A stretch of DNA of 52,869 nucleotides from Bacillota bacterium (GTDB lineage: Bacteria; Bacillota; Clostridia; Saccharofermentanales; DTU023), in NCBI GenBank assembly GCA_029570375.1, contig JAKPXB010000034.1, forward strand, positions 1 to 52,869. The letters run 5' to 3'. The notes under the pieces are model-generated. The model worked only from the letters and a program-made list of their open reading frames with translations. It had not been told where the DNA came from and made no database searches. Positions within the stretch are counted from its first letter, which is position 1; every line of letters starts with the position of its first letter. Position numbers and translations under genes: made by a program. Positions 1 through 52,869 of the stretch are shown here, in pieces.

Positions 1-909
1 CGAATTCGACTGACTGCAGCGCGAATCAATAACCGCTCTGACGTATTCCTCGAATGCGTCGCTCCTTGCGAGGTAACTGCTGTCGAGCATGCATCGGATC
101 TGATATTCACTGTCTGTCCGGCTTCGCAGCAACAGCAGAGCGGAAATAAGCGTATCCTGTCCGACCTGCGCATTGGACACGGAATAAATAGTGAAAAGTT
201 CTTCCAGCCTCGATCTAGCGGCGGATTTCATCGGATCAAAGCGATCTACGCTTAGCTGCGACAGATCATGCTCCAACACGGGATACTCGTCGGTCATCTG
301 TTTCAAACTGTAAAATTCCTGAGTTTTTGCCGGAAAGTCTGAGGTGAGCAGGTAGTAGCCATCCATCTCTTCAATCAAAAGACGAGACGGATCCATGCAC
401 CAGAGATCGACATACTCCGACAATTCCAGCAGATCATCCTCCATATCACTCGCCACCAGACAGAACAGGAGATACGAGGCACCTTCCTTAACGATCGGCG
501 CGCCTGCCCAGAAATACCTCATATAAAACGGAATCCCGACAGACACCTTCTTCGTCCCAGGGTAACGGTCGGATCGACACGACAACACATTCGATACCTC
601 GAGATCAAAGAGCGTAACGGGATCGACAACATGCTGCTCCATAAATTCATACTCAACGTCCACCTGTTTTACGTTCGACACCACTCCTTTCAAGATGACG
701 GTATGACGGTCGAACACACGTTCCTCGGTAAGCGGCATTAGTTCTGCATCGACAAAATGGAACCCCGTCTCTTTCGTGAGGGATACCTTAACATTGGGCG
801 ACTGGTAAACGATCCCTTGCTCTTCGGGCTTCGCGGACTGACAACCTACCAACATCATAGAGGCAGCAAGAACCAGACAGATTAACACTTTACAATAAAA
901 GGTTTTCAT
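1..909 (-). CDS. Putative lipoprotein, 3' end cut by window edge
   Basis: The frame is open from an ATG at 909 to the left edge (303 codons, no stop). The N-terminus has a positively charged start, a hydrophobic stretch and a lipobox ending LVGC at about residue 23, followed by QSAKPEE, so the protein should be lipid-anchored on the outer face of the membrane. The start is supported by GGAG placed about 8 nt upstream. The rest is rich in acidic and aromatic residues and has no motif I recognise. The gene lies immediately downstream of two transposase remnants, and the same frame continues upstream into the IS110-like fragment, so it may be a passenger gene or have been separated from its original promoter. 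Function unknown. Confidence 0.7.
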   Translation of the reverse strand, partial: MKTFYCKVLICLVLAASMMLVGCQSAKPEEQGIVYQSPNVKVSLTKETGFHFVDAELMPLTEERVFDRHTVILKGVVSNVKQVDVEYEFMEQHVVDPVTLFDLEVSNVLSCRSDRYPGTKKVSVGIPFYMRYFWAGAPIVKEGASYLLFCLVASDMEDDLLELSEYVDLWCMDPSRLLIEEMDGYYLLTSDFPAKTQEFYSLKQMTDEYPVLEHDLSQLSVDRFDPMKSAARSRLEELFTIYSVSNAQVGQDTLISALLLLRSRTDSEYQIRCMLDSSYLARSDAFEEYVRAVIDSRCSQSNS

Positions 910-1047
910 ATTGTTTACTCCTATTGGTGATGATCGATACGTTTCCTGGAGAACGAATTCTCCTTCTTCCGTCAGCGCACTGACTGTAAACTGTGTTTTG
1001 TGCAAATCCACTCCGACACATAGCCGGCGCTCTTCTGCCTTACTCAT
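910..1047 (-). pseudogene. IS110-family transposase, N-terminal remnant
   Basis: A 46-codon segment beginning with ATG at 1047 carries the typical IS110-type N-terminus, with GVDLHKTQFTV followed by LTEEGEFVLQETY. This contains the first Asp of the DEDD catalytic domain expected in IS110/IS116/IS902 transposases. After about 45 residues the homology stops and the frame runs without interruption into the lipoprotein start at 909. Its ATG overlaps the stop of the ISLre2-like remnant by 4 nt (ATGA arrangement). The rest of the transposase (about 300 or more residues) is missing, so this cannot be active. Family call rests on the motif alone. Confidence 0.6.
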
Positions 1048-1573
1048 CCGCCTGAATGTGAATCTCAGGAACATCAACCCTGACGTTGTCCGTCGCGACC
1101 TCCGGTATCTGAAGCTTTCGCAATGTCTGCATCACAGTCTGACGGCTCACCGCCTCCGCGCAAGCGATCTCGGCACTCCGCCGGTAAGAGCATTCGCTCG
1201 ACCATCGGCAAAGATCCGCGGCGAGCCCCGCCTCCACGCGCCCGTAACGTATGATGTCTGTCAACTCATCCACCAGATGGGCTCGAGAACCCGTCTGGGC
1301 GTGATGGTAATACCGTCGCGTGAACTCTAGCGTCCCATAGTGCGTCACCAGCGTACGATGAGCCTTACGGACGACATGCCACCCCGGACGGATCGATGGC
1401 GTCTCAAACAGCGTCTCGTCCAGCATTTCAAGTTCCAACCGGGCACACGCAAGCTGAAATTCTGCGAAGCCTTTTCGCCCCTTCTCCAGCCATTGCTCCA
1501 GTTCTAGCTCAAGCATGTCTAATCCGAAAAATTCCTGGATGAATTTCTCCACCTTTTCCTGTATGATGTTCAT
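1040..1573 (-). pseudogene. ISLre2-family (UPF0236) transposase, N-terminal remnant
   Basis: The 177-residue product resembles the N-terminal third of ISLre2/UPF0236 transposases: the R-x-LVTHYGTLEFTRRYY strand pattern, a HLVDEL segment, the SYRRSAEIA helix and SRQTVM, ending in HIQADE. In intact members the ADE motif is normally followed by DHV and about 250 more residues with the remaining catalytic acids. Here a stop follows immediately, at the join to an IS110-like fragment. A good ribosome site (GGAGG) precedes the ATG at 1573. This is a truncated, inactive copy. The family assignment is from recalled motif patterns, not from a search. Confidence 0.6.
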
Positions 1574-1594
1574 GAGATTCCTCCTTCGTTTGCC

Positions 1595-1624
1595 GCTAAA
1601 GCTTTACTATTTTTTTACTTTAGC
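1595..1624. repeat. 7-bp inverted repeat upstream of ISLre2 remnant
   Basis: GCTAAAG at 1595-1601 and CTTTAGC at 1618-1624 form a perfect 7-bp inverted repeat around an A/T-rich loop, just upstream of the transposase start. It may be part of the IS end or its promoter. A second, 6-bp hairpin (GAACCC, loop TCAC, GGGTTC) lies at 1673-1688 between this site and tatD. It has no T-run on either side, so I do not call it a terminator. The rest of 1574-1771 shows nothing recognisable. Confidence 0.3.
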
Positions 1625-1771
1625 AGATTTGGATGGAATCTCTTTTTTTCTACACCTACAAATACGTTACACGAACCCTCACGGGTTCTCCTTATCTCAC
1701 GGTTCAATCGCCCGATCGTACAGCGCTGGTATTTTACCGTCGAAAAAACCTCATTGATGGCCTCGAGACAA

Positions 1772-2659
1772 TCAAACAGTTTTCGACTCATTCAAAGCAT
1801 TCCCGTTCTGCAATTCGCGTGATAATCCGATCCGAAAGAGCCGCAGGGCGTTCGCCGTCGTGCGCGCAGCAATAATCTCTGCGCTCTCGCCGAGAATCTC
1901 CGCCGCTTTCTCACCGATAAGGGGAATGTAAGACGGCTCGTTGCGCTTGCCGCGGTGCGGGTGCGGTGTGAGATAGGGCGCGTCTGTCTCGAGGACAAGC
2001 CGGTCAGCGGGCACAACCCGGAGCGCTTCGATGGGTTTCCGCGCTTTCCTGAAGGTAATCGGGCCGTCAAAGCCGATCATGAATCCGAGTGCCAGCAGCG
2101 CCGGTACGGTCTCGGCGCTCCCTGAGTAGCAGTGAATGACGCCCGCCGGATGCTCGCGGGCAAAGAGGCCGTCCGCGTGCGCTTCGCGCAGGATCGAAAG
2201 CGAGAGTTCCGTCGCCTCCCGCATGTGGATAATCACGGGAAGATCGAGCGCATGAGCAAGTTCCAGTTGCTTTCGGAAGACATCCCGCTGCGCCTCGCGC
2301 GGAGAGAAATCATAATGAAAATCGAGGCCGATTTCACCGCAGGCGACGACGCACCGGTCGCGCCCGGCATGCAGGGCATCTCTGTTTGCCGTCTGCACAA
2401 GATCGGAGAGGCGCGCGGCTGTCCCCGCACCCCATGTTTTCGCGTCATGCGGGTGTACGCCGACCGCGGCGTACAGCATCGGGTGGTGAACCGCCAGACG
2501 GCAGGCGGCACGGGAATCCTCCTCGTTCGAGGCGGCCATCACGACGCGTGTCACCCCGGCTGACGCCGCGCGCGAAAGGACTTCTGGGAAATCTTCGCGG
2601 AAGTCCTCGTCCTGGATGTGCGCGTGCGTATCGAACCAGATCATTTGAGAGCAGTACAT
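1772..2659 (-). CDS. tatD: TatD-family metal-dependent DNase
   Basis: A cytosolic TIM-barrel hydrolase of the TatD family, which acts as a metal-dependent 3'-5' exonuclease or deoxyribonuclease. All expected metal-site motifs are present: FDTHAH near the N-terminus (two His), CGEIGLDFHYD (Glu), IIHMRE (His), VIHCYSG (His) and LETDAPYLTP (Asp). Length of 295 residues is somewhat longer than the usual 255-265 because of short insertions. The reading frame opens at an ATG at 2659, but the internal Met at residue 6 (MIWFDTHAH) matches the family start better. It follows metG by about 16 nt on the same strand, the same order seen in many Bacillota, so co-transcription is likely. No strong Shine-Dalgarno sequence is visible, suggesting translational coupling. 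Confidence 0.92.
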   Translation of the reverse strand: MYCSQMIWFDTHAHIQDEDFREDFPEVLSRAASAGVTRVVMAASNEEDSRAACRLAVHHPMLYAAVGVHPHDAKTWGAGTAARLSDLVQTANRDALHAGRDRCVVACGEIGLDFHYDFSPREAQRDVFRKQLELAHALDLPVIIHMREATELSLSILREAHADGLFAREHPAGVIHCYSGSAETVPALLALGFMIGFDGPITFRKARKPIEALRVVPADRLVLETDAPYLTPHPHRGKRNEPSYIPLIGEKAAEILGESAEIIAARTTANALRLFRIGLSRELQNGNALNESKTV

Positions 2660-2675
2660 AATGCATCGGAAGCGT

Positions 2676-4262
2676 TCATTGAAGCGCTTCGATGGATGCG
2701 AGTTCCTTTTCGATATCGATACGGGGGAACATCGGTTTGCCCTTTCTGACCTCCGGGTTTCGCCTGTACAGGTCGCGCGTGCGCGCCGATTCCCAGGATG
2801 TCATACTGTCAGCTGCCTCGCCGTCACCGTCGGCTATCCCGAGCTGTTCGCGCATGAGCGCCGGTGTTCTTGTCATGAAAGGCGAAATCATCACGGCAAT
2901 ACGGCGGAGATTGTCGGCGAGCGTATACAGGACAGACGCGAGCCGCGGGTGGTCTTTCTCATCTTTCGCGAGAATCCACGGCATCGTTACATCAATGTAT
3001 TTGTTGCAGTGCCCGATCAGCGCCCAGATCGATTCGAGCGCGTGATTGAATTCCAGGTGATCCATGAAAGCTTCCACCTGACGCAATGTCTCATCGGCGA
3101 AATCGTCGAGTTCTACATCGACAGGCGCTTCGAGAAATTCGCCCGGCAGTCCTTCCGGGAAAGTCTTGACAATCATCGCGACTGTCCGGCTCAAGAGGTT
3201 GCCGAGGTCGTTCGCGAGGTCGCTGTTGATGCGTTCGATCAGCGCGCGGTTCGAAAAGCTGCCGTCTGCCCCGAACGGAACATCGCGGAGAAGGAAATAG
3301 CGAATCGGATCAACACCGTATTTCTCCACGAGGACCACCGGGTCGACGACATTCCCCTTTGACTTCGACATCTTATCGCCGTCAAAGAGCAGCCACCCGT
3401 GGCCGAAAATCTGTTTTGGCAGCGGCAGGCGGAGCGCCATGAGGAGCGCCGGCCAGATCAGCGAGTGGAAGCGGACGATTTCTTTTCCGATCACATGGAC
3501 ATCCGCCGGCCAGTAGTGATTGTAATTCGTCAGGTCATCCGGATACCCGAGGGCGGTAATATAATTCGACAGCGCGTCAATCCACACGTAGGCGACGTGT
3601 TCCGGGTCGAACGGAACGCGGATACCCCAGTCGAACGATGTCCGGGTCACGGCGACATCCTCGAGTCCCGGCTTGATGAAATTGCTGATCATCTCATTCG
3701 CCCGGGATCGCGGGAGAAGAAACTCCGGATTATCCTCAAACAGTTTCAGCAGCTTATCCTGATACTTCGACAACCGGAAAAAATAACTCGACTCTTCCGT
3801 CTTTTCCAGCTTTGCGCCGCAGTCCGGGCAGTGTCCGTCCACCGCCTGACTTTCGGTCCAGAACGCTTCACAGGGCGTGCAGTAGAGGCCTTCGTAGCTG
3901 CCCTTGTAGATATCTCCCTGTTCGTAGAGCTGCTGATAAATCGCCTGGACCGCCTTTTCGTGGTGTTCGTCGGTCGTCCGGATAAAGCCGTCATATCTTA
4001 TGTCGAGAAGCTCCCAGAGTTTCTTGATGCCGACCGCCATCTCATCCAGGTATTGTTTGGGCGTCTTGCCGGCTTTTTCCGCTGTCTTCTGAATTTTCTG
4101 TCCATGCTCGTCGGTGCCGGTCAGAAAGAATACATCAAAACCGCGCATTCGCTTGTAGCGGGCCATCGCGTCCACAGCGACGGTGGAATAGGAGTGGCCG
4201 ATATGGAGCTGGCCGCTCGGGTAGTAGATCGGTGTTGTGATGTAATACTTTTCTTTAGGCAT
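2676..4262 (-). CDS. metG: Methionyl-tRNA synthetase
   Basis: Class I aminoacyl-tRNA synthetase that charges tRNA-Met in the cytosol. Visible landmarks are the N-terminal TTPIYYPSGQLHIGHSYS with the HIGH signature, a CP-domain zinc knuckle with CTPC and CPDC at about residues 128-147, the YVWIDALSNY substrate-binding segment, and the KMSKSKGN loop. At 528 residues it ends after the anticodon-binding helices and lacks the C-terminal EMAP-II-like tRNA-binding domain found in the 640-660-residue enzymes of many Bacillota. The ATG at 4262 is preceded by GGGAGAG. The 122 nt separating it from rsmI are GC-rich and rich in hairpins but I see no T-box leader. Confidence 0.96.
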   Translation of the reverse strand: MPKEKYYITTPIYYPSGQLHIGHSYSTVAVDAMARYKRMRGFDVFFLTGTDEHGQKIQKTAEKAGKTPKQYLDEMAVGIKKLWELLDIRYDGFIRTTDEHHEKAVQAIYQQLYEQGDIYKGSYEGLYCTPCEAFWTESQAVDGHCPDCGAKLEKTEESSYFFRLSKYQDKLLKLFEDNPEFLLPRSRANEMISNFIKPGLEDVAVTRTSFDWGIRVPFDPEHVAYVWIDALSNYITALGYPDDLTNYNHYWPADVHVIGKEIVRFHSLIWPALLMALRLPLPKQIFGHGWLLFDGDKMSKSKGNVVDPVVLVEKYGVDPIRYFLLRDVPFGADGSFSNRALIERINSDLANDLGNLLSRTVAMIVKTFPEGLPGEFLEAPVDVELDDFADETLRQVEAFMDHLEFNHALESIWALIGHCNKYIDVTMPWILAKDEKDHPRLASVLYTLADNLRRIAVMISPFMTRTPALMREQLGIADGDGEAADSMTSWESARTRDLYRRNPEVRKGKPMFPRIDIEKELASIEALQ

Positions 4263-4384
4263 ATTTCTCTCCCTCTTCGCGCAGCCGCCCTGTAAGGCCG
4301 CCCGCGCCCTTGTTACGCGGGTGAGCCCCGCCGTCCCGCTCCGGACGGGTGGGTGGCCGGCCAGGGTTCCCGCGCGTACTTGAA

Positions 4385-5308
4385 TTATTGTCTCATATTT
4401 TTCACTGTCAAAGCGGCCTCATAGAGTTTATTTCTGGGGATACCGGTCTTCGCGGCGACAGCGGCCGCCGCCTCACGCGTACTCATCCCATCGTCTAGAC
4501 ACTTGATCAGCATGGCCGCCAATTCTTCTTCGGACAGGCCTGCATCGCTTCCGACGCCTGTCCGTGCCTCATACTCGGCCGCCCCTTCAAGGACGGCTGT
4601 GAATTCGCCGCGCGGGGTTACCGTCTCGTAATACGCGGCGGCGCCGGAAACGGAGAGCCGGACAAATTCTTCGTATTTCTTTGTCAGTTCCCGCGCGATC
4701 ACGAGCCGCCTTTCACCCAGCCCCGCTTTCAGCAGATCGCCGAGTGTGCGCCTGATCCGGTGAGGCGCTTCGTAGAAAACAACCGTCCGCTTCTCTGACG
4801 CGATGGCGTCGATCCTTTCTCTCCGGTCTTTTCCTTTGACAGGGATAAATCCTTCGTAGACAAATCGACCCGTATCGAATCCCGATGCGGCAACCGCCGA
4901 AAGGAGCGCTGACGGCCCCGGAATAACAGACACAGGGAGTCCTTCCCGTTCAGCCGCCCGGACAATACCCTCGCCCGGATCGGAGATGCAGGGCATACCC
5001 GCTTCTGAGATCACGGCGATGGATCGGCCGGCCTTCAAATCGCGCAGAAACATGTCGTGCCTGAGGTGCTGGTTCTGCTCGTAATAACTGACGAGATGGT
5101 TCCCGATACCGAGTTCCGACAAAAGCCTTGCCGCCGTCCGCGTGTCTTCCGCGGCGATATAAGTGACTTTTTGCAGCACATCTATGGCGCGGGGGCTCAT
5201 ATCCCCCGTATTGCCGAGCGGCGTGGCCACAAGGAACAGCGTACCGGGCTGTTCCTGTCCTCCCGCGGCGGCCGCCCTATCGCCTCCCCGCCCGCGCCTG
5301 TCACTCAT
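4385..5308 (-). CDS. rsmI: 16S rRNA (cytidine-1402-2'-O)-methyltransferase
   Basis: RsmI methylates the ribose of C1402 in the decoding centre of 16S rRNA, using S-adenosylmethionine. The sequence shows the tetrapyrrole-methylase fold signatures of the family: LFLVATPLGNTGDMSPRA at about residues 23-40, AAEDTR, ISEAGMPCISDPG and VIPGPSALLSAVAASG, followed by FYEAPHRI. Length is 307 residues, slightly longer than usual because of an N-terminal Gly/Arg/Ala-rich extension. The C-terminal part (TREAAAAVAAKTGIPRNKLY) is the small helical domain common in Bacillota members. The start overlaps the stop of the upstream alcohol dehydrogenase gene by 4 nt, so the two are translationally coupled. Confidence 0.95.
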   Translation of the reverse strand: MSDRRGRGGDRAAAAGGQEQPGTLFLVATPLGNTGDMSPRAIDVLQKVTYIAAEDTRTAARLLSELGIGNHLVSYYEQNQHLRHDMFLRDLKAGRSIAVISEAGMPCISDPGEGIVRAAEREGLPVSVIPGPSALLSAVAASGFDTGRFVYEGFIPVKGKDRRERIDAIASEKRTVVFYEAPHRIRRTLGDLLKAGLGERRLVIARELTKKYEEFVRLSVSGAAAYYETVTPRGEFTAVLEGAAEYEARTGVGSDAGLSEEELAAMLIKCLDDGMSTREAAAAVAAKTGIPRNKLYEAALTVKNMRQ

Positions 5309-6492
5309 CGGGGCAATCCTTCCCGACGCGTCAGCGATTGTTTCAGTATTTCGTACACATCCCGCCGGTCAAGCGCCCGGTAACCTGCGTCTTCCGCTGA
5401 TGAGACAGAGTACGCGATATCCCTGACCGCCTCCTCCGGTATTCCCACTTCACCGAGTGTCGCGGGCGCGCCGATGGAATCGAAGTAAGCGCGCATCGCC
5501 TTCAACCCCGCAAAGGCCATTTCTTCCTGTGTTCTGTCCTGCGGGCAGATCCCCCAGACTTTTTCCGCATACCGCGCGAGCTTCGCCTCTGCTTCGCGGC
5601 GGATATAGAACAGCAGATTCGGGTGAACGATAGAGAGTCCTGCGCCGTGCGGAATGTCATACCAGGCGGACAGCGCGTGCTCTATCTTGTGCGCCTGCCA
5701 GTCGCCTTTTTTCCCCAGTCGGAGGAGCCCGTTCAGCGCCATTGTTCCATCCCACATCAGGTTGGAACGCGCCTGATAGTCGCGCAGATCCGCGAGCGAC
5801 GCGTCGAGATTCAGACGGATATTGCGCAGAAGCCCTTCCGCCAGCTCATCCGTTAAGTTGTTGTCATCCGGCGGCGAGAAGTACTGCTCAAAAACATGGG
5901 ACATCATATCGACCGCGCCGAAGACGACCTGTTCGCGCGGCATGGTCATGGTAAGAACGGGGTCGAGAATGGAAAAATACGGATGGAGCAGCGGATCGGC
6001 ATACCCCAGCTTCCGATTGCCCTCCCAATGGCTGATGACTGCTGTCCCGTTCATTTCGCTGGCTGTCGCCGGCATGGTCAGAATGACACCCAGAGGCAGC
6101 GATCTTTCCAGCGATTTTCCGTTGAGGAACAGCTCCTCCCAGAAGTCGCCATCCAGCAGGGCGCCCGCGGCAATCATTTTCGAACAGTCAATCACACTGC
6201 CGCCGCCGACAGCGAGAACCAGATCAATCTTTTCTGACCGGCAGATGGCAATTCCCTCATAAACTTTCTCCGTGCGGGGGTTCGGCATAACACCCGGAAC
6301 CTCAAAAACCTTTTTTCCTGATTGGGTGAGGTGCCGGACCAGGCGATCGTACAAGCCGGTGCGCTTAATACTCCCGCCGCCGTAAACGAGAAGGACGCGC
6401 TCCCCAAAAGCGGCAAGCTCCTGCGGAAGACGGTCTGCCGCGTTTTTTCCGAATATGACCTTTGTCGGATTGCGAAAAATAAATGGCTGCAT
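5305..6492 (-). CDS. Iron-containing alcohol dehydrogenase (butanol dehydrogenase type)
   Basis: A group III, metal-dependent, NAD(P)H-linked alcohol dehydrogenase, cytosolic, similar to the clostridial BdhA/YugJ/YqhD group that reduces aldehydes in fermentation. Seen: the N-terminal FIFRNPTKVIFGKNA, the nucleotide-binding GGGSVIDCSK, the TMPATASEMNGTAVIS segment, and the metal-ligand region VFGAVDMMSHVFEQYFS (Asp, His) with HKIEHALSAWYDIPHGAGL (two more His). Length of 395 residues is typical. The ATG at 6492 is preceded by AAGGAGAG. The preceding gene is a ferredoxin, separated by an intrinsic terminator, so this gene may have its own weak promoter or depend on read-through. Substrate cannot be read from the sequence. 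Confidence 0.92.
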   Translation of the reverse strand: MQPFIFRNPTKVIFGKNAADRLPQELAAFGERVLLVYGGGSIKRTGLYDRLVRHLTQSGKKVFEVPGVMPNPRTEKVYEGIAICRSEKIDLVLAVGGGSVIDCSKMIAAGALLDGDFWEELFLNGKSLERSLPLGVILTMPATASEMNGTAVISHWEGNRKLGYADPLLHPYFSILDPVLTMTMPREQVVFGAVDMMSHVFEQYFSPPDDNNLTDELAEGLLRNIRLNLDASLADLRDYQARSNLMWDGTMALNGLLRLGKKGDWQAHKIEHALSAWYDIPHGAGLSIVHPNLLFYIRREAEAKLARYAEKVWGICPQDRTQEEMAFAGLKAMRAYFDSIGAPATLGEVGIPEEAVRDIAYSVSSAEDAGYRALDRRDVYEILKQSLTRREGLPR

Positions 6493-6505
6493 AGTCTCTC
6501 CTTAA

Positions 6506-6534
6506 GAAAAAAGGCTGCCCGCTAAAGGCAGCCT
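6506..6534 (-). terminator. Intrinsic terminator of the ferredoxin gene
   Basis: On the minus strand an AGGCTGCC arm (6527-6534), a loop, and GGCAGCCT (6512-6519) form an 8-bp GC-rich hairpin followed directly by a T-run. This is a classical Rho-independent terminator 30 nt downstream of the ferredoxin stop. It lies just before the Shine-Dalgarno of the alcohol dehydrogenase gene. Confidence 0.85.
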
Positions 6535-6565
6535 CGCAGTTCGTTTTGAAACGTTACTGTAAATT

Positions 6566-6736
6566 TATGCTTGCGAGATCGCGCCAGCTGGGCAAACGGA
6601 AGCACATGTCCCACAGTCGATACAAACCTCCGGATCGATACAATACTGTGTATCTCCCTGAGAAATCGCCTCTACCGGGCACTCGGCTGCGCATGAACCA
6701 CACATGATGCACTCGTCACTAATAACATGCGGCATA
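6566..6736 (-). CDS. 2[4Fe-4S] ferredoxin (clostridial type)
   Basis: A 56-residue small electron carrier. Two CxxCxxCxxxCP motifs are visible: CIMCGSCAAECP and CIDCGTCASVCP, each followed by AI, in the symmetrical layout of bacterial 2[4Fe-4S] ferredoxins. It should carry low-potential electrons in the cytosol for fermentative enzymes, hydrogenase or reductive activation of corrinoid proteins. The start ATG at 6736 has a strong Shine-Dalgarno (AAGGAGGG, about 8 nt upstream) and the gene ends at a TAA at 6566, 30 nt before an intrinsic terminator, so it is probably monocistronic. It could supply electrons to the RACo-like protein further along the window, but that link is only proximity. Confidence 0.95.
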
Positions 6737-7094
6737 GATAGACCCTCCTTTTAATTGTTGAATCCTTGAACATTCACTTGCGGGTTTCCTGATCAACAGA
6801 ATAATCATACCACATGTATTGTCATTCATCTACCATTCCGAACCTGCATTGTAAACACGGGGAAATGCTGCTGAATGCCAAGGTAAACCGGACAGTGAGA
6901 AGCGCGGGCGTCCGGTTTAACCTGGCATTCAGCGCATAACAGCCGGTGATAACACCAGTTCCGCGAAAAAAAGTGAAAATACACGGAAAAGAAGGCAAAG
7001 ACGGGCTGGTATCGGTTAAAATAAGAGAAAAAGAATACAGTGTGGACAATCGCGGATAACGCCTGCGCAGGCCTGGCAAAAGGATGGTGATCGC
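6737..7094. other. Divergent intergenic region with a long inverted repeat
   Basis: This 358-nt stretch lies between the ferredoxin gene (minus) and the ABC ATPase gene (plus) and must hold both promoters. I see a TATGAT-like hexamer facing the ferredoxin gene but no convincing -35 partner, and an A-rich tract before the ATPase. The main structure is the 24-bp inverted repeat at 6870-6933, listed separately. A second short hairpin (GGTG, ATAA, CACC) follows it. I find no convincing small gene here. Confidence 0.5.
6870..6933. repeat. 24-bp near-perfect inverted repeat, 16-nt loop
   Basis: The arm at 6870-6893 (GCTGAATGCC, then AAGGTAAACCGGAC) and the reverse complement of 6910-6933 match at all but two or three central positions. 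The resulting RNA or DNA hairpin would be very stable. There is no T-run on either side, so a simple terminator is unlikely. It could be a MITE-like insertion, a paired operator for the neighbouring sugar-ABC ATPase, or an mRNA leader structure. Confidence 0.75.
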
Positions 7095-8216
7095 ATGTCA
7101 ACGGTTACGCTAAAAGGAGTCAGTAAAGTCTACGGTCAAGACGTTGTAGCTGTCAGCGATTTCAATTTAGAGATTCATGACAAAGAGTTCGTGGTGCTGG
7201 TGGGACCTTCGGGGTGTGGAAAATCGACGGTGCTTCGGATGATCGCGGGTCTGGAGGATATCACGGAAGGCGAAATCTACATCGGCGATTGCCTGGTCAA
7301 CCACGTCGCCCCTAAAAACCGCGATATCGCGATGGTGTTTCAGAACTACGCCCTTTACCCTCATATGACCGTCTATGAGAATATGGCATTCTCCCTGAAA
7401 CTGCGAAAGATGAAGAAGAAAGAAGTCGCCTCAACGGTGCTTCAGGCAGCGGATATCCTGGATATCACGGAATACCTGGAGCGGAAACCGAAGGCCCTCT
7501 CCGGCGGCCAGAAACAGCGGGTCGCGATCGGGCGCGCCATTGTGCGCAAACCGAAAGTATTCCTGATGGATGAACCGTTGTCAAACCTCGACGCCAAATT
7601 GAGGACGCAGATGCGGGCGGAGATTATCAAACTCAGGCAGCGGATTGACACAACCTTTGTGTACGTAACGCACGACCAGATAGAAGCCATGACGCTGGGC
7701 GACCGGATTGTCATTATAAAAGACGGGGTGATTCAGCAGACGGGGACACCGGGCGAGGTATTTTTCCACCCGCGCAACCTATTCGTGGCCGGATTCATCG
7801 GGACTCCGCCGATGAATTTCTTCGATGGCGGCCTGGCGAAAGAAGGTGAAAGATATAAGCTCCGGGTTGAAGGCGCGTCCATCTGTCTTTCGGAAGAGAA
7901 GCAGCGGGCGCTTTCCCGGGCGGGATGCGGGGAATCCGCGGTTATGGCCGGCGTCCGGCCGGAGTATATTGTGATCGCGGAAGAGGGTAAACAGGAAGGT
8001 GTCCTGTCGGGTACGCTCATTTTCAGTGAAATGATGGGGAGCAGCGTCCATCTCCATGTGAAAGTAAACGACAAAGAACTGGTTGTCGTCCGGCCGACCG
8101 ACGATCCATCCGTCAGCGGCGCTTCGATCCCCTCCGCGGGATCTGTATGCCGTTTATCGTTCTCCGGCGACTCCTGTCATCTGTTCGATAAGGAAACAGG
8201 GGAAAACCTGATATAA
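7095..8216 (+). CDS. msmK: Sugar ABC transporter ATP-binding protein (MsmK/UgpC type)
   Basis: The cytosolic ATPase that powers CUT1-type sugar importers. Seen in order: Walker A GPSGCGKST (about residues 38-46), Q-loop VFQNYALYPHMTVYEN, signature LSGGQKQRVAIGRA, Walker B KVFLMDEPLSNLD and the H-loop VYVTHDQ, then a C-terminal regulatory domain with the PPMNFF segment typical of MsmK/UgpC/MalK. Length of 373 residues is standard. The start has AAAGGATGG upstream. The gene faces the 8290-22193 operon, which encodes a sugar-binding protein and two permease domains but no ATPase, so this protein is the natural partner for that importer. In Bacillota one such ATPase often serves several importers, so it may not be exclusive. 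Confidence 0.95.
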   Translation: MSTVTLKGVSKVYGQDVVAVSDFNLEIHDKEFVVLVGPSGCGKSTVLRMIAGLEDITEGEIYIGDCLVNHVAPKNRDIAMVFQNYALYPHMTVYENMAFSLKLRKMKKKEVASTVLQAADILDITEYLERKPKALSGGQKQRVAIGRAIVRKPKVFLMDEPLSNLDAKLRTQMRAEIIKLRQRIDTTFVYVTHDQIEAMTLGDRIVIIKDGVIQQTGTPGEVFFHPRNLFVAGFIGTPPMNFFDGGLAKEGERYKLRVEGASICLSEEKQRALSRAGCGESAVMAGVRPEYIVIAEEGKQEGVLSGTLIFSEMMGSSVHLHVKVNDKELVVVRPTDDPSVSGASIPSAGSVCRLSFSGDSCHLFDKETGENLI

Positions 8217-8257
8217 CCCGCGCGGCTTCCGCGGCAGCGTGTGACCATTTCGGCGAA

Positions 8258-8294
8258 ATGCCGACTTTTGCAGCGCTCTGCCGGCATTATTATT
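8258..8294 (+). terminator. Possible terminator after the ABC ATPase gene
   Basis: ATGCCG (8258-8263) pairs with CGGCAT (8282-8287), followed by TATTATTT on the plus strand. The stem is short and the loop long, so this is a weak candidate. It overlaps the 3' end of the convergent esterase gene. Confidence 0.3.
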
Positions 8295-9123
8295 TCAGCA
8301 GAAACTCGAGAGCGGAAGGCAGCTCCTCCGCCCACGAATGTTCACTGTGGTCTTTCGTTGGCACCTGATGAAAAATCATCTCGTATTGACCTGAAAGTGC
8401 CAGCCCGCGCACAAAATCGGCGGCAGGCGCGACAAACTCAGATTCAAATCCGAACCCACCCACATAAAAGTAAAAACGCGTGAAAGCAGGACACACCCGC
8501 ACCATATCCAGCAGCTCCCGCCGGGCATCCACGTCAAGCGCCGCGAGGGCGGGAGAGAAACAGACTGTCCCCATGAACAGACCCGGGCTCCGCGAAAGGA
8601 TGCAGAGAGAGATCAGCCCGCCCATCGAACTCCCGCCGATCAACAGCTTCCCCGATTCGGCGACACCGGGAAATTCCGACAGTACAAAGGGTACGAGCGT
8701 ATCAGTAAAAAAACCCGCATATCTGTCTCCACGCGGCGAATCAATGTAATCGGACCAGCGGCTGTTCAGTCCTGCGGAATAACACTGATTCACGGCCATC
8801 GGCGGGCAGTATTCGTTGAATCTGTTCAGGCTCTGATCAACGCCGACGACAATCAGCTGACACGCATGTTTTTCCGCGTAATCATCTGCCGCCCTATCCG
8901 CCTGCCACACACCGGAAAACGGCATCGCTCTATCTGCCTCCCACCCGGCAGGAAACGCGTCCGGCAGATCGAAGAGATTCTGTGCGTCATGCATAAAAAG
9001 CGCCGCAGAAGGCTGTTCCGGACGGTAGTGATCCGGCGTCCAGACGCGTACAGTTTTAACCTCGCCGAGCTGGGGAGCATGGATCCGATAGCCGTACATA
9101 TTCTGTTCTACGAATTGTTTCAA
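8290..9123 (-). CDS. Alpha/beta-hydrolase, enterochelin-esterase-like
   Basis: A 277-residue hydrolase of the Fes/YbbA/esterase-D-like group. Visible features: VRVWTPDHY and an ALFMHDAQNLFD segment near the start (oxyanion/loop region), the nucleophile elbow GGSSMGG around residue 165, a candidate acid in the YFYVGGFGFESEF region, and the C-terminal KDHSEHSW with the catalytic His candidate. No signal peptide, so it acts in the cytosol. Its ATG overlaps the stop of the upstream RACo-like gene by 4 nt, making it the last gene of the large sugar/methyl-transfer operon. A cytosolic esterase there could remove acyl groups from an imported sugar. The substrate is not evident. Confidence 0.8.
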   Translation of the reverse strand: MKQFVEQNMYGYRIHAPQLGEVKTVRVWTPDHYRPEQPSAALFMHDAQNLFDLPDAFPAGWEADRAMPFSGVWQADRAADDYAEKHACQLIVVGVDQSLNRFNEYCPPMAVNQCYSAGLNSRWSDYIDSPRGDRYAGFFTDTLVPFVLSEFPGVAESGKLLIGGSSMGGLISLCILSRSPGLFMGTVCFSPALAALDVDARRELLDMVRVCPAFTRFYFYVGGFGFESEFVAPAADFVRGLALSGQYEMIFHQVPTKDHSEHSWAEELPSALEFLLK

Positions 9124-11222
9124 AATGTCATCTCCTCCACAAAAGCGGCGGCAAAATAAGGATCGGCCGCCAGATCCAGCGTTTCAGCCGTATCGGATAT
9201 GTCAAGCGCTTCGCGGTGTTTCGCCTCGTTGAGTACCGTCATGATACAGCCTTTAGCGGACGAGTTGCCGATCATGATCAGCTTGTCTCTGAGCGCAGCG
9301 TCCAGCATACCGATGGAAAACAAATCGTCCTGCCGCAGGCCGTTGCCGAATCCTCCCGCGAGATAGACACGCCCGATCTGAGAGAACTCAACCTCCTTCG
9401 AATGCAGCAGCGCGCGCAGTCCGGCTGAGACCGCACCTTTCGCCAGCTGCAACTGGCGGACATCCCGCTGCGACAGGAAAATCCTGTCATTGATAAATAT
9501 TTTTTCAGGAATCATACGGCCTGTCTCATCGATGGCTCCTTCCCGCCGAAGCAGGGCGGCAAGGCTGATGAGCCCGCTCCCGCAGAGTCCGCGAGCCTCT
9601 GAGCCGATAAAGGTGAGATGGAATCCGTCCCCGTCCCGCTCTACTCTGGTAACCGCCCCTTCGATGGCCGGCATCCCGCATTCGGTCGAGACACCCTCAA
9701 ATGCCGGGCCGGCCGCTGAGGACGCGGTGCAGATTTCTCTGTCGTTAAAGAGGGCAATTTCGCCGTTTGTACCGAGATCCATCAGCACGGAATAGCCGCC
9801 GCTCCTTTCACAGCTCAGGATTCCCGCCACGATATCCCCGCCGATATACCCGGAGATGACCGGCATTATGTACACATCGCAGGGCATGCCCAGACTCCCC
9901 GCCGGAAATACCCGTTCATGCGTATAGGCAGGGCGGTAGGGAGCCTGCCCGATGGATGAAACCGGTTCATCCGCCGCGATCATCTGCATCACCGTATTGC
10001 CCACGATACCGAGGACGGCGAGATCGCGTGCCGCAATCCCCGCGTCGGAAACCAGTGAATCGAGAGCTTCTCTTACGCTCTCGGCGATAAGGGTGTGCAG
10101 TGTCCGCAAACCATCCTTCTCCCTGTCACAGTACGAGATGCGGGTGACCACATCCGCGCCGAAACGGCGCTGCGGATTCATGAAGACTCGCGAACTGACG
10201 ACGCGCGGACCATGTTTATCGACGAGGTAGACACAGACCGTTGTCGTTCCGATATCCGCTGCCGCAAAATACCGGCCTTCCCCGGATAACCGGTCGGGTT
10301 CGAGCGGACCAATCGTAAAATCACGCAGGATACTCGCGCGGAACGGCTGCCGATAGCTGATCTCCGTGTCCTCGGAAAGCCGGTACGAGCAGGCGAGCCG
10401 CCAGCCTTCCCGCGTCTTCTCTCCCAATAATTCTGTGTCGCGGATAGACGCCGGCTGCGCATTCCCCGTCACCCGGACCGCGCACTTACCGCAGCGACTG
10501 TTGCCGCCGCACGGGAACTCGATATTGGGATCGTATCGGCGGAGGGCGTCAGAAAGCAGCGTACCACGGTGAAGTTCGAGGACATCCGTTCCCGTCCGTC
10601 CGGCGATTCGCAGCCGCACCCTGTCATCCTGCCGGTAGGGGCACTGAGGGGCATGGCACGCGTCACAGCTGTAAGGCTCGGCGCGGGAACCAGGCGCCCC
10701 TATCTCATAGATAAGCGCCGTCGACTTCACCGGGTGCATGTATAAATGCGCCGAAAGGCTGACTGCGCTCTCCGTTACTTGTATGATCGGTTCCGACAGA
10801 TCGAGCGGACAGTTCGCGCCGGGCTCCAGGCAAAGCCTCAGGGAGCAGTCTTCAGCGGCACTGTAAGCGTCAAGAAACGCCTGCTGTGTTTTCCGCAGCG
10901 CCGCGTTCTCAAGCGCATCGACGATCCACGCGTCTGTCTCATCTTTGATGGGCGCTTCCTGAACTCTCTCCACCGCCGCGACAACGAACAAGTACGCGCG
11001 GTTATCGTTGAGATAGCGCGCGAGCACCGGGTTGCGCGGCGGGTCATGCTCAGATTCGGCCCGCGCGCTGACCCGCCTGTAGCTCACGGTGGCTTCAGCG
11101 TGCTCATTCACCCAGCGGCACCACCGCATCACATCAGCTCTCAGCTCGCTGAAGACGGCCGCGCTCATTTTCGTGAAGCGCGACAGGTCTTCAGGATTCA
11201 CATGGACCCTCTCTCTGTTCAT
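9120..11222 (-). CDS. RACo-like corrinoid reductive activator with extra N-terminal domain
   Basis: Reductive activators of corrinoid enzymes use a [2Fe-2S] ferredoxin domain and an ASKHA ATPase domain to return inactive Co(II) corrinoid to Co(I). Here the plant-type [2Fe-2S] motif is at about residues 238-278 (C238, C244, C247, C278, around FPCGGNSRCGKC), and the ATPase domain starts with ADIGTTTV at about 322 and includes DLGTNGEIAL and the C-terminal LAGGFGNGL. The first 200 residues are not part of the usual protein. They resemble the small vitamin-B12-dependent methionine-synthase activation-like proteins of anaerobes, including a HPVKSTALIYEIG strand and a CDACHAPQC cysteine cluster (186-194). 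The gene overlaps both the corrinoid protein gene and the esterase gene by 4 nt, so it clearly serves this operon. Confidence 0.88.
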   Translation of the reverse strand: MNRERVHVNPEDLSRFTKMSAAVFSELRADVMRWCRWVNEHAEATVSYRRVSARAESEHDPPRNPVLARYLNDNRAYLFVVAAVERVQEAPIKDETDAWIVDALENAALRKTQQAFLDAYSAAEDCSLRLCLEPGANCPLDLSEPIIQVTESAVSLSAHLYMHPVKSTALIYEIGAPGSRAEPYSCDACHAPQCPYRQDDRVRLRIAGRTGTDVLELHRGTLLSDALRRYDPNIEFPCGGNSRCGKCAVRVTGNAQPASIRDTELLGEKTREGWRLACSYRLSEDTEISYRQPFRASILRDFTIGPLEPDRLSGEGRYFAAADIGTTTVCVYLVDKHGPRVVSSRVFMNPQRRFGADVVTRISYCDREKDGLRTLHTLIAESVREALDSLVSDAGIAARDLAVLGIVGNTVMQMIAADEPVSSIGQAPYRPAYTHERVFPAGSLGMPCDVYIMPVISGYIGGDIVAGILSCERSGGYSVLMDLGTNGEIALFNDREICTASSAAGPAFEGVSTECGMPAIEGAVTRVERDGDGFHLTFIGSEARGLCGSGLISLAALLRREGAIDETGRMIPEKIFINDRIFLSQRDVRQLQLAKGAVSAGLRALLHSKEVEFSQIGRVYLAGGFGNGLRQDDLFSIGMLDAALRDKLIMIGNSSAKGCIMTVLNEAKHREALDISDTAETLDLAADPYFAAAFVEEMTF

Positions 11223-11854
11223 GATTTCTTTCCGAGAACCTCACGGGCGAGTTCGGCGGCGGTGGCGGCATCAGCGGTATAGTGATCCGCGCCTATTTCC
11301 TCGGCGTATCGGGCGGTAACGGGCGCGCCGCCGATCATGACGATAAAGCGATCGCGCAGTCCCCTTTCACAGAGCAGGTCGATCACGGATTTCATATGCG
11401 CCATAGTCGATGTGAGAAGAGCGCTCATGCAGATAAAATCCGCGTCCGCTTCGCACGCTTTATCGACAAAGGCGCCCGCTTCCGCGTCGACCCCAATATC
11501 AATGACTTCGAAACCCGCTCCGACGAGCATCATTTTGACAAGATTTTTCCCTATATCGTGCAGATCGCCCTGAACGGTTCCGATGACCGCTTTCCCTATC
11601 GGCTTGACTCCGGTATCTGTAAGAATCGGCCTGATAATATCGAGACCGTAGTTAAGGGCGCGGGCTGAGATCAGGACCTCAGGAACAAAAATCTCGTTGT
11701 TCTTGAACTTCTTCCCCACTTTGCTCATGCCGTCAAGCAGCGAATCAAGGATAACTTTGACATCCGTCTTCTCTTCGACCGCTTGACTGACCAACGAGGC
11801 GACGCGTTTCGCCTGTCCCTCTTCGACGCCCTGCGCGATTTCATTCAAATACAT
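11219..11854 (-). CDS. Corrinoid-binding methyl-shuttle protein (MtaC/MtbC type)
   Basis: A small cobamide carrier that shuttles a methyl group between two methyltransferases. The N-terminal helical cap domain (about residues 1-85) is followed by a Rossmann-like B12 domain with the cobalt-ligand motif DLHDIG and then GKNLV, the SALLTSTM strand and the GGAPV loop. These are the DxHxxG, SxL and GG landmarks of the family. The length of 211 residues is normal. I place the start at the ATG at 11854. A GTG four codons upstream is an alternative. The stop overlaps the start of the RACo-like gene. Together with the adjacent UroD-family methyltransferases it forms the core of a corrinoid-dependent demethylation system. 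Confidence 0.93.
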   Translation of the reverse strand: MYLNEIAQGVEEGQAKRVASLVSQAVEEKTDVKVILDSLLDGMSKVGKKFKNNEIFVPEVLISARALNYGLDIIRPILTDTGVKPIGKAVIGTVQGDLHDIGKNLVKMMLVGAGFEVIDIGVDAEAGAFVDKACEADADFICMSALLTSTMAHMKSVIDLLCERGLRDRFIVMIGGAPVTARYAEEIGADHYTADAATAAELAREVLGKKS

Positions 11855-11881
11855 GTGCAACCCCACCCTTTCTCCCTTCCG

Positions 11882-12913
11882 TTATTCAGGCGCTCCCGCC
11901 GCGCCTCCGGAAGAAAACCCGGCAACCGCCTCAAAGAAGGCGTCAATGTTCTCCCATTTGGCATGCGGAGGAATATCGCACCCGGATGAAATAACAAAGT
12001 TCCTGTAATCATGGCATTCTTCCATGATCCGGCGGGTCTCGGCGCGAATACCCTCGGGCGTGCCCCCCACGAACTGTGCCGCGGGGTCAACATTGCCCAT
12101 AACAACTGTGTCACGCGGGAAATACTTCAGGATCTCCCTCATGGAAACCGCGTTCCCGAAATGATACGCGCCGCACCCGGTGGCGAGGATGGAGTCTGGC
12201 ATTCTGACGGTCGAACCGCCGCAATTGTGGTAGACAACCACGAAACCATCATCCTGCACGGCGTCGACGATTCTCCTGACGTAAGGCTCAGAAAATTCAT
12301 GCGCCAAAGCGGGAGAGAGAAGACCCGCGAGAGGTTCTGCCATGATCACGCCGTGGACTCCTTCACGCTTGTATGCGCGCGCATAAGCAATAAGGAAAGA
12401 CGCCGCTTTATCAAGCACCTTCTTGATCAGCTCCGGATTTTCATAGCAGAGGATCATTGCCTCCGTCACGTCTACGAGCCGTCCCGCGAGCGAGAATGGG
12501 CCGATGATCCCGGCCAGCACGGGGCGGTCGCGGATCACCTGCAACGCCTTCCGGGCGGCGCGGAGGTAGATCTCCGTACGGCCGGCGCCCGGTTCGGGAA
12601 TCCTGAGAGCGTCCGCCTCTTCTTCCGTTGTAACAATCCTGCCGGTAACACAGGGAATCTCATGATCAAAAAAACGCACATCGCTTCCGAACGCCTCTGC
12701 CTCAACCGACAGATCCATCAGGCTGACCGACGCCAGCGACGGAGTCCGGTCGGCAACCGCTTTCATACCCCTGACCTGATAAGTATCAGAGAAGATAAGT
12801 TCTCTCACGCTGATCCCCAACAGCTGAACGCACGGAAATGATAAAATCGGCAGAGCTCCCGCGGGCTTATCCCCAATCAGACTGTCTAACCACTGTTTCG
12901 TATTGAAGCTCAT
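11882..12913 (-). CDS. UroD-family zinc methyltransferase (MtaA/CmuA-like)
   Basis: Member of the uroporphyrinogen-decarboxylase superfamily, which in this context acts in corrinoid methyl transfer rather than haem synthesis. The sequence contains the H-x-C motif (H229, C231 in VVYHNCGG) and a distal Cys (C312 in SSGCDIPPH), which match the HxCx(n)C zinc site of methylcobamide:thiol methyltransferases such as MtaA. Length of 343 residues is typical. Its start is 3 nt downstream of the preceding UroD-like gene, and its stop is 27 nt before the corrinoid protein start, so it is tightly operonic. It is the best candidate for the zinc-dependent methyltransferase that acts on the methylated corrinoid or directly on substrate. 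The acceptor is unknown. Confidence 0.88.
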   Translation of the reverse strand: MSFNTKQWLDSLIGDKPAGALPILSFPCVQLLGISVRELIFSDTYQVRGMKAVADRTPSLASVSLMDLSVEAEAFGSDVRFFDHEIPCVTGRIVTTEEEADALRIPEPGAGRTEIYLRAARKALQVIRDRPVLAGIIGPFSLAGRLVDVTEAMILCYENPELIKKVLDKAASFLIAYARAYKREGVHGVIMAEPLAGLLSPALAHEFSEPYVRRIVDAVQDDGFVVVYHNCGGSTVRMPDSILATGCGAYHFGNAVSMREILKYFPRDTVVMGNVDPAAQFVGGTPEGIRAETRRIMEECHDYRNFVISSGCDIPPHAKWENIDAFFEAVAGFSSGGAAGAPE

Positions 12914-12916
12914 CTT

Positions 12917-13957
12917 TTATTCCTCGTAATCCTCATGCGCCGCGCGGAGAAGCGCCTTGTAGTTCTCGTCCGGTATGTAATCGGGAACGCTGTTGCCGCT
13001 GCCGAGCGCATAGCCTCCCCGGCTTCGCGTCCGGCGCAGCATCGCTCGGCAGCGGCTGTAAATTTCTTCCGGGCTTCTCCGCGCGAGAAAATCCACGTCA
13101 ATCCCTCCCAGAACAGCGATGCGGCTGCCTACCGTCTCGTAAGCCTCCTCGACAGGCGTGATCTTGTCCTCATAACTATGCCTTCCGTCGAAGCCGATGG
13201 AGTCAATAATGTCGTCGATAATACCGCCGTAAAATCCGCAGGAATGCAGAATCGCGTATTTGCCTTTGGCGTGCGCCGCCTCTGCCACTTCCCTGTACCA
13301 CGGAAACACATACCGGCGGAGGACAGCCGGGGGAAACATGGTCTGGCTGTTAAAACCCCAGTCATCATTGCAGAGAACGGCGCCGACTTCATCGTATTCA
13401 AGACATTGGAGGAAATAATCCGTGATCCTCCTCCCGACCTCTTCGAACACATCCGATACGACATCCGGACAGTCATAGAGCATATAGCACATATTCTCAA
13501 ACCCGAGAATTCCGATCGTGTTTTCGAGTATACCGTCTACGCTGAAAGGAATGGCCTTGACGTTCTTGTTCATGTATTCCCCCGCACGGCGGATGATGCT
13601 GAAATCGCACGAAGCGGGTTCAGGCCATACATAGCGGTCAAAACTGGCGCGGTCCGTAATCATCGTACCCTCGTTCAGGGACTTCGTGGCGGCATCCGTT
13701 TGGTAATGCCCCCGGCGCGCAAATTCGAGCCCGCGGACGACTATTGAAGCGTGATCAAAGCCCGCCGAATCGAACGCCTTTATATTTGTTATCACGGCGT
13801 CCAGTTCCGTCGCGTAACTGACCTTTCCTTCGAGCAGCATCGACTCCTTCTGCCGGCCGATAATAAAGTCAAACAGGACAGGCCGTTCTGTCGGTTTTCT
13901 CTCGAGCACGGCGGCAAGATTTCCGAAATCGGGAACACGTGTCTCTTTTCTGAACAT
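12917..13957 (-). CDS. UroD-family protein, second paralogue
   Basis: A 346-residue member of the UroD superfamily. A single H-x-C pair is present (H238, C240 in ILHSCGF), but the region where the zinc-type members carry the distal Cys reads GSGNSVPDYIP, with no Cys. The CNDDWGFNSQ segment and the GGIDVDFL strand are typical of UroD-like proteins found in corrinoid methyltransferase clusters of anaerobes. It may be the substrate-specific methyltransferase, with a different metal arrangement from its neighbour. It ends 3 nt before the next UroD gene. A 74-nt gap with a 7-bp hairpin (13971-13977 with 14003-14009, no T-run) separates it from the upstream lipoprotein gene. A haem-pathway role is unlikely given the neighbours. 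Confidence 0.82.
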   Translation of the reverse strand: MFRKETRVPDFGNLAAVLERKPTERPVLFDFIIGRQKESMLLEGKVSYATELDAVITNIKAFDSAGFDHASIVVRGLEFARRGHYQTDAATKSLNEGTMITDRASFDRYVWPEPASCDFSIIRRAGEYMNKNVKAIPFSVDGILENTIGILGFENMCYMLYDCPDVVSDVFEEVGRRITDYFLQCLEYDEVGAVLCNDDWGFNSQTMFPPAVLRRYVFPWYREVAEAAHAKGKYAILHSCGFYGGIIDDIIDSIGFDGRHSYEDKITPVEEAYETVGSRIAVLGGIDVDFLARRSPEEIYSRCRAMLRRTRSRGGYALGSGNSVPDYIPDENYKALLRAAHEDYEE

Positions 13958-14031
13958 ATTTCTATTACGCGGCGGTGTCCCTCAGGAAGCGCCTCTTTGA
14001 GCCACCGCCCTCTTTCCTCTTTCGCAGCCGG

Positions 14032-15225
14032 TTATTGTTTCTTCTCAAAATCCGTGATGTGCGTGTCGGGATGATACGTAAACACATACGCGGTTTCTTC
14101 AGCACTTTCGATCGTCGTGAGAGCGCCCATGCCTCCCGCTTTTCCATCGAGGAGATACTGTTCGCCGGCTCCCCATCCGTATTGGCCATAATTCTTTTTG
14201 GTGAGACAGAGCGCGACAGTCACCGCCCCCTTCGGCAAAGTAATTTCAGCCGACCATGTGCCGTCTTCCTTTTCGGTGAACGGGTGCGCGTCCTTTCCTT
14301 CAATTGCCCAATTGTTAAAATCGCCGTAGAGAACGGGCGCTTCCAGATCCGCCTCGTCGTTCTCCGCTGTCAGCGCAAATGTCGTAACGTGGCTTTTTCC
14401 GTCATAAGTGAACAGGTAATCGCCCTCCTCTTTCGGGAGAAGAAAACTTGTCTTGCCCATGCCGCCCGGCGTTCCGTCGAAGAGGTATTGCTCGCCCGCT
14501 CCCCAGCCGTACAGTTCGCCTTTTTCTCCGATAAAATATTGCATAGAGACGGCCACCGCGACGGTATACCCCTCGTCTGTTCCGGTGTAGGCGCTCATAT
14601 TTACCAGCGCCGTGTATTTTCCGTCTCCGTTGCTGTCATGCATCACGATCGCGTCTTTTTCCGTCGTACCCCAGTCAGTCCCTCCGGTAACCGCGCTCAG
14701 CGTCCCGTACACCGTTGGGTTGATGGAGAAATGCATGGAGCTGTCGTAGATTTTCTTTTGCGCGGCGTCGAATACGATCGTGTACTCGTTATCGTCGGCG
14801 ATCCAGATAGACCCCATCCCCACGGCAGCCCCGTCCTGGTCATACTTGACCGGAGGCGGCTGCATTTCGTACGACTCAGTGCCGTAACTGCCTGTCTGAT
14901 CCCAGGTACCATCAGTAATTTTGTACCAGTGGCCGTCGTACGTCTTGTCGCGCAAATCTGCGGCGAAATTGACCTTGATATACCACAGGGTCTCACTGTC
15001 GGGGACTCTCATCAGCCTGTAATTCTCATCTGTTCCCGGAACCGCATAGCCGTTGAGATTAGAACCTACATACCAGGCCTCTTCTTTCTCAGACATGGAA
15101 ATGTCTGGATCGGGAACGCCTGAATCCGAGACAGAGGGAGAAGTTGTTTGATCACCGCATGCCGGCAAAACGAATAAGGCAGCGCACAGGGCGATCACCA
15201 TCAGAACAGATAGTGCTTTCTTCAT
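14032..15225 (-). CDS. Lipoprotein with duplicated putative glycan-binding modules
   Basis: A 397-residue secreted lipoprotein: signal peptide with lipobox LPAC at about residues 20-23, then a Ser/Asp linker. Two segments share the phrase YGWGAGEQYL (L/F)DG..GGMG, at about residues 248-268 and 352-372, each followed by a T(Y)xFTYxxxxHxT strand. They mark two tandem modules of about 100 residues. The second is preceded by VLYGDFNNWAIEG and DGTWSAEITLPKGAV, a pattern like starch-binding X25/CBM48-type beta-sandwich modules. The protein therefore probably holds glucans at the cell surface for the adjacent transporter and amylase. It is not a typical solute-binding protein. Module family assignment is inference. 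Confidence 0.65.
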   Translation of the reverse strand: MKKALSVLMVIALCAALFVLPACGDQTTSPSVSDSGVPDPDISMSEKEEAWYVGSNLNGYAVPGTDENYRLMRVPDSETLWYIKVNFAADLRDKTYDGHWYKITDGTWDQTGSYGTESYEMQPPPVKYDQDGAAVGMGSIWIADDNEYTIVFDAAQKKIYDSSMHFSINPTVYGTLSAVTGGTDWGTTEKDAIVMHDSNGDGKYTALVNMSAYTGTDEGYTVAVAVSMQYFIGEKGELYGWGAGEQYLFDGTPGGMGKTSFLLPKEEGDYLFTYDGKSHVTTFALTAENDEADLEAPVLYGDFNNWAIEGKDAHPFTEKEDGTWSAEITLPKGAVTVALCLTKKNYGQYGWGAGEQYLLDGKAGGMGALTTIESAEETAYVFTYHPDTHITDFEKKQ

Positions 15226-15269
15226 AATCCTTTCCTTTCTTAAATTCTCTTATTCTTTATTCTTTACAG

Positions 15270-15287
15270 GCGGCGCAAAAGCGCCGC
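15270..15287. other. Perfect hairpin between amylase and lipoprotein genes
   Basis: GCGGCGC, a 4-nt loop and GCGCCGC form a very stable hairpin only 6 nt downstream of the amylase stop on the minus strand. No T-run follows, so it is more likely an mRNA-stabilising or processing element than a terminator. It could allow unequal expression of the two halves of the operon. Confidence 0.5.
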
Positions 15288-15293
15288 TTATGA

Positions 15294-16940
15294 CTAAAGA
15301 GGCTCGACGCGGTAGTCGAGCGGCCGGAGAGTCCATGTCGCGCCGTCGAACTCTACCTGTGACGGTTCACTTCCGAAGTTCAGAGCGGCGGCGACACGCT
15401 CTTCTCCATACGTCCTTATAAAGGCGAGAACTCTTGGCTCTGTTTCTCTGATCTCCTGCGTGCCCTTCCGCAGCGCGTTGCCATCCCGGCGGAGCACACC
15501 GATCTGTCTGATCCTGTCATGGAACTCGCTGTTTATTCTCTCCCAGCGCATCGCCCGGCGGTTATCCGGGTCTTCCCCTCCCTCCATCGGAATTTCATCG
15601 CCGTAATAGATGAGCGGCATGCCTTTAAGTGTCAGCGTCAGCACCTGCAACAACAGCGCGCGGCGTTTATCGCCGGCCACATGGAGAAGTCTCGCCGTAT
15701 CATGGCTTCCCATAAGGTTGACGCGGTAATCGTAAAGAGTTGTTCGATACAAGCTGTTATCCGCGTTGTACTTTTCCCAGAAGGTCCGCGAATTGATAGC
15801 TCCCGAAGAAAATGCGAGCGCGTACTTCCTGTATCGGTAATTCGTCGCGGTATGCATCCCGGACCCGTCAAGCCACGGCGCCGCCTGGTTCCAGATCTCC
15901 CCGAGGAGCAGAATATCGGGATACTTTCCGCAAAGACGCCTTCTGAACTCGCGCCACAGGCGATGACTCACCTCATCCGCCACATCCAGCCGCCACCCGT
16001 CAATCCCCAGATAACCGGTCCAGTAGTCGGCGATATCCGTCAGGTATTCAATTAACCCCGGATCACTCGTGTTGAATCGCGGCATGGACGGCACGAGTCC
16101 GCCGAACGAATCATACTGTCCGGCGGTAACAGGAAACGAATCGATACAAAACCAGCTGCGGTACGGGGATTCCTCTCCCCTGTTCACGACATCGGCGAAC
16201 AGCGCGTTCTCGCTGCTGCAGTGGTTGAAAACGCCGTCGAGAATAACCCGGATCCCCATGCCGTGCGCCTTATCGACGAGTTGGCGGAGCTTTTCCTTGC
16301 TGCCGTATGCGGCGTCGATCTTTGCATAGTCCCGGATATCGTATTTGTGATAACTCGGCGAGTCAAAAACGGGATTGAGATAGATAATCCCGGCGCCGAG
16401 ATCTCTGATGTAAGGAAGCTTCCGCATGACACCGTCAAAATCGCCACCGTAATACGTGTCGCGATCAGGCAGCACGTCCGGCGATTGGGCGCCCTCGGGA
16501 TCATTCGACTGATCTCCGTTCCAAAAACGGTCAACCCAGATCTGATAAATTATTTCTCCGCGCGCCCATTCCGGCATCATCGCCACATCATCGCCGTTAA
16601 TATACGGGTAAAAGAAACATTCTTTTTCCTTCACGGCGTCCGTCAATCCTTCAGAGCCGAAGAAATGCCTGTCTCCGCCGGCAGCGATTTCAAAGAAATA
16701 CTTGAAACGCTTCCATTCCAGACTTATTTCCGCTTCGAAGTAATCAAACAGCCTGTCTGAAAAAAGCCTGCCCATTGCGACAGAGAAAAAGGGCGATTTG
16801 TGATCATATATGTTCTGATAATGCAGCCGGATCTCCAACGCTTCGTCCCTCGCCAAGCGCAGCCTGACGCGGAGCGTTGTGCCGCCAACCGGGTAACAGT
16901 AACTGCCCGAGCTGATGTGATAAATCGCGTGCTCATTCAT
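15294..16940 (-). CDS. GH13 alpha-amylase / neopullulanase-type glycosidase
   Basis: An intracellular (no signal peptide) glycoside hydrolase that cleaves alpha-1,4/1,6-glucans or cyclodextrins. The N-terminal ~120 residues form a CBM34-like domain, which is typical of neopullulanase/cyclomaltodextrinase (GH13_20). The barrel carries the conserved regions: DGVFNHC (region I, about 235-241), GWRLDVADEV with the nucleophile D319, LLGEIW with the acid/base E348, and NLMGSHDT (region IV, H413-D414). Length of 548 residues is slightly short for the family. It lies 7 nt downstream of the sugar permease gene, so it should process imported maltodextrins or a modified version of them. Confidence 0.93.
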   Translation of the reverse strand: MNEHAIYHISSGSYCYPVGGTTLRVRLRLARDEALEIRLHYQNIYDHKSPFFSVAMGRLFSDRLFDYFEAEISLEWKRFKYFFEIAAGGDRHFFGSEGLTDAVKEKECFFYPYINGDDVAMMPEWARGEIIYQIWVDRFWNGDQSNDPEGAQSPDVLPDRDTYYGGDFDGVMRKLPYIRDLGAGIIYLNPVFDSPSYHKYDIRDYAKIDAAYGSKEKLRQLVDKAHGMGIRVILDGVFNHCSSENALFADVVNRGEESPYRSWFCIDSFPVTAGQYDSFGGLVPSMPRFNTSDPGLIEYLTDIADYWTGYLGIDGWRLDVADEVSHRLWREFRRRLCGKYPDILLLGEIWNQAAPWLDGSGMHTATNYRYRKYALAFSSGAINSRTFWEKYNADNSLYRTTLYDYRVNLMGSHDTARLLHVAGDKRRALLLQVLTLTLKGMPLIYYGDEIPMEGGEDPDNRRAMRWERINSEFHDRIRQIGVLRRDGNALRKGTQEIRETEPRVLAFIRTYGEERVAAALNFGSEPSQVEFDGATWTLRPLDYRVEPL

Positions 16941-16947
16941 ATCCGCT

Positions 16948-17793
16948 TCATTCCTTTACGCCTCCGGCGAGCAGGTCGCCGATAAAATATTTCTGCAGCG
17001 AGTAAAATAGCACGATCATCGGGATTGAACCCAGTACGGCTCCCGCGCAGTAAAGAGACCAGTTCTGTCCGAACTGGCCGTGCAGCATGCTCTGCAGGCC
17101 GACGGCGAGCGGCAGGGTGTCGACTCCTTCGCTCATGATCGCGCTCGCGACGGCGTACTCGTTATACGAGATAACAAAACTCTGAATAGCAATGAAAGAG
17201 AGGATCGGCAGCGCCAGCGGGAAGATCACACGCAGCAGAATCGTCATGCGGCTGGCGCCGTCTACTTTCGCGGCTTCATCAAGTGAATGCGGAATCGCGT
17301 CGAAATAACCTTTCGCGACCAGGATCAGCCCGGCGGAAGAGAATACGCTGTTGACGATAATCAGGCTCGAAAGTTTATTCAAAAATCCGATCGCCACAAA
17401 AATCTTGAACAGACTGACCATCGACAGCACCAGCGGGAAGACCTGAAGGAGAAGAATACCGGAAAACAGTTTGTGCCTCCCGCAAAACCGCATTCTCGAG
17501 AGAACGTAAGACGACGTAAATACGATGATGACGGCCACTGTCATCGTCCCGGCCGCCACCAGGACGGAATTGCCCATCCAGCTCAGGTATTTCGTTTCGG
17601 TGAAAAGCTGGCTGTAATTCCGTGTTGTGAACGATGACGGAATCACCGTGCTGACACTGGTCACGCCTCTCCCGAAAGAGATGAGGACGATGTAGACAAA
17701 CGGCAGCAGCACCACCACGGCCAGGCATATCAGAAACAGGTGCGTGATCAGGGACACCGCTTTTTTCTTCTTTTTTTGTGCCGTCTTTTCCAT
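16948..17793 (-). CDS. Sugar ABC transporter permease (MalG-type)
   Basis: The inner-membrane subunit of a CUT1-family importer. It has six hydrophobic segments and the EAA loop that contacts the ATPase (DAIPHSLDEAAKVDGA, about residue 190), and ends with the usual short cytosolic tail. The N-terminus is basic (QKKKKKAVS), as expected for a cytoplasmic start. I place the start at the ATG at 17793, which has AAAGGA 6 nt upstream. A TTG 15 nt further upstream gives a slightly longer version. It follows the binding-protein/permease fusion gene and pairs with its permease half. The missing ATPase is probably the MsmK-type protein at 7095-8216. Confidence 0.93.
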   Translation of the reverse strand: MEKTAQKKKKKAVSLITHLFLICLAVVVLLPFVYIVLISFGRGVTSVSTVIPSSFTTRNYSQLFTETKYLSWMGNSVLVAAGTMTVAVIIVFTSSYVLSRMRFCGRHKLFSGILLLQVFPLVLSMVSLFKIFVAIGFLNKLSSLIIVNSVFSSAGLILVAKGYFDAIPHSLDEAAKVDGASRMTILLRVIFPLALPILSFIAIQSFVISYNEYAVASAIMSEGVDTLPLAVGLQSMLHGQFGQNWSLYCAGAVLGSIPMIVLFYSLQKYFIGDLLAGGVKE

Positions 17794-17830
17794 CAGAAGT
17801 CCTTTCAATATACCGGAGCCGGTTCATTCT

Positions 17831-20137
17831 TCAACCGAGCCTGTCCGGCGATGCTTTCCCCACGCGCATCGCCGCGACAGAAAACACGGAAACAAAGATA
17901 AAGATGACGACCGAGTAGGCGGCCGCGAGCGCATACCTCTTACTGTTGAAAGCGAGATTGAACACATGCGTGATCAGGAGGTCGGTAGCCCCCGGCTCAC
18001 CGAGTCTGCCGGAGAACGGCCCGCCGCCGGTCAGAATATAGACGCCGAACTGGTTGAACTGCATGATGAATCCCATAATCAGCGTCGGGAGAACGGCTCT
18101 GAATACAAGGGGAAGCGTAATACTGAAAAACTGACGTACCGGCCCCGCGCCATCGACAGACGACGCTTCATAATAATCCTTGGGAATCGCCTTGAGAAAA
18201 CTGTAGGCGACAATCATGTAATACGGAAAACTGAACCAGATCATCACGAGAATGGTCCAGAACCGGGCTTTCCATGGCTGACCGAGCGGATCGGCAATTC
18301 CGAGGAGCTTTGATATGCTCCCGTTATCCGACAGCATTCCCGACCACATCAGGAGGATGATGACTGACGGCACAACCCAGGGGAGAATATAAATGATGCG
18401 GTATATTTTTGCCAGGCGCGCGTCGATTTTATCGAGCAGCACCGCGATGAAAGTGCCGAATATGAAACTGATCGTCACGACCAGCGTCGCGAACAGCACT
18501 GTCCACGCCAGAAGAGCTGCAAATCCTTTGAGCCCGTCCGTGAAAATTTGCTGATAATTGTAGAATCCGACAAAGCTGTAGTTCTTAAGATTGACACCGC
18601 TGAAATCTGTCATAGACAGATAGATGTTGTGGAGAATCGGAAAAAGATAGAACATGCCCAGCAGGATAAGCAACGGCATGAGCAGTCCCCAGGCAAGCAT
18701 CGTCTCACCCCGATGATAATGCAAGCGGTAGAGAACCGGGCGGCGTTTCCTTCTGGAGAGGATATAAATCCACGCCGCCGTGACAACGGTCGCCCCCAGG
18801 ATCAGCCACGCGTACCACGGCAGGCTGACGGGCTCCGGAACAATATTCATTTTCTGAACGTCAGAGCGGATGCTTTCGCTGAGCTCATCCAGTTTCGTCT
18901 TCGTATCCACACCGTCGAAAAAGATCGACTTGAGCGCGGGAGAGGTGTAGTTGTACCAGATCGTCCCTTCCGGGATATTAGGGAAAGGCTCGCAATCAAA
19001 TCCGATTTCGCTTATCCCTCTGAGAATCTCGTCGGACTGCACATAGGCGCTGTTGATCACGGAGAGATTGACAGGTGTGCGGAGTCCTGTCTTTCTCTCA
19101 TGATGGTTGGCCGCTTCGATCAGCATCTGCTGGTGATCGTCCCGCAGGATATAAGCCAAAAACCGGAGTGCTTCCTCGCGGTGAAAGGTGAACCGATTGA
19201 TGACAAATCCGTTGACTGTCGCGAGCGGTTTGCTCATCGTCCCGTCATCACGTCGGGGAAGCCCGACAATGCCGTACTCAATGCCCGCATTCTGCCAATA
19301 AGAAGCGGTCCAGAGCCCGTATATAATCATGGCGACGCGGCCTTCCATAAACTCCGCTGAAATCTCGCTCTGTGACTGGTTCTGGCCGCGCAGGATGATA
19401 CCTGTGCGCATTTTCTCCTTCAGAAATTCGCAGTACTGAATCATCCCCTCGTTGTTGTATCCGATATCGAAAGGGTTATAGCCGCCGTTGCGGTCCACGC
19501 CGTAATAGTAGCCGCCGAAATTCCTGATAATGGGGTAGTTGAACCACACATCCTTGCAGTCGAGCAGCGCGCCGTACTGCGCGATGGTACCGTCCGCGTT
19601 TTTTAACGTGAGCTGTTCCGCTCTGTCGAAGAATTCACTCCAGGTTTCAGGGAGATGGTCCTCAGAAATAAGATTCTTATTGTAAATAAGCCCGTACAAT
19701 TCGATCGAATAGCCGGCACCGTAAATTTCCCCGCCATAGCGGAACGCTTCAAACGCGGCGTCGGCGTAACGGCTTCTGGTCTCATCGCCTATATCAAGAG
19801 GCAACAGGTAACCGGAAACCACCAGCTCGCCGATGTCTGGCGCCTGCATAAAGACGATATCGGGACGCGCATCCGTCTCGGCGTTATTCACGAGGTCATT
19901 TTTCGCGTTGAAGACATTGACGCGCGGAACAACTTCGACGGGTATGCCTGTTTCGGAGGTAAAACGCGAGGCAATCTGCTCGAGCACCTTATTCTCGCTG
20001 TCATTCTGAGAAAACCACACTTTGAGCGACGGCGGCTCTTTGGCAAGGATCTGTGAAGGCCGCGCAGGAGTGACGCCGCATGCCCAGATACATACGGTCA
20101 TCATTAGGCAGATCAGAAATGACAGGCGACGCCTCAT
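17831..20137 (-). CDS. Fusion: sugar-binding lipoprotein + MalF-type permease
   Basis: One uninterrupted 768-residue frame carries two proteins that are normally separate. Residues 1-20 form a lipoprotein-like signal (IWAC at the cleavage point). About 35-430 is a family-1 extracellular solute-binding domain (LKVWFSQNDSENKVLEQIASRF, PDIVFMQAPDIGEL, VAMIIYGLWT). A membrane segment (WLILGATVVTAAWIYIL) and a basic RRKRR stretch follow at about 443-468. From about 480 onwards the protein is a MalF-type permease with the EAA loop KAIPKDYYEASSVDGA. The start has GGAG 9 nt upstream. The fusion tethers the receptor to its channel. The sugar is unknown but the operon suggests a maltodextrin-like ligand. 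Confidence 0.9.
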   Translation of the reverse strand: MRRRLSFLICLMMTVCIWACGVTPARPSQILAKEPPSLKVWFSQNDSENKVLEQIASRFTSETGIPVEVVPRVNVFNAKNDLVNNAETDARPDIVFMQAPDIGELVVSGYLLPLDIGDETRSRYADAAFEAFRYGGEIYGAGYSIELYGLIYNKNLISEDHLPETWSEFFDRAEQLTLKNADGTIAQYGALLDCKDVWFNYPIIRNFGGYYYGVDRNGGYNPFDIGYNNEGMIQYCEFLKEKMRTGIILRGQNQSQSEISAEFMEGRVAMIIYGLWTASYWQNAGIEYGIVGLPRRDDGTMSKPLATVNGFVINRFTFHREEALRFLAYILRDDHQQMLIEAANHHERKTGLRTPVNLSVINSAYVQSDEILRGISEIGFDCEPFPNIPEGTIWYNYTSPALKSIFFDGVDTKTKLDELSESIRSDVQKMNIVPEPVSLPWYAWLILGATVVTAAWIYILSRRKRRPVLYRLHYHRGETMLAWGLLMPLLILLGMFYLFPILHNIYLSMTDFSGVNLKNYSFVGFYNYQQIFTDGLKGFAALLAWTVLFATLVVTISFIFGTFIAVLLDKIDARLAKIYRIIYILPWVVPSVIILLMWSGMLSDNGSISKLLGIADPLGQPWKARFWTILVMIWFSFPYYMIVAYSFLKAIPKDYYEASSVDGAGPVRQFFSITLPLVFRAVLPTLIMGFIMQFNQFGVYILTGGGPFSGRLGEPGATDLLITHVFNLAFNSKRYALAAAYSVVIFIFVSVFSVAAMRVGKASPDRLG

Positions 20138-20149
20138 ATTCAGCTCCTG

Positions 20150-21271
20150 TTAACCATCGGAATAAAACAATGCCTCAAACCTTTCATTGAGTTCCATCGC
20201 CTCATGCCGGTCTTTCACGGGCAGACAGATGGAGAAATTACCGCGCTTGAGAAGCTCCCTGTTCTGTTCAATCTCACCGAAGCTTTCGCAGTCAATGGCG
20301 AGACAGGTCCCGCGCGCGTCTCTTACCAGTTCCCCGAGATGTTCGATGGGGCGCGGCTGGTTGGGGTCGGTCGCAAGCCACAGATGCGTCACATGGTCGA
20401 GAGCGCATATCTCGCGGACAAGATACATCGCGCGGCTGTGGCTGTGCATGTGTCCCGATCCGAAAGCGTTGATCACCTTCTGTGTCGCCGGCGCGCAGAA
20501 TTCGCGGTACAGACGGCCGCTGATCATACAGGAGATATCTTCACTCATATTGATCACGCCGCTCGTGTACAACCGCCCGAACGCAGTACCGGAGAGGTAT
20601 TGATCACAAAGCGCATAAATATCTTTTGCGAGATAGATGATGGCGTCGGCGCAATAATCGAGCAGACCGCGCAGACCGTCGGGATCGTCATAAAAATCGT
20701 AGTAGATCTGATCGCCCCGCAGACTCGCCGCGAGGTCGCACGGCGAGAAGAATCCCCGCAGGAACGGAAATCCGCCTCTGGCGCACATTCTGATCAGATT
20801 CTCACAGATGGCGAGCAGTTTTCCATACCACACACTGGTGCCCAGAGGGGGAAGATTAACATAATCTCCGACATTCGCTAACTGAGGAGCAGACCAGCTC
20901 GTGTCCCTCTGAAACACAATGTCTCCGGCGACAAAGGCGGAATAATCTCCGATACCCAGCATAGGCGACAGGTATGGGATGTAATTATCTTCCACGCCGA
21001 TCCGCGCGTTCATCGAGCGGAAGAGAAGCTCAGCCCACAAGTCACAGTATGCATCGATATCATCTTCAAAATTAAAAGATGTCAGATCGATCTCGTCATA
21101 CATGCTGACATCCGAAGGCAAAAGCGCGCGGAACGTGACATGCCCTCCTTCGCGCCTCCGTGCGGCTTCCCACGTATCGCGCTGTCTCGCCACCGTGCTC
21201 GCGACTGTCGGCTTATAGTACTCGATCGGGCGTATTTCCATAGCGCTGACCCTTTCCAGACGTAAATCCAT
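20150..21271 (-). CDS. UroD-like protein, third and most divergent paralogue
   Basis: A 373-residue protein that looks like a remote member of the UroD superfamily: the layout of GIGDYSAF, a long helical middle part, a GHMHSHSRAMYLVREI strand in place of the usual H-x-C loop, and a final strand with LLKRGNFSICLPVKD. No cysteine motif matching the zinc site is visible, so it may bind a sugar or another methylated compound without the same metal centre. The gene opens the structural part of the operon, between the TrmB regulator and the transporter. An internal ATG at 21241 with GGAAAGGG upstream is a credible alternative start. Its place beside the importer suggests it acts on the imported compound. 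Family assignment is moderate. Confidence 0.6.
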   Translation of the reverse strand: MDLRLERVSAMEIRPIEYYKPTVASTVARQRDTWEAARRREGGHVTFRALLPSDVSMYDEIDLTSFNFEDDIDAYCDLWAELLFRSMNARIGVEDNYIPYLSPMLGIGDYSAFVAGDIVFQRDTSWSAPQLANVGDYVNLPPLGTSVWYGKLLAICENLIRMCARGGFPFLRGFFSPCDLAASLRGDQIYYDFYDDPDGLRGLLDYCADAIIYLAKDIYALCDQYLSGTAFGRLYTSGVINMSEDISCMISGRLYREFCAPATQKVINAFGSGHMHSHSRAMYLVREICALDHVTHLWLATDPNQPRPIEHLGELVRDARGTCLAIDCESFGEIEQNRELLKRGNFSICLPVKDRHEAMELNERFEALFYSDG

Positions 21272-21347
21272 GTCCCCGTTGGTCGCGTTATAAACTGATA
21301 CTGAAAGTGCGTTTATCCGCCTTTCCTGTGAGTTGTGAACAGCTGCG

Positions 21348-22193
21348 TCAGCTCCACTCTTCGAGCGTCCTCGGCAGGTCCTCCGGCAGGCCGTAACGGC
21401 TCTGCATCTCTCTGATACTCTCCCGGTAATCGTCGCTGTTCATCCCCTCGCGGAGAAAACCGTCTTTCCTGCACGCATATAAATGCCAGATATCGAGTAG
21501 GATCTGGTTGATAGCCATCTCGATCAGCATGGCATTATCCGTGACAATATTAATTTCCTCAGAAGTGCGCCCGCCCTCGCCCATCACCATCGTCCGGCGG
21601 TCAATGATCGCGGTGATGCGCCGCCGCGGGAAATAGTCCTCATTGGACCAGTCAAAACCATACACAAACTGTGTTCCAAAACTGAAAGGCAGTTTGTTGA
21701 ATGAAAAAAGGTAAACCTTCACGCCCCGATCAGACGCTTTTTGCAGCTCATCTCCAATCAGCTCCGCCTCCTCACGCCAGGCGGAGAGATAAATCTCATC
21801 GGAAGCGCCGGTTATTTTATTCTTCAGTATTCTGAAAAACTCTTCCGTGCCGTTGATATTGTACACAAAGTGTTTTTGCCGGACATTGGAGACCGAAATC
21901 TTTTCCAGTGCCGCTTCCAGTTTGTCGAGCCTCTCCTCACTCTGTTTCCGCATATTGTCAACGAGCGCCTTGTAGTCGACCGGAAGATAGTAAAGCGGGT
22001 CGGCTTCAATGACGCGGACAGCGTGTTTAGCCTGCAGGCGGTTGAGGATATCGTAGATCATTGTGCGGGTGACACCCGAGTACTTCGCGATCTCATATCC
22101 ATTGAGAGCCTTGCCGTTAGACAGCATGGCGAGGTAGACGATCGCCTCATTTTTTGCGAACCCAAGATCAGTCAGTACTTTATAATACTCCAT
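21348..22193 (-). CDS. TrmB-family sugar-responsive transcriptional regulator
   Basis: The N-terminal ~75 residues form a winged helix-turn-helix (LGFAKNEAIVYLAML, NGYEIAKYSGVTRTMIYDILNRLQAK), followed by a short coiled coil (QSEERLDKLEAALEKI) and a C-terminal effector domain of about 150 residues with DEIYLSAWREEAELIG. This is the layout of TrmB-type regulators, which bind sugars such as maltose, trehalose or glucose. It is the first gene of the 14-kb operon and is probably autoregulatory: an imperfect palindrome sits right at the transcription start. The gene ends 76 nt before the UroD-like gene. Confidence 0.85.
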   Translation of the reverse strand: MEYYKVLTDLGFAKNEAIVYLAMLSNGKALNGYEIAKYSGVTRTMIYDILNRLQAKHAVRVIEADPLYYLPVDYKALVDNMRKQSEERLDKLEAALEKISVSNVRQKHFVYNINGTEEFFRILKNKITGASDEIYLSAWREEAELIGDELQKASDRGVKVYLFSFNKLPFSFGTQFVYGFDWSNEDYFPRRRITAIIDRRTMVMGEGGRTSEEINIVTDNAMLIEMAINQILLDIWHLYACRKDGFLREGMNSDDYRESIREMQSRYGLPEDLPRTLEEWS

Positions 22194-22211
22194 ACGCGAA
22201 CCTCTCTCAGG

Positions 22212-22233
22212 AGTAGTAATACGACTTACAACT
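22212..22233. promoter_or_regulatory. Candidate operator for the TrmB-type regulator
   Basis: The 22-nt imperfect palindrome (AGTAGTAATACGACTTACAA plus CT) reads the same on both strands at 16 of 22 positions, with GTAA and TTAC half-sites. It sits immediately downstream of the -10 box of the operon promoter, at the expected transcription start. Binding here would block initiation, which fits negative autoregulation by the first gene of the operon. Confidence 0.5.
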
Positions 22234-22235
22234 AG

Positions 22236-22264
22236 AGTATAACGGCCTGTGTATTATTAGTCAA
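22236..22264 (-). promoter_or_regulatory. Sigma-A promoter of the sugar/methyl-transfer operon
   Basis: On the minus strand TTGACT (22259-22264), a 17-nt spacer and TATACT (22236-22241) form a near-consensus vegetative promoter about 43 nt upstream of the TrmB-type gene. No other comparable promoter was seen inside the operon. Confidence 0.8.
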
Positions 22265-22358
22265 TCCCTTTGATTAAAAAATTATCCCGCTGCTCATCCT
22301 TTTTCAGGTTCCCGGCGATACTTTCAGCGCCAGCGCCGGCCTGCGGCACGCCAGGCAT

Positions 22359-22397
22359 AAAAAAACTGTGTCCGGTCGATCTCTCTGCCGGACACAG
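22359..22397 (-). terminator. Intrinsic terminator after the small lipoprotein gene
   Basis: On the minus strand CTGTGTCCGG pairs perfectly with CCGGACACAG (22366-22375 with 22388-22397), followed at once by seven T residues. It is a strong Rho-independent terminator and separates the small lipoprotein gene from the TrmB operon promoter. Confidence 0.93.
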
Positions 22398-22435
22398 CCC
22401 TGTTTGTGTGGTGTGGGATGCCGCGCGCGGGCGAA

Positions 22436-22834
22436 TTATTTCTTGAAATAATCATCCGGGGCTTTGACAGGATCCTGTCCTTCCTTGGTGTAAACGCGGA
22501 CAGAGAAACCGGGATCTTCCAACATAAGGACACCGTCTTTCAATGAGCCTTCAAAATCGAGCTCAATGCCGAGGAATTTCTCTTTCAACGTGAGCTTCTC
22601 GCCCTCAAGCGTCCATTCGATATCGAGATCAAGGTTATCGCGGTTTGATGAGCCTTTGCCTCCGGCTTTGAGTTCTATATACGCCTCCTGAAGCTCCCCT
22701 CTGCTCGCGTCCCTGTACATATGATCAGTCAGAATGTACTTGCCAAGAAGCGCTTTCTCCTCTTTGGACGGACCGCAGGCGGCAAGTCCCGCTATGAGAA
22801 GAACTGCCATGATTATCAGTAAAATTTTTTTCAT
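22436..22834 (-). CDS. Small lipoprotein of unknown function
   Basis: A 132-residue secreted lipoprotein. The start at 22834 (MKKILLIIMAVLL) has a strong Shine-Dalgarno GGAGGT 8 nt upstream, and the signal peptide ends in the lipobox LAAC. A longer reading upstream is open but lacks signal-peptide character. The mature part is a small acidic beta-rich domain (GKYILTDHMYRDASRGELQ, IEWTLEGEKLTLKEKFLG, GSLKDGVLMLEDPGF), similar in style to DUF-type lipocalin-like domains of clostridial lipoproteins. The gene ends at a strong terminator. It lies about 100 nt downstream of ricT and could be read from the same promoter. Confidence 0.8.
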   Translation of the reverse strand: MKKILLIIMAVLLIAGLAACGPSKEEKALLGKYILTDHMYRDASRGELQEAYIELKAGGKGSSNRDNLDLDIEWTLEGEKLTLKEKFLGIELDFEGSLKDGVLMLEDPGFSVRVYTKEGQDPVKAPDDYFKK

Positions 22835-22936
22835 CTTGTGACCTCCTGATCGGCAAAAAGCCATAATTGAACACGTGATTAAATATACGGTATCTCTCTC
22901 ATGAATGCAACAGAGCCGGCGTGTCAAAAATTTCGA

Positions 22937-24070
22937 TTACTTCCGCTTTTGTTTTTTTATCTCGTCTCCGTCATGAGACCGGATCACCTCCAGCTGACTG
23001 GCAGGGAAGGCTGCAACCGCGGAATCTGTCTCGCGATCGAGCCGCACATTGACCTCTTCTTTTAAGAGATTGATGTCTTCAACGATCCCCGGCCCCTCAG
23101 GCGTCATAACGCGCGCATTTTTCCTTGGTATGCGTTTCCTGGCATCGACATAGGCTTCATGCTCATAATTGAGGCAGCATAAAAGCCGTCCGCAGGCCCC
23201 CGAAATCTTCGACGGATTCATCGACAGGTTCTGATCTTTCGCCATGCGGATCGAGACGGGCTTGAATTCTTTTAAGAATGTGCTGCAGCAGAGCTCTCTC
23301 CCGCAGACGGCGAGTCCGCCGATCATACACGCTTCATCCCTAACGCCGATCTGGCGGAGTTCTATGCGCGTTCTGAAGACAGACGCCAGATCGCGGACGA
23401 GCTCCCGAAAGTCCACCCGTCCATCCGCTGTAAAATAAAAAGTGATTTTTCTGTTGTCAAACCGGTACTCGACATCGACGAGCGACATCTCCAGCTCGTA
23501 ATTCGCGATGCGTTCGCGCGCGATCTCGGCTGCCTCCGCTTCCAGGATTTTATTGTCCTCGAAGTGTTGCAGATCTTCCTTCGACGCGAGCCTGAGGACA
23601 TCTTTGAGGGGCGATTTGAGATTTGACTTCGGCACATCCTGAGGATTATCCGAAACAATCCCCATCTCCATGCCCTGCGATGTTTCGACGATCACATAGT
23701 TGCCATTCACGAGCGTCAGACCGGCAGGTGAAAAATGATATGTCTTCCCTCTGCCTCGGAGTCTGACGCCCACAATGGTGACCAGAGAGCCGTCATCCTC
23801 CCCGGGTATCTCATCGCAGGCCGTCCCCGGCTCGCAGGTCTCCGCGCAGCCGCAGCGGAAAGGTTCATTGCCTTTCATCGCGCAAATGGCAAAGCCCGTG
23901 TCGAAGTCGACCTCCCGCGGCGCGTCCGCGTTGTCCCCGAAATCGGCCGCCTCCCCTTCAGAGGCGTTCTCGATCTCCCAATTGTTCTCTTGTTCTTCGT
24001 AATATCCTTTATTTTTCAAAGCGGAATCTTCCTTCATTTTCTTAATTAAATTCAATTCTAATACATCCAC
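22937..24070 (-). CDS. ricT: RicT/YaaT-type PSP1-domain protein with N-terminal extension
   Basis: RicT (YaaT) is part of the Ric (Y-) complex that controls RNase Y-dependent mRNA maturation and biofilm/sporulation/competence in Bacillus. The PSP1 domain is clear from about residue 115: GRGKTYHFSPAGL, VVIVETSQG-like strand, then DVEYRFDNRKITFYFTADGRVDFREL, CGRELCCSTFL and CGRLLCCLNYEHE (conserved Cys pairs). The first ~110 residues are an acidic extension not present in the 275-residue Bacillus protein, with an extra Cys cluster (CGCAETCEPGTAC). The frame opens at a GTG at 24070. The ribosome site is poorly spaced, so the exact start is uncertain. It lies downstream of holB, the standard clostridial order. 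Confidence 0.9.
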   Translation of the reverse strand: MDVLELNLIKKMKEDSALKNKGYYEEQENNWEIENASEGEAADFGDNADAPREVDFDTGFAICAMKGNEPFRCGCAETCEPGTACDEIPGEDDGSLVTIVGVRLRGRGKTYHFSPAGLTLVNGNYVIVETSQGMEMGIVSDNPQDVPKSNLKSPLKDVLRLASKEDLQHFEDNKILEAEAAEIARERIANYELEMSLVDVEYRFDNRKITFYFTADGRVDFRELVRDLASVFRTRIELRQIGVRDEACMIGGLAVCGRELCCSTFLKEFKPVSIRMAKDQNLSMNPSKISGACGRLLCCLNYEHEAYVDARKRIPRKNARVMTPEGPGIVEDINLLKEEVNVRLDRETDSAVAAFPASQLEVIRSHDGDEIKKQKRK

Positions 24071-24133
24071 CCTCTTTTTGTCTGTTTCATTACAAGCAGC
24101 AAAGCAGGAGAGCCCTGGTCTTTCAGCGTATGG

Positions 24134-25342
24134 TTACCGTATACCGGCGTTCTCGTGGAGATAGATGTGGGGAGAAACAGGCTGCCCGCTGAGATAATGG
24201 CGCAGTCCCCCCATCAGTCTCGCGACTGTATGCTCAAAAATGGCGTTAGCGGACAGGGCACGGCTTGTCTGCTGTACCAGAAGAGCCGCGTGCAGAGGAT
24301 CGGCAAGCGGATAAGCTGCGAGCATCGACTCAAGCTGTTCCGCGAAATCGGTGTTTACAAGCCTGCCGCGCGGGATCGACTGTTTCAATAAAAGGAGATC
24401 CCGCAGGAACGATTCCAGCAGCCGGAGAACTTCGGTGATCCGCATCCTCTCATGTTTTTGCAGTTTCGTTCCCGACGACGCGGAACTGTTGTCCTGCAGC
24501 AGCTTCATCCCCTCCGTGAACGCGAAGGTTCTGGATTCGCGGGGCAATCGGACGAAATAATCGAAAACCCGCGCGCGAAGCTCCCGGAACGCCATGTCCC
24601 CGACGATGGCGAGCGCCTGTCCCGGAAGCCCGTCCGCATAACGGATCGCGAGATCCATCGCCTGCCGGTCCGTCTCGCCGCTCTGCTCAAGGATTTCCCG
24701 GATATTCTCATCAGACCGGCGCCCCATATGAATCACTCTCGAGCGCGACCGGATGGTAGGCAGCAGTCTTTCGGCATCTTCCGTCAGAATAATAAAACGG
24801 ACAAAATCGGGATGTTCTTCCAATGGCTTGAGGAGCGCGTTCTGGCCCTGCTCATTCAGAGTCGCCGCTTTGACGGCCGATATGATATAGACGCGCCTCC
24901 GGCTGAGCTGAGGAAACAGGGAGAGGGTTCCGGTCACCTGTTCGCGGACAGCCGCGACGGCAATTGTTTTCTTATCCGCGGTCGGTTCAATTTCGATAAG
25001 ATCATAATGCGCTCCTCCGGCCAACAGACGACAAGAGGCGCACTGTCCGCATGCGCCGTCTCTCTCGTCAGGTTCGTCACAGAGGAGTGCGGCGGCCAGC
25101 CGTCTGGCGGCGTAGTGCTTTCCGCTCCCTTCTTCCCCGACGAGCAGCACGGGTGCGGGATTTCCCGTGATCGACTGTCTGAGCGGATCAATGAGATCCT
25201 CCGCGCCCGCAATCGAACGAAGCGACAGGATCTGTCTCCCGCTGCCGCCATCCGCGGCTTGTTCCGGCAGAGCCGATGGCGCCGATAACTCAGATTTTTT
25301 CAAAATGCTCCACAGGAACCACAAATACGGTGGCTCCTCCAA
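24134..25342 (-). CDS. holB: DNA polymerase III delta' subunit
   Basis: An AAA+ clamp-loader subunit. Seen: a P-loop-like GEEGSGKH in which the usual Thr/Ser after Lys is His, a zinc knuckle CGQCASC, the sensor/finger motif ISAVKAATLNEQGQNALLKPLEEHP and the SRC-like LPTIRSRSRVI segment. These place it in the HolB family. At 402 residues it is longer than the usual 320-340 because of a long C-terminal part. The annotated start (TTG) overlaps darA by 53 nt. Later TTG codons at 25324 and 25303 are also possible, the latter at the darA stop. It sits in the conserved order tmk-darA-holB-ricT. Confidence 0.9.
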   Translation of the reverse strand: MEEPPYLWFLWSILKKSELSAPSALPEQAADGGSGRQILSLRSIAGAEDLIDPLRQSITGNPAPVLLVGEEGSGKHYAARRLAAALLCDEPDERDGACGQCASCRLLAGGAHYDLIEIEPTADKKTIAVAAVREQVTGTLSLFPQLSRRRVYIISAVKAATLNEQGQNALLKPLEEHPDFVRFIILTEDAERLLPTIRSRSRVIHMGRRSDENIREILEQSGETDRQAMDLAIRYADGLPGQALAIVGDMAFRELRARVFDYFVRLPRESRTFAFTEGMKLLQDNSSASSGTKLQKHERMRITEVLRLLESFLRDLLLLKQSIPRGRLVNTDFAEQLESMLAAYPLADPLHAALLVQQTSRALSANAIFEHTVARLMGGLRHYLSGQPVSPHIYLHENAGIR

Positions 25343-25619
25343 TATTCACCTCAACAGGGTACGGTACATAAGCGGCTCCCATCGTTGACGGGGGAATATT
25401 GGCGTTAATGGCCGCTTTCCGGCTTTTGGAATTCTTGCGGATGATAGTGAGAACCTCCTCCTGCGCGGAGTCTTCTACAACCGCCATCAGTGTCGTATTA
25501 CCGGACCTAAGGAACCCGCCTGTTGAGTGCAGCTTTGTGACCCGGTATCCCGCGCGGTTGACTTCTGCCATCAGCCGCGGCGAATCCTCGTCACTGACAA
25601 TCGCGAAGATCAATTTCAT
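25290..25619 (-). CDS. darA: Cyclic-di-AMP receptor DarA (PstA)
   Basis: A 109-residue PII-like trimeric protein that binds cyclic-di-AMP in the cytosol of Bacillota. The sequence matches the family throughout: MKLIFAIVSDEDSPRLM, LHSTGGFLRSGNTTLM, and the C-terminal GAAYVPYPVEVNIGGATVFVV. Its ATG overlaps the stop of tmk by 4 nt. The position between tmk and holB is the same as in Bacillus (yaaQ). Confidence 0.96.
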   Translation of the reverse strand: MKLIFAIVSDEDSPRLMAEVNRAGYRVTKLHSTGGFLRSGNTTLMAVVEDSAQEEVLTIIRKNSKSRKAAINANIPPSTMGAAYVPYPVEVNIGGATVFVVPVEHFEKI

Positions 25620-26248
25620 AATAGTATTCTCCTCACTTGCTCCCGAATGAGCTTTGCTGTGTCTTCTTTGTCATCCTGTGATTCAATACGGAAGACGCGA
25701 GCGGGTTCTTCTTCCGCAATCGCCGAAAATCCGTCACATACGCGCTGTTTGAACACCTCTGATTCAACATCGAGGCGATCCCTCATTCCTTCGTCATGGC
25801 GTCTGCCCAGCCTTTTTTTACGGGCATCCGCCCGCAGTTCGATCAGAATAGTCATATCGGGCATGACATCGCCGATCGCCCGGTTATTGAGTTCTCTCAC
25901 CATATCGAGAGGGAGCCCGCGGCCATACCCCTGGTAAGCGGTCGTCGAATCGTGAAAGCGATCCGAAATCACCCAGACGCCGCGCTCCAGCGCCGGTACG
26001 ATGATCTCCCGCACTAACTGAGAACGGGCTGCCTCAAAGAGAAATAATTCGGTCTCCGCCGTCATTCCTTCGTTTTTCAGGTCGAGCAGAATGCGGCGGA
26101 TCTCTTCGCTGATTCTCGTGCCGCCCGGTTCCCTCAGAAGCAGGACTTCATATCCGAGCGATTCCAGATAATCGGCCAGGTACCTGATCTGGGTCGTCTT
26201 CCCCGACCCGTCAATACCTTCAAATGTTATAAATTTCCCCGTCCGCAA
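25616..26248 (-). CDS. tmk: Thymidylate kinase
   Basis: Phosphorylates dTMP to dTDP. Seen: P-loop FEGIDGSGKTTQ, LREPGGT, the DR-type motif VISDRFHDSTTAYQGYGRG and the LID region RKKRLGRRHDEG. I place the start at the TTG at 26248, because AAGGAG lies about 10 nt upstream and this gives 210 residues, the normal family length. A GTG 45 nt further upstream adds 15 residues but has no ribosome site. The stop overlaps darA by 4 nt. Confidence 0.95.
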   Translation of the reverse strand: MRTGKFITFEGIDGSGKTTQIRYLADYLESLGYEVLLLREPGGTRISEEIRRILLDLKNEGMTAETELFLFEAARSQLVREIIVPALERGVWVISDRFHDSTTAYQGYGRGLPLDMVRELNNRAIGDVMPDMTILIELRADARKKRLGRRHDEGMRDRLDVESEVFKQRVCDGFSAIAEEEPARVFRIESQDDKEDTAKLIREQVRRILL

Positions 26249-26419
26249 TCTGTTGATACTCCTTAAAAAGCGATCATCTAATGTTTCTCGCACATTTTAA
26301 TTTTATCATAGATCACACCAGACGATGGCATCGAAGAATTCAGACTCCGCCTGCCGCTCCCGAAAGCCAATACCCGCGCACGAATTGCCGATGTGTTGCG
26401 GCGCCGGCAGAGTTCCCGG

Positions 26420-27871
26420 TCATTCGCGGACGCGAACCCCTGTGTCTGCCGCTGTCAGCATCCTGAGATAGCGCCTGTGCTGTTCCGTCACCGGTTCACC
26501 CGGCCAGACAATCGGCATCCCCGGTGGATAAGGCGCGATGATATGCGCCGCGGGTTCCGCCGCCAGTCTATTGGCATCCGGGACTGAAAGGGGATGTAAG
26601 GGCGCATCCGGCCGGCTGCCAAACAAAGCCTGCCTCGGAGACATAAGGAAATCCGCCTCTGCCGACAGGAGGCTGTCGCGCATCGATTCAAGTTCTTCGA
26701 TGGCACGCACATGCCGATCCATCTGTACTGTATTCTTTTCCGGGCGAATCGAGCAAAGCGCCTCGCTGAGAATTGCATAATCCTCTTCGGGCTGATCGAT
26801 TGACGGAATAAAGACAGCGCGCCGGCTGTCCACCAGTTCCGCGTCTATGCCGGACTGATCAAGCTTTCCCGCGAATTCCGCCCGGGTTAAACCCGTCCCC
26901 GCGTAATCGATCACAAGCCTCGCCAGATCCGTTCCCGGCGGACAGATACGGCGATAATATGCGGGCAGGCTATCGGACAGCTGCCTGTTGAGGTGTACGA
27001 GGCGCTCGACACAGGCGCGCCCGTCCCGTTCAAGCATCGCGCGCGCGATGTCAGTACTCGCCGCTATGAGAAAAGAGGGGCTCGATGTCTGAAAAACGCG
27101 CACCAGAGACGCACAGCGCCGGGGCGAAATCCGGCCGCAGGCGATGCTCTCCCCGGAGAGGTGGAGAAGTGAGGCGGGCGTGAGCGCGGGCAACGTCTTG
27201 TGCGCGCTCTGAGCGGCGATGTCCGCTCCCTGAGAAAGCGCTGTCGGCGGCAGCATCTCCGGTGCGGCGACAAAATGCGCCCCGTGCGCCTCATCGACCA
27301 GCAAAACCATGCCAAGCCGGTGCGCCTCTTCCGCAATATCCCGAAGATCAACCGTGTTCCCGTAGTAATCAGGGCGCGTCACATAGCACGCTTTCGCCTG
27401 AGGGTGCGCCCGCATCGCGGCGATAAAGGATTCCGCATCCGGCTGACCGTCCCGGAAGGGTTTCCCGCTGTTCGGGCGGACAAAGCGTGGGCGGAGCCCG
27501 AGCAGCGCGGCGGCGTGAACCGCCGCCATGTGAACAGCGCGCGGCATCACCACTTCATCGCCTTCGCGTAACGCGCAGGCCAGCATGATACGTATAGCTG
27601 TTGTCGTCCCGGTCGTAATAAACCACGTCTCTCCCGCCCCAAAGAACCTGGCGGCGAGTTCATACGCCTGACGGACATGTCCCTCCGGTTCGGCGAGATC
27701 ACCTGTCCGTTCCAGCTCTGTCGTATCGCAGCGAGCCAGCGTCCGGATCATTTCATCTGAAAAAACGCGCCCCTGACGGTGTGCGGGCATATGAAACGAA
27801 ACGCGGTCTGCCTGCCGGCAAAGCGCGTTCCAGAGAGGGGTATCCGGTAAGTTATTTTCCCGCCTTATCAC
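26420..27871 (-). CDS. Orn/Lys/Arg decarboxylase-family PLP enzyme
   Basis: A fold-type I, pyridoxal-phosphate enzyme of 483 residues, like the YaaO/CadA-type proteins encoded beside tmk in Clostridia. The N-terminal part shows PLWNALCRQADRVSFHMPAHRQG and CDTTELERTGDL, the cofactor region contains ITTGTTTAIRIML (phosphate loop) and LLVDEAHGAH (Asp pairing with the pyridine N), and the Schiff-base Lys is in QSAHKTLPALTPAS. It decarboxylates a basic amino acid to a polyamine precursor, but the substrate (Lys, Arg or Orn) cannot be decided from the sequence. It follows the basic disordered protein gene by 35 nt. Confidence 0.92.
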   Translation of the reverse strand: MIRRENNLPDTPLWNALCRQADRVSFHMPAHRQGRVFSDEMIRTLARCDTTELERTGDLAEPEGHVRQAYELAARFFGAGETWFITTGTTTAIRIMLACALREGDEVVMPRAVHMAAVHAAALLGLRPRFVRPNSGKPFRDGQPDAESFIAAMRAHPQAKACYVTRPDYYGNTVDLRDIAEEAHRLGMVLLVDEAHGAHFVAAPEMLPPTALSQGADIAAQSAHKTLPALTPASLLHLSGESIACGRISPRRCASLVRVFQTSSPSFLIAASTDIARAMLERDGRACVERLVHLNRQLSDSLPAYYRRICPPGTDLARLVIDYAGTGLTRAEFAGKLDQSGIDAELVDSRRAVFIPSIDQPEEDYAILSEALCSIRPEKNTVQMDRHVRAIEELESMRDSLLSAEADFLMSPRQALFGSRPDAPLHPLSVPDANRLAAEPAAHIIAPYPPGMPIVWPGEPVTEQHRRYLRMLTAADTGVRVRE

Positions 27872-27906
27872 TGCCGCTCCATGTCAGCCATATTTCAGAT
27901 CATCGC

Positions 27907-28527
27907 CTACAAATCGAGTTTCAGATTCCGGATGCTGTCGATATCGATCTGGATATCTTTTTCTATGCGCTTGAAGTCGCGCCTGATATCGTCCACTGTT
28001 TCCGCCGAGATCATTTCATCTTCCCTTAGCCGCTTCTTGTGCGGACGCCGCGGCCTGGCGACGGCGCGCAGGTCATTGTCCCGGCCTTCCGTGTGGCTGG
28101 CGGACACGGGCTTTTCAGCTGGTTCCGTTTCATCCGCCTGTTTATTGCGGAAATCATCCTGTACGATACGCTTCGGCCTGTCGATATCCCTCAGCGTTTT
28201 TCTACCGCGGCCGTCATCCTTTTCCTTCAGCGCGGGTTCTTTCTGCGGCGTACCGGGTGTCCTTGGCTTTTTCGGTGTTTTTCGCTTCGGCTGCGGCGGC
28301 CCCTGCCGTTCGCTCCGCTCCCCCCGGGCGGCTGCCGCCTTAGTGGATCGCTGATTCCTTCTTCTTTTCTGCGATCTTCCCGGCTGTTGCTGATTTCCCC
28401 CGGCAGGCGCGCCTTTCGGCCTTTTATCCTTGTCGCTCAGCTGTCGGCCGCCCTCAGCGCGCTGGTGATCACGCGGAACGACTTCGCGGCTTTTGACATT
28501 TTCTCTTTGCTTTTGTTCTTCCGGCAT
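27907..28527 (-). CDS. Basic, largely disordered protein of unknown function
   Basis: A 206-residue product that is very rich in Arg, Lys, Gln, Pro and Gly over its first ~150 residues, with repeated KRK/RR/PKRK tracts, and so is probably disordered and nucleic-acid-binding. The last ~45 residues look structured: EDEMISAETVDDIRRDFKRI leads into an amphipathic helix EKDIQIDIDSIRNLKL. A GGAG precedes the ATG, and the gene runs into the PLP enzyme gene with 35 nt between. I do not recognise a family. The reading frame is long enough and on the operon strand, so I regard it as a real gene, with moderate certainty. Confidence 0.6.
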   Translation of the reverse strand: MPEEQKQRENVKSREVVPRDHQRAEGGRQLSDKDKRPKGAPAGGNQQQPGRSQKRRRNQRSTKAAAARGERSERQGPPQPKRKTPKKPRTPGTPQKEPALKEKDDGRGRKTLRDIDRPKRIVQDDFRNKQADETEPAEKPVSASHTEGRDNDLRAVARPRRPHKKRLREDEMISAETVDDIRRDFKRIEKDIQIDIDSIRNLKLDL

Positions 28528-28858
28528 GGCGGGCTCCGTTCTATCCGTTCTATCTGTCAGGGTGATCCGTGCCAGGACCCCATTTCAACCGATGTCAGGT
28601 CAGACCATATTGTATCACGCGGGAGACCGCAGGAGGCGGTCCTGCCGCAAGCCATCCCCGGAGAATCGCGGAACCTTCCCCTTCCGCCGCGTCCGGAAGT
28701 ACGTGCACGGGATTTGTCACATTCCTTACTCGCCGCCACCTGTACCTGTTTTTTATCCCGCTGCCGACGAATCATCGTCCACACCGGATACAACGTGTAG
28801 AATAAGGGTACAATACGGTCTTCCGACCTGAAAAGTGAATGAAATGAGGAGCACAGAG
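28528..28858. other. Divergent intergenic region
   Basis: About 330 nt separate the basic-protein gene (minus) from the peptidase gene (plus). I see one TGATACAAT-type extended -10 hexamer facing the minus gene and a TACAAT box before the peptidase gene, but neither has a good -35. No structured RNA, repeat or convincing small gene is visible. Confidence 0.4.
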
Positions 28859-30556
28859 ATGACCAGATTCTCCGAAATGGTATATACGCGCCCGGACATG
28901 ACCCGCCTCACAGAAGAGATGCGTCAGGTAATCAAGGAATTTGACCGGGCAGAGACGGCCGACGCGCAAATCCGATTAATCGATGCCTTTGACAGGCTCA
29001 GCCGGGCATTTGACACACAGAGATCACTCGCCAGCGTGCGGAACACGATCGACACAAGAGATGAATTCTACGAAAAAGAAGTAGGTTTTTTTGACGAGGT
29101 CACCCCCTCCTTTGAAGAGCTGTCGGTGACGTTCGGCGCCCAAATGATCCATTCGCCATTCCGCGCAGAGCTCGAAGAAGTGTTCGGAAAACAGATTTTC
29201 GCCCTCACGGAACTGAAGCTGAAAACATTCAGGCCGGAGATCATGGATGATCTGGTCCGGCTTAACAAGCTCGAGACCGAACACACGAAACTCATCGCTT
29301 CCGCCCAGATTGAATTTGAAGGCGGAGTCTACACGCTTGCCCAGCTCGCTCCTTTCATGCAGGATACCTGCCGCGAGCGGCGAAGACGCGCAGGGGAAGC
29401 CTTTTTCGGCTTTTTTGAAGCACATGAAGAGGAAATGGACGGGATATACGACCGCATGGTTCAGATCAGGACAGCCATCGCGCGAAAGCTCGGGTATGAG
29501 AACTTTGTGCAGCTCGGCTATGACATGCTCGGGCGGACAGATTACACAGCCGATGATGTCCGGAAATACCGCGATCAGGTTTTTCGGGTGCTGGTTCCGC
29601 TCTGCGCCGGGCTGATCGATCGCCAGCGGCGGAGATTGGGCCTGGACCACCTCTTCTGGTACGATGAGCCACTCAACTATACGACAGGAAACGCCGTGCC
29701 GCAGGGGGACGCGGATTGGATTCTGGAGCGCGCCGGCACCATGTACCGAGAGCTCTCCCCCGAGACAGACGAATTCTTCCGATTTATGCGCGGGAACGAG
29801 CTGTTTGATGTTCTGTCAAAGAAAGGAAAAGCCGGCGGCGGCTACTGCACCAGTTTCGTCGATTACAAAGCGCCCTTCATCTTCGCCAACTTCAACGGCA
29901 CACAGGGAGATGTCGAAGTCATGACACATGAAGCGGGGCACGCGTTCCAGGGGTATGAGAGCCGCCATATGCGGCTGATGGCGTACGGCTTTCCCACGCT
30001 TGAAGCCTGTGAAATCCACTCGATGAGCATGGAGTTTTTCACGTGGCCGTGGATGGAGCTGTTCTTTGAGCACCAGACGGAAAAATTCAAGTTCGCGCAC
30101 CTCGCGGGTTCCCTCACCTTTATTCCCTACGGCGTCACGGTCGACGAATTCCAGCACTGGGTGTACGAGAATCCCGAAGCGACGCCGGCGGAGCGGAAAC
30201 TCAAATGGCGCGAACTCGAGAAAAAATACCTGCCGCACCGCGATTACGACGGCTTCGATTATCTGGAGCGCGGCGGCTACTGGATGCGGCAGCACCACAT
30301 TTTCGGCGCGCCGTTCTATTACATCGATTACACGCTGGCACAAGTCTGTGCCATGCAGTTCTGGGTGAAAAACAGAAAAAATCACGAAGAAGCCTGGAAC
30401 GATTATCTGCGCCTCTGTCGGGCGGGAGGAAGCAGGCCTTTCCTCGAGCTGCTCGAACTCGCCAATCTTCGGAACCCTTTCACAGAAGGAACGATCGCGT
30501 CCGTCGTTCCCGCGCTGAAAGAGTACCTCAACGGGGTTGACGACCGCGCACTGTAG
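28859..30556 (+). CDS. M3-family oligoendopeptidase
   Basis: A cytosolic zinc peptidase that degrades short peptides (PepF/thimet-oligopeptidase clan). The active site is VMTHEAGHAFQGYES (HExxH) with the third ligand Glu in the SMEFFTWPWMELF segment about 30 residues later. The C-terminal YIDYTLAQVCAMQFW is typical of clostridial M3B members. I place the start at the ATG at 28859, because GAGGAGC lies 8 nt upstream. An in-frame ATG 24 nt earlier has no ribosome site. The protein is 565 residues, normal for the M3B group. It is monocistronic and ends at a strong hairpin. Confidence 0.93.
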   Translation: MTRFSEMVYTRPDMTRLTEEMRQVIKEFDRAETADAQIRLIDAFDRLSRAFDTQRSLASVRNTIDTRDEFYEKEVGFFDEVTPSFEELSVTFGAQMIHSPFRAELEEVFGKQIFALTELKLKTFRPEIMDDLVRLNKLETEHTKLIASAQIEFEGGVYTLAQLAPFMQDTCRERRRRAGEAFFGFFEAHEEEMDGIYDRMVQIRTAIARKLGYENFVQLGYDMLGRTDYTADDVRKYRDQVFRVLVPLCAGLIDRQRRRLGLDHLFWYDEPLNYTTGNAVPQGDADWILERAGTMYRELSPETDEFFRFMRGNELFDVLSKKGKAGGGYCTSFVDYKAPFIFANFNGTQGDVEVMTHEAGHAFQGYESRHMRLMAYGFPTLEACEIHSMSMEFFTWPWMELFFEHQTEKFKFAHLAGSLTFIPYGVTVDEFQHWVYENPEATPAERKLKWRELEKKYLPHRDYDGFDYLERGGYWMRQHHIFGAPFYYIDYTLAQVCAMQFWVKNRKNHEEAWNDYLRLCRAGGSRPFLELLELANLRNPFTEGTIASVVPALKEYLNGVDDRAL

Positions 30557-30587
30557 GCGCCCGCTACTTCTGACAACCTGTGATAAA

Positions 30588-30631
30588 CTGCGCCGGCGTA
30601 TCCTCACGATGGACACGATACGCCGGCGCAG
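30588..30631. terminator. Strong bidirectional hairpin between convergent genes
   Basis: CTGCGCCGGCGTATC (30588-30602) pairs perfectly over 15 bp with 30617-30631, with a 14-nt loop, between the convergent peptidase and clpC genes. There is no long T-run, so it may end transcription with help from other factors or act on mRNA stability. Confidence 0.6.
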
Positions 30632-30722
30632 ACGGCTTTGAATTCTGACAGCTTGTCTCATTTATCCTAAACGGATACACCGCGGCAGGTTTGCGGTGAC
30701 CGCGCCCGCCCGCGCCCTGATA

Positions 30723-33371
30723 CTATTCGCCGCTGTTGTTCACATGCCCGCTGTCATCAGCTTTTTCTCCCGCTGCGTCTTCCCCGTCGGCAACCGGCGA
30801 TCCTTGCGCCGGTTCCTTTTTCCTGATCAGGAGGTGCGTCCCTCCTGTGTCGACGTCGACTTCCGCCGTATCGCCCTCCGCCACGATCTGGTCGAGCAGG
30901 GCCTCGGAGAAGCGGTCTTCCACCTCGGTCTGGATGAGCCGGCGCAGAGGGCGGGCGCCATACTGCGGCTCGTATCCTTTATCCGCCAGCCAGTCTTTGG
31001 CCGCGTCCGTCACGATGGTCATCAGGCCGATATCGGCGATGCGCGCGGACAACCGGTTGACCATGATGTCGACGATACGGCGCATCGTCCCGCGGTCGAG
31101 CATCCTGAAGAAAATAATCTCGTCCACTCGGTTAATAAACTCCGGTGAGAATGTGCGGTGCAATTCCTTCATGACGAGGTCTTTGGCTTCATCGAAAGAT
31201 TTGCCGCCATAGATCTCCTCATCCCTGACCACTTCTTCTTCACGCGCTTCCTGATCGAACGCGAATCCGATCCGCCGCCCCTCCGGGCTGACAAGAAGCC
31301 GGGCGCCGATATTCGATGTCATGATGATGATCGTGTTCGTGAAGTTCACGGTTCTCCCCTGGCCATCTGTCAGGCGTCCGTCTTCGAGGATCTGCAGCAG
31401 CGAATTCAACACATCCGGATGCGCCTTTTCGATTTCATCGAAAAGCACAACGGAATAAGGCTGTCTCCTGACTTTCTCGGTCAGCTGGCCGCCTTCGTCG
31501 TAGCCTACGTATCCGGGAGGCGAGCCGATCAGTTTTGACACATCAAATTTTTCCATGTATTCCGACATGTCGACGCGGATCAGCGCGTTCTCATTGCCGA
31601 ACATCGCCTCCGCAAGCGCTTTCGCCAGCTCTGTTTTGCCGACGCCGGTTGTTCCGAGGAAAATGAACGACCCTGTCGGACGCTGCGGATCCTTCAGCCC
31701 GAGACGTCCGCGCCTTATGGCTTTGGCGACGGAGGTCACCGCCTCATCCTGTCCGAGAACGCGCTTGCGGAGATCATCTTCAAGACGGCGCAGTTTTTCG
31801 CTGTCATCTTCTGTCAATGTTCTGACCGGGATGCTCGTCCAGCTTGACACAATATCGGCGATCATATCACTCGTGAGCGCCGGCCATTCATCGCGGTCAG
31901 CAGACTGACCTTCCGCCCTGTGCGCCTGAATCTCCTTACGGAGTTCATCCTCGCGCGCTTTCAGATCGGCGGCTTTTTCAAAAGCTTCATCGCTCACGGC
32001 TTTCTCTTTATCGGCAATTACCTGATCGAGCTGTTCTTTAAGTCCCCGCCATTCGTCGGAATCTTTCGACTGGTTGATGCGGAGTCTTGAGGCGGCTTCA
32101 TCGATCAGGTCAATGGCCTTGTCCGGCAGGAACCGGTCGGTAATGTAACGCGTCGACAGTTTGACCGCCGCTTCAATGGACTCGTCTGTGATGTGGACAT
32201 GGTGATGTTCTTCGTAATGCGGGCGAAGCCCGAAGAGGATGTCGACTGTGTCCGATTCGCTCGGCTCATTGACCATCACAGGCTGGAAACGGCGCTCAAG
32301 CGCGGCGTCTTTCTCGATATGTTTCCTGTATTCATCGATGGTGGTCGCCCCGATCACCTGTACCTCGCCTCTGGCGAGCAGCGGTTTCAGGATATTCGAC
32401 GCGTCCATGGCGCCTTCGGATGCCCCCGCCCCGATAATGGTGTGGAGCTCATCGATAAAGAGCACGATGTTCCCGGCTTCGACCGCCTCATCGATTCCCT
32501 TTTTGAGGCGTTCCTCAAATTCGCCCCTGTATTTCGATCCGGCCAGCATGCCGCTGAGATCGAGTGAAACGAGCCTTTTGCCGCGCAGGAGCTCCGGCAT
32601 ATCATTGGAAACCATGCGCTGGGCGATTCCCTCTGCAATCGCTGTCTTCCCGACACCGGGTTCGCCGATCAGCACCGGGTTATTCTTTGTCCGGCGGCAG
32701 AGAATCTGTTCGACCCGCCGGATCTCGTCATCGCGGCCGATGATCGGATCGAAGCGCCCCTCTCTCGCCATCTCGGTGAGATCCCGGCTGAATTTGTCAA
32801 GATTCGGCGTCTTGGAACCGGCTTTCGGGGCATTTCCCGGGCGCCCGGAAGAAGCGGCCGGCCTGTCTCCGAAGAGGTCTGAGCCGCTGTAGCCTGACTG
32901 CTCGGCCTGCACCGCCTGTGAAAGCATCGCGTGAGATTCGCGCGGCGTAAGTCCGGCTTCGCTGAGAATGCGCACCGCGACACTATCGCCTTCCTTCAGG
33001 ATGCCCAACAGCAAATGTTCCGGTTCGATGACACCGCTCTGCGAGAGCGACTGCGCCTCGCGCGCCGCGAGATTGATCACCTGGCGCGTCCGCGGAGTCA
33101 TCATGCCGATCAGCTGATTGCCGTCAATATGTTCCGCTTCCTGAGCGGAGACATCAGCCGGCTGCCTGTGATTGAATGCGATCAAATGCTGCATCACCAG
33201 ATCTTCGTCGACGCCCGCTCTGGAAAGGAACTCGCACGCGAGACCGTCGCGCTCCGCGAGTATGCCGGCGAGCAGATGCTCCGTTCCGATGTAGCCTGTG
33301 TCAAATGATTGAGAGGCGATCCACGCGTTCCCTAAGGTTTCACCGGACCGTCTTGAAAAACGAATCATCAT
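30723..33371 (-). CDS. clpC: ATP-dependent protease regulator ClpC
   Basis: An AAA+ unfoldase that feeds proteins to ClpP. Clp-N repeats span about residues 1-150 (SFDTGYIGTEHLLAGIL, VIEPEHLLLGILKEGDS). The first AAA module has Walker A GEPGVGKT (236-243) and Walker B VLFIDELHTI-like sequence, a UVR-type linker follows (about residue 435-480), and the second module carries GTTGVGKTELAKALA and VVLFDEIEKAHPDV. At 882 residues it is longer than Bacillus ClpC (810), mainly in linkers and the acidic C-terminus. It is the last gene of the CtsR-controlled operon, with 162 nt between it and mcsB. Confidence 0.95.
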   Translation of the reverse strand: MMIRFSRRSGETLGNAWIASQSFDTGYIGTEHLLAGILAERDGLACEFLSRAGVDEDLVMQHLIAFNHRQPADVSAQEAEHIDGNQLIGMMTPRTRQVINLAAREAQSLSQSGVIEPEHLLLGILKEGDSVAVRILSEAGLTPRESHAMLSQAVQAEQSGYSGSDLFGDRPAASSGRPGNAPKAGSKTPNLDKFSRDLTEMAREGRFDPIIGRDDEIRRVEQILCRRTKNNPVLIGEPGVGKTAIAEGIAQRMVSNDMPELLRGKRLVSLDLSGMLAGSKYRGEFEERLKKGIDEAVEAGNIVLFIDELHTIIGAGASEGAMDASNILKPLLARGEVQVIGATTIDEYRKHIEKDAALERRFQPVMVNEPSESDTVDILFGLRPHYEEHHHVHITDESIEAAVKLSTRYITDRFLPDKAIDLIDEAASRLRINQSKDSDEWRGLKEQLDQVIADKEKAVSDEAFEKAADLKAREDELRKEIQAHRAEGQSADRDEWPALTSDMIADIVSSWTSIPVRTLTEDDSEKLRRLEDDLRKRVLGQDEAVTSVAKAIRRGRLGLKDPQRPTGSFIFLGTTGVGKTELAKALAEAMFGNENALIRVDMSEYMEKFDVSKLIGSPPGYVGYDEGGQLTEKVRRQPYSVVLFDEIEKAHPDVLNSLLQILEDGRLTDGQGRTVNFTNTIIIMTSNIGARLLVSPEGRRIGFAFDQEAREEEVVRDEEIYGGKSFDEAKDLVMKELHRTFSPEFINRVDEIIFFRMLDRGTMRRIVDIMVNRLSARIADIGLMTIVTDAAKDWLADKGYEPQYGARPLRRLIQTEVEDRFSEALLDQIVAEGDTAEVDVDTGGTHLLIRKKEPAQGSPVADGEDAAGEKADDSGHVNNSGE

Positions 33372-33418
33372 ATATAATTCCCCCTGTCTGTTCTCGTTGT
33401 TCAGTCATCTCTGTTGTC

Positions 33419-33448
33419 TTTATAGCTTCATATATGTTTTATAGTTAA
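33419..33448 (-). promoter_or_regulatory. Possible secondary promoter for clpC
   Basis: On the minus strand TTAACT (33443-33448), an 18-nt spacer and TATAAA (33419-33424) lie in the unusually long mcsB-clpC gap. The match to sigma-A consensus is only fair. No CtsR-type repeat is near, so this promoter would be outside CtsR control. Confidence 0.3.
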
Positions 33449-33533
33449 CTCCGTCATGCCCTGATACCCTTCCTGTCCTGCACATGGAGTATCGTCAGAA
33501 TCATCAGATGCCTCCGGCAGGACCCGGATACTT

Positions 33534-34565
33534 TCATTCGGAGGAATGAAGGGCTTCCCGGATGAGTGTCGCGCGTTCTTCGTCCCGCCTTCCCGGATCA
33601 AGCGGTCTTCCCGCCGTCTGCTGGATCACGCCGGCGCCGATACCGACAAACAGCCGCTGGATCGTCGGATAATCAGGCATCCCGGGGATCTCCAGCTCCC
33701 TGCCGAGCCGCACCAGCGACAGAAGCCGCATCGCTTCTTCCGTGGACATAAGGCGCGCGCCCATCAGCTGTCCTTTCGCCCGGCCAATTTCATCCTCAAT
33801 AAGCAGGCGGCCCTTCTCGAGCAGTCTCCGGCGGGAGCGCCTCTCTTCGTCCGCCACCTCGCGGACGAGCTGCCCGAGGTCTGACAGGATCCGCTCCTCC
33901 GATATCCCCAGCGTCACTTGATTGGATAGCTGGATAATATCGCCAAACGCGCCGCTTCCCTCTCCTTCTGCCCCGCGCAGAACATATCCCGCTCTTGTCA
34001 GTTTTTCCGTGAGCCGTTCGATCACGCCGGCGCGGATCAGCCCGGGCACATGGAGCATGGCGGATGCCCGCATGCCTGTTCCCGTATTCGTCGGACAAGT
34101 CGTCAGGTAACCCATACAATCACTGTAGGCGAAGGGGAGACGGCTTTCCATCTTCCCGGCGAAAGCCATCGCCCGTTCGGCTGTCTCCCGCAGACAGAGT
34201 CCGGCGCCGACTGCGTAGAGGCGGAGATGATCCTCCTCATTGACAAGGATTCCGGCAGATTCACCCTGGCAAAGCAGCAGCGATTTCCCCTGCGGATTCT
34301 TCAGCATGTCTCTGCTGATAATCCTTTTCTCCGCGAGCGCGCGCGACTCAATATCTCCCAGCGTCCCGAGGTCAACAATTAACGGTTTCTCTCCGCTCAT
34401 CTCACAGACTTTCCGGAACGCCGAAGCCACGCGCTCTTTCACAGCGTCCATCTCCTTCAGCGACATACGCCATGGGAAAGGCTCGTTCTCAATATTCCTC
34501 GCGAGTCTCACACGCGTCGAGATGACGACATCACTCTCCGGTCCCTCATCCAAATACCAGGTCAT
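33534..34565 (-). CDS. mcsB: Protein-arginine kinase McsB
   Basis: Phosphorylates arginines on proteins to mark them for ClpCP and inactivates CtsR during stress. Guanido-kinase features are clear: VVISTRVRLARNIENEPFPW near the N-terminus, LVNEEDHLRLYAVGAG (substrate/catalytic Glu) and CPTNTGTGMRASAMLHVPGL (phosphagen-kinase signature with the active-site Cys). I place the start at the ATG at 34565, which overlaps the mcsA stop by 4 nt and has GGAGGAG upstream. A frame of 19 more codons upstream is open but not supported. The product is 343 residues, normal for the family. Confidence 0.95.
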   Translation of the reverse strand: MTWYLDEGPESDVVISTRVRLARNIENEPFPWRMSLKEMDAVKERVASAFRKVCEMSGEKPLIVDLGTLGDIESRALAEKRIISRDMLKNPQGKSLLLCQGESAGILVNEEDHLRLYAVGAGLCLRETAERAMAFAGKMESRLPFAYSDCMGYLTTCPTNTGTGMRASAMLHVPGLIRAGVIERLTEKLTRAGYVLRGAEGEGSGAFGDIIQLSNQVTLGISEERILSDLGQLVREVADEERRSRRRLLEKGRLLIEDEIGRAKGQLMGARLMSTEEAMRLLSLVRLGRELEIPGMPDYPTIQRLFVGIGAGVIQQTAGRPLDPGRRDEERATLIREALHSSE

Positions 34566-35155
34566 TGTGTTTTCTCCTCCGCTTCGAGGGCACGAATCGC
34601 ATCGCGAAGGCGCGCGGCACATTCGTAGTCTTCTTTTTCCACGGCGGCGCGCAGCTCTCTCCTGATCCGATCCAGTTCAGAGAGCGGCTCCGTCCCGCTA
34701 TCTGCCCCGTTCAACCGGGCGCTGTTTTCCCCATCGCGGCAGCCGGCCGCCTCTCCGGGCATTATGTTTGACTTTCTTTCAGTCGCCGGCACGTGCTGTG
34801 TGTGCCCCTGCGCACGGCGGAAAACGGGAAAGAGAAGTTCCCTGAATGTCTCGTAGCATTGCGCACACCCGAGCAGCCCCGTCTCGCGGAGCTCACGCTC
34901 CGTCTCTCCGCATTGCGGACACACCAGCCCCGAAGACGCGCGGCGTTGGTCCGCCGCCGCATAGGGATAGCCGAACAGAGACGGACCGGGCAGAAACGAA
35001 TCAAACATCCCGCCCCAAAGCGACTCAGCCGCCATCTCCTCATTCCTGAGCGAAGCAGCGCAGATACCGCAAAGGTATCGCTCCTCCTTTACACCGTTGA
35101 CGACCTTTGTCAGATGGATCGTCGCATCCCGTTGTTGACAATGTTGGCACAGCAT
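34562..35155 (-). CDS. mcsA: McsA, zinc-binding activator of McsB
   Basis: A 197-residue co-factor of the arginine kinase McsB, needed for kinase activity and stress control. It has the paired zinc motifs CQHC and CGIC in the first 30 residues and CPQC and CAQC in the middle, with an additional insert between them, and ends in a UVR-type helix pair (LRRELRAAVEKEDYECAARLRDAI). The start at 35155 is supported by GGGGGAGGAATAACGCG just upstream and slightly overlaps the end of ctsR. Confidence 0.93.
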   Translation of the reverse strand: MLCQHCQQRDATIHLTKVVNGVKEERYLCGICAASLRNEEMAAESLWGGMFDSFLPGPSLFGYPYAAADQRRASSGLVCPQCGETERELRETGLLGCAQCYETFRELLFPVFRRAQGHTQHVPATERKSNIMPGEAAGCRDGENSARLNGADSGTEPLSELDRIRRELRAAVEKEDYECAARLRDAIRALEAEEKTQ

Positions 35156-35159
35156 CGCG

Positions 35160-35636
35160 TTATTCCTCCCCCCCACCTAGTGAGGCGATGTACAAAAGCA
35201 TATTCTTAAAAATCAAAGAGCGCGTCTCCTGGCGGTCGCGCCCCGCGATAAGCGCGAGACTCCGGTCAGAAAGCGAGGACTTCATCAGACTTGCCATCTC
35301 GGAAGTCACAAGACCTTCGTGCTCCAGGCTGTCGATCAGAATATTGACATCGTGCTGCGTCAGATAATCAGCCGATGAACGCATCAAATGCATCGCGTAT
35401 TCCGCGCGACCCGAGAAGGGAACGCGCATGATCCTGATATAACCGGCCCCCCCGCGTCTGCTCTCCACGATGTACCCCTGTTTATGGCCGAAGCGCGTCG
35501 AGATCACGTAGGTAATCTGTGAGGGAGCGACATTCATCTCCGCCGCCAGGGCATTGCGCGCTATTTCACAATAGCCGTCGTGCTCCTCTATCAGGTCCAG
35601 AATCGCCTGCTCAATCAAATCTGTCAGACTGCCCAT
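35160..35636 (-). CDS. ctsR: Class III stress-gene repressor CtsR
   Basis: A dimeric repressor of clp genes that is released from DNA at heat shock or after McsB activity. The 158-residue sequence has the helix-turn-helix with MNVAPSQITYVISTRF and the glycine-rich wing R-G-G-A-G-YIRI at about residues 60-70, which contacts DNA and acts as thermosensor. The C-terminal dimer domain is present. It is the first gene of ctsR-mcsA-mcsB-clpC, directly behind an exact CtsR operator. Confidence 0.95.
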   Translation of the reverse strand: MGSLTDLIEQAILDLIEEHDGYCEIARNALAAEMNVAPSQITYVISTRFGHKQGYIVESRRGGAGYIRIMRVPFSGRAEYAMHLMRSSADYLTQHDVNILIDSLEHEGLVTSEMASLMKSSLSDRSLALIAGRDRQETRSLIFKNMLLYIASLGGGEE

Positions 35637-35785
35637 ACCGCTCCGTTTCCCTTCTTAATTGCTCCTGCCGCGGTACGGACTTTTAAACCCGCGCCTGGCA
35701 AAAGCGTCCGCCGGTTCTCGTTCCCTTCCTTTTCCGCGTTCAGCCTTGCGTATAAAAAACGTCAAAAGCACATACGTTTTTAGTC

Positions 35786-35802
35786 TTTGACTTTCTTTGA
35801 CT
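35786..35802 (-). promoter_or_regulatory. CtsR operator
   Basis: On the minus strand AGTCAAA, a 3-nt spacer GAA and AGTCAAA form an exact heptad direct repeat as described for CtsR binding sites in Bacillota. It begins just downstream of the -10 box of the ctsR promoter, so binding blocks initiation. Confidence 0.95.
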
Positions 35803-35804
35803 AT

Positions 35805-35833
35805 AATATACTTCGGAGAGAACGGATTGTCAA
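35805..35833 (-). promoter_or_regulatory. Sigma-A promoter of the ctsR operon
   Basis: On the minus strand TTGACA (35828-35833), a 17-nt spacer and TATATT (35805-35810) give a near-perfect sigma-A promoter. The CtsR operator follows 2 nt later, giving autoregulation of the operon. Confidence 0.92.
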
Positions 35834-35936
35834 GCGGACAGTTTTCCCGGCTCCATTCGGCCGTTTCGCGCGTTACAGCCGCGCAGCCGGCCGCCGTAAA
35901 ACGGGAAGGGACGGGAACTTTTTCGGACAAAAGGAA

Positions 35937-35975
35937 GGGACGGTTCTGCAGTAACGAGAACATAAGAACCGTCCC
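35937..35975 (-). terminator. Terminator-like hairpin after rpoC with GGGACGGTT arms
   Basis: GGGACGGTTCT (35937-35947) and AGAACCGTCCC (35965-35975) form a perfect 11-bp stem 30 nt downstream of rpoC. On the minus strand TTCCTTTTG follows. The arm is nearly the same as that of the hairpin after the foldase gene at 46219-46274. Confidence 0.6.
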
Positions 35976-36004
35976 AAAAAGTTTTGAACATGCAACCGGT
36001 GGAA

Positions 36005-39817
<3,813 letters not shown>

Positions 39818-39834
39818 AGAGCGGCCTCCTCACC

Positions 39835-42800
39835 TTATGCTTCATCCTCAGTATCGTTCTCTTCATTCCATTCCGTATCACTTTCAACGGGTTCGACGAC
39901 GACACCGCCCTCTTCATCGAGAACGCCGTCGGTGAACCCCCTGCTGTCAAAATCTTCCCGGCTGTCCGCAGTGGTTTCCTCACCCGAGATCTCAGCCAGC
40001 GTACGACCGGTTACCGTTTCCTCATCGTCCTTGTCAGCGTCGCCTTCGGGGATGGGGAGCTCTTCATTCAGCTCTGAGAGAATATGAACGTCAAGACAGA
40101 GCGACTGAAGTTCCTTGATCAGAACTTTAAAAGCCTCAGGGATACCGGGCTCGGGGATATTCTCTCCCTTCACGATCGCTTCGTATGTCTTCGTCCTGCC
40201 CCAGATATCGTCTGATTTGACTGTCAGGATTTCCTGAAGCGTATAGGCTGCGCCGTACGCCTCCAGCGCCCAGACTTCCATCTCACCGAAGCGCTGCCCG
40301 CCGAACTGGGCTTTGCCCCCGAGCGGCTGCTGCGTGACGAGCGAGTAAGGTCCGATGGAGCGCGCGTGAATCTTGTCGTCCACGAGGTGGAGCAGTTTCA
40401 GGTAGTACATCACACCGACGGTGACGCGGTTCTCGAAGGGTTCCCCCGTCCGGCCGTCGTACAAAACCGTCTTGCCGTCCGTCTCCATCCCCGCTTCAAC
40501 GAAAGCGTCAACGACATCTTGTTCGTCTGCGCCGTCAAAGACGGGCGTCGCCACCTTCCAGCCGAGTTTACTCGCTGCCGCGCCGAGGTGAACTTCCAGA
40601 AGCTGCCCGACGTTCATACGCGAGGGAACGCCGAGCGGATTGAGCACAATGTCGAGCGGCGTGCCGTCCGGGAGGAAAGGCATGTCCTCTTCCGGAAGGA
40701 TTTTGGAGACAACGCCCTTGTTGCCGTGGCGTCCGGCCATTTTATCGCCGACCGAAATCTTGCGCTTCTGGGCGACATAGACGCGGACAAGTTTCGTCAC
40801 GCCGTGCTTTAACTGCTCGTCGCTCTCACGCGTGAAGATCTTGATATCGACGACAACGCCCGATTCGCCGTGAGGCACACGAACCGATGTATCGCGGACC
40901 TCGCGCACTTTCTCACCGAAGATGGCGCGGTACAGGCGCTCCTCCGGCGTCAGTTCCGTTTCGCCTTTTGGCGTGACTTTGCCGACCAGGATATCGCCCG
41001 CGTGGACTTCCGCGCCGATGCGGACGACGCCCTCTTCGTCGAGATCCTTCAGCGCGTCATCGGCCACGTTCGGTATCTCGCGTGTGATCTCTTCCGGCCC
41101 AAGCTTCGTATCACGCGCTTCACACTCGTACTCCGCGATATGGATCGAGGTATAGACATCGTCTCTCGCGAGGCGTTCATTCAGAAGAATCGCGTCCTCG
41201 TAGTTGAACCCTTCCCACATCATGAACCCGATCAGGACATTGCGCCCTAACGCGAGTTCGCCGTTGTCCGTGGAGGGACCATCCGCGATGATGTCGCCCT
41301 TCTGAACGACATCGCCGATTTTAACAAGCGGCCGCTGGTTGATACATGTCCCCTGATTGGAACGGTCGTATTTTCTGAGCGTATACGTATCCAGTTTGTC
41401 GTCATCGCCGCGGACCGCGATCAGATCGCCGGCGACCCGTTCCACCACGCCTCCGTGTTTGGCGACGATGCAGACGCCGGAGTCCTTCGCGGCGCGGTAT
41501 TCCATTCCGGTGCCGATGACAGGCGCTTCCGTCTGGATCAGCGGAACGGCCTGGCGCTGCATATTCGATCCCATCAGGGCGCGGTTCGCATCGTCGTTTC
41601 CGAGGAAAGGGATGAGCGACGTCGCGATGGAGACCAGCTGCTTCGGCGAGACATCCATCAGGTCAACCTTGTCGGGCTCGAGCTCAAAGAACTCGTCGCG
41701 GTACCGGCAGGAGATCTTTTTGTTGATGAAATGCCCTTCGTCGTCGAGCGGTTCGTTCGCCTGCGCGATGTTGTACCGATCTTCTTCATCCGCCGTAAAG
41801 TAGCGGACTTCGCCGGTCACGACACCTTTGACTTTGTCGTAAATGCGGTAGGGCGTTTCAATAAAACCATAGCGGTTGACGCGCGCGTAAGTCGCGAGCG
41901 AGTTGATGAGGCCGATGTTCGGTCCCTCAGGGGTCTCGATCGGGCACATGCGGCCGTAATGCGACGAGTGGACGTCGCGGACCTCGAAGTTCGCGCGCTC
42001 GCGCGAGAGGCCGCCCGGTCCGAGCGCCGAGAGGCGGCGTTTATGCGTCATTTCCGCCAGCGGGTTGGGCTGGTCCATAAACTGGGATAGCTGGCTCGAT
42101 CCGAAAAACTCTTTGATCGCCGCGGAGATCGGGCGCGTATTGACGATATCTTTCGGCGTGGTTGACGCGATGTCCGGGATCGTCTGCATACGTTCCCGCA
42201 CGACGCGGTCCATGCGCGAAAACCCGATGCGCATCTGGTTCTGCAGGAGCTCTCCCACCGAACGGATACGGCGGTTGCCGAGGTGGTCGATATCATCCCG
42301 CTCTCCTACGCCGTATTCGAGGCCGATGTAGTAACTCACGACCGAGAGAATATCGTAAAGTGTCAAATGGCGCGGAATCAGATCGCTTTTCCTTGAGACG
42401 AGAAGGCCGCGGAGTTTTTCTTCCTGTTCGGATTCGGAAGACGCGAGAACTTCTTCGACAATCTCGCGGAGCACAGGTGTGAAAACCTGTTCCGTGATTC
42501 CGAGCTCCTGGAAATCGATAGCCTCAAGCACGTCAGGCTGGATAGAGCGGGCGAGGAAAGCGCGCGCATTTACTCTTTTATTGCCGACAATGCGCAGACG
42601 GTGATCAAACTGCGTCACCGTATCGCCCCTCCTGTGGATCGGGTAGACGTCGACGCTGTTAATGCCGGCCTGCTGGATCGCCTCCGCCGCTTCCGCCGAA
42701 ATTACCTCATCCGCGAGCGCGAGAACTTCTCCGTCCTCGGCGATAATGTCTTCAGCGGCGACGTGCCCGGCGAGGCGGTGCGCGAGCGCGAGCTTCTTGT

Positions 42801-43626
42801 TGAGTTTGTAGACGCCGACTTTCGCGAGATCGTAGCGGTTGGGGTTGAAAAAGTTGTTGTGCAGAAGGGCCTGCGCTCCTTCACGCGTATAGACTTCACC
42901 GGAGCGAAGCTTCCGGAACATCTCCTGGAGTCCCTCATCGCTCGTTTTACAGCCATCGCGCTGCATAGTCAGAAGAAGCGATTCTTCTTCACCCAGCACA
43001 TCAATAATCTCCTCATCCGTGCCAATGCCAAGCGCGCGGAGAAGGATGGTTAAATGGAATTTCCTCTGGCGGTCTACGCGAACCCACAGAAGCCGTTTCG
43101 CGTCCGACTCAAACTCGATCCAGGCGCCTCTGTTCGGGATCACCTGCGCCGTGTAAAGCTCCACATCATTCTTATCCCGCAGGATATCGAAGTAGGCGCC
43201 GGGGGAACGGACGAGCTGACTGATGATGACGCGTTCCGCCCCATTGATGATGAAGCTTCCCGTGTCCGTCATGATCGGGAACTCCCCTACATAGACGTTG
43301 GATTCCCGCATCACACCCGTTTTGCGGTCATACAGGCGGACTTTCATATTCAGCTTCGCGGCGTAGTTGGCGTCTCTCTCTTTACATTCTTCAATGGAAT
43401 AGGTTGGATTCTCGATGTCAAACTCGCGGTCGATAAAGGAAAGCTCGATATCACCCGAAAAGTCAGTAATAGGCGATGATTCCCTAAGGACTTCCATAAG
43501 GCCTTCGTCAAGGAACCACTGATAACTGCTTTTCTGAATTTCCAGTAAATCTGGGATATCGAGGATCTCGTCAATCTTAGAGTATGACATTCTCTGCACA
43601 CGTCCGTACTGAACGGGCTTTACCAT
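39835..43626 (-). CDS. rpoB: RNA polymerase subunit beta
   Basis: The beta subunit, including the fork loop and rifampicin pocket ([32 protein letters not shown]) and the downstream catalytic region with [13 protein letters not shown]. Length of 1263 residues is about 70 more than Bacillus, mostly because of a C-terminal acidic tail after [12 protein letters not shown] that is rich in Glu/Asp. The usual upstream neighbours (rplJ-rplL) are absent. Instead the gene is divergent from murT-gatD, so it must have its own promoter in 43627-43783. A TTGACA hexamer lies there but has no -10 at normal spacing. Confidence 0.98.
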
Positions 43627-43799
43627 CGGCGTTCACCTCACAAATCGAACCGGTGTCCAGTGGAAGCATCGGCAAACCGGCATTGACGATGCAGTCTCAC
43701 GTGATATAATATCCATGTCAAACGGCCACGGAACCCCCTTTTATTGAGACGGGAAATCCAAATGCGGCCGGGCGACACATCAGATGATTCTAACACGCT

Positions 43800-43815
43800 T
43801 TGACTTGCGAGTCAA
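43800..43815. promoter_or_regulatory. Palindrome in the rpoB/murT intergenic region
   Basis: TTGACTTGCGAGTCAA is a 6-bp inverted repeat around TGCG, placed about 30 nt before the murT start. It could be an operator or part of a promoter for murT-gatD. No known regulator can be named from it. Confidence 0.35.
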
Positions 43816-43846
43816 CAGCCTTTTTTCTTTTGGAAGAGAGTTTTTT

Positions 43847-45313
43847 GTGGCACTTCGACGCACACCTCGTTTCATCGCGTCCATACTCTTTGTTCGGGCG
43901 ACAAGGGTTGTCATGAAGCTTTTACGGCGGAAGGGAACGCACTTCCCCGGCCAGCTCGCGATGAAACTATGCCCTGATTTCCTCGCGCGCCTGGAAAAAC
44001 CCGACCGGATCATCGCCGTGACAGGTACCAACGGAAAAACCACGGTGGCGAATATGGTGGCGGATATCGCGCGCTCTTTTGGTCTTCGTTTTGCTCACAA
44101 CGCGTACGGAAGCAATATTGAAGAGGGAATCATCACTGCGCTTCTGGACGCGGCGACGCTGACCGGCAGGAAGAAACTCCCCCTCGCCATTCTCGAGATC
44201 GATGAACGGCTGACGCGCGTTGTCTTTCAATCGCTTCACCCGGACTTTCTCGTCGTCACGAACCTCTTCCGCGAGTCTTACCTGAGAAATGCCCACGGCG
44301 AGTTTATCTACCGGATACTGGATGAGAGTATCCCCCCCACCACGCATCTGATCGTCAACGCGGATGATCTCCTCTCGCAGAATCTCGCGGCCGGTCGCCC
44401 CCACACGTCCTTTGGCATTGCGCACCAGCCGGGGGAGCGGGAATTCACCCGGAGCCTGATCCGCGATGTTGTCCTCTGCCCGCGATGCGGAAACCGGCTA
44501 ACCGATACTTTTATTCGCTACCACCACATCGGGCGTTCATACTGCCGTACGTGCGGATGGCACTCGATGACGCCTGATTACGAGATAACGGCCATGTACG
44601 GACAGGCCGGGGCGGATGGCACGGCGTCAGACGATGCGGGATCGTTCGAACCGATCTCTTCTGACAGGCTGATGGAGGCGGAAACACTTGCCGTGAAAAC
44701 CGGGGACTCCGAGGAGCTCTACCCTTTCCGCGGCGAGAACATCCTCGACTTGTACAATGAGCTCGCGGCGATCACGCTGTTCAGGACACTTGGAAAAACG
44801 CGTGAAGAGATCGCACGCGCACTCGCGGGTCTCCGGATCGGCCGATCACGTAAAGAGATCATTCAGACGGGAGAGAAACGCATTTACCGCATGCTCGCGA
44901 AAGGGAAAAATCCCATCGCTGTCAGCCGCGTATTGGAAGCGGTCGATACAATCCCCGGGACAAAACAGTTTATTCTCCTCGTCGATACGAGCACCGGAAC
45001 AGTCACCCCCGAAGACAATGCGGCATGGACTTTCGACGCCGATCTGGCCATTCTCCGCGACCCCGCGGTCAAACGGATCGTCGTCGCGGGGCGTCGGTGC
45101 GAGGACATCCGCGTCGCGCTCCTATTTGCCGGCGTCGACGAAACAAAGATTGTAACGCGGCGCGATAAAAGAGACGCGGCCGACGCGCTGATCATCGAAG
45201 ACGGACCTGAAACGATCGCGATTCTGTACGAATTGTATTCAGAACCGGTATCCCGGGAGGTCGTAAAAAACATCTGCAGCCGCCTGGCGGCGGGAGAGGA
45301 GCCGACGGTATGA
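43847..45313 (+). CDS. murT: MurT-like Mur-ligase-family protein
   Basis: MurT is the ATP-dependent half of the lipid II isoglutaminyl synthase, which amidates the D-Glu of peptidoglycan stem peptides. Visible: the Mur-ligase P-loop TGTNGKTT, an NADDLLS motif, and the zinc ribbon CPRC and CRTCGW characteristic of MurT. The C-terminal DUF1727 part is divergent: the ADG-D-x-x-W-x-W-D stretch usual in MurT reads VTPEDNAAWTFDADL here. I choose the GTG at 43847, since TGGAAGAGAG lies about 7 nt upstream. An ATG 63 nt earlier is an alternative. It overlaps gatD by 4 nt and is divergent from rpoB. Confidence 0.88.
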   Translation: MALRRTPRFIASILFVRATRVVMKLLRRKGTHFPGQLAMKLCPDFLARLEKPDRIIAVTGTNGKTTVANMVADIARSFGLRFAHNAYGSNIEEGIITALLDAATLTGRKKLPLAILEIDERLTRVVFQSLHPDFLVVTNLFRESYLRNAHGEFIYRILDESIPPTTHLIVNADDLLSQNLAAGRPHTSFGIAHQPGEREFTRSLIRDVVLCPRCGNRLTDTFIRYHHIGRSYCRTCGWHSMTPDYEITAMYGQAGADGTASDDAGSFEPISSDRLMEAETLAVKTGDSEELYPFRGENILDLYNELAAITLFRTLGKTREEIARALAGLRIGRSRKEIIQTGEKRIYRMLAKGKNPIAVSRVLEAVDTIPGTKQFILLVDTSTGTVTPEDNAAWTFDADLAILRDPAVKRIVVAGRRCEDIRVALLFAGVDETKIVTRRDKRDAADALIIEDGPETIAILYELYSEPVSREVVKNICSRLAAGEEPTV

Positions 45314-46017
45314 GAATTGAAATCTTGTACGGAGAACTCGCCAATCTCCTGGGCGAGCACGGCTCGCAGAATCTGCTCCTGCGGACCTTCGGTGAAGAGC
45401 ACGTCCTCATGACGCCTTTCCCGGAGAAACCCGCGTTCCCCGATGGCGGTATCGATCTCGTCTATATGGGGCCGATGACGGAACGGTCGCAGGCTCGCGT
45501 TCTCGAAGTGTGGCGCGGACAGAGGGCTCTGTTCAGAGAGGCCATCGATCGCGGCACGGCTTTCTTTTTCGCCGGCAACGCGCTCGATCTCACCGGCCGC
45601 ACCATCGCGTACGAGGAAGGGGAAACGATCGAAGGGCTCGGACTCTATCCGTTCGACACCTTCTGCAGGCGCTACGACCGCCTCAATGAAGTCTTCCGGG
45701 GAGAATTCCAGAAGATGGATATCACAGGTTTCCGGTCGCAGTTCACGACACACAAAGGCGATCTGCGGGCATTCCCCTTTATCCGGACGGCACACGGTTC
45801 CGGCATGATTCCCGGCACGCCGTTCGAAGGCATCCGCGACAAGCTCTTTTTCGCGACGAACCTGCTCGGCCCCTTCCTGCTTCTCAACCCGCCTTTCACA
45901 AAATGGCTGTTCGCCCAGATCGGTTTTGATGGCCCCCTCCCTTTTGAAGACGCGCTCATGCGATCTTATCAGATGCGCCAAAAGGACTTTGAAGAATCGT
46001 TCCCGGCACTGACTTAA
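45310..46017 (+). CDS. gatD: GatD-like glutamine amidotransferase homologue, catalytic residues lost
   Basis: By position and fold this is the GatD half of the MurT/GatD pair. GatD normally hydrolyses glutamine and passes ammonia to MurT. The sequence aligns over its whole length (DLVYMGPMTERSQAR, IEGLGLYPFDTF, LLGPFLLLNPP). However, at the nucleophile elbow the expected CGG reads FFFAGNAL (Ala88 in place of Cys), and in the C-terminal motif, where GatD has YLHGP, the sequence reads NLLGP (Leu186 instead of His). Both key residues of the glutaminase are therefore absent. It probably is a non-catalytic partner or has a new role. The 4-nt overlap with murT shows that it is co-expressed. Confidence 0.85.
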   Translation: MRIEILYGELANLLGEHGSQNLLLRTFGEEHVLMTPFPEKPAFPDGGIDLVYMGPMTERSQARVLEVWRGQRALFREAIDRGTAFFFAGNALDLTGRTIAYEEGETIEGLGLYPFDTFCRRYDRLNEVFRGEFQKMDITGFRSQFTTHKGDLRAFPFIRTAHGSGMIPGTPFEGIRDKLFFATNLLGPFLLLNPPFTKWLFAQIGFDGPLPFEDALMRSYQMRQKDFEESFPALT

Positions 46018-46338
46018 AAATACCGCCGGACTTAGTGTCTGAATCACTTTCAGACAGAATCGCCATAATCGAAATGGCCCCATTGTCTCAGCGTAAGATT
46101 GGCGGAGATGTCTTTCATGCCCCTGTTCTTCCAACAATGGACTGCGTCAAGAAGCAAAACGGAGCGGCAAAAGCCCCCGCTAACCTCTGAGGAAGAATAC
46201 ATTCGGTATGGTTTATATAAAAAGGGCGGTTTTTCATCTTTGAGACCGTGGTCCTGAAGACGAAAAACCGTCCCTGTCAAGGCGAAGTCTGATAACGGTG
46301 ACGGCGCTCCGGCAGAAATGGCGGCGCGCCGGCCGTTG
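46018..46338. other. Convergent intergenic region, hairpin-rich
   Basis: About 320 nt between gatD (plus) and the foldase gene (minus). A hairpin with 8-bp arms TGTCTGAA and TTCAGACA at 46036-46056 may end the gatD transcript, although no T-run follows. At 46219-46274 is the terminator of the foldase gene. The middle part shows no recognised gene. Confidence 0.5.
46219..46274 (-). terminator. Intrinsic terminator after the foldase gene, GGGACGGTT family
   Basis: On the minus strand GGGACGGTTTTTC (46262-46274), a loop of about 26 nt and GAAAAACCGCCC (46224-46235) form a long hairpin that is followed by TTTTT (46219-46223). This fits a Rho-independent terminator. The arm is close to that of the rpoC hairpin. 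Confidence 0.75.
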
Positions 46339-47964
46339 TCACTTTGTCGGGTTGGTCACATCCGGAATATCCTCCGTCTTTACGGGAGCCTTCCCTAGCA
46401 AGGCGTCAAAAAAGTGTAGTTTGCCGACGAATTTCATGCCGAACGGATGGCGTTCGACAGTCGCCTCCTTGTATACTTTATCGCTCCACTCTTTCACAAA
46501 CTGTTTCTTTAGTGTGTCCTTGATGGCTCTGTCTTCCGCTTTCTCTTCGGAATGTTCGACAAAATACATGATATGGTAGCCAAAAGATGTCTTAATAATC
46601 CCTGTATCTCCCGGTTTGCGCGGCGTATCCTGGAACCACGCGCGGAATTCAGGGGCGAGGCGCTGTTGGAAAGCCTGATCCATATCGGCATAGAGGCCGC
46701 CTTTTTCAGCGCTCCCGGGATCCTTGCTGTATTTGGCCGCGAGTTCGCCGAAGGACTTCTCCGTTTTTTCACCCGCGTTATACTCCGCGAGAACTTTTTC
46801 CGCTTCTGCTTTCAGCACCTCGTCTGTCTTCGGCGTTTCCGCATCTTTCTCATTGGCGATCAGGATATGGCGAACGGAATAGAAGGGGCGGCTCTCATTG
46901 CGGTCGCGGCTTTGGAAGCGGATAAGCGTCATCTTATCGGACCCCTCGATCACTTTCGCGTCGCCGTTCCTGCGCTCCGAATCTTTCAGGAACTTGCCTG
47001 TTTCTCCCGTAAGGCCGCTGCCGGCAGCTTCTTTTTTATCGACGGAACCGGGATCTTTTGTCAGCTTCTCCGCCTCTTCTTCCGACACATGCTTTTTAAC
47101 GGCTTCGACGAATGAGCTGTGTCCCAGATCTTCCAGCGTCGCCGAAGCGTCCGCCTTCAGCTTCTCCAGAGCGGCTTTTTTCTCTGCCGCTGTCGCGTCG
47201 TCCTTCAGAGAGAGTTTAAACTCATAGTAGTTATAGGTATATAAATCGAGATCGTCCTTGTTCTCTTCATAGTATGCCTTGATTTTCTCGCCCGACACAT
47301 CGGCTTTTTCCGCCAGAAAATCGTTGTAATAGGAGATCTTCATCGAGTTGACGAAATCATTTTTAATCAGCTTCATGTTGACGCCGGGGCCGAAATACAT
47401 CTTAAGAAAACCGGCAAGAGTCGTCCCCTGCTGCAAAGCCATCTGGGTCAGCTGTGTTTCCAGACTCTCGAGTGTCGTATCGATGATTTTCTGCTGTTCT
47501 TCCGTCAGTTTAAAATCATTCTTCTCCAGGTCCGTGAGTATGGCAGTCGAATAAACGATACTGGGGATAACGCTGTTCACAAGGTCGTCCCGCAATTTAT
47601 TCGCGGGATTGACCTGCGATTGCTGATCAAGCGTAGCCTGGAACTTTTCGGTAAAAGCGAGACCCCACTGCTGGGAAGCGGTATAGTTTCCGAAGTGGAT
47701 ATTCGCCTCGGCTGCTGTCACCTTTCTGCCGTTGACGGTCAACGCTTTTGAATACCGCGTCAGAAGGCCGGTGCTGGCGATAAGCCAGACCGAGAGCGCG
47801 AGAACAAGCACCACCGCGGTGGTGATCAGTGTCACTTTTTTCCAGATGCTGCGCGACTGAATCTTTCTCTTCTGTCCGTCGCTGCCTTTCATCTGTGCCA
47901 GCCGCTCTTTTCTCTCCGCTCTGGCTGTGTCTTGTTTCCATTCTGTGGATTCTTTCTTTACCAT
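46339..47964 (-). CDS. Membrane-anchored peptidyl-prolyl isomerase foldase (PrsA/SurA-like)
   Basis: An extracellular chaperone that helps secreted proteins to fold. A basic cytosolic start of about 40 residues is followed by one transmembrane segment (VTLITTAVVLVLALSVWLIA) with no lipobox, unlike classical PrsA, which is a lipoprotein. The SurA-type N-domain follows, with a KVTAAEANIHFGNY segment. The parvulin PPIC domain is at about residues 365-500 (YSVRHILIANE, FGELAAKYSKDPGSAEKGG, GIIKTSFGYHIMYF). Length is 541 residues. It precedes an intrinsic terminator. It follows the HAD gene on the same strand by 157 nt and may have its own promoter. Confidence 0.9.
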   Translation of the reverse strand: MVKKESTEWKQDTARAERKERLAQMKGSDGQKRKIQSRSIWKKVTLITTAVVLVLALSVWLIASTGLLTRYSKALTVNGRKVTAAEANIHFGNYTASQQWGLAFTEKFQATLDQQSQVNPANKLRDDLVNSVIPSIVYSTAILTDLEKNDFKLTEEQQKIIDTTLESLETQLTQMALQQGTTLAGFLKMYFGPGVNMKLIKNDFVNSMKISYYNDFLAEKADVSGEKIKAYYEENKDDLDLYTYNYYEFKLSLKDDATAAEKKAALEKLKADASATLEDLGHSSFVEAVKKHVSEEEAEKLTKDPGSVDKKEAAGSGLTGETGKFLKDSERRNGDAKVIEGSDKMTLIRFQSRDRNESRPFYSVRHILIANEKDAETPKTDEVLKAEAEKVLAEYNAGEKTEKSFGELAAKYSKDPGSAEKGGLYADMDQAFQQRLAPEFRAWFQDTPRKPGDTGIIKTSFGYHIMYFVEHSEEKAEDRAIKDTLKKQFVKEWSDKVYKEATVERHPFGMKFVGKLHFFDALLGKAPVKTEDIPDVTNPTK

Positions 47965-48121
47965 AGATTCCTTTCCTCACAAACGAGATGGGACGAGGGC
48001 GATAGGCCGCGCACGGTCTCCATCCATATAGTCAGACATTAAGCCGCACCTTTTTCATAGAAAGAGGTGCGTACCAAAAGAACAACTTCCAACTTATGCG
48101 CAACAAAGTTTAGCATAAACC

Positions 48122-48820
48122 CTAGCTGTCGTAAACAAGCCGAATGAGGTGCGGCAGATCGAGCGCGTCGTCAATCCAAAAATCGGGGCCGCCCTTCCTG
48201 ATGACTTCTTTGTCCATCACTGTCCAGCTCACCGCCGCGAAGAGGGCGCCCGCGTTCTTCGCGCACTCGAGATCGTGAATCGCGTCGCCGACGTAGAGAA
48301 TGTGGCGGGGATTCCGGATCCCGAGGCGTCCCATCGCGCAGAACAGCGGCGCAGGTTTCGGTTTGTGCTCCAGCGTATCGTCCACGCTCACAAGGACATC
48401 GAAAAGGCGCGTCATGTCGAACGCGTCCAGACATACCGACATCCCCTCCCCGCGCCTCGAAGTGACAATGCCCGTTTTGAACCCTCTCTCCCTCAGGGCT
48501 TCGAGCATAGGGACAACGCCGAGAAACAGTCCGACGTGCGAAAGCGTCCGCGGAACGCTCCAGTCAATGTACTCACGGAGCATCTGACGGCTCTTCGCAC
48601 CTCCGTACCGCTCAAATGTCGTCACAAGCGGTTCGCCGATCGTTGCCAGGATATCCTCATCCTGAGGCGTCCAGCCGAGTATTTTCCCGAACGTATGCCG
48701 ATGCGAGGCAAGGATCAGCGGGATCGTGTTAAACAGCGTGCCGTCGAGATCAAAGAGGACGGCGCGAACAGCCGGTTTCCCTTCCGTCTCCCCTCCTGCC
48801 TGGCTGCACACGCGGCTCAT
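48122..48820 (-). CDS. HAD-family phosphatase (PpaX/Gph-like)
   Basis: A 232-residue haloacid-dehalogenase-type hydrolase. Motif I is VLFDLDGTLFNT, motif II is in the GIVTSRRGEG strand, the Lys of motif III is in HKPKPAPLF, and motif IV is LYVGDAIHDLECAKNAG. This layout matches pyrophosphatase PpaX or phosphoglycolate phosphatase. The substrate cannot be decided. The start overlaps the stop of the CNNM-like gene by 4 nt. Confidence 0.9.
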   Translation of the reverse strand: MSRVCSQAGGETEGKPAVRAVLFDLDGTLFNTIPLILASHRHTFGKILGWTPQDEDILATIGEPLVTTFERYGGAKSRQMLREYIDWSVPRTLSHVGLFLGVVPMLEALRERGFKTGIVTSRRGEGMSVCLDAFDMTRLFDVLVSVDDTLEHKPKPAPLFCAMGRLGIRNPRHILYVGDAIHDLECAKNAGALFAAVSWTVMDKEVIRKGGPDFWIDDALDLPHLIRLVYDS

Positions 48821-50193
48821 TCCGCTTCCCCGGGCGACGCCTGCTCCACAGGGAGCTCCCGCGTCACGCGGACACGGACAATCCGGTTATCGGAGATAGC
48901 CAGCACGTGAAAGACGAGTCCGCCGTAGCGCACAGAGGGGCGCTCCTGCTCCTCAGGGATTCTGTCCAGCAGTTCGATGACAAACCCCGCGACCGAATCG
49001 TAATCGTCATCGGCAAAGGTGACCCCGGTCACGCGCGACAGTTTGTCCAGCGGGTATGATCCGGCGACGAGCCATGAATGGGGGCCGATCTCGATGATCT
49101 CCTGCTCCACTTCGTCGTATTCATCCTCGATATTCCCAACGATCTGCTCGACGAGATCCTCGATGGTGAGAAGACCCGCCGTGCCTCCGTACTCATCGAT
49201 CACGATCGCCATTTGGATATGTCTTTGCTGCATATCGTGGAATAAGTCGCTGATAATGCGCGATTCGGGCGTAAACCACGCCTGGCGCATGATGTCCCCG
49301 AGCGAAAAATCGTCGTGGTCGATAAAGAGGAGATCTTTGACATGGAGGACGCCGATGATGTTGTCCACCGACCCTCTAAAAACAGGAAACCTGGTATATT
49401 TCGTATTTTGCACAAACGATAAAGTCGTCTCGTAATCCGCCTCAACGGGGAGCGCTTCAATTTCCGTGCGGTGCGTCATGACATCGGCCGCGGTTTTGTC
49501 GTCAAAGTCAAAAAGGTTCGCGAACAATTCAATATTGTCGTCGACGATAGCGCCCCTGTCGCGGCCATCTTCCAGCATCTGAAGGAATTCTTCCTCAGTC
49601 GGCGCAGCCGCCGCGTCTTCCACTTCCCTGATACGAAACAGACGGAGAACAGCCGTTGCCGTAAAATAGACGAACCGCTCGACGGGTCTGACGATAAGAA
49701 GCAGCGGCGCCAGCAGATACCAGCTTTTCCGCGCGAAGAGGCCGCCCGCTTTCCCCGCCGCGCGCTCCGGAATGCTCTTGCCCGCCATCAGGAACAGCAG
49801 GATGTGAACTGCCGTCACGGCGGCGTATACCCAGCCCTGCCCCGCCGGCGAATCGGTGAAAAGGGTGACAAGCGCGGGGACGGAGCGCACCGCGCCCCAG
49901 ATAAAGTAGGCAGCCGCCGCCAGAATGAAAGCGGTCATCAGCTCGCGGTTCAGTTTGTCACGCGAATCCAGACGGCGTAAAAGAGATCGGGCAGCCGAGC
50001 TGCCATTCTCCGCGCGCTCTCTGATCTGCTCCGTATCGATCACGCGCACCGCCTTGATATAAGCGGTGATCAGACCGGCCAGAAGGAGAAAAAAGAGCGA
50101 AACGGACGCCGCTCCCCACGGCGTCAGGGCGGCCAGAAACGATTGTCTGACCACAGGTTCAGGTAATGAGATAGCCATCATGATAATCTGCAT
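48817..50193 (-). CDS. CNNM/CorC-type membrane protein (DUF21-CBS-CorC)
   Basis: A 458-residue protein with four transmembrane segments in the first ~200 residues (DUF21-like), a CBS-pair (about 225-350, with VMTHRTEIEALP, YTRFPVFRGSVDNIIGVLHVKDL and IVIDEYGGTAGLLTIEDL) and a C-terminal CorC/HlyC domain (WLVAGSYPLDKLSRVTGV). Relatives are implicated in Mg2+ or Co2+ export. The first transmembrane helix normally carries an S-G-S-E-T-A metal-site motif. Here it reads LLAGLITAYIKA, with both Ser and the Glu replaced, so the transport site may be altered. It overlaps the downstream HAD gene. Confidence 0.9.
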   Translation of the reverse strand: MQIIMMAISLPEPVVRQSFLAALTPWGAASVSLFFLLLAGLITAYIKAVRVIDTEQIRERAENGSSAARSLLRRLDSRDKLNRELMTAFILAAAAYFIWGAVRSVPALVTLFTDSPAGQGWVYAAVTAVHILLFLMAGKSIPERAAGKAGGLFARKSWYLLAPLLLIVRPVERFVYFTATAVLRLFRIREVEDAAAAPTEEEFLQMLEDGRDRGAIVDDNIELFANLFDFDDKTAADVMTHRTEIEALPVEADYETTLSFVQNTKYTRFPVFRGSVDNIIGVLHVKDLLFIDHDDFSLGDIMRQAWFTPESRIISDLFHDMQQRHIQMAIVIDEYGGTAGLLTIEDLVEQIVGNIEDEYDEVEQEIIEIGPHSWLVAGSYPLDKLSRVTGVTFADDDYDSVAGFVIELLDRIPEEQERPSVRYGGLVFHVLAISDNRIVRVRVTRELPVEQASPGEAE

Positions 50194-50309
50194 GTTCGAC
50201 TCCCGGATTCTCCCTGTCCGCTTCCCGCGGTATGCATCGGACCATGTGCTGATGATCGGCTGACCCGGATGTTACGTCAATCGGCGCGTGGCTTTCTTTC
50301 ATAAATGAG

Positions 50310-50334
50310 AAAAGTCAGTCCTTTGACGGCTGAC
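50310..50334 (-). terminator. Second terminator-like hairpin after the EF-G-like gene
   Basis: On the minus strand GTCAG pairs with CTGAC (50330-50334 with 50314-50318), followed by TTTT. The stem is short but the T-run is in place. It follows the GC-rich hairpin at 50347-50385. Confidence 0.4.
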
Positions 50335-50346
50335 CTTTCGCGATCC

Positions 50347-50385
50347 GGAATCCCCGCGCGCCGGTATCGGGGCGCGCGGGATTCC
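50347..50385 (-). terminator. GC-rich hairpin just after the EF-G-like gene
   Basis: GGAATCCCCGCGCGCC pairs with GGCGCGCGGGATTCC, with a single bulge, to form a 15-bp stem 10 nt downstream of the stop. There is no T-run directly after it. Together with the next hairpin it should end or protect the transcript. Confidence 0.6.
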
Positions 50386-50395
50386 TCCTGTTCAA

Positions 50396-52474
50396 TTATT
50401 CCTCGCTCTTCGCGGCGGCGATGATGCGTTCCGCGATATTCTGGGGAACCTGCTCATAGCGGACAAATTCGATCGTGAACCAGCCGCGCCCCTGCGTCAT
50501 GGACTTCAGGTCTGTCGCGTATTTCGCGATTTCAGCGCGCGGCGCTTCCGCCTCCACGATCTGGAAGCCGGGAATCGTATCGGGGTGGATGCCCATAATG
50601 CGGCCGCGGCGCTTATTGAGGTCGCCCATAATATCGCCGAGGAAGTCATCCGGGATGTGCACCATCAGTTTATCGATCGGCTCCAGAAGGACAGGATCCG
50701 CCTGAGGCAGCCCGGCGCGGTAAGCAAGCCTGGCCGCGAGTTTAAAGGAGAGTTCGTTCGAGTCGACAGGGTGATACGACCCGTCGACCAGAGTCGCTTT
50801 CAGATTGACAACAGGATACCCCGCGAGCACGCCTTCTTCAATCGCCTCCTGCAGCCCCTTCTCAACGGCCGGGAAATAGTTCTTGGGAACGGAACCGCCA
50901 AAGATTTCCTCCGCGAATTCCAGTCCTTCCACGCTGCCTGAGCCCGGCTCAAAGACGACCCACACGTCGCCGAACTGGCCGTGGCCGCCCGTCTGCTTCT
51001 TATGACGGCCTTGTACCTTCACCTGCTTGCGGATTGTCTCCCGGTACGCGATACGCGGTTCACTCAGCTTTGCCTCGACGCCGAACTTGGATTTCAGCCG
51101 GGAGCTGATCACGTCGAGCTGTACCTCGCCCAGTCCGGAGAGCCGGAATTGTTTTGTCTCCGGATCATTCACGATTTCAAATGTGATGTCCTCATCTTTC
51201 ATGCGGACGAGCCCCTGCATGATTTTCTCTTCCTCCCCTTTGTTGACGGGCGAGATCGCGAGAGTCAGACAGGGTACCGGCATCGCCGGGGCGACAACCT
51301 TCAGCGGGTTCGTTTTTTCAGACAGCGTATTGAGCGTCACCGTATCGGACAGCTTCGCAATGGATCCGATATCGCCGGCGACTATTTCCTCTGTTGCCAT
51401 CTGCTTGTTGCCATTTTGGTAGTTGAGGCCGATCAGGCGCTCCTCCTTCTCCTGGTTCGCGTTGTATACGGTTCCCTCATCCGTGAAGGTACCGGAGAAG
51501 ACGCGGAACAGCGAAATCCGCCCTACGAACGGGTCGACGAACGTTTTGAAAACAAAAGCCGCGAGAGGTCCCTCCGTTTCCGAATGGAGCTGAACCGTCT
51601 CCCCGTCTTTCCGGATCGCGCTCACCGGATGGCCATCCGCCGGCGTAGGAAAGAACCGGGTAATCAAATCGAGTGCGAAGGAAACACCGGCATTCTCCTG
51701 GGCGGATCCGACAAATACGGGCATGATCGATCCTGAGGCGATCGCTTTGCGCATGCCAAAGGCTTCTTCCTCCGGCGTAAACGCTTCGCCTTCGAAATAT
51801 TTCTCCATCAGCTGTTCGTCGTTTTCCGCCATCTGCTCTTTGATCGTCTCGGTATATTCTTCAATCTGATCCGCCATATCTGCCGGCAGATCCATCGCTT
51901 TCAGTTCGCCGCGCTTCCCGGCGAACGTGTAGGCTTTTCCGCTGAGAACATCGACGAGCCCTGTCATCTTCTCCCCCTGCATAACCGGCAGCGAGAGCGG
52001 GAGAACGCGCGCGCCGTACGCGTCGCGCAATTCCTGCACTGTCTTCTCAAAGTTGGCGTTCGGTTCATCCATGCGGTTGATAAAGAACGCGACCGGGACA
52101 CCCTCGGTTCCGGCATTGCGGACCGCTTTTTCCGCGCCGACCGACAGACCGTCTTTGGCGGACATGACAATCAAAGCCGTATCGCCGGCAAACATGCCGA
52201 GGATCTGTTCGCCCAGAAAATCGAAATCACCCGGTGTATCAATAAAATTGATCTTATGATTCTTCCATTCGCACCATGCGACGGATGTACTGATCGACAG
52301 CCCCCGGCGCATCTCTTCCGCGTCAAAGTCTGTGACCGTATTTCCGTCATTCGAGCGGCCCATGCGGTCAATGACCCCGGCATTGTAGAGCGCGGCCTCG
52401 ACAAAAGCAGTTTTGCCGACGCCGCCGTGACCCATCACGGTGATATTCCTGATCTTATCTGTCGTATATTTCAT
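50396..52474 (-). CDS. EF-G-like translational GTPase (paralogue)
   Basis: A 692-residue EF-G-type protein. The G domain starts with GHGGVGKTA (G1), then RRGLSIS in place of the usual RGITI, FIDTPGDFDF (G3), NRMDEP (G4, variant of NKxD) and a GSAQ segment (G5). The later domains II-V are complete (YNANQEKEERL, AYRETI, TGGHGQFGDV, FVRYEQVP near the end). In true EF-G the G3 motif is DTPGHVDF, whose His is essential for GTP hydrolysis. Here it is Asp. This is the known EF-G-like group of Clostridia, whose function is not settled. The housekeeping fusA should lie elsewhere. Confidence 0.92.
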   Translation of the reverse strand: MKYTTDKIRNITVMGHGGVGKTAFVEAALYNAGVIDRMGRSNDGNTVTDFDAEEMRRGLSISTSVAWCEWKNHKINFIDTPGDFDFLGEQILGMFAGDTALIVMSAKDGLSVGAEKAVRNAGTEGVPVAFFINRMDEPNANFEKTVQELRDAYGARVLPLSLPVMQGEKMTGLVDVLSGKAYTFAGKRGELKAMDLPADMADQIEEYTETIKEQMAENDEQLMEKYFEGEAFTPEEEAFGMRKAIASGSIMPVFVGSAQENAGVSFALDLITRFFPTPADGHPVSAIRKDGETVQLHSETEGPLAAFVFKTFVDPFVGRISLFRVFSGTFTDEGTVYNANQEKEERLIGLNYQNGNKQMATEEIVAGDIGSIAKLSDTVTLNTLSEKTNPLKVVAPAMPVPCLTLAISPVNKGEEEKIMQGLVRMKDEDITFEIVNDPETKQFRLSGLGEVQLDVISSRLKSKFGVEAKLSEPRIAYRETIRKQVKVQGRHKKQTGGHGQFGDVWVVFEPGSGSVEGLEFAEEIFGGSVPKNYFPAVEKGLQEAIEEGVLAGYPVVNLKATLVDGSYHPVDSNELSFKLAARLAYRAGLPQADPVLLEPIDKLMVHIPDDFLGDIMGDLNKRRGRIMGIHPDTIPGFQIVEAEAPRAEIAKYATDLKSMTQGRGWFTIEFVRYEQVPQNIAERIIAAAKSEE

Positions 52475-52511
52475 ATGGTTCCGGTTCCCCCTTTGAGAAG
52501 TTGCTTTCGCT

Positions 52512-52517
52512 ATTATA
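52512..52517 (-). promoter_or_regulatory. Possible -10 box of the EF-G-like gene
   Basis: A consensus TATAAT lies on the minus strand about 38 nt upstream of the EF-G-like start, in the short gap behind the tryptophanase gene. I could not find a good -35 at the right distance. Confidence 0.4.
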
Positions 52518-52534
52518 GCGCAAGAATGCGCGAA

Positions 52535-52869
52535 TCACTCGTATGGCTCCAGCTGCGCCGTGAAATGGCGCAGAACTTTTTCCTGTCGGACCACGTGAAA
52601 TCCCTTCACACTGTCCGCGCGCCGCATCACCTTTTGCAGGGAAGCTGCGACAAAATCGAGATGTGCCTGTGTATATGTACGCTTTGGTATACAGAATCTG
52701 GCAAATTCCATCGCCGCCTCAGGCTGTTCGCCGGTCAAAGGATCGGGATCCAGGATAAACGATCCGACATCGCAGCCGCGGATGCCCGCTTCGCGGTAGA
52801 GTTCCACACAGAGCGAATGCGCGGGAAATCGGTCATACGGCACATGCGGAAGAACTTTGCGGGCGTCGA
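52535..52869 (-). CDS. tnaA: Tryptophanase-family beta-eliminating lyase, C-terminal part
   Basis: The 111 codons visible up to the right edge encode the C-terminus of a tryptophanase or tyrosine phenol-lyase: DARKVLPHVPYDRFPAHSLC, then ELYREAGIRGCDVGSF, CIPKRTYTQAHLDFVA and LRHFTAQLEPYE. These PLP enzymes split tryptophan to indole, pyruvate and ammonia (or tyrosine to phenol). The end of the family is conserved enough for the family call but not to choose between the two reactions. The N-terminal three quarters, including the PLP lysine, is outside the window. An EF-G-like gene follows after 60 nt. Confidence 0.88.
   Translation of the reverse strand, partial: DARKVLPHVPYDRFPAHSLCVELYREAGIRGCDVGSFILDPDPLTGEQPEAAMEFARFCIPKRTYTQAHLDFVAASLQKVMRRADSVKGFHVVRQEKVLRHFTAQLEPYE

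Follow-up and report, generated by a model that had tools for sequence, protein, structure and literature searches.

The paired MurT and GatD proteins encoded in the window (the whole stretch of 52,869 nucleotides that was analysed) have lost all three positions of the glutaminase triad, whilst the GatD fold, the catalytic residues of MurT and the operon are kept, under purifying selection, in one old clade of such pairs. This GatD is best read as an obligate pseudo-glutaminase subunit of a glutamine-independent MurT ligase, and the bacteria that host these pairs probably take up ammonia, or some other amine, directly to decorate the peptides of their walls.

The gatD-like gene (45310..46017, + strand) encodes 235 amino acids and its start at 45310 lies inside the end of murT at 45313, giving an overlap of 4 nt. 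The coupling of the two genes claimed by the first-pass annotation is borne out more widely, with gatD adjoining murT in nearly all of 34 relatives checked. No Pfam family scored for the GatD ORF, and its 16-17 bits with the NCBIfam GatD models fall far below their cut-offs, which are 400 and 450 (NF045636, 16.7 bits against an equivalog cut-off of 400). The top sequence matches in the PDB, found with phmmer, are to S. aureus GatD (5n9m, 6gs2; E about 8e-4), followed by the GatD of S. pyogenes and S. pneumoniae, with E-values in the range 8e-4 to 5e-3. The AlphaFold model is confident (pLDDT 91.6, pTM 0.90), a Foldseek search with it returns the GatD chains of solved MurT/GatD complexes first (6h5e_A, E 3.6e-16), and VIA-align gives a Z of 24.6 over 230 residues against GatD, compared with 16.4 for the next fold (HisH). 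Given the confident model and the ranking of GatD first, the predicted fold identifies the gene product as a GatD, with the class I glutaminase fold of the GatD subtype, and the earlier claim that the rest of the fold is kept holds. Elsewhere in the window, a corrinoid methyltransferase group (9120-13957 and 20150-21271), with a reductive-activator-like protein, a corrinoid protein and several MtaA/UroD-like proteins, was seen by eye near sugar ABC transporter genes, as was an Orn/Lys/Arg decarboxylase-like gene (26420-27871).

Within this fold the residues of glutamine hydrolysis have been replaced. An ungapped phmmer alignment and a 104-row MAFFT alignment both place Cys94 of S. aureus opposite Gly89 (45574..45576, +), so the Cys is indeed gone as first claimed, but the column is that of Gly89 and not of Ala88, the residue before it. 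The catalytic His (H189 in S. aureus) lies opposite Leu186 (45865..45867, +), exactly as had been read, and the loss of Cys and His runs through the clade. In S. aureus GatD the oxyanion hole is formed by glycines and glutamine is held by Arg128 (PMC5871853); Gly60 has become Pro55 in the window and Gly95 has become Asn90 (45577..45579, +), the latter position being Asn in 55/57 sequences of subtypes A and B of the clade. On the glutamine side of the pocket Asp93 (45586..45588, +) stands at Gln98, a position that is acidic in 57/57 subtype A and B sequences and Gln in 27/29 canonical ones, whilst Arg124 (45679..45681, +), the counterpart of the glutamine-sequestering Arg128, is kept. The third residue of the triad has been assigned to Asp349 of S. 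aureus MurT (PMC6113224); an acid of GatD itself, Asp32 in S. pneumoniae or Glu19 in S. aureus, is favoured by PMC6085368, and its equivalent in the window, Glu16, is retained. No Cys is conserved in alignment columns elsewhere in subtypes A, B or C, and neither subtype A nor subtype B has a conserved replacement Cys or His (the best columns reach 0.43 for Cys and 0.57 for His), so the nucleophile has not moved, nor has a misalignment hidden the Cys elsewhere in the fold. Judged from the sequence, the loss of glutaminase chemistry from this GatD is supported.

The partner gene (43784..45313, +) encodes a MurT-like Mur ligase of 509 amino acids, with a Mur ligase middle domain (Mur_ligase_M, 5e-6) and MurT_C (3.5e-16) both above the Pfam cut-offs, and scores of 133 bits for NF045635 and 164 bits for NF052464 against NCBIfam equivalog cut-offs of 800. 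Lys85 of the P-loop TGTNGKTT (44036..44038, +) is kept, as are the Asp140-Glu141 Mg pair, the acceptor Asn111, the Cys4 zinc ribbon and Trp415, whose counterpart is required for S. pneumoniae MurT to bind GatD. Because these ATP- and acceptor-site residues are kept, the ligase half looks active. The triad Asp of MurT (D349 in S. aureus, D355 in S. pneumoniae) is Asn412 (45017..45019, +), and Asn occupies this column in 35/42 sequences of subtype A and in 15/15 of subtype C. An insertion of two residues, Gly374-Lys375, in the K..NP loop (44903..44908, +) is shared by 71/71 degenerate MurT, against 0/25 of the canonical ones, and provides a marker of the clade that is independent of the active site. 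His171 (44294..44296, +) belongs to an RNxH acceptor loop that is found in MurT of subtypes A and B, canonical MurT having no His there; an Mg-binding His is present in ordinary Mur ligases and absent in canonical MurT (PMC6085368). The AlphaFold model of MurT is moderate (pLDDT 76.8) and no conclusions are drawn from it.

Compared with the MurT/GatD of S. aureus, S. pneumoniae and S. pyogenes, the window pair shares the two-gene operon, the folds and, in MurT, the ATP site, the zinc ribbon and the GatD-contacting Trp, but it differs from them in its missing active-site residues on both subunits, in the insertion and RNxH loop of MurT and in forming a separate clade in all trees. What the first-pass annotation treated as a single odd gene belongs to a clade that extends across the Clostridia. 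Among 392 genomes sampled across this class MurT_C was found in 207, and 104 GatD and about 95 MurT sequences were read; at least 45 of the 207 carry a degenerate pair. Trees of GatD, of MurT and of both jointly (FastTree) separate canonical sequences (26-30) from degenerate ones (69-72) without exception, with support of 0.998-1.0. In the degenerate branch, which includes the window gene, the His is absent from 72/72 GatD and the Cys from 70/72, with homologues that share the losses having 55-65% identity within the genus and family of the window and 32-42% farther out. The dN/dS of gatD is 0.05-0.19, similar to the 0.09-0.12 of murT, which points to purifying selection on gatD about as strong as that on murT. 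The search for a second, intact gatD proposed earlier found neither a second gatD nor a second murT in the window genome (1.73 Mb, 95.6% complete), which has a single MurT_C match, the only GATase_3 matches being two neighbouring ORFs on contig 50 that are of cobalamin type, going by their length and family.

Three subtypes can be recognised in the degenerate clade. The window pair belongs to subtype A, which has the motifs (T/A)GNA(L/M)(D/E), GPMTE and SQFT in GatD and KGxNPIAxSR and ENxxW in MurT; subtype B has GNxxE in GatD and KHENSxSY in MurT, and subtype C has PGE, GTT and QIQM in GatD and KQENPxTLQ in MurT. Most degenerate MurT have DER where canonical MurT has DEA or DEG. Canonical and degenerate pairs occur together in just one of the 45 genomes with a degenerate pair (G351), against ~19 expected at random when relatedness is ignored, and within one genus, with one pair per genome, five genomes have a canonical pair, four subtype A and three subtype B, at different places in the chromosome. 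Degenerate and canonical pairs thus replace each other, which fits a shared acceptor site; some genomes do have two degenerate kinds, or a canonical and a subtype C pair. No conserved neighbouring gene that explains function was found for subtypes A or B. Stem residue 3 was tried as a rule for which pair is carried and was dropped, as degenerate pairs are found with both DAP-type and non-DAP-type MurE. These pairs form one old, widespread and apparently undescribed branch of MurT/GatD without glutaminase, no description of GatD homologues without the Cys having been found in the literature searched, which is weak evidence of absence.

Some individual loci are also of note. In the canonical group a second copy beside a canonical pair (L098, genome G071) has lost its Cys and kept its His and the MurT Asp, apparently a recent and independent loss of glutaminase. 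In a genome from a genus of the window's family, canonical MurT and GatD seem to be fused in a frame of 822 amino acids (L078, G019). On a further contig two gatD-like genes of the degenerate kind are separated by 2.3 kb (L074/L097, G017:C45), one with His and the other with Cys in the Cys column and both with Met in the His column.

For the window pair free ammonia is the likeliest amine, although we hold this reading tentatively and a little short of an even chance. In the lipid-linked precursor of peptidoglycan, MurT would phosphorylate the D-iso-glutamate alpha-carboxylate and condense it, once activated, with an amine that comes direct from the cytosol, whilst GatD would hydrolyse nothing and would be needed by MurT to complete a closed active site and an entrance for the amine; with ammonia the product would be ordinary D-iso-glutamine. 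We infer an active window pair, with D-iso-glutamate as its acceptor and ammonia as its nucleophile. That free ammonia might be used was suggested at the outset and is plausible, since in S. aureus GatD-C94G with MurT loses all glutamine-dependent activity and keeps NH3-dependent amidation of lipid II at pH 8.5, and MurT without GatD is inactive (PMC3266927), thus a dead GatD can be a required subunit. The Cys to Gly change is the same as that in the window, but unlike the engineered single mutant the His, the Asp and the glutamine pocket are also changed here and are conserved in their new state. The Asn of the window MurT is likewise the substitution of MurT-D349N, which abolishes the glutamine reaction (PMC6113224). 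In the window's family, genes for D-ornithine aminomutase and for a second, lysine-type, aminomutase-type subunit are found in the same genome. Ornithine and lysine aminomutase pathways release ammonia, which is likely to be plentiful in this family. As a dead GatD can serve in an ammonia ligase and ammonia is likely plentiful, free ammonia is therefore placed first for the window pair.

Several points count against ammonia. The reaction in S. aureus works at pH 8.5 only and not at 7.5 (PMC3266927). The new pocket residues Asn90, Asp/Glu93, Glu58 and Gln144 almost match the former catalytic residues in conservation and are specific to subtype, as would suit a particular ligand better than ammonia alone, and the loop insertion of MurT with the active-site His of subtypes A and B exceeds what loss of a glutaminase needs. 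To our knowledge no assay of enzymes of the degenerate clade exists, nor a wall report for the window's genus. In ureotelic vertebrates, carbamoyl phosphate synthetase I has kept its glutaminase domain after loss of the Cys and uses free ammonia; unlike the window pair, its synthetase domain is unrelated, it is a single polypeptide and it is confined to one lineage. Archaeal MurT-like proteins also indicate that Mur ligases of the MurT group are not necessarily glutamine-dependent, but these have no GatD at all (PMC11915815), whereas in the window GatD is kept beside MurT.

The other substrate that the first-pass annotation allowed for can be taken as another amine, which is about as plausible as ammonia, if appreciably short of an even chance, and is the preferred reading for one of the sister subtypes. 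MurT would join an amino acid or a diamine to the alpha-carboxyl of D-Glu, with the GatD pocket or the MurT loops selecting it; in subtype C (Acetobacterium, Eubacterium and others) this would be the D-ornithine or D-lysine of a group B bridge, and subtype A may use some other amine. In its favour are pockets conserved by subtype, including the acid that invariably takes the place of Gln98 in subtypes A and B, the genomes with two degenerate kinds or with a canonical and a subtype C pair, and a genome (G136) whose single pair is of subtype C. The HydA1 of G136 is identical over 583 residues to PDB 7q4v/7q4w/8a5e, which we take to be the hydrogenase of Acetobacterium woodii, G136 presumably being A. 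woodii. In a survey of 80 genomes, 14/15 of those with subtype C had the ornithine racemase Orr, against 0/22 of those with a canonical pair that lie outside the window's family (p 2.5e-9 if relatedness is ignored, 1.6e-4 when counted by families). Because the ornithine aminomutase marker OAM_dimer is found in 0/15 of the subtype C genomes, Orr is probably not catabolic in them, and subtype C thus co-occurs with D-ornithine supply in genomes that lack ornithine catabolism. In one genome (G104) orr comes directly after gatD (NF040742, 411 bits, cut-off 480), and in the Eubacteriaceae the subtype C murT-gatD lies near glmM, from which an mnmA-like gene often separates it. The cross-link of group B walls starts from the alpha-carboxyl of D-Glu and runs through a diamino acid, and it is this carboxyl that MurT activates; we know of no gene identified for the group B bridge ligase. 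Two published observations also speak for another amine: Ala, Glu, Lys, Orn and Ser are constituents of the E. limosum wall (PMC4791908), and B2alpha is the peptidoglycan type listed for Eubacterium (PMC11382707). The co-occurrence of Orr, the Orn of the wall and the group B link at the carboxyl of MurT therefore make subtype C a good candidate for the ligase. A broader proposal, in which the whole pseudo-glutaminase clade would be D-Glu alpha-carboxyl ligases with varied amines and subtype C (Acetobacterium, Eubacterium) would add D-ornithine or D-lysine as the group B ligase, is less likely than not.

The case for another amine is, however, weakened in several ways. The association in subtype C comes from few families, the subtype C genome G351 is without Orr, and Orr is found in 0/14 subtype B and 0/10 other subtype A genomes, the MurE of which is of DAP type in most of the cases checked. 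Subtype A genomes of the window's family have Orr and ornithine aminomutase together in 12/12 cases, so D-ornithine supply there does not stand apart from catabolism, and the racemase sits in an ornithine-fermentation operon that explains the link otherwise; Orr was dropped as a sign of D-ornithine use by the window pair. This D-ornithine fermentation operon (G000:C23, L214; also L215-L220) is conserved across the window's family and contains genes for the aminomutase, a MutL-like protein, ornithine racemase and alanine racemase. The MurE of the window genome (G000:C22:31135-32244, L177) has diverged, with 242 bits for TIGR01085, below the cut-off, and without a DNPR/DNPA motif, and no DAP epimerase was found in the window's family, which therefore probably has an unusual stem peptide and a non-DAP peptidoglycan. 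A parallel was considered in the Negativicutes, whose walls are modified with polyamines.

A purely regulatory role, also raised at first, is improbable. GatD would sense glutamine or another metabolite and MurT would bind the precursor without ligating it, and the retention of Arg124 in most of the clade, as the equivalent of the Arg128 that holds glutamine in S. aureus (PMC5871853), agrees with this, but MurT retains every ATP- and acceptor-site residue examined, including all its catalytic residues, and these would be superfluous in a non-catalytic binder. It is very improbable that the pair still draws on glutamine through a separate glutaminase that provides ammonia in trans; a glutamine-dependent asparagine-synthase-like gene does lie 8 nt after gatD in a subtype B genome (G133, L213), but in that genome only, with nothing similar beside the window pair. 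An assembly error, a frameshift or a recent pseudogene can be dismissed, even for a draft assembly such as the window genome, as the same losses recur in dozens of independent assemblies, which rules out sequencing errors at both sites, and the frames are intact and under selection.

With glutamine-independent ligation by MurT as the preferred reading, the finding bears on how clostridial walls are annotated. MurT/GatD is regarded as glutamine-dependent and is a drug target, being essential to both S. aureus and S. pneumoniae, whilst about a fifth or more of the sampled clostridial genomes that bear MurT have a version unable to use glutamine, so it is unsafe to annotate their walls as containing isoglutamine made from glutamine. 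The sensing of wall fragments by hosts is also affected by modification of D-Glu. With ammonia as the amine, amidation would hinge on the ammonia pool of amino-acid fermenters, and if other amines are used the genes would reveal the builder of the D-Glu-linked group B bridge, a question that A. woodii and E. limosum make testable.
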